Shown piece after piece: positions 1-21,529 of a DNA stretch of 21,529 nt (positions are counted from its first letter, which is position 1; each line of letters opens with the position of its first letter). The stretch comes from a virus. The translations under genes were made by a program, and so were the position numbers. Location of the stretch: the IMG/VR virus record IMGVR_UViG_3300031660_000065, positions 1-21,529 of that record. The stretch is one strand, 5' to 3'. Below the pieces are notes generated by a model. That model saw only the letters and a list, made by a program, of their open reading frames with translations. It ran no database searches and was not told the origin of the DNA.

Positions 1-1035
1 GGTAATGTTGGGATTGGCACGAGTTCTCCTAGTGGTAGCTATGGTAAAAACCTACAGGTACACACAGCAGCAACAAGTGGTTCATCATTACAACTCACAG
101 ACGGAACAACAGGTGGTGGAGTTAATGATGGATTCCAATTAATTTGCACAAATGGTCTCGCATACCTTTGGAATCGTGAGACATCTGATATGGTGTTGGC
201 TACCAGTAACACAGAACGTATGCGCCTCGACAGCAGCGGTAATTTGCTGGTGGGTAAGACTTCCAATAACTTCGCTCTAGCAGGTTCTATAATTCGATCT
301 GGGGGTGAGGCTCTATTTACTAGAGCAGGTGATTTATTAACGCTGAACAGACTAACCTCTGACGGCACTGCTATATCTTTCCGCAAAAACGGCACCATTG
401 TGGGGAGTATTGGTACTAATGGTGGTTACATTCATATTGGGTCAAGTGATGTAAACTTGCGCTTTCATGCTGGTGCCGATACTGTTCTTCCTGCTACTTC
501 AGGTGGGGCTTCTAGAGATAATGCAATTGATATGGGAAGCAGTGGCGCAAGGTTCGACGACATCTACGCCACCAACGGCACTATCCAAACGTCAGACCGC
601 AACGAGAAGCAAGACATCGAAGTCCTCACTGCTGCTGAAACTGCGGTAGCTGTAGCTTGCAAGGGTCTACTCCGTAAGTTTCGCTGGATTGATAGTGTAA
701 CTGAGAAGGGTGATGACGCCCGTATCCACTTCGGTATTATCGCACAGGACTTGCAGGATGCTTTCACTGCTGAAGGCTTAGACGCTGGTCGTTACGCCAT
801 GTTCATCTCTAGCACATGGTGGGAAACACAGACTGACGTACCTGCTGTTGAGGCTGTAGATGAAGTCTTGGATGAAGACGGTAAAGTAGTAACTGAGGCT
901 GTAGAAGCCAAGGATGCTTACACCCGCACAGACACATTCGATACTCTAGCTGAAGCCCCAGAGGGTGCTACTGAACGTACCCGCCTTGGTGTTCGTTACC
1001 CTGAGTTACTCGCATTTATTATAGCTGCAATATAA
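1..1035 (+). CDS. Tail fibre/spike C-terminal part with S74 intramolecular chaperone (5'-partial)
   Basis: The frame is open from the first base of the window without a stop, so the gene begins upstream; 344 residues are visible. The fragment opens with a GNVGIGT-type repeat typical of phage fibres and S74 proteins, followed by Gly/Ser/Thr/Asn-rich beta-type sequence ('MRLDSSGNLLVG'). At fragment residues 198-203 it reads S-D-R-N-E-K-Q-D-I, which fits the SDxxxK Ser/Lys dyad of the peptidase S74 (endosialidase-type) chaperone, followed by FRW and a G-I-I-A-Q-D-L element of the same domain. In this family the C-terminal domain helps the fibre trimerise and then cleaves itself off just before the serine. 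The domain stops soon after the RYPELL element, without the usual C-terminal coiled coil. Role: probably host-receptor binding at the tail tip. Confidence in S74 is high; the fibre specificity cannot be read. Confidence 0.88.
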   Translation, partial: GNVGIGTSSPSGSYGKNLQVHTAATSGSSLQLTDGTTGGGVNDGFQLICTNGLAYLWNRETSDMVLATSNTERMRLDSSGNLLVGKTSNNFALAGSIIRSGGEALFTRAGDLLTLNRLTSDGTAISFRKNGTIVGSIGTNGGYIHIGSSDVNLRFHAGADTVLPATSGGASRDNAIDMGSSGARFDDIYATNGTIQTSDRNEKQDIEVLTAAETAVAVACKGLLRKFRWIDSVTEKGDDARIHFGIIAQDLQDAFTAEGLDAGRYAMFISSTWWETQTDVPAVEAVDEVLDEDGKVVTEAVEAKDAYTRTDTFDTLAEAPEGATERTRLGVRYPELLAFIIAAI

Positions 1036-1046
1036 GGAGCCTAACA

Positions 1047-1355
1047 ATGGCAATCACATACACATGGACTATCGCTAACTGCGAACACGACATCGCAACT
1101 GGCGGCATTAACGTAGTACACTGGCGCTGCTCTGGCGTCGATGGGGACCACACAGCGTCATCATACGGCACTGTAGGTCTAACACCTGACCCATCTGAGT
1201 CTGACTTCACGGCTTACGCTGACGTAACGGAAGCTATGGCTCAGACTTGGGTCTGGGAGAATGTATCACAGGATGATACAGAAGCGGCCATTGCTGCGAA
1301 GATTGACACAATGGCAAATCCAACTGAAGCCTCTGGAACACCTTGGGCTGTTTAA
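1047..1355 (+). CDS. Small conserved phage protein downstream of the tail fibre (DUF7936-like)
   Basis: A 102-residue protein starting at ATG 1047, with a good ribosome site (AAGGAG) in the 11-base gap after the fibre gene. The sequence alternates beta-type and polar stretches, is tryptophan-rich (ITYTWTIANCEHD, VHWRCSG, TWVWENVS) and has no signal peptide or membrane segment. It resembles a family of small proteins I recall from cyanophage and other marine phage genomes next to tail fibres (DUF7936), but I could not check this. Its position between the fibre and another small protein suggests a tail-associated or fibre-assembly role; that is inference from context only. Confidence 0.75.
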   Translation: MAITYTWTIANCEHDIATGGINVVHWRCSGVDGDHTASSYGTVGLTPDPSESDFTAYADVTEAMAQTWVWENVSQDDTEAAIAAKIDTMANPTEASGTPWAV

Positions 1356-1377
1356 CCTAAACTGAAAGGAGATCGCT

Positions 1378-1593
1378 ATGACTGAAGACAAAAAGGTTAT
1401 TACGATTGACGACATCGAGTACACTGAGGATCAACTGTCTGATGCGGCGAAGGTTTGCATCAACCACATTAACTCTCTGGATCAGAAGATTGGTTCGGCC
1501 AACTTCAACCTGACGCAGCTACAGGGGGGCCGTGAGTTCTTTATGGCGCGACTGAAGTCTGCGCTGGCTGAAACTGAAGCTGAAGCTGAGTAG
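1378..1593 (+). CDS. Small helical phage protein (DUF6447-like)
   Basis: A 71-residue, acidic, mostly helical protein. ATG 1378 is preceded by a strong ribosome site (AAAGGAG, 7 bases upstream). The pattern TIDDIEYTEDQLSD, then HINSLDQKI, then a leucine-rich C-terminal helix ending in an Ala/Glu repeat (ETEAEAE) fits the small DUF6447-type family seen beside fibre genes in marine phages. That match is from memory and is moderate. It is the last gene before the terminator at 1601-1647, so it closes the fibre transcription unit. No enzymatic motif is visible; a fibre chaperone or assembly role would fit its place but is not shown. Confidence 0.75.
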   Translation: MTEDKKVITIDDIEYTEDQLSDAAKVCINHINSLDQKIGSANFNLTQLQGGREFFMARLKSALAETEAEAE

Positions 1594-1600
1594 AAAACAA

Positions 1601-1647
1601 GGCAACGGGGCGGAACAAACCGCCCTGTTGTCGCTTTACATTTTTTT
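1601..1647 (+). terminator. Factor-independent terminator after the fibre unit
   Basis: A 13-base left arm (1601-1613, GGCAACGGGGCGG) can pair with 1620-1632 (CCGCCCTGTTGTC) across a 6-base loop (AACAAA), using two G-U pairs. Seven T residues follow at 1641-1647, after an 8-base spacer that is longer than usual. The element lies just after the stop at 1593 and before the next gene, as expected for the end of a transcription unit. Confidence 0.8.
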
Positions 1648-1657
1648 GTGCTATAGT
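1628..1657 (+). promoter_or_regulatory. Candidate sigma70-type promoter for the structural unit
   Basis: TATAGT at 1652-1657 matches five of six positions of the -10 consensus. TTGTCG at 1628-1633 lies 18 bases upstream and matches four of six positions of the -35 consensus. The spacer contains the T-run of the terminator, so the promoter overlaps the terminator. Transcription would begin around 1664, giving a leader of about 20 bases before ATG 1686. A second TTTACA at 1635-1640 is a better -35 by sequence but is only 11 bases from the -10. The call is from sequence likeness only. Confidence 0.5.
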
Positions 1658-1685
1658 CGCGGCAACTTAACGCCTTGAGGTCTTG

Positions 1686-3167
1686 ATGACACTTATTCCG
1701 CTCGACATTCCCGCTGGCGTTTACCGCAACGGCACAGACCTGCAATCACAAGGCCGCTGGCGCGATGCCAACCTTGTGCGTTGGATTGATGGCACAATGC
1801 GACCTCTGGGCGGTTGGCGTGAGCGGTCTGAAAACGCTGCTGATGCTAAAATACGCGGTATGCTTTCGTGGTCCGACAATAGCAATAACCGTTGGATTGC
1901 AGGCGGAACTTACAACAAACTTTACATTTGGAGCCAGACTGGCGTTCGATACGATATTACCCCGGCTGGCTTTACAGCAGGCATAGAAGACGCAGTAGCC
2001 TTTACTGGCTACGGCGGCAGCTTTTACGGCAGCTATGGCTACGGTGTTGCTCGACCTGACACAGTTCGCATTCAGCCAGCTACATCTTGGTCACTAGACA
2101 CTTGGGGCGAAAACCTCGTTGGATGTACGGAAGATGACGGCAAGATTTACGAGTGGGCATTGGCAACTGGCACACCTGCTGCCGTCGTAGCCAACGCACC
2201 TGTAGATAATAGATCACTTGTAGTTACTGCTGAGCGCTTCCTGTTTGCGCTTGGTGCTGGCGGCAATCCACGCTTGGTCCAATGGTCTGACCGTGAAGAT
2301 AATACAACATGGACACCAGCGGCAACCAACGAGGCTGGTGACCTTGAGTTAGAAACCAGCGGTCAAGTTATGAAGGGCGTTCGTGTCCGTGGCCAGACGC
2401 TAATCCTGACTAGCACAGACGCACACGCAGCAAACTACATCGGCCCACCCTACGTTTATGGTATTGAGCGTGTTGGTGCGTCGTGTGGATTAGTCGCAAA
2501 AGAGGCTGTGGCTGTTGTTGATGCAGGTGCGTTTTGGATGGGCGCACACGCGTTCTACGCTTACACTGGCGGCGCTGTGCAGGAAATTCAGTCTGACGTA
2601 TCAGACTACGTGTTTAACGACATGAACAGAGCGCAAATCAGTAAAGCGTTTGCCGTAACAAACAGCAACTTTGGTGAAATCTTCTGGTTTTACCCGTCAG
2701 GCAGCGCAACGGAAAATGACCGCTACGCAGCCTACAACTATATTGAAAACACTTGGTACACTGGCGATCTAGCGAGAACTGCTGGCGTTGACCGTGGTGC
2801 CTTCCGCCAACCTCTTTGGGCCAGCGCGGATGACTTTAAAATTTACGAGCATGAAATTGGCTTCAATTACGGCAACCTTACGCCGTTTGCGGAAAGCGGA
2901 CCAATCATGCTTGGGTCTGGCAATGTAGTGGCATCTGTTGTTGAAATGATACCAGATGAGAAAACGCAAGGTGACGTAAGTGTTACCTTTAAGACGCGGT
3001 TCTACCCCAATGGCACTGAGCGTGATTACGGGCCATTCGATATGTCATTGCCAACGTCTATGCGATTTACCGGGCGACAGGTTCGCTTGCGTATTGACGG
3101 CGAAACGCTTGGCGACTGGCGCGTAGGCATTAACAGACTTGACGTTGTTGCTGGTGGTCGTAGATGA
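1686..3167 (+). CDS. Putative tail / DNA-stabilisation structural protein
   Basis: About 493 residues. I place the start at ATG 1686 (GAGG five bases upstream) rather than at the TTG one codon earlier. The N-terminus (IPLDIPAGVYRNGTDLQSQGRW, then NLVRWIDGTMRPLGGW) is a pattern I recognise from structural proteins of marine podoviruses. The body is a succession of short beta-type segments with recurring W, G and Y, and tags such as RLVQWSDREDNTTW and NRWIAGG, suggestive of a propeller-like fold as in the P22 gp10 type of tail-accessory factor. That homology is an inference. It is the first gene after the terminator/promoter region and overlaps the next gene by four bases. No enzyme motif is seen. 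A tail-tube or connector-plug function is most likely. Confidence 0.7.
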   Translation: MTLIPLDIPAGVYRNGTDLQSQGRWRDANLVRWIDGTMRPLGGWRERSENAADAKIRGMLSWSDNSNNRWIAGGTYNKLYIWSQTGVRYDITPAGFTAGIEDAVAFTGYGGSFYGSYGYGVARPDTVRIQPATSWSLDTWGENLVGCTEDDGKIYEWALATGTPAAVVANAPVDNRSLVVTAERFLFALGAGGNPRLVQWSDREDNTTWTPAATNEAGDLELETSGQVMKGVRVRGQTLILTSTDAHAANYIGPPYVYGIERVGASCGLVAKEAVAVVDAGAFWMGAHAFYAYTGGAVQEIQSDVSDYVFNDMNRAQISKAFAVTNSNFGEIFWFYPSGSATENDRYAAYNYIENTWYTGDLARTAGVDRGAFRQPLWASADDFKIYEHEIGFNYGNLTPFAESGPIMLGSGNVVASVVEMIPDEKTQGDVSVTFKTRFYPNGTERDYGPFDMSLPTSMRFTGRQVRLRIDGETLGDWRVGINRLDVVAGGRR

Positions 3168-3826
3168 CGCAGCAGCACCGCGCACCTGAACCATATGGCG
3201 ATGACTGGAGAACTTGGGGTCGTCGTATGATGCAGCACCTCAGTCAGGTGCGGTCAGCCTTGGTTCAGCAAACTGGCGGGGAAAGCGCGGCAGACGATGG
3301 CACACTAATGTGGGATCGTGAGAACCTGTGGCCTGTGGTTTCAAGGTCTGGCGTCTGGCGTCAGATTGTTTTGGCTAACGGCGTGGCTCACCTTGAGATT
3401 ACATCTGACGTAACAGCAGCGTCGGCCAATACTGCTTATCCGCTGACATTTGCAATAATGGCGGGCAGTGTTGGTGTTACGCTAGGCACTCCAGCGTCTC
3501 GTATTGTTTTTGCTGAGGGCGGCGCGTACACACTGAGCTTTACGGCTCAAACGCATTCGTCGTCTGGCTCTACAGTCAACTTCTGGTTCTGGCCAAGGTT
3601 GAACGGAGTAGACATTGTTGATAGCGCGATGCAAAACACGCTACATCAAAACAACGCAACAATGATTGTATCTCGCACGCAAATCTTCAACGTAAATGCT
3701 GGGGATTACCTTGAAGCGTATTGGGCCACAGACAGCACTAATGGCAGCTTGCAGCACCACGCGGCCAACGCATTTGCGCCAGCTACACCTGCGGCTACGC
3801 TGGCTATATCTAGGGTGAACGCATGA
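3164..3826 (+). CDS. Putative adhesin or head/tail fibre protein with jelly-roll-like C-terminal domain
   Basis: A 220-residue protein whose ATG overlaps the upstream stop (ATGA), so translation is probably coupled. The N-terminal 60 residues are polar and helical (WRTWGRRMMQHLSQVRSALVQQ) and may anchor it to the particle. From about residue 85 a beta-rich domain follows, with FAEGGAYTLSFTAQTHSS, TVNFWFWPRLNGVDIVDS and NVNAGDYLEAYWATDS. This order of strands (a G-x-Y start, a W-x-R-x-N-G-V-D hairpin, a G-D-Y-L-E strand) is characteristic of C1q/TNF-like jelly-roll domains in phage surface proteins. It could bind a host receptor or decorate the particle. The fold is inferred by pattern only. 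Confidence 0.65.
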   Translation: MTQQHRAPEPYGDDWRTWGRRMMQHLSQVRSALVQQTGGESAADDGTLMWDRENLWPVVSRSGVWRQIVLANGVAHLEITSDVTAASANTAYPLTFAIMAGSVGVTLGTPASRIVFAEGGAYTLSFTAQTHSSSGSTVNFWFWPRLNGVDIVDSAMQNTLHQNNATMIVSRTQIFNVNAGDYLEAYWATDSTNGSLQHHAANAFAPATPAATLAISRVNA

Positions 3827-4182
3827 ACGAGATTGATCGTTGCAAGCCTTGGATTGAAGCTGCACTTGAGTACAGCGGCGGCACACATGACTTCGATGAT
3901 ATTGTTGAAGGATTGCATAAAGGTGTGTTACAGCTTTGGCCAACGCCAAGGGGGTGCATCGTCACAGAAATCGTGATATACCCGAAGAAATCGGTGTTAA
4001 ACGTATTTCTGGGTGGCGGTGAGCTGGATCAAATTATGGATATGCACGAAGACGTGATAGACTGGGCAAAAGCACAAGGTTGCAGCGCTCTAACAATGTC
4101 TGGCCGTTTTGGCTGGAAGAAACCATTAAAGGCACACGGCTGGTCAGCCCAGCACGCCTCATACATTAAGGAGTTCGAGTAA
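3823..4182 (+). CDS. GNAT-like small phage protein
   Basis: 119 residues, with its start overlapping the previous stop by four bases. The sequence begins MNEIDRCKPWIEAALEYSGG, continues with beta-type stretches (QLWPTPRGCIVTEIVIYP, VLNVFLGGGELDQIMD) and ends with WAKAQGCSALTMSGRFGWKKPLKAHGW. The alternation and the closing 'G-C-S-A-L-x-M-x-G-R-x-G-W' element resemble the small acyltransferase-fold (GNAT-like) proteins common in podovirus structural blocks. The classic acetyl-CoA loop (Q/RxxGxG/A) is not evident, so catalytic activity is doubtful and it may be a structural or assembly protein. The setting, just before the internal virion proteins, resembles that of T7 gp13, but I see no proof of homology. 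Confidence 0.65.
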   Translation: MNEIDRCKPWIEAALEYSGGTHDFDDIVEGLHKGVLQLWPTPRGCIVTEIVIYPKKSVLNVFLGGGELDQIMDMHEDVIDWAKAQGCSALTMSGRFGWKKPLKAHGWSAQHASYIKEFE

Positions 4183-5492
4183 TGTCAGGCGGAAAAGGCG
4201 GCTCAAGCACAAACGAAGTCACGATCCCAGAATACATTGAGGCTGCCGCACAGCGTAACCTCAATAAAGCTGAACGTATTTCGAAGATTGGTTACACGCC
4301 ATACTATGGCCCAGATGTGGCGGCGTTTACGCCGATGCAGCAGGCGGCATTCCAGAACACAGCAGATACTGCTGGCGCATTTGGCATGGCTGCCCCAACA
4401 AGCCAGCAAGACATTATGGGCGGCATGGCAGCTCCGACGACATATGCAAACGGCGTTCAGGGTTACTCATCTGCGCCAATGTACGAGGAATCACTTGCCG
4501 AGCTTGGCAGGCAGCGTCCCGGTCAGAAAGCGTACATTGACAGCTTCTTTATTGACCCATTTACGGGCGGTGCAGGTTCTAACAACTTTGCTCCGATTGA
4601 CTACACGCAATATGGAACAATGGCACAAGATGCTCGCAACCAAGGTGACACGAACCGAGCGAATGATTTGGCAATTGCACGAGCAAGCGCAGGTCCGAGT
4701 TCGGTTTACTACGATTACAATAACGAGACCTACAACACTAGCAATCCAGCCAATACTTACATTACAAATCCGGGGGCTGGAATTACAGACACATCCCCAG
4801 CAAGCACTATTGGCGGCATAGGCAGTGACGTAAGCGAAGCTGTTATTAGCAACACAATTGGGTTGTTTAATCCAACGTATAGAACGGGCATGATAAACAA
4901 TCCTATTGCAAACCCCAGTGTCTCTGAGATGATTGAGGCTGCGCCAACCGGAATGGATTACAGCCCTACAACTGGAGGCTATGTCGCAAGTACACCTAGC
5001 GCGCCTGTATCGTCATCCCCCCGACCTCCGACAAAGGGCAAAATGCAAACAAATGGCGGGTTCACTGGCCTCAAGGATATGTTTGACGGCGGCGGTGCTG
5101 GTACAAGCGGTGACACACATAAAGACGCAGCTGGTAATGATAAAATTCTTTGCTGCGCTTACTACAATCTTGGCTATCTTCCCCGCGACATCTGGCGTCT
5201 TGACCAGCGTTATGGCGTTTGGTTGCACCGTAATGATCCAAAACTTATGAGTGGTTATTTGGCGTGGGCAAAACCTCTTGCTGAATACGTGCAAAAAGAC
5301 ACCCTCATGGCTAGAACCGTTAGAGCTGTTATGCGTCCAATCGTGGTCTGCTGGGCAAAGGAAATGGCTCACAACATGAAGCCAGAAAAGTACAAGCCGA
5401 ACTACGCCGGCAAACTGATTAAATTTATTGGCGAACCATTTAGCCGCATGTGCGGCAAACTGAAGTCTCGCAAGATTGAGGAGATGGTATAA
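4182..5492 (+). CDS. Putative internal virion / ejection-type protein with Cys-rich C-terminal domain
   Basis: 436 residues. The start overlaps the previous stop as TAATG and has AAGGAG upstream. Three parts can be seen: an N-terminal helical stretch of about 75 residues (NEVTIPEYIEAAAQRNLNKA, TPMQQAAFQNTADTAG) of the type shared by phage internal proteins; a long low-complexity Gly/Ser/Thr/Asn/Pro-rich middle up to about residue 320; and a compact C-terminal domain beginning ILCCAYYNLGYLPRDIW and ending in a basic KLKSRK stretch, with aromatic and cysteine residues (CCAYY, VVCWAKEM, FSRMCG). It leads the run of four large proteins before the portal, so I infer a particle-internal or DNA-ejection role. 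No enzyme signature is recognised. Confidence 0.6.
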   Translation: MSGGKGGSSTNEVTIPEYIEAAAQRNLNKAERISKIGYTPYYGPDVAAFTPMQQAAFQNTADTAGAFGMAAPTSQQDIMGGMAAPTTYANGVQGYSSAPMYEESLAELGRQRPGQKAYIDSFFIDPFTGGAGSNNFAPIDYTQYGTMAQDARNQGDTNRANDLAIARASAGPSSVYYDYNNETYNTSNPANTYITNPGAGITDTSPASTIGGIGSDVSEAVISNTIGLFNPTYRTGMINNPIANPSVSEMIEAAPTGMDYSPTTGGYVASTPSAPVSSSPRPPTKGKMQTNGGFTGLKDMFDGGGAGTSGDTHKDAAGNDKILCCAYYNLGYLPRDIWRLDQRYGVWLHRNDPKLMSGYLAWAKPLAEYVQKDTLMARTVRAVMRPIVVCWAKEMAHNMKPEKYKPNYAGKLIKFIGEPFSRMCGKLKSRKIEEMV

Positions 5493-7213
5493 TGGCGGGT
5501 TCAGGATCAGGCTTTAATCCAGTAGTAGGCCCAATGTCGTCTCAAGCGGCAGCGGGTGGCATTAACAATGCGCAACCCGGCATTTCGGCTATGGGCAGTG
5601 CAGGTAAAGGCGGCGCAAGCCTCAACCCAATCCCCTATGCTAACTACGACTTGGGTTCTAATGTTTCAGGAGTGTTGCCTGGCCCTCCTATATCTAACTT
5701 TAATCCTCAACAGTTTGGAGAAATTAGTGCTGTCGTGCCACCTAATGCGCAACCCGGCATTCCGCCGCTTGGCGATATTAGGCCAGACGTAATCAACCCG
5801 CGAGTCGGTTTTGAGCCAGCTCCTATTGAGGGAGCAGGCGGATTTACGCCGTCTTTTTCTGATGCAGGTAAAGGCGGCGCAAGCCTCGACCCAATCCCCT
5901 ATGCTAACTACGACTTGGGTTCTAATGTTTCGGGGGTTCTGCCTAACACTCAACCTCAAGGTGGAACATTTAATGCTGTCGCGCCACCTAATGCGCAATC
6001 TCCACAGTACGCACCAATGGCCCCACAGAGCGGCTTTAATGTGAACCAAGCATCTGCTGCGGGCAGTGCAAGTGATCTTATGAACATGATGGGCGGCGGT
6101 CCACAGCCAACGTCATCTAATGCGCAATCTGTGCAGGGTACGCAGCAGACACCAATGGCCCGACAGAGCGGCTTTAATGTGAACCAAGCATCTGCTGGCG
6201 CGCTTCAGCAGTCTCTTCAGGGTACGCAGCAGGCAATGGGTTATCAGCCGGGCAACATCGCAGCGGCGCAGTATCGCCCAGCGGAGCTTGGCGCTGCTGG
6301 CCAAGTCGCTGGTGCTGATTTAGGTGCCTACACCAACCCATACGAAGATCAAGTTGTTCAGCAGTCTCTGCGTGACCTTAGTGGTGCGCAGGAGAAATCG
6401 CTAAACCAGATGGGTGCGCAGGCAACGGCAGCCAATGCTTTCGGCGGGTCACGTCAGGGTATTGCTGAAGCTGAAACACGCAAAGCATACGGCGACCAAG
6501 CTACAAACATGGTTACTGGGCTTCGTTCTTCTGGGTTTCAAAATGCGCAGAACCTTGCAGGTCAAGATATTGCGCGTCAAATGCAAGTTAATGCTGCAAA
6601 CCAAGCTGCTCGCAATCAGGCTGGCCAGTTTAACGTCGGCAACATTATGAACGCGCAGCAGCAAAACATTGCCAACCAAATGTCAGGCAATCAGGCGCGT
6701 CTTGGCGCAGCAGCACAGCTTGGCGGACTTGGGCAGCAAGCATTCAACACTGGCCAAACAATTCAGCAGAACCAAGCGCAGCAGGGTCTTATGCAGCAGG
6801 GCTTGCAGCAAGCACTTATCGACGCAGCACGCGGCCAATATGCAGGCTATACAGGTGCGCCAAATCAAGCACTATCAGCACCGCTGGCTGCACTTGGCGT
6901 TACGCCAACGCCGCAGTCAACTACAAGCAGCAGACAGCCGGGCCTGTTTGATTACCTTAGCTTGGGTGCAACAGCAGCCGGAGCTTCTGACGCTCGCTTG
7001 AAAACTGACGTTACACCCGCTGGCAATATTGGCGGCTTCAACTTCTATAATTGGAAGTGGAATGACGAGGGCAAGCGGATTGCTGATCCAAAGCAACCGA
7101 CTTATGGCGTTATGGCTGACGAGGTTCAGGCAACGCATCCGCACTTGGTTAAGCGTGGCAAAGATGGCTACCTTCGCGTAAACTATCGTGAGCTAATGGG
7201 TGAGATAGCTTAA
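5492..7213 (+). CDS. Putative internal virion / tail protein with short C-terminal S74 chaperone domain
   Basis: 573 residues; TAATG overlap with the upstream gene. Residues 1-240 are low-complexity (Pro/Gly/Asn/Ala/Gln) and contain in-frame duplications at the DNA level. Residues about 245-470 form an Ala/Gln-rich helical region with the motif LGAYTNPYEDQVV..., NQMGAQATAANAFGGSRQG, which I know from phage proteins in ejection/tail blocks. Residues 499-573 are an S74 domain: S499-D-A-R-L-K504 fits the Ser/Lys dyad, with Y-G-V-M-A-D-E-V and a closing VNYREL element. In S74 proteins the domain chaperones trimer folding and cleaves before the serine. Its place among internal proteins rather than fibres is unusual. 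Confidence is high for S74, low for the location in the particle. Confidence 0.75.
   Translation: MAGSGSGFNPVVGPMSSQAAAGGINNAQPGISAMGSAGKGGASLNPIPYANYDLGSNVSGVLPGPPISNFNPQQFGEISAVVPPNAQPGIPPLGDIRPDVINPRVGFEPAPIEGAGGFTPSFSDAGKGGASLDPIPYANYDLGSNVSGVLPNTQPQGGTFNAVAPPNAQSPQYAPMAPQSGFNVNQASAAGSASDLMNMMGGGPQPTSSNAQSVQGTQQTPMARQSGFNVNQASAGALQQSLQGTQQAMGYQPGNIAAAQYRPAELGAAGQVAGADLGAYTNPYEDQVVQQSLRDLSGAQEKSLNQMGAQATAANAFGGSRQGIAEAETRKAYGDQATNMVTGLRSSGFQNAQNLAGQDIARQMQVNAANQAARNQAGQFNVGNIMNAQQQNIANQMSGNQARLGAAAQLGGLGQQAFNTGQTIQQNQAQQGLMQQGLQQALIDAARGQYAGYTGAPNQALSAPLAALGVTPTPQSTTSSRQPGLFDYLSLGATAAGASDARLKTDVTPAGNIGGFNFYNWKWNDEGKRIADPKQPTYGVMADEVQATHPHLVKRGKDGYLRVNYRELMGEIA
5600..5938 (+). repeat. 75-bp direct repeat pair inside the S74-containing gene
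   Basis: A 75-base stretch at 5600-5674 recurs at 5864-5938 with about four differences. The spacing of 264 bases is an exact multiple of three, so the repeat is in frame and encodes two near-identical peptides around AGKGGASL[N/D]PIPYANY. Shorter surrounding tracts (AATGCGCAACCCGGCATT at about 5568 and 5744) are also repeated. Confidence 0.9.
6013..6197 (+). repeat. 47-bp direct repeat pair inside the S74-containing gene
   Basis: Bases 6013-6059 recur at 6151-6197 with a single visible difference (CCC versus CCG). The offset is 138 bases (46 codons), so it is in frame and encodes PMA[P/R]QSGFNVNQASA twice. Each copy is preceded by a repeated AATGCGCAATCT tract (near 5990 and 6119), which suggests a larger original duplication. 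Confidence 0.9.
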
Positions 7214-8850
7214 TGAATATTAATGACCGGGAACTTCTAGCTAGAACCCTGCAAGCCGAAGCTGGCAATCAAGGCTTTGGTGGCATGATGGCTGCTGGCT
7301 CGGTCATTATGAATCGCACCAACGCTGCTGGCTATGGCAATGGCCTTCGTGGCGTTATCCTCAAGCCGGGTCAATTCTCGGCATGGAATAGCGCAACGGG
7401 TTATGCGGGTGGCGAGCAAGGTCAGGATATGGCCAACATGCGGGCGAGCGATGACGCCTATAAAGCGGCAGACGCGCTCATTACTGGCGGCTACGAAGAC
7501 AAGACTGGCGGCGCAACCCACTACTACAATCCGTCATTTTCCAACCCAGACTGGGGGCGTGATAAGGCTGGCGGTGACTGGAAGCAGATTGGCGACCATG
7601 TTTTTGGGTTTGCCGACGCAGACAAAAAGCCAAACCCCAATCAGGCTATTGCCGACGACACTATGCGTGCGCTTGGCAAGTCACCCAAGGGCATACTCGC
7701 GCCGACACAGACATCCGAAACGGAGACTAAACCGATGATGCAACAGCAAAAGCCACGCGGCTTACTTGAAAGACTCGGCGTACAAAAAATGGAAGAAGGC
7801 GCGGAAGGCGAAGCCGGACAGCGCTTTTATAACCGTGAGAGCTTTGGCGATACTCTTGCCAACCTAGCCCCAGCATTGGGTAGAATGGGTGTAATGGGGC
7901 TTGATGTGCCAGCTCAAGCAATGGCTAATAGCCGCCGTGAAGACAAGCTTGCAAAAGCAGCAACAGAAAAAGCCAAAGCGCAGGACAATGCTACTGGGCA
8001 ATGGCTTATTAGAAATGGGTTTAAGGCAATTGGTGAAGGAGTACTCAAAGGTGAGCTTTCGGGTGCTGCTGGCCTGCAAATGTCTCGGACGGCAACGCCT
8101 AAGACGACCGGCGCTGAGGACAAAATCGCACGCCTTGTATCAACGGGTGTGCCGCAAAACATTGCGACCGGAATGGTCGATGGAAGGCTTGTTGCAAAGC
8201 AAGACCCGGTTACTGGCGATACATTTGTGTTTGACATAGCAACGGGTCAAAAAGTATTCGGCTCAACTGGGGCGACGAACAATGACGCACAAGTAGCGCA
8301 GCCTGATGTAGTTGAAGGCTCACTTACTGGGCTGGACCCGACAAAAGCTACAGGTTTTACTGGTTACGCAAATAGCTGGCTGAATGTTGCAGCGGATGCG
8401 TTTGGCTTAAACCTTCCCGCTCCCAAAGCTGCGGAAGCTTCTTCGGCAATGAGGTCATTAGCCACCAGAACCATAGCATTAGCGGACACTGAGTTTGCCG
8501 GAAAACCGACTAATTTCCTTCGAGAAAGAGTTGAGCAAAACTTTTCAATCAATCCAGACCAATTTAAAATGGGTCCGAGGATGGCGCTTAAAAGGTCTAA
8601 TGTAATCATCAATATGCTTCAGGAAACTGTAGATGGTGCAAAATCAGTAATAAGCGGAGGTACTGCCACAGCTGATGCTAAAAAATCAGCGATGAACAGT
8701 TTACCTAAAGCCGAAGCCCTGCTGAGGGATTACATATCTCTAAGGGAGTCACTAAACCAAAACTTGGGGAATAGCGGCGGAGCAGTACAGGTTTCTCCAG
8801 ACGTGCAGGAGCTATACAAGCAGTACACATCTCCAGCAAAGGAACAATAA
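7213..8850 (+). CDS. Virion-associated SleB-type cell wall hydrolase fused to an internal protein
   Basis: 545 residues with TAATG overlap to the gene before. Residues 1-140 match the SleB / Hydrolase_2 fold: L-L-A-R-T-L-Q-A-E16-A-G-N carries the catalytic glutamate position of the family, followed by VIMNRT, LKPGQFSAWN and DHVFGF. These enzymes cleave the glycan strands of peptidoglycan. The remaining 400 residues are Ala/Lys/Gln-rich and helical with no recognised domain. As a particle protein it would open the wall during DNA entry, separately from the amidase at 17137-17793 used for lysis. Its position between ejection-type proteins and the portal supports this. Enzyme type is well supported; virion location is inferred. 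Confidence 0.82.
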   Translation: MNINDRELLARTLQAEAGNQGFGGMMAAGSVIMNRTNAAGYGNGLRGVILKPGQFSAWNSATGYAGGEQGQDMANMRASDDAYKAADALITGGYEDKTGGATHYYNPSFSNPDWGRDKAGGDWKQIGDHVFGFADADKKPNPNQAIADDTMRALGKSPKGILAPTQTSETETKPMMQQQKPRGLLERLGVQKMEEGAEGEAGQRFYNRESFGDTLANLAPALGRMGVMGLDVPAQAMANSRREDKLAKAATEKAKAQDNATGQWLIRNGFKAIGEGVLKGELSGAAGLQMSRTATPKTTGAEDKIARLVSTGVPQNIATGMVDGRLVAKQDPVTGDTFVFDIATGQKVFGSTGATNNDAQVAQPDVVEGSLTGLDPTKATGFTGYANSWLNVAADAFGLNLPAPKAAEASSAMRSLATRTIALADTEFAGKPTNFLRERVEQNFSINPDQFKMGPRMALKRSNVIINMLQETVDGAKSVISGGTATADAKKSAMNSLPKAEALLRDYISLRESLNQNLGNSGGAVQVSPDVQELYKQYTSPAKEQ

Positions 8851-8852
8851 CA

Positions 8853-11456
8853 ATGGTCGATATTACCTTTGAGGGTGCGTTGCAGGCCATGAAGGCTGCC
8901 CACGACGCTGGCAACATTGAAGGTGCGCGAAAGTTAGCAATGCTTGCGCAGTCTCTTGAAGGCCAAGCAGCAGCTCAACCCGAAGACGACGACGCTGGAC
9001 TTATGGGGCAGGTAAATCGCAGCATTGCTGAGGGGCTTGGTGGGCTTGTTGATTTCGTCAACCCGTTTGACGAACAAATGGGGTCAGCAAAAGTTGGGAT
9101 GACCAATCTAATGGAGGCTGGTGGTGTAAATGTATCCGACGAAGCCCCAGAGGGATTTCTTGAAAATGTTGCATCCGGCGTTGGCTTAGGCGCATCTGCG
9201 CTAATACCAGTCGGCGCAGGCGCAAAAGCACTTCAGGGTGTTAGCGGCTTGGTTGGACAAGTTGCCCGCACAGTCGCACCTCAACTTATGACAACTGGCG
9301 GAACCGCCGCAGAGCTTGCCGCAGCCGCTGGATCAAGCGCTGCATCTGGTGGTGCGCGTGAGGCTGGATACAGCCCGACAGTCCAACAGCTTGCTGGTTT
9401 GGCAGGCGGTTTTGCTGCGCCATTAACAGGGCTTGCAGCATCTAAAACTGGTCAAGTAGTCACCAAGTTGCCTGCGGTTAATCTTGCGGCAAAAGGCATA
9501 ACAAAAGCTGTAGCTCCATTTACTAAAACTGGCGCACGGCAAATTGCTATAGATCGAATGCAAGGTTTAGCTGGTGGGCAGCAGCGAGCTTTGGAATTAG
9601 CTGACCGATCAGAAGCGTCAGGAAATGTGTTAGGCTTGTCCCCTGCTCAACGAACTGGTGATGAGGGTTTAATCTCCCTTGAGCGGGCCGTGATGAAAAA
9701 TGACCCAAAAGTTTCAGACCGCATTACAAAACAGATGTTTGAAGCTGATGATGCTGTGCGAGGAGAGATTCAATCAGGCGGAAATGTACGCGATACTCAG
9801 GCATTTGTAGCCCAGCGCCAAGCTGACTTTGGCAAGAAAATTGACGAATACATTGGCGCGGCTGAAGCATCTGCTCAAAAGAAAATACCGTCTGCAAGCT
9901 CAGACCCGATGCAGGCCAGCAACATTGTTGCGAATGAACTTCGCCGCGCTCAAAAGCTGGCCAAGGAGCAGCAGAAAATACTTTGGAACAAAATTCCAAA
10001 AGCCGCAGAAGTAGACATGTCTGGCGTCCGAGAAACGGCCAAATCGTTAATGGACAACTTAAATGTTTACAATCAAGGCGATGTTCCGAGCGAGGTTGCA
10101 ACCTTCCTAAAGGCAACAGAAGCATCGCCAATCCAGAAGATCGGAGAAATGAACACGCTGTCTTCCAAGTTGCGTGAGGCTGCAAGAAACGCAATGTCAG
10201 GTGAGACCATTAAGGCAAACACGGCAAGAATTGCTAACGAGGTAGCCGACTCAATTGACGCAAGCTTTGACCGCATCGGGCCGAATAATGAGCTAAATTC
10301 CTTAATCGTTGACGCTCGCGCATTTACCCGCGAAATGAATAAGAAATTCTCGCAGGGTACGGTTGGACGGCTGTTGAAGCGCGGTTCTCGCGGCGACGAC
10401 AGGATTGATCCGGAGCTTACACTTCAGAAGACTATGGGTCAGGGCGGAGATCAGGCAATTGTTGCCGAGCAGGATATATCAGCGGCTTTGCGCGGTGAGA
10501 CTGGAGCTGGCGAAGTTAAGAACGCCACGGCGGACTTCCTACGCAGCCAATTCAAGAGAAAAGTATTCTCAGGTGAGAGGTACAGCGAAACATCTGCTGT
10601 AAATTTTGTTAATGACAACAAGGCGCTTTTGGACAAATTCCCAGAGGTTAAGGCTGAAGTGCAGGCTTCAATCAGCTCCCAATCAGATTTGGTTTCTCAG
10701 TCGGCAAGAGCAAAAGCACTTACTTCAGATGTTACATCTGGAACCTCGGCATCGTTTGCCGCGAGCAAAGCGGACAAGGCTCTTGACGCCGTAATGAACT
10801 CAAAATCTCCTGCCAAAGCAATGTCGAACCTTGTTGCAACGGCGAAAAAAGACAAGACAGGTAAGGCTATGGAGGGCTTGAAAAGCGCGGTTGGGGATAA
10901 ACTTTTATCTAATGTCACTAGGGTTCTGGACAAAACTCGCGGCGGGGGTATTGCGGGAGCGCCTCAAGTAGAAACAGGCGGGTTGAGTTTGTCTCGGCAA
11001 TTAGCAGACGATGACTTCACTAAAATTTTGTCCCAAGTCTACTCCAAGTCAGAGCTTAATAAGCTAAAAGTTATGGCAAAAGAGCTTGAAAACATTGACC
11101 GTGCAAGACTGTCAGCCGATACCGGTTCAGGCTTGGACGCCATAAAGCCAAATGCGCTTATATCCACCTTAGCAAGGGTTATTGGCGCTAAGGCTGGTGC
11201 AAAAATAGCTCAAGGAACCTTTAAGGGCGACATTCAAACACCAGCAATTTTCTCCGCAAGGCTTCAGAGCATAGTTGGTCGATTGACCAATGATAAGGCA
11301 GCGGCGCTAATTAAAAGAGCTATTGAAGATAACGAATTATTCAAGGACTTACTTCGCGGCGTAAAGTCCCCCAAAGACCTTGATCGAATGGAAAAAACAT
11401 TAGCACCTTACCTTACTGGTGCGGTTGCCGGACAGCTTGAAGAGCAGGAGCAATAA
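8853..11456 (+). CDS. Large internal / DNA-ejection-type virion protein
   Basis: 867 residues. The start at ATG 8853 lies two bases after the previous stop, with AAAGGA upstream. The first 60 residues are a charged helix (MKAAHDAGNIEGARKLAMLA). From about 100 to 200 there are hydrophobic Gly/Ala-rich stretches (GLGASALIPVGAGAKAL, LAGLAGGFAAPLTGLAA), followed by a long helical, Lys/Glu/Ala-rich body to a C-terminus ending QLEEQEQ. This combination of membrane-compatible Gly/Ala segments and helical body is typical of podovirus ejection proteins (the P22 gp7/gp16/gp20 or T7 gp15/gp16 roles), though I see no direct homology. It is the longest gene here and sits directly before the portal. No lysozyme motif is visible. 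Confidence 0.65.
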   Translation: MVDITFEGALQAMKAAHDAGNIEGARKLAMLAQSLEGQAAAQPEDDDAGLMGQVNRSIAEGLGGLVDFVNPFDEQMGSAKVGMTNLMEAGGVNVSDEAPEGFLENVASGVGLGASALIPVGAGAKALQGVSGLVGQVARTVAPQLMTTGGTAAELAAAAGSSAASGGAREAGYSPTVQQLAGLAGGFAAPLTGLAASKTGQVVTKLPAVNLAAKGITKAVAPFTKTGARQIAIDRMQGLAGGQQRALELADRSEASGNVLGLSPAQRTGDEGLISLERAVMKNDPKVSDRITKQMFEADDAVRGEIQSGGNVRDTQAFVAQRQADFGKKIDEYIGAAEASAQKKIPSASSDPMQASNIVANELRRAQKLAKEQQKILWNKIPKAAEVDMSGVRETAKSLMDNLNVYNQGDVPSEVATFLKATEASPIQKIGEMNTLSSKLREAARNAMSGETIKANTARIANEVADSIDASFDRIGPNNELNSLIVDARAFTREMNKKFSQGTVGRLLKRGSRGDDRIDPELTLQKTMGQGGDQAIVAEQDISAALRGETGAGEVKNATADFLRSQFKRKVFSGERYSETSAVNFVNDNKALLDKFPEVKAEVQASISSQSDLVSQSARAKALTSDVTSGTSASFAASKADKALDAVMNSKSPAKAMSNLVATAKKDKTGKAMEGLKSAVGDKLLSNVTRVLDKTRGGGIAGAPQVETGGLSLSRQLADDDFTKILSQVYSKSELNKLKVMAKELENIDRARLSADTGSGLDAIKPNALISTLARVIGAKAGAKIAQGTFKGDIQTPAIFSARLQSIVGRLTNDKAAALIKRAIEDNELFKDLLRGVKSPKDLDRMEKTLAPYLTGAVAGQLEEQEQ

Positions 11457-13540
11457 TGGAACTTAAACCCAAATCAGATAGCGAAGTCGAAAGCATTGTC
11501 CAAGACGCAATCTCCGACGCTGTGGACTTCATTGAAGGCGAAATTAGCCATGACCGGATTAAGGCGCAACGCTATTATGATGGCGAGGTTGACCTTGGCC
11601 ATGAGGATGGACGCAGCAAAGTTGTAGCCACAAAGGTACGGGATACCGTACGTGCAGTGAAGCCAAGCTTAATGCGTATTTTCCTTAGCACAGCCAAACC
11701 TGTTGAGTACACGCCAAACGGTCCAGAAGATGTGGCAATGGCAGAGCAGGCCACTGAGTTTATGCACCATGAGTTTACCCGCCTAAACGGGTATCGCGTG
11801 ATGAATGACGCCTTTCAAGACGCCCTTGTTAAGAAACAAGGGATCGTGAAAGCCTACTGGATGACGTACCCAGAGGCTGAGATTTACACGTTCACAGACC
11901 TGTCAGACGATGAGTACACGTATCTTGTTGATGACGATGATGTGACCGTGATTGAGCATACAGTTGTATATACGGCTGAGATTGACGAAATGGGCATGGA
12001 AGTTGAAATGCCTGTACACAGCACAAAGATTAGCCGTCAAAAGGAAAAAGGCGAGCTTTGCATTGAAAGCGTGCCGCCAGAAGAGTTTTTCATTAACCGT
12101 GATGCTCGAAGCCTTGCCGACGCCTACGTTGTAGCCCATCGCACAGACATGCGTGCTGGCGATTTGATTGCTATGGGCTACGACCCAGAGGTTGTCATAA
12201 ACTTGGACAACTTTGAGGACGGGTCTGACATTACGCAGGCCGAGGTGTTCGAGCGCCAAGGCTACGGAGCGGATACATCAGACGAGGATGAGCAAGACCC
12301 GTCTATGCGTAATGTTGCCGTGACAGAAGCTTATATGCGCATTGACGTAGACGGCACTGGCATTCCTGTTTTGCACAAGATTACTTGCGGCGGCACAGCA
12401 TACGAAATGCTTGATTTTGAGCCATGCGATGAGCTGCCATTTGCCAAGTTTGAGATTGACCCAGAGCCACACGCATTCTACGGTCAATCACTTGCTGAAA
12501 TTGTCATGGACGATCAGGACGCAGCTACGTCTGTGCTGCGCTCAATCCTCGACAACGTGGCAATGACAAACAATCCTCGCTTGGGCATTGTTGAAGGCGC
12601 AGTCAATATTGACGATGTGCTAAACAACGAAATTGGTGCAATCGTTCGTATGCGCCAGCCCGGCTCAGTGCAGGAATTGTCAGTACCATTTACTGCGGGC
12701 CAGACACTTGGTGCGCTGACTTACCTTGATGGCTTGGTAGAGACCAAAACAGGCGTTTCCAGAGCATCTATGGGCCTTGACCCAGCAGCTATGCAGTCAA
12801 CAACCAAAGCAGCCGTACAGGCCACTGTACAGTCTGCTGCGGGCCAAGTTGAGGTTATGGTCCGTAACCTTGCAGACGGTATGCGTGACCTATTTGGCAT
12901 TATGCTTCGCCTTTACAGCAAGAACGTAGACGAAGAGCAAATGATGCGAATGAATGGTTCATTCGTGCCGGTTGATCCTCGCGTGTGGGATTCCTCATAC
13001 GACGTAAGCATTAACGTCGGACTAGGCACTGGCCGTGAAGAAGAAAAGATGATGGCTCTAAACCAAGCGCTGCAAATGCAGACTATGGTTTATCAGACAT
13101 ACGGCCCGCAGAATGGTTTGGTCAGCATGACCAACATTCGCAACACATTGGCTGACCAGTTGGCTGTTGCTGGCATACGCAATGCTGACCGTTACTTTGC
13201 GCCAATTACGCCAGAGATTGAAATGCAGATGTTGCAGATGCAGCAGCAGGCTCAACAAGCTCAGGGTCAACCAGCCGATCCAAACACAGCGTTCTTGCAG
13301 GCCGAACAAATGAAGGTCCAAGGCAAGATGCAGTCTGACATGGCTAAATTGCAGCTTGAGGCGCAAAAGGCTGCGGCTGAGGATGACCTAAAGCGTGACC
13401 AGATGGCGCAAGACTTGCTGGTGGATGCGGCAAAGGTTTACGGCGAATACGGCACTGCCGTTGACGTAGCCCGTGTGCAGGCCGAGCAGGATAAAGTCCG
13501 CATGATTGGCGGAATGGCCCAAGGGGTGCCACAGCAATGA
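11456..13540 (+). CDS. Portal protein (P22-like)
   Basis: 694 residues, close to the 725 of the P22 portal; TAATG overlap and AGGAG upstream. The N-terminal part (DRIKAQRYYDGEVDLGHEDGRS, VRAVKPSLMRIFLS, ALVKKQGIVKAYW) and middle (NNPRLGIVEGAVNIDDVL, VRMRQPGSVQEL, ETKTGVSRASMGLDP, STTKAAVQATVQSAAGQ) fit the portal family of this group: crown, wing and clip regions of a dodecameric ring through which DNA is packaged and released. The C-terminal 110 residues are a Gln/Met/Ala-rich helix (MLQMQQQAQQAQ) resembling the barrel helix of P22 portals. A terminase would bind it; none is in the window. Strong call. Confidence 0.88.
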   Translation: MELKPKSDSEVESIVQDAISDAVDFIEGEISHDRIKAQRYYDGEVDLGHEDGRSKVVATKVRDTVRAVKPSLMRIFLSTAKPVEYTPNGPEDVAMAEQATEFMHHEFTRLNGYRVMNDAFQDALVKKQGIVKAYWMTYPEAEIYTFTDLSDDEYTYLVDDDDVTVIEHTVVYTAEIDEMGMEVEMPVHSTKISRQKEKGELCIESVPPEEFFINRDARSLADAYVVAHRTDMRAGDLIAMGYDPEVVINLDNFEDGSDITQAEVFERQGYGADTSDEDEQDPSMRNVAVTEAYMRIDVDGTGIPVLHKITCGGTAYEMLDFEPCDELPFAKFEIDPEPHAFYGQSLAEIVMDDQDAATSVLRSILDNVAMTNNPRLGIVEGAVNIDDVLNNEIGAIVRMRQPGSVQELSVPFTAGQTLGALTYLDGLVETKTGVSRASMGLDPAAMQSTTKAAVQATVQSAAGQVEVMVRNLADGMRDLFGIMLRLYSKNVDEEQMMRMNGSFVPVDPRVWDSSYDVSINVGLGTGREEEKMMALNQALQMQTMVYQTYGPQNGLVSMTNIRNTLADQLAVAGIRNADRYFAPITPEIEMQMLQMQQQAQQAQGQPADPNTAFLQAEQMKVQGKMQSDMAKLQLEAQKAAAEDDLKRDQMAQDLLVDAAKVYGEYGTAVDVARVQAEQDKVRMIGGMAQGVPQQ

Positions 13541-13779
13541 CAACAGGAATACGCATAAAAGCAGACGAAGCGCGGCGGCTAAAGACTGACACCTCGTTTC
13601 TGTCGTTTATGCAAGAGGTTCGTGATGACCAGATAAAGGTCTTCACAGACAGCGCTGCCTCTGACGTAGAGGCACGCGAAGCGGCGCATGGAATAATCTG
13701 TGCGCTAAACCTGATCGAAATGAAACTCGACGCCGCGACGACGGCAGAGACATTTTTAGATCGCAAGCAAAGGAAGTAG
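13537..13779 (+). CDS. Small conserved protein between portal and scaffold
   Basis: 80 residues; the ATG overlaps the portal stop (ATGA), so the gene is probably translationally coupled. The protein is helical and charged (SFMQEVRDDQIKVFTDSAAS, AREAAHGIICALNLIEMKLD), with no membrane segment or known motif. Small proteins of this kind recur between portal and scaffold genes in related phages; the function is not known to me. It could be a portal or scaffold cofactor, but nothing in the sequence shows it. Confidence 0.7.
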   Translation: MTTGIRIKADEARRLKTDTSFLSFMQEVRDDQIKVFTDSAASDVEAREAAHGIICALNLIEMKLDAATTAETFLDRKQRK

Positions 13780-13783
13780 CACC

Positions 13784-14755
13784 GTGGAAACGACTACCCT
13801 AGAACAAGCGGCTGAGAGCCTGCTATCGACCTCCGAAGCTCCTGAAGCATCGGATAATCTGAGTGACGCTGTTGACTTGATCACTGAGCCTGAAGACGAC
13901 GGTCCAAGCAATGAGATTGAAGCATCAGAAGAGTATTCAGATGACGTTGAGGCGTCCGACGATTACGATGACGACCAAATTGACGATGAAGACTCAGTAG
14001 AAGTTGAAGACGCTCAACCCAACCTCATCCCCGTTAAAGTTGACGGCAAAGATGAACACTGGACACTTGAGCAGCTAAAACAGTCTGCTGCGGGTCAAGC
14101 GGCAATCAGCAAGCGGTTTCAAGAAGCTGCGGAGGCGCGAAAGCAAATCCAACAGCAGGCCGCCGAGCTGCAACAACGGCAACAGCAAGTCTTGCAGTTG
14201 TACCAGCAAGCGCAAAATGGCGTTACTGCCCCAATCCCACCGTCCCGCGAGCTATTTGAAAGTGACCCAATCGGGTACATGGAAGAAAAGCTCAAATATG
14301 ACGAGGCTAAGGCGGGTCACGACCAGCAAATGTACCAAGTTCAACAAATGCAGCAACAGCAATCACAGCAGCAACAGCAAGCGCACACGTCGTATCTGCA
14401 AGAGCAAGCTGAGATTTTGAAGCAGCATATACCTGAGATTGCCGACCCAGAACGGGGCGAACAATTAAAGGGTGATTTGATGCAAGTGGGCATGGACTAC
14501 GGCTTTACCGCCGAGGAAATGGCTGGTGTGTCAGACGCACGTTATGTGCGGGCATTGAACGACGCTCGTAAGTACCGGGCATTGGTAGCAAAGCGCGGAA
14601 AGACACAGCAGAAAGGCCAAAACGCCCGTCCTGTTGTTAAAGCTGGTGCAAAGAAAACTGCGGACAGCAAAGCCAACACTCGCAAAAAAGCGCAACAGCG
14701 CTTGCAGAAATCAGGCTCAATCAATGACGCATTGAGCTTGATGCTTAACTCCTAA
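13784..14755 (+). CDS. Scaffold-like head assembly protein (GTG start)
   Basis: 323 residues from GTG 13784, with AAGGAAG 7 bases upstream; no closer ATG fits. Residues about 14-76 are very acidic (Asp/Glu-rich, DDYDDDQIDDED), followed by a predicted coiled coil of Gln/Ala/Glu (about 105-210, QQQQSQQQQQ) and a basic C-terminus (Lys/Arg-rich, 265-315). An acidic start, coiled middle and basic end is the usual build of a phage scaffolding protein, which binds the capsid protein through the basic tail. The location directly upstream of the capsid gene agrees. No primary sequence match to a named scaffold is claimed. Confidence 0.8.
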   Translation: METTTLEQAAESLLSTSEAPEASDNLSDAVDLITEPEDDGPSNEIEASEEYSDDVEASDDYDDDQIDDEDSVEVEDAQPNLIPVKVDGKDEHWTLEQLKQSAAGQAAISKRFQEAAEARKQIQQQAAELQQRQQQVLQLYQQAQNGVTAPIPPSRELFESDPIGYMEEKLKYDEAKAGHDQQMYQVQQMQQQQSQQQQQAHTSYLQEQAEILKQHIPEIADPERGEQLKGDLMQVGMDYGFTAEEMAGVSDARYVRALNDARKYRALVAKRGKTQQKGQNARPVVKAGAKKTADSKANTRKKAQQRLQKSGSINDALSLMLNS

Positions 14756-14776
14756 GTCTTTGAAAGGACTAAACAA

Positions 14777-15733
14777 ATGGCACAGCCAACAAATACATTC
14801 GATACATACGATGCCGTAGGCATTCGTGAAGACCTCAGTGACATGATCTACAACGTAGATCCGTCTGATACTCCGTTTTACTCAAAGTCGAGCAAAACCA
14901 AAGCAAAGAACACTCTCGTTGAGTGGCAAACTCAGGCATTGCGCGCTTCTGCCGTAAATGCTCACGTTGAAGGCGATGCAACATCTGCCGATGCAGTTAC
15001 TCCAACTGTACGTCTCGGCGCACGCACACAGATTTTCAAAAATGCTGTGGTCGTTTCCGATACGGATGAAGCAGTTGACAATGCAGGTCGCGCCAAGGAA
15101 TTGGCCTACCAAACATTGCTCATCGCTAAAGAGCAAAAATTAGACATAGAAAAAGCTCTTTTTGCAAACCAAGGCAACGTAGTTGGAAGCAACTCAGTTG
15201 CTCGTAAAACTGGTGGTGTACCATCATGGTTGATTACTAACGTAAACTTCCAGTCTGGTTCTTCAGGCGCAAACCCAACTGGCGACGGTACAAACGCCCG
15301 TACCGACGACACTTCTCCAACTGCATTCTCGCAGGCCAAGTTTGACGACGTTATGCAGTCAATCTGGGAAGAAGGCGGCAAGCCAGATACAGTGTACTTG
15401 TCTGCATTCCAAATGAATGTAGCTCTGGGCTTCACTGGTAACAACAATCAGCGTTCTGCCGTACAGGCTGGCGATGAGACTGTTGTTAAATCTCTTGCGG
15501 TGTATGTCACTCCGTGGGGTACAGTTGAGTTTATGCCAAGCCGCGAGAACCGTTCACGCGACGTGTTTATTTTGCAGGACAACATGTGGGAATGCGCAGT
15601 ATTGCGTGGAACCAAGAATGTTGCACTTGCGAAAAATGGCGACAACACTACTCGTCAGGTCACAACCGAATTGGCTCTTTGCTCAAAGAACGAAAAAGCA
15701 AACGGCGCAATTTACGACAACACAACTTCGTAA
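14777..15733 (+). CDS. Major capsid protein (SU10/DUF5309-like)
   Basis: 318 residues; ATG 14777 has AAAGGA ten bases upstream. The N-terminus (TYDAVGIREDLSDMIYNVDP then SDTPFYSKSSKTKAKNTLVEW) and the middle (RASAVNAHVEGDATSADAV, ARTQIFKNAVVVSDTDEAVD, AYQTLLIAKEQKLDIEKAL) are typical of the DUF5309 major capsid group, an HK97-fold family of tailed phages. About 415 copies of such a protein form a T=7 head in related viruses; the copy number is general knowledge, not visible here. The context of scaffold upstream and a stem-loop downstream agrees. No maturation protease is seen next to it, so assembly probably relies on the separate scaffold. Confidence 0.88.
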   Translation: MAQPTNTFDTYDAVGIREDLSDMIYNVDPSDTPFYSKSSKTKAKNTLVEWQTQALRASAVNAHVEGDATSADAVTPTVRLGARTQIFKNAVVVSDTDEAVDNAGRAKELAYQTLLIAKEQKLDIEKALFANQGNVVGSNSVARKTGGVPSWLITNVNFQSGSSGANPTGDGTNARTDDTSPTAFSQAKFDDVMQSIWEEGGKPDTVYLSAFQMNVALGFTGNNNQRSAVQAGDETVVKSLAVYVTPWGTVEFMPSRENRSRDVFILQDNMWECAVLRGTKNVALAKNGDNTTRQVTTELALCSKNEKANGAIYDNTTS

Positions 15734-15742
15734 TACATTGAA

Positions 15743-15768
15743 TAGAGGGGCGGCTTGTCGCCCCTCTA
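15743..15768 (+). promoter_or_regulatory. Perfect 10-bp stem-loop after the capsid gene
   Basis: TAGAGGGGCG (15743-15752) pairs perfectly with CGCCCCTCTA (15759-15768) across GCTTGT. No T-run follows, so it is not a classical terminator; partial termination, an RNA processing site or 3'-end protection of the abundant capsid message all fit. The stem is symmetric, so it would also fold on the other strand. Confidence 0.7.
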
Positions 15769-15788
15769 ACTTCATTAAAGGAAACGAC

Positions 15789-15980
15789 ATGAAAAAAGTT
15801 TTAGTTGTGGGTTTTAAAGTACACACGTCTATTGGCAAGTTGGTGCAAGGTGACACGGCAGAGCTTCCTAATCCAGAGGTTCAAACCTTGATGCGCGTTC
15901 GTCCAGATGCACTGAAGGTACTAGGAGACGTTAAGCCAGCTCCGGCTCCCGCACCCACTAAGCGTGCCAAGAGCAAATAA
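15789..15980 (+). CDS. Small protein downstream of the capsid gene
   Basis: 63 residues from ATG 15789 with AAAGGAAA ten bases upstream; an in-frame open stretch continues upstream over the capsid gene but has no ribosome site of its own. The first 45 residues are beta-type (KKVLVVGFKVHTSIGKLVQG then ELPNPEVQTLMRVRPDALKVL), and the C-terminus is an Ala/Pro repeat followed by a basic tail (PAPAPAPTKRAKSK). It resembles small proteins next to capsid genes in other phages whose role is not known to me. Head decoration or completion is possible. There is no transmembrane segment. Confidence 0.75.
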   Translation: MKKVLVVGFKVHTSIGKLVQGDTAELPNPEVQTLMRVRPDALKVLGDVKPAPAPAPTKRAKSK

Positions 15981-15983
15981 GAC

Positions 15984-16271
15984 ATGGCAAAGATTTCAGA
16001 AAAGATTAGCTTTGAGCATGACCACATGGTCATCAAGCAGCGCCACGACGTAAGCCAAGCGCTAAAAGATGCGCGAATGGCTAGGGACGCTGGAATAGGC
16101 ATGTCTGGAGAAAACCGAATTGTTGGTTTTTTGCAGCCAGCCATAATTGGTGCTTGGCTGAAAGAAGCAGGCGTGGCGTGGTCTGATACAGAAGCCGCTA
16201 AAGAGGTTGTCCAGAAAAAGATAATTTCCGGAGAGTTTGACAAGTTCCGTGTTTGGGGAGGTACTTACTAA
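15984..16271 (+). CDS. Conserved small phage protein, function unknown
   Basis: 95 residues starting four bases after the previous stop; the ribosome site is weak, which suggests reinitiation. The sequence (KISEKISFEHDHMVIKQ, RMARDAGIGMSGENRIVGFL, VVQKKIISGEFDKFRVWGGTY) belongs to a family I recognise by its closing FRVW(G/E)GTY element from the head regions of other podoviruses. The function is unknown. The protein is soluble and mixed alpha/beta, and its stop overlaps the start of the membrane protein that follows (TAATG). Confidence 0.72.
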   Translation: MAKISEKISFEHDHMVIKQRHDVSQALKDARMARDAGIGMSGENRIVGFLQPAIIGAWLKEAGVAWSDTEAAKEVVQKKIISGEFDKFRVWGGTY

Positions 16272-16504
16272 TGGAAATGGATTCACTATGGAACACTGGC
16301 CTGACAGCAGTAATTGCCTTTGTCGTGTGGTGGATCAAATCTCAAAAGGAAGAGCTTGACCGAGTGCGTATTTTATTAAACAGAACTCGCGAAGAAATGG
16401 CCAAAGAATACGTCACAAAGGCTGACAGCTCTGCCGTGATGAGCCAAATCGTTGCCAAGTTTGACCGTATTGAGGAGAAAATAGACCGATTGATGGAGCG
16501 GTGA
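16271..16504 (+). CDS. Membrane protein with coiled-coil tail (holin candidate)
   Basis: 77 residues from ATG 16271, whose GGGAGG site lies at about 16255-16260 and which overlaps the previous stop; a GTG- or ATG-initiated longer form is less likely. One membrane segment lies at residues about 8-22 (TGLTAVIAFVVWWI), followed by a charged coiled coil (EELDRVRILLNRTREEMAKE, AKFDRIEEKIDRLMER). This build is typical of small phage membrane proteins at the start of lysis cassettes. With one membrane span and a long cytoplasmic helix it could be a class III-like holin or an antiholin, but many such proteins are of unknown role. Confidence 0.65.
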   Translation: MEMDSLWNTGLTAVIAFVVWWIKSQKEELDRVRILLNRTREEMAKEYVTKADSSAVMSQIVAKFDRIEEKIDRLMER

Positions 16505-16507
16505 GCC

Positions 16508-16975
16508 ATGTCAATTCTGGCCACCATTTCAGCAGCAAACGCGGCCTACTCTGTCATAAAAAAGTGTTTGGAGAATGGTTCTGAGATCAATGGACTTATT
16601 GGTCAGGTTGGCAAATTCCTCACCGCAGAAGACGAGCTTAAAGAGGCGGTTAAGCGCAAGAAAAGCTCCCCGATAACGGCTATAACGGGCGGTGCCGAGG
16701 GTGATTGGGAAGAGTTCCAAGCACTCGAAGACCTAAAAGAAAAAAGACTTGAGCTTGAAAGCTGGTGCAGACTATATGGGCCACCCGGCACTTGGGATCG
16801 TTGGCAGCAATATCAGGCCGAGGCGCGCAAGGCTCGACGTGCAGCGCAGAAGCAAAAAGAAAAAGAGCGTGAAGAGCTGATGCAGGCTATAGCTTGGTCA
16901 TTTAGTGGGCTGGCCAGTGTCGGTGGCATTGGCGCACTTATATACTTCTTGGGCCGATATATGGAGCGTTGGTGA
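16508..16975 (+). CDS. Protein with C-terminal membrane segment (lysis-region, holin candidate)
   Basis: 155 residues beginning four bases after the previous gene. The N-terminal 60 residues are mildly hydrophobic helix (ILATISAANAAYSVIKKC, LIGQVGKFLTAEDELKEAV), the middle has a conserved-looking EGDWEEFQALEDLKEKRLELE and a WCRLYGPPGTWDRWQQYQAEAR element, followed by a highly charged helix and a single membrane segment at about 128-149 (IAWSFSGLASVGGIGALIYFLG). I have seen this build in marine phage genomes without an assigned function. A tail-anchored membrane protein at this place could be a holin or a holin regulator. No catalytic motif. Confidence 0.65.
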   Translation: MSILATISAANAAYSVIKKCLENGSEINGLIGQVGKFLTAEDELKEAVKRKKSSPITAITGGAEGDWEEFQALEDLKEKRLELESWCRLYGPPGTWDRWQQYQAEARKARRAAQKQKEKEREELMQAIAWSFSGLASVGGIGALIYFLGRYMERW

Positions 16976-17133
16976 TGTGGGTTCTTGTCTGGATGCAGCT
17001 AACGGCTGTCGTTACGCACTTTGAGATTGGGCAGTACGCCTCTGAGAATGATTGCTTTACTCAACTGACAAAGGCGACTGTACTTGTAACCAAGAACAAC
17101 GAGTACCTGCATTGCTTTAAGATAGGAGATTGA
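16975..17133 (+). CDS. 52-aa small protein with hydrophobic N-terminus
   Basis: An open frame from ATG 16975 to TGA 17131-17133, overlapping the previous stop (TGATG), with GGAG eight bases upstream. It reads MWVLVWMQLTAVVTHFEIGQ, and continues with DCFTQLTKATVLVTKNNEYLHCF. The hydrophobic N-terminus without a clear charged start could be a weak signal or membrane anchor, and two cysteines in the remaining part could pair in the periplasm. The overlap and site support expression. It sits directly before the amidase, so a role in lysis or its timing is possible, but is not shown. Confidence 0.7.
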   Translation: MWVLVWMQLTAVVTHFEIGQYASENDCFTQLTKATVLVTKNNEYLHCFKIGD

Positions 17134-17136
17134 CTG

Positions 17137-17793
17137 ATGAGAAAACTAGATAGCATATTCGTGCATTGCACAGCGACACGCGCAGAGTGGTGGGCTGGCC
17201 GTCGGTCCAGCGAGAAAGCTGCGGAGTGCAAGCGTTGGCATTTGGATCGTGGCTGGTCCGACGTGGGCTATAATTATTTCGTGGACCGTGATGGAACAAT
17301 TACAGAGGGTCGCCCGATTGAGGTGACGCCAGCCGCGCAGAAGGGCCACAACACAGGCTCTGTGGCGATTGCGCTATGGGGCGGACACGGCGGCGATCAA
17401 GACGACAAGTTTGAGGAAAACTTCACGCCAGAGCAGGATCGTGCGCTGCGTAAGCTAATTGCCCAACTGCGCATGGAATACCCATCAATCACAAAGGTGC
17501 GTGGACATAACGAGGTTTCGGCCAAGCAATGCCCATGCTTTCAAGTGACATCATGGCTAAACAGCGCAGAAACCGAAAAGAAGCCAGAGCGGAAGCGGAT
17601 TGCTCAAACCAAGACAATCCAAGCTTCTTCTGTTGCAAAGATGGCATCTGTTGCCACACCCCTTGTTGGTGTTGTAGGTGGTCTGCCTTGGCAGAACCTA
17701 GCCATAATGGCAGTGCTGGCAGTGGTGGCGATGGTGGCGTTGGGCGTGATTGATTTGGAGCGTCTCAGCAAATGGAATAAGGGCGACAGATAA
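17137..17793 (+). CDS. Endolysin: N-acetylmuramoyl-L-alanine amidase (T7-lysozyme type) with C-terminal membrane segment
   Basis: 218 residues. Residues 1-140 form an Amidase_2 domain: zinc ligands H10 (FVHCTAT), H124 (VRGHNE) and C132, with Y45 (DVGYNYFVDRDG) and K130 (AKQC) at the positions of the catalytic Tyr46 and Lys128 of T7 lysozyme. It would cut the bond between muramic acid and the stem peptide in peptidoglycan. Beyond about 145 comes a basic linker and then two hydrophobic stretches (about 170-182 and 187-206, NLAIMAVLAVVAMVALGVI), which T7 lysozyme lacks; the enzyme is probably anchored in a membrane. No N-terminal signal is seen. It is followed at once by the spanin genes. Enzyme call strong; the anchor is inferred. 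Confidence 0.9.
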   Translation: MRKLDSIFVHCTATRAEWWAGRRSSEKAAECKRWHLDRGWSDVGYNYFVDRDGTITEGRPIEVTPAAQKGHNTGSVAIALWGGHGGDQDDKFEENFTPEQDRALRKLIAQLRMEYPSITKVRGHNEVSAKQCPCFQVTSWLNSAETEKKPERKRIAQTKTIQASSVAKMASVATPLVGVVGGLPWQNLAIMAVLAVVAMVALGVIDLERLSKWNKGDR

Positions 17794-18035
17794 TGTTTTT
17801 GCTGGGTAAACTAAAGCTGTATGCAGCGTTGATCGGCGCTGCGGCATTGGCCATTGTAACCGTGTACTACAGGGGCCGTGCCGATGGCCGCGATGAGTTA
17901 GAATACGAAATCAAGGATGATCGCCTTGAGAAAATATTGACAGCGAAAGAGGTCGAAGATGAATTGCAAAATGCTAGTGATGCTGACATTGCTGCCCGTG
18001 CTAGTCGCTGGGTGCGGAGTGACAGTGACGGGTGA
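17793..18035 (+). CDS. Rz: Inner-membrane spanin (Rz-like)
   Basis: 80 residues; TAATG overlap with the amidase. One N-terminal membrane segment (about 6-25, LKLYAALIGAAALAIVTVYY) is followed by a charged, helical periplasmic part (DELEYEIKDDRLEKILTAKE) of coiled-coil type. This is the build of an i-spanin, which joins the outer-membrane lipoprotein below to fuse the membranes in the last step of lysis. It is shorter than lambda Rz (153 residues). The Rz1-like gene begins inside its 3' end, in another frame. The call rests on build and arrangement rather than sequence identity. Confidence 0.85.
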   Translation: MFLLGKLKLYAALIGAAALAIVTVYYRGRADGRDELEYEIKDDRLEKILTAKEVEDELQNASDADIAARASRWVRSDSDG

Positions 18036-18159
18036 CACTTACTGCGATATTTCGCGTGTCATTACGTTTAAAGATCAGTCGGTGGTGGACTGGACTGACG
18101 CGGATTTGCTGCGCCAGATTGTGCGGCACAATGAGACCCGCGAAAAGTTGTGTAAATAA
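17959..18159 (+). CDS. Rz1: Outer-membrane spanin lipoprotein (Rz1-like)
   Basis: 66 residues starting inside the Rz-like gene in a different frame, with GAGG six bases upstream of ATG 17959. The N-terminus is a lipoprotein signal: a short basic start (MNCK), a hydrophobic core (MLVMLTLLPVLV) and a lipobox V-A-G-C19. Cleavage and lipidation at C19 would give a mature protein of 48 residues exposed to the periplasm. This is what the o-spanin partner of an Rz protein must look like. The 77-base overlap is the arrangement of many phage spanin pairs. The presence of an o-spanin shows that the host has an outer membrane. Confidence 0.87.
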   Translation: MNCKMLVMLTLLPVLVAGCGVTVTGDTYCDISRVITFKDQSVVDWTDADLLRQIVRHNETREKLCK

Positions 18160-18168
18160 TTAGCTGAT

Positions 18169-18543
18169 ATGGCTAAATTAGCTAAACTGAGTGCAACAGG
18201 CGTTGGTCGTGCTGGCGAGTTTCTTGCAGCCTCAAGGTTTCAAATGGCTGGGTTGGAGACGGCCCACGTCAATGGTTCGTGCGACCTACATGTGACGCTG
18301 CCGTCCAAGCGTGTGCTGCGCGTTGAGGTAAAGTCGTCCATTGTGCCAACACTTTCTGGGTCATTCAAATTTAGCCGTGGCGGCTCAGATGCGGAGATTT
18401 TCGTATTCGTCTGTATGCCGCTGTCACTGATACGGATATTCTCCGATTACCAGTTAAAGGGACACCAGACGACGACGCTTCGGCCCGCAGAATTTACTGA
18501 GCAGGCCGAGGCGGATGATATTGCGGGTTTATTCCACCGTTGA
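18169..18543 (+). CDS. PD-(D/E)XK nuclease candidate
   Basis: 124 residues. The motif layout is that of a PD-(D/E)XK nuclease: E17 in GRAGEFLAASRF, D39 in GSCDLHV, and E53-V-K55 in LRVEVKSS, all before residue 60. Such phage proteins are often like Holliday-junction or intron-type endonucleases (the group I intron-associated PD-(D/E)XK family). A role in DNA cutting, recombination or host-DNA degradation is possible; the substrate is not visible. ATG 18169 lacks a recognisable ribosome site and is the only usable start, since a stop is four codons upstream. Its 3' end overlaps that of the convergent operon by 15 bases. Confidence 0.75.
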   Translation: MAKLAKLSATGVGRAGEFLAASRFQMAGLETAHVNGSCDLHVTLPSKRVLRVEVKSSIVPTLSGSFKFSRGGSDAEIFVFVCMPLSLIRIFSDYQLKGHQTTTLRPAEFTEQAEADDIAGLFHR

Positions 18544-18813
18544 TATTTCGCCCGCCAACGCGGCGTAGCCAGCCAAATCAATGTAATTGTCTTCGTGCTG
18601 TGCGTTGCCGGCAATGCGAGCTATCTTAAACAGCGACATCATTATTGCGACATCGCTGGCTTCAAGTGGGCTTTCTGGGATGCTGCGATTTGACAGCCAC
18701 CACGACCAAGCATCGGCTATGGTTTGGAAGCTATCCTCGGCATCGCCGTGGGTCGCTGCGCGGTCCACTGTGATGCAGTTCTCTGCGGTTTGAAGTATCT
18801 CGTCTCTGTTCAT
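18529..18813 (-). CDS. DUF6378-like protein
   Basis: 94 residues; the ATG overlaps the upstream stop (ATGA). The sequence carries THGDAEDSF (21-29), DVAIMMSLFKIARI (54-67) and HEDNYIDLAGYAALAGE (73-89), a layout I know from the DUF6378 phage family. The H-x-D-N-x-x-D-x-x-G-Y element resembles that of all-alpha NTP pyrophosphatase-type (MazG-like) folds, so a nucleotide-related role is conceivable, but I do not claim it. It is the last gene of the minus-strand operon. Confidence 0.78.
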   Translation of the reverse strand: MNRDEILQTAENCITVDRAATHGDAEDSFQTIADAWSWWLSNRSIPESPLEASDVAIMMSLFKIARIAGNAQHEDNYIDLAGYAALAGEISTVE

Positions 18814-19187
18814 TTACTGGCTCCTACTGCTGTTGCTTCTTCATAGGCATCAAGAACAAGCTCTGCAATATATTCAGCAGCAGTCAAGCACGCGCAATTC
18901 TCGGCCTCATCAAATAGCCACTGCGTTTGCTGAACGTCAAGCGCGTCGATCACTTGGCCGATGTAGCCACTCGTAATGCTTGCAGCGTTAATCACTGTCG
19001 CCTTTGTCTTTGGTCTGTGGCGGCAATGACCGCTAGCTTTCCCGCGCGTGATAGCACCAGCCACAATATTGGGAGTGGTCCCAACTATCTTGGCGATTGC
19101 AGGGTTCGATAGCGATGGATGTTCGTTGTATATCGACCAAATTTCCTTGGTGCGATTGCTGTACGGGTGACGCCGACCATCTGTCAT
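18810..19187 (-). CDS. HTH-type DNA-binding protein candidate
   Basis: 125 residues with a very good ribosome site (GGAGG, 7 bases upstream of ATG 19187); start overlaps the previous stop by four bases. The N-terminal part reads as a helix-turn-helix (about 25-50, PSLSNPAIAKIVGTTPNIVAGA), with a basic stretch following (RGKASGHCRHRPKTK) that would favour DNA contact. The C-terminal half is acidic and helical (QTQWLFDEAENCACLTAAEY). It could be a phage regulator of the operon or of the late unit. No family name is recognised. Confidence 0.68.
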   Translation of the reverse strand: MTDGRRHPYSNRTKEIWSIYNEHPSLSNPAIAKIVGTTPNIVAGAITRGKASGHCRHRPKTKATVINAASITSGYIGQVIDALDVQQTQWLFDEAENCACLTAAEYIAELVLDAYEEATAVGASK

Positions 19188-19375
19188 TGCTTTTCCTCCC
19201 GCAGCTCGTTGAACTTTTTTGTGATTTCTTTTTTATCCAGCATCAGCGTGTCCACGCGATTGCGCAGGCGCGTCACGTCATCGCGCTGGCGTGCGACCTT
19301 AGACTGCAAAACGCTAATCAGCGTCCGGGCTTCGTTGAGATTATTCTCTAGCATTAGTATGCGGCGATCAGACAT
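19184..19375 (-). CDS. Small coiled-coil protein
   Basis: 63 residues from ATG 19375, which overlaps the preceding stop (TAATG) and has GGAGGGG about 8-10 bases upstream; a start six codons earlier (19393) is open but would lie on the ribosome site itself. The protein is one long, charged helix with leucine/valine spacing of a coiled coil (ILMLENNLNEARTLISVLQ, RLRNRVDTLMLDKKEI). No other motif. Unknown function; such proteins often bind a partner from the same operon. Confidence 0.72.
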   Translation of the reverse strand: MSDRRILMLENNLNEARTLISVLQSKVARQRDDVTRLRNRVDTLMLDKKEITKKFNELREEKQ

Positions 19376-20004
19376 TAGCGGTTCCCCTCCCATTTAATAC
19401 GCGCCACCATAAGGTCGCGACGCACCGTAGCCTCCGACACGCCCAGCTCTTCTGCTGCTGCGGCGCGTGTAATTCCCGTTGGTGCCATTTCCTCAAGTCT
19501 GTCACGTCGGGCAGAGATTTCGCCCTGATACGGTGACACCTTAATCTCACTGGCACGCAACCGCACACCCAAGAGCTGACAATCACCCCGAATAGTCGTC
19601 TGAACTACGCGCTCCAACTGAGCAACCTGCGGCACAGTCATTATGCCCTCTTCTGCGTAAAGCCTGACACGCTCACGACGCTCCTTTGCAAGCTGCGCAC
19701 GTTTGGCTTGAGCGAACGCCGTTGCCTGCTTCCATTTAGATGGATTTGGTATCAACGGATCATTCAAAGCCTCGCGCAACATAGCTATACCAAGCCTTTC
19801 CTCTTCTTTCTCCGCCTTTGTCACCGCTTTAGGGACCGCTCTAGCATCTGCAACAGTGCTTTCTGTTCTTCCAGTTGCTGCTTCAGGTTTGGCCTGTCCT
19901 TGGATACACTCTGCTTCACCATGATCTCGTTGATCCGCAGCAGGCGCTGGGTGATTATTGTTGTTTCTGACACTTTTAAATTCTCCAATTATATTGACCA
20001 TCAT
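19375..20004 (-). CDS. Helix-turn-helix protein (DeoR-like/sigma-type C-terminal HTH), putative regulator
   Basis: 209 residues. The start codon ATG 20004 overlaps the stop of the zinc-motif gene; a second ATG one codon later (20001) has the better spacing to GGAGG, so either may be used. The N-terminal 60 residues are low-complexity and polar; the middle is helical (ATAFAQAKRAQLAKERRERVRLYAEE). The C-terminal 30 residues form an HTH: TRAAAAEELGVSEATVRRDL, in the DeoR-like pattern. It may regulate the minus-strand or the late operon, or take part in replication initiation. No match to a named phage regulator. Confidence 0.75.
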   Translation of the reverse strand: MMVNIIGEFKSVRNNNNHPAPAADQRDHGEAECIQGQAKPEAATGRTESTVADARAVPKAVTKAEKEEERLGIAMLREALNDPLIPNPSKWKQATAFAQAKRAQLAKERRERVRLYAEEGIMTVPQVAQLERVVQTTIRGDCQLLGVRLRASEIKVSPYQGEISARRDRLEEMAPTGITRAAAAEELGVSEATVRRDLMVARIKWEGNR

Positions 20005-20153
20005 TCGTCCTCCTCAGCTTCACCAGTGCCACCGCACCAGTCACACTCTTCAACTCGCGTTTCGATTTCGCCGACATCTCGGCCACTGCAATGCGGCATG
20101 TAATAATCAACCTCACACTCACCAGTGCCTCCGCACTCTTCGCATTCAATCAT
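20001..20153 (-). CDS. 50-aa protein with two CxxCGGTG zinc-knuckle-like motifs
   Basis: From ATG 20153 to TGA 20001-20003, with GGGAGG seven bases upstream. Both ends overlap neighbours by four bases (ATGA), as in the rest of the operon. The peptide holds two almost identical elements, CEECGGTGEC (residues 4-13) and CDWCGGTGEA (37-46), like the CxxCxGxG repeats of the DnaJ zinc domain, with a further H21-C22 between them. It therefore probably binds one zinc ion. Small DnaJ-like zinc proteins occur in phage early regions; their role is not known to me. The two repeats suggest internal duplication. Confidence 0.8.
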   Translation of the reverse strand: MIECEECGGTGECEVDYYMPHCSGRDVGEIETRVEECDWCGGTGEAEEDE

Positions 20154-21529
20154 TGTGTAGCCTCCCTATATTTGCCGTTTGTATCTGTGAACCAAATGAA
20201 GCCATCGTTAAGTACAGCATGGCCAGACCCAATTAGGGCGTCCATAGCTTGCTTATACACTGACCTTGGGTTGGACGATGACGACACTTTGCCAGCAAAG
20301 TGATCTTTCACCGTTTCCTCTTGGATCATCCAGTGAGTGCGGGGTTCGGGAAATCCTGCGCCAGCAGGGTTTGGCCGACCTATGCCTTCGCCACGCAATT
20401 GCGTAAACACTTGGCGTATGAGGACTTGGTTCTTGCCCTTGATGCGTGGCCGGTTGGCTTCCTCAATCTCGCTCTCGGACGCTTGCTTGACGGTACATGT
20501 GGTCACAGCATCGCCGTCCTCGTCTCTGCCTAGCTCAACTACATCAAGCTTGAATGAGAATGTCGCGCCTGTCTCCATATCACGTTGCTTGGTTGCTTTT
20601 GCCGAGCGCATCCCGCTTTCCTCATTGTAGTCCAGCTCAATCTCGGTGTCAGTAGCAGCACGAAGTGAGCTGTGACCACGCGCACCTGCGGCCTTATCCT
20701 TGCCTGAGTGGTGGACGATGGCGACGTGTGCGCCTGTCATTTCACGCATCTTATCACAGTTGCCAATGAAGCGTGTCATATCCTCTGGCGAGTTTTCATT
20801 GCCACCAGCCATAGACCGGCTGAGTGTATCCACAACAATGAGCTTAACTTGACCGTGGCGGCGCGATACCTCACGGCAAAGCTTTTCCAACACGTTCATA
20901 TCAACTTCACCATCAAGCAAGTTGACAGGTGCAGGTCGCACGGCAAGCTTCACATCCTTATGGTCTGGATATTGCTTGCTGAGTGCAACAACACGATTGT
21001 GAAAAGCCATGCCGCCTTCAGTAGCGAGGTACAAAACAGAGCCGCCAATAACCTTGTGGCCGTTCCATGTCTCACCGCATGATACATGCCAAGACATATC
21101 TAGCGCAAAGAATGACTTGCCGACGTTAGACGGGCCATAGATCACTGACATCTGGCCTTCGCCAAGCCAGCCTTTCACAAGGTAGTTGCGGCCAAGCTGC
21201 GGGATGGCTTCGTTTGGGAGAAACACTTGATCCATTACGCTCTGCACAGTCAGCGCCTTGCGTGTGGCCTCCGGGCCTTGGGCAACCCAAAGGTCGGAGT
21301 AATCCCAGCCCTCTTGGTCTGGCAAGATATACTCGACACCAAGCTCAGAGAAAGCACGTTCACACTCCTTGCGGCCAGCATCATCATTGTCGCCAGCAAT
21401 AACCAGCTCCGCATAGGGTTTAGCCTTCTGGAGTGCCTCGACTACCGGAACTATGTTGCCCGCGTTCAGTGCAAACACACAGGGCTTCCCAGTGGCCTCA
21501 TAAATGCTGGCGGCAGTAGCCCAACCCTC
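20150..21529 (-). CDS. Toprim / RecA-like primase-helicase (5'-partial, runs off window)
   Basis: The frame stays open to the last base, so the true start lies beyond the window; 459 residues are visible. The first residues, EGWATAASIYEATG, are the E-G element of a Toprim domain; its second acidic motif is G-D-N-D-D at fragment residues 46-50. Next comes a RecA-like ATPase (RepA/AAA_25 type): Walker A GPSNVGKS (132-139), Walker B LIVVD (230-234) and a VHHSGKDK element (272-279). The C-terminus looks like a winged helix (NPRSVYKQAMDALIGSGHAVL). The combination is that of a phage primase-helicase working at the replication fork. An N-terminal zinc-binding domain may be outside the window. It is the first visible gene of the minus operon. 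Confidence 0.88.
   Translation of the reverse strand, partial: EGWATAASIYEATGKPCVFALNAGNIVPVVEALQKAKPYAELVIAGDNDDAGRKECERAFSELGVEYILPDQEGWDYSDLWVAQGPEATRKALTVQSVMDQVFLPNEAIPQLGRNYLVKGWLGEGQMSVIYGPSNVGKSFFALDMSWHVSCGETWNGHKVIGGSVLYLATEGGMAFHNRVVALSKQYPDHKDVKLAVRPAPVNLLDGEVDMNVLEKLCREVSRRHGQVKLIVVDTLSRSMAGGNENSPEDMTRFIGNCDKMREMTGAHVAIVHHSGKDKAAGARGHSSLRAATDTEIELDYNEESGMRSAKATKQRDMETGATFSFKLDVVELGRDEDGDAVTTCTVKQASESEIEEANRPRIKGKNQVLIRQVFTQLRGEGIGRPNPAGAGFPEPRTHWMIQEETVKDHFAGKVSSSSNPRSVYKQAMDALIGSGHAVLNDGFIWFTDTNGKYREATQ

Follow-up and report, generated by a model that had tools for sequence, protein, structure and literature searches.

Judged from sequence comparison, the hydrophobic hairpin at the C-terminus of this phage endolysin is a distinct, selected and mobile module found behind catalytic domains of five Pfam families. 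The preliminary description of the gene dealt with one anchored amidase, and the main point added here is that the hairpin is common to different catalytic domains. We regard the anatomy and modularity of the hairpin endolysin as almost certain. Our preferred reading, with a probability of roughly 0.55, is that the protein combines a replaceable catalytic domain, tethered at the inner membrane, with a conserved hairpin that would deliver the enzyme together with a small partner.

The endolysin and its C-terminal hairpin

The window analyzed here is the whole stretch of 21,529 bases; it is a complete IMG/VR entry, which may nevertheless be a fragment. Its portal and capsid proteins match SU10 families, and the source phage is probably marine. 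A large protein of the structural region (positions 7213 to 8850) begins with a Hydrolase_2 cell-wall hydrolase domain (8.9e-20) and is perhaps a virion-associated lysin. Two different proteins (190 to 1035 and 5492 to 7213) carry Peptidase_S74 chaperone domains at or near the C-terminus.

The endolysin gene lies in a lysis cassette (Table 1), and its TAA stop overlaps the ATG of the Rz-like gene. Amidase_2 (PF01510) matched residues 3 to 133 (E = 8.9e-16; 58.8 bits against a cut-off of 26), and the T7 lysozyme structure 1lba, which was also the first PDB match of the AlphaFold model, aligned with residues 4 to 144 (E = 1.9e-27). The preliminary description had claimed a match at the five key positions of T7 lysozyme. 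Indeed, the active-site residues of that enzyme, which we take to be H17, Y46, H122, K128, and C130, align with the five listed in Table 1, and none of these columns varies when the window protein is aligned with 20 relatives. By its domain, zinc ligands, and catalytic Tyr and Lys, the endolysin is of the T7-lysozyme Amidase_2 type and is a predicted amidase. T7 lysozyme (gp3.5) shares this catalytic fold, the zinc ligands, and the catalytic residues but has no C-terminal membrane part, as had been stated, whereas the window endolysin continues for about 74 residues past the aligned domain, more than the 50 or so first estimated.

These residues form a basic linker, a weak segment, a strong transmembrane (TM) segment, and a cationic tail. 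Both of the hydrophobic stretches described earlier are present, but they are not equivalent: residues 187 to 205 are strongly hydrophobic (Kyte-Doolittle [KD] value of 2.65, the highest among the 27 open reading frames [ORFs] measured in the window), and residues 165 to 183 only weakly so (1.42). In the AlphaFold model, the former lie in a long helix (185 to 214) of moderate confidence (pLDDT ∼59 to 78), while the latter have a pLDDT of ∼37 to 38 and include just a short low-confidence helix (164 to 172). The model of a GH24 relative with the hairpin has a low-confidence helix (167 to 184), a short loop, and a second helix (189 to 218). Since TM1 falls under the usual TM threshold and is of low confidence in both models, a two-pass hairpin is not proven.

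Table 1. Features of the endolysin gene and its neighbors (positions in the window)
Feature	Position	Strand	Details
Small protein, 83 aa as called	16253..16504	+	phrog_462 1.5e-10; weak N-terminal hydrophobic segment, max KD 1.23; probable coiled coil
155-aa protein, C-terminal hydrophobic segment (KD 1.6)	16508..16975	+	phrog_32327 1.1e-12
Small ORF, hydrophobic N-terminus	16975..17133	+	start at 16975 more plausible-looking than 16969
Shine-Dalgarno-like AGGAG	17124..17128	+	8 nt ahead of endolysin ATG
Endolysin gene	17137..17793	+	218 aa plus stop; phrog_822 amidase, 1.5e-52
Catalytic domain, T7-lysozyme-type zinc amidase	17137..17568	+	residues 1-144; H10, Y45, H124, K130, C132
Variable basic linker	17569..17604	+	residues 145-156; pLDDT <50 from residue 149
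C-terminal hairpin module	17605..17790	+	residues 157-218, QTKT hook to last residue
TM1, weakly hydrophobic segment	17629..17685	+	residues 165-183; KD 1.42; low-confidence model
TM2, strong transmembrane segment	17695..17751	+	residues 187-205; KD 2.65; within modeled helix 185-214
Conserved cationic tail ERLxKWxxGxR	17752..17790	+	residues 206-218
i-spanin (Rz-like)	17793..18035	+	phrog_1026 1.5e-10
o-spanin (Rz1-like)	17959..18159	+	phrog_1275 2.7e-10; other frame, overlaps Rz; lipobox-like VAGC

The conserved features of the hairpin are a QS[KRT]T hook, a short LDGTAQ-like loop, which reads PWQ or EWQK in the group of the window, and an ERLxxWxxGxR tail. Across 109 non-redundant modules, TM1 has a median KD of 1.35 with 63% small residues and TM2 a median of 2.48 with 32%. 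The loop is free of K and R in 103 of the 109, and the median net charge is +1 in the N-flank, −1 in the loop, and +2 in the C-flank. Every module (109/109) has more K plus R in each flank than in the loop, a result that follows in part from the unequal lengths compared, 25 residues for a flank and 0 to 7 for the loop. From hydropathy and charge, we infer that the hairpin inserts N-in/C-in, with the strong TM2 as the anchor and a weak, small-residue-rich TM1. The earlier proposal that the enzyme is held at the membrane gains support from hydropathy and conservation, and tethering at the inner membrane appears highly probable. A signal-anchor-release (SAR) endolysin of the N-terminal type was rejected: no hydrophobic segment at a KD of at least 1.0 was found at the N-terminus of the protein, whose Pfam domain begins at residue 3, and no weakly hydrophobic TM segment precedes the enzyme.

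Conservation and selection

A search of viral contigs with the endolysin returned 36 related loci, of which 32 are full length. The preliminary description had made its proposal depend on homologues keeping the hydrophobic part, and the proposal withstood this check. Both segments were present at a KD of at least 1.0 in all 32 full-length close homologues, although several of the tails are identical and the 32 are therefore not independent cases, and the cultured roseophages CRP-811 and CRP-406 retain the hairpin with a diverged sequence. Hairpin-bearing loci were also found on bacterial contigs. The amidases of T7 and of Rhodovulum phage P1, which are more distant, lack the hairpin.

Two further loci and one genome bin deserve mention. 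The amidase of Rhodovulum phage P1 (L039, 3001 to 3495) has, in place of the hairpin, a short cationic end that by eye is possibly amphipathic. The CRP-811 product annotated as "N-acetylmuramidase/lysin" (L037, 3213 to 3755) gave no Pfam or PHROGs lysin domain, just weak tail-assembly matches. A single Rhodobacteraceae MAG carries the same amidase-hairpin endolysin at eight loci on seven contigs (L141 to L148); the first is 99.3 to 100% identical to the other copies over 4.5 to 8.2 kb, and they may represent a transposable prophage present in several copies or a duplication introduced by assembly.

Selection was estimated on 11 equal-length genes chosen from the window and related loci; after exclusion of pairs whose dS was saturated or very low, 18 to 43 of the 55 pairs remained per region. 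The median dN/dS was 0.069 for residues 1 to 141, 0.224 for the linker (142 to 156), and 0.068 for the hairpin. Within the hairpin, it was 0.072 for hook plus TM1, 0.024 for TM2 (residues 186 to 206), and 0.098 for the tail. By this measure the hairpin is under purifying selection equal to that of the enzyme and is more than chance hydrophobicity. Selection of this strength, together with the conserved motifs, suggests that more than bulk hydrophobicity is being maintained.

A hairpin shared by different catalytic domains

The C-terminus of the CRP-406 endolysin, used as the sole query, matched CRP-118 and CRP-403; in both, it forms the end of a protein that has a CHAP domain and a hypothetical annotation. 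Cultured phages thus possess both an amidase and a CHAP form. A profile of nine hairpin sequences matched 214 places in IMG/VR, of which the best 80 were taken, and a profile of twenty sequences matched 338, the best 80 of which overlap the first set. An upstream stop, and hence a complete 5′ end, was present in 72 of the best 80 from the nine-sequence profile. Among these 72 proteins the Pfam domain before the hairpin was GH24 (28), Amidase_2 (17), M15_4 (12), CHAP (7), or M15_3 (6); L111, which received no Pfam assignment, matches TIGR02594 at 1.9e-33. M15_3 and M15_4 may share a fold, so that the five families presumably represent four folds.

Pairs of loci with nearly identical flanks record the exchange itself. 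From 19 nt before the hairpin onward, a GH24 form (L073) and an amidase form (L074) share 94.2% DNA identity over 2483 bases; ahead of the gene they share 85.7% over 154 bases, and their catalytic regions cannot be aligned. Two other GH24 loci (L075 and L076) are 97.3% identical to an amidase locus (L080) over 369 bases upstream, the identity between L076 and L080 stopping 6 nt before the start codon, and again 98.8% and 98.5% identical over 325 and 206 bases, respectively, from 10 nt before the hairpin. The third case joins M15_3 (L171) to M15_4 (L184), domains that may share a fold; here the identity is 75.4% over 187 bases upstream and reaches 98.8% over the 2636 bases that begin 16 nt before the hairpin. 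Any single contig could be chimeric; in the GH24/amidase set the GH24 form is supported by three contigs and the amidase form by two, and in the M15 pair each form by one. These comparisons indicate that the catalytic domain is exchanged in front of a retained hairpin in related phages.

No clear stand-alone hairpin was found among 204 hairpin ORFs from all loci, duplicates and the window included. Fewer than 90 residues precede the hairpin in seven of them, six of which run off the contig end and one of which is apparently frameshifted. In the proteins scanned, no family model covered the hairpin above its curated cut-off. Weak matches linked it, C-terminus to C-terminus, to phrog_17373, "peptidase" (E = 0.011 and 0.037), and the best Pfam match of five hairpins was ABC2_membrane, at an implausible 0.0019 below its cut-off. 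With hairpins alone as queries, tblastn gave four matches in 50,697 phage records, and the window's own hairpin or the diverged GH24 tail gave none among these records. The hairpin profile matched nine of 385 alphaproteobacterial genomes at an E of 0.01, with at most 16 candidates scored per genome, and the single strong match was the centre genome. A description of this hairpin family or of its modularity was not found among the open-access PMC papers searched, nor was an experiment on any of its members, and the main text of the CRP-118 paper is without the words endolysin, holin, lysozyme, amidase, and transmembrane.

Comparison with known systems

The view that a C-terminal anchor is unusual on an endolysin stands for this amidase type but not in general, given Siskin, Enc34, M4Lys, and LysAP. 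Two C-terminal TMs are predicted for the endolysins of Siskin and Enc34, whereas M4Lys and LysAP, the GH24 endolysin of Acidovorax phage AP1, are each described with a C-terminal TM. Full-length M4Lys and LysAP each lyse Escherichia coli alone, and deletion of the TM abolishes lysis in both; the M4 TM domain by itself causes stasis but no lysis, and Enc34 ORF39 was toxic in its full-length form only. The authors' predictions are N-in/C-in for the Siskin endolysin, with a "class IV" N-out/C-in holin, and N-out/C-in for M4Lys. Azide is reported to have delayed LysAP and not to have blocked M4Lys, so that the analogues disagree on the export route. According to the Discussion of the Enc34 report, C-terminal two-helix endolysins appear restricted to the chi-like phage clade, and its authors know of no mechanism exporting an N-terminal domain via a C-terminal signal. 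With such endolysins known in chi-like phages, and a C-terminal TM in LysAP, the architecture itself is not new.

The chi-like endolysins (Siskin, Enc34 ORF39, and M4Lys) share with the window the layout of enzyme, linker, and predicted C-terminal membrane domain, and both kinds of cassette have an Rz1-like gene. The chi-like cassettes have a small one-TM protein just upstream, a putative class IV holin in Siskin; a small upstream protein with a TM-like segment is present in 77 of 90 hairpin loci, and in the window the 83-aa protein reaches a KD of 1.23 and its 155-aa neighbor 1.6. Their catalytic domain is PHA02564, in contrast with Amidase_2 in the window, and catalytic swapping is not reported for them in the portions available. 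Homology of the hairpin to the M4Lys membrane domain was not supported (hhalign probability of 2%; 7/60 block and 0/60 full shuffles as high). Because no convincing relation emerged, the analogy is one of architecture.

LysAP has a strong C-terminal TM and a cationic tail with ERVKVRREGW, like the hairpin endolysins. The hairpin aligns with LysAP-type tails at an E of 6.4e-5, over 17 columns after realignment (1/60 block and 0/60 full shuffles as high), and is possibly related to them. Two close LysAP relatives have one hydrophobic segment at a KD of at least 1.2, whereas the window hairpin has two; among the 80 matches listed for LysAP, 76 have no hydrophobic tail, three have one segment, and one has two. 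Its partner HolAP matches Phage_holin_2_4 just above the cut-off. Kinship with the tails of a few alphaproteobacterial GH24 proteins is supported (probability of 79%; E = 1.6e-5; no block or full shuffle as high in 60 each). A two-segment tail occurs in three of 30 such loci fetched, the other 27 having none. These tails gave an E of 0.0022 (probability of 13%) against the M4Lys type and of 4.4e-4 (34%) against the LysAP type.

A hairpin GH24 protein (L060, 2518 to 3183) aligns over residues 2 to 213 with the model of BgtA, the endolysin of the Bartonella GTA (BaGTA) and, like SpmX, a GH24 protein of Alphaproteobacteria, at 7.3e-45. The alignment runs through the hairpin and lies below the cut-off of the model (153 of 315 bits). 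The same protein aligns over its lysozyme part (3 to 153) with SpmX at 8.9e-29, likewise below cut-off. Both alignments hint at a relationship to lysozymes that Alphaproteobacteria have domesticated. SpmX, which acts in cell polarity, has two C-terminal TMs after its lysozyme domain; the authors of PMC5347347 place it largely in the cytoplasm and cite an earlier suggestion of the periplasm. The window amidase matches neither the BgtA nor the SpmX model.

Class II holins (P21 S and EssD; PF04971) form a two-TM hairpin, and the resemblance was judged by eye; the window hairpin differs in being fused to an enzyme. A relation to them was tried and dropped, since hhalign against EssD as a single sequence was null and PF04971 was above cut-off in 0/8 records, tests that are weak because the EssD relatives (best 80 of 585) are 96 to 100% identical and yield no diverse profile. 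In the holin-endolysin fusion reported for Clostridium sporogenes, the order is the opposite, with the cargo at the holin C-terminus.

The lysis cassette

Small TM proteins were defined as having at most 170 aa and a segment with a KD of at least 1.5, with ORFs called mechanically. Such a protein lies within 1.3 kb upstream of the endolysin in 77 of 90 hairpin loci, directly adjacent in 63, and none was found in 13; a control stretch 1.0 to 2.3 kb upstream held one in 18 of 78. The 29 upstream ORFs inspected are mostly of ∼70 to 110 aa and combine a single hydrophobic segment with a probable coiled coil. By eye, the small TM proteins seem to belong to several families, and two of 10 upstream ORFs scanned gave weak XhlA-like matches below cut-off. 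The 83-aa protein of the window is a possible holin or partner. Downstream, mechanical calling in 103 loci gave an i-spanin-like ORF in 87 and a lipobox-like one in 68, with 60 loci having the two together.

The 155-aa neighbor was rejected as an obligate partner, its family being found in 35 of the 176 loci, counted with duplicates, whose upstream sequence spans 700 bases or more; in one of these 35 it lies downstream. Proteins of this family (149 to 156 aa, with a C-terminal hydrophobic segment) precede hairpin endolysins that differ in catalytic type, for example, at 16508 to 16975 in the window, 3083 to 3553 in L038, and 1616 to 2065 in L042. The CRP-406 member is annotated as "peptidase" and has no Pfam match.

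Proposed mode of action

In the reading that we prefer, the enzyme would wait on the cytoplasmic face, tethered N-in/C-in, by analogy with M4Lys, Enc34, and LysAP. At the time of lysis, the hairpins and the small TM partner would, again by analogy, reorganize the membrane and thereby give the attached enzyme access to the peptidoglycan, and Rz/Rz1 would afterwards disrupt the outer membrane. That hairpin and partner play an active role in delivery, as the analogues and the selection on the hairpin suggest, is an evenly balanced proposition. Rather tentative is the extension that one hairpin family, maintained by selection and recombination as amidase, lysozyme, and peptidase domains replace one another ahead of it, translocates any muralytic enzyme it carries.

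The hairpin might instead, in line with the combined endolysin-holin suggested in the preliminary description, be a complete holin in cis, the hairpins assembling, permeabilizing the membrane, and carrying their own enzyme across with no other holin. The lysis by M4Lys and LysAP alone and the bacteriostatic M4 TM domain are consistent with this. So is the resemblance, by eye, of a small-residue-rich TM1 and strong TM2 to holins, and among the 27 ORFs measured in the window, itself possibly a fragment, only the endolysin, Rz, and Rz1 exceed a KD of 1.60. We nevertheless consider it somewhat unlikely. Most loci have a separate small TM protein ahead of the gene, the hairpin was not clearly seen alone in the 204 ORFs, the tests against EssD and PF04971, weak as they are, gave no relation, and the M4 TM domain without its enzyme gave no lysis. 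An intragenic holin start was not apparent either: internal Shine-Dalgarno-start sites before the hairpin are not enriched (0.0049 versus 0.0044 per codon), and a Shine-Dalgarno-ATG site occurs in one of 109.

A passive tether, in which the hairpin just holds the enzyme and the hole is left to a distinct holin, possibly the small TM protein upstream, would account for the hydropathy and charge of the hairpin and for the frequency of that protein (77/90). It fits less well with selection equal to that on the enzyme, with the conserved hook, loop, and tail motifs, and with the loss of lysis on TM deletion in the published analogues, and we hold it to be unlikely.

A C-terminal SAR arrangement, in which TM2 alone spans the membrane and export leaves the enzyme N-out/C-in until depolarization releases it, as proposed for LysAP, seems more unlikely still. 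The weakness of TM1 and the similarity to LysAP-type tails agree with it, as do the azide result and model of the LysAP authors and the N-out/C-in prediction of the M4Lys authors. However, the basic linker ahead of TM1 favors a cytoplasmic N-side, an N-terminal hydrophobic segment is absent, and the Enc34 authors are aware of no export route of this kind.

Single metagenome contigs can be chimeric and locus L090 looks frameshifted, but 36 related loci, cultured phages, bacterial contigs, and purifying selection leave next to no chance that the hydrophobic end is an artefact of a frameshift, of assembly fusion with a neighbor gene, or of chance hydrophobicity.

Implications for phage lysis

The C-terminal two-helix layout recurs here with a different hairpin on five Pfam catalytic families, cultured roseophages included. 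Natural swaps within near-identical flanks separate the role of the hairpin from that of the enzyme, which makes the question of membrane crossing testable. A hairpin that works alike with amidases, muramidases, and endopeptidases would be expected to act by a mechanism independent of the fold of the cargo. Should one hairpin family indeed deliver whichever enzyme it carries, many phages of Alphaproteobacteria would use a lysis route distinct from both the canonical holin-endolysin and the N-terminal SAR pathways.
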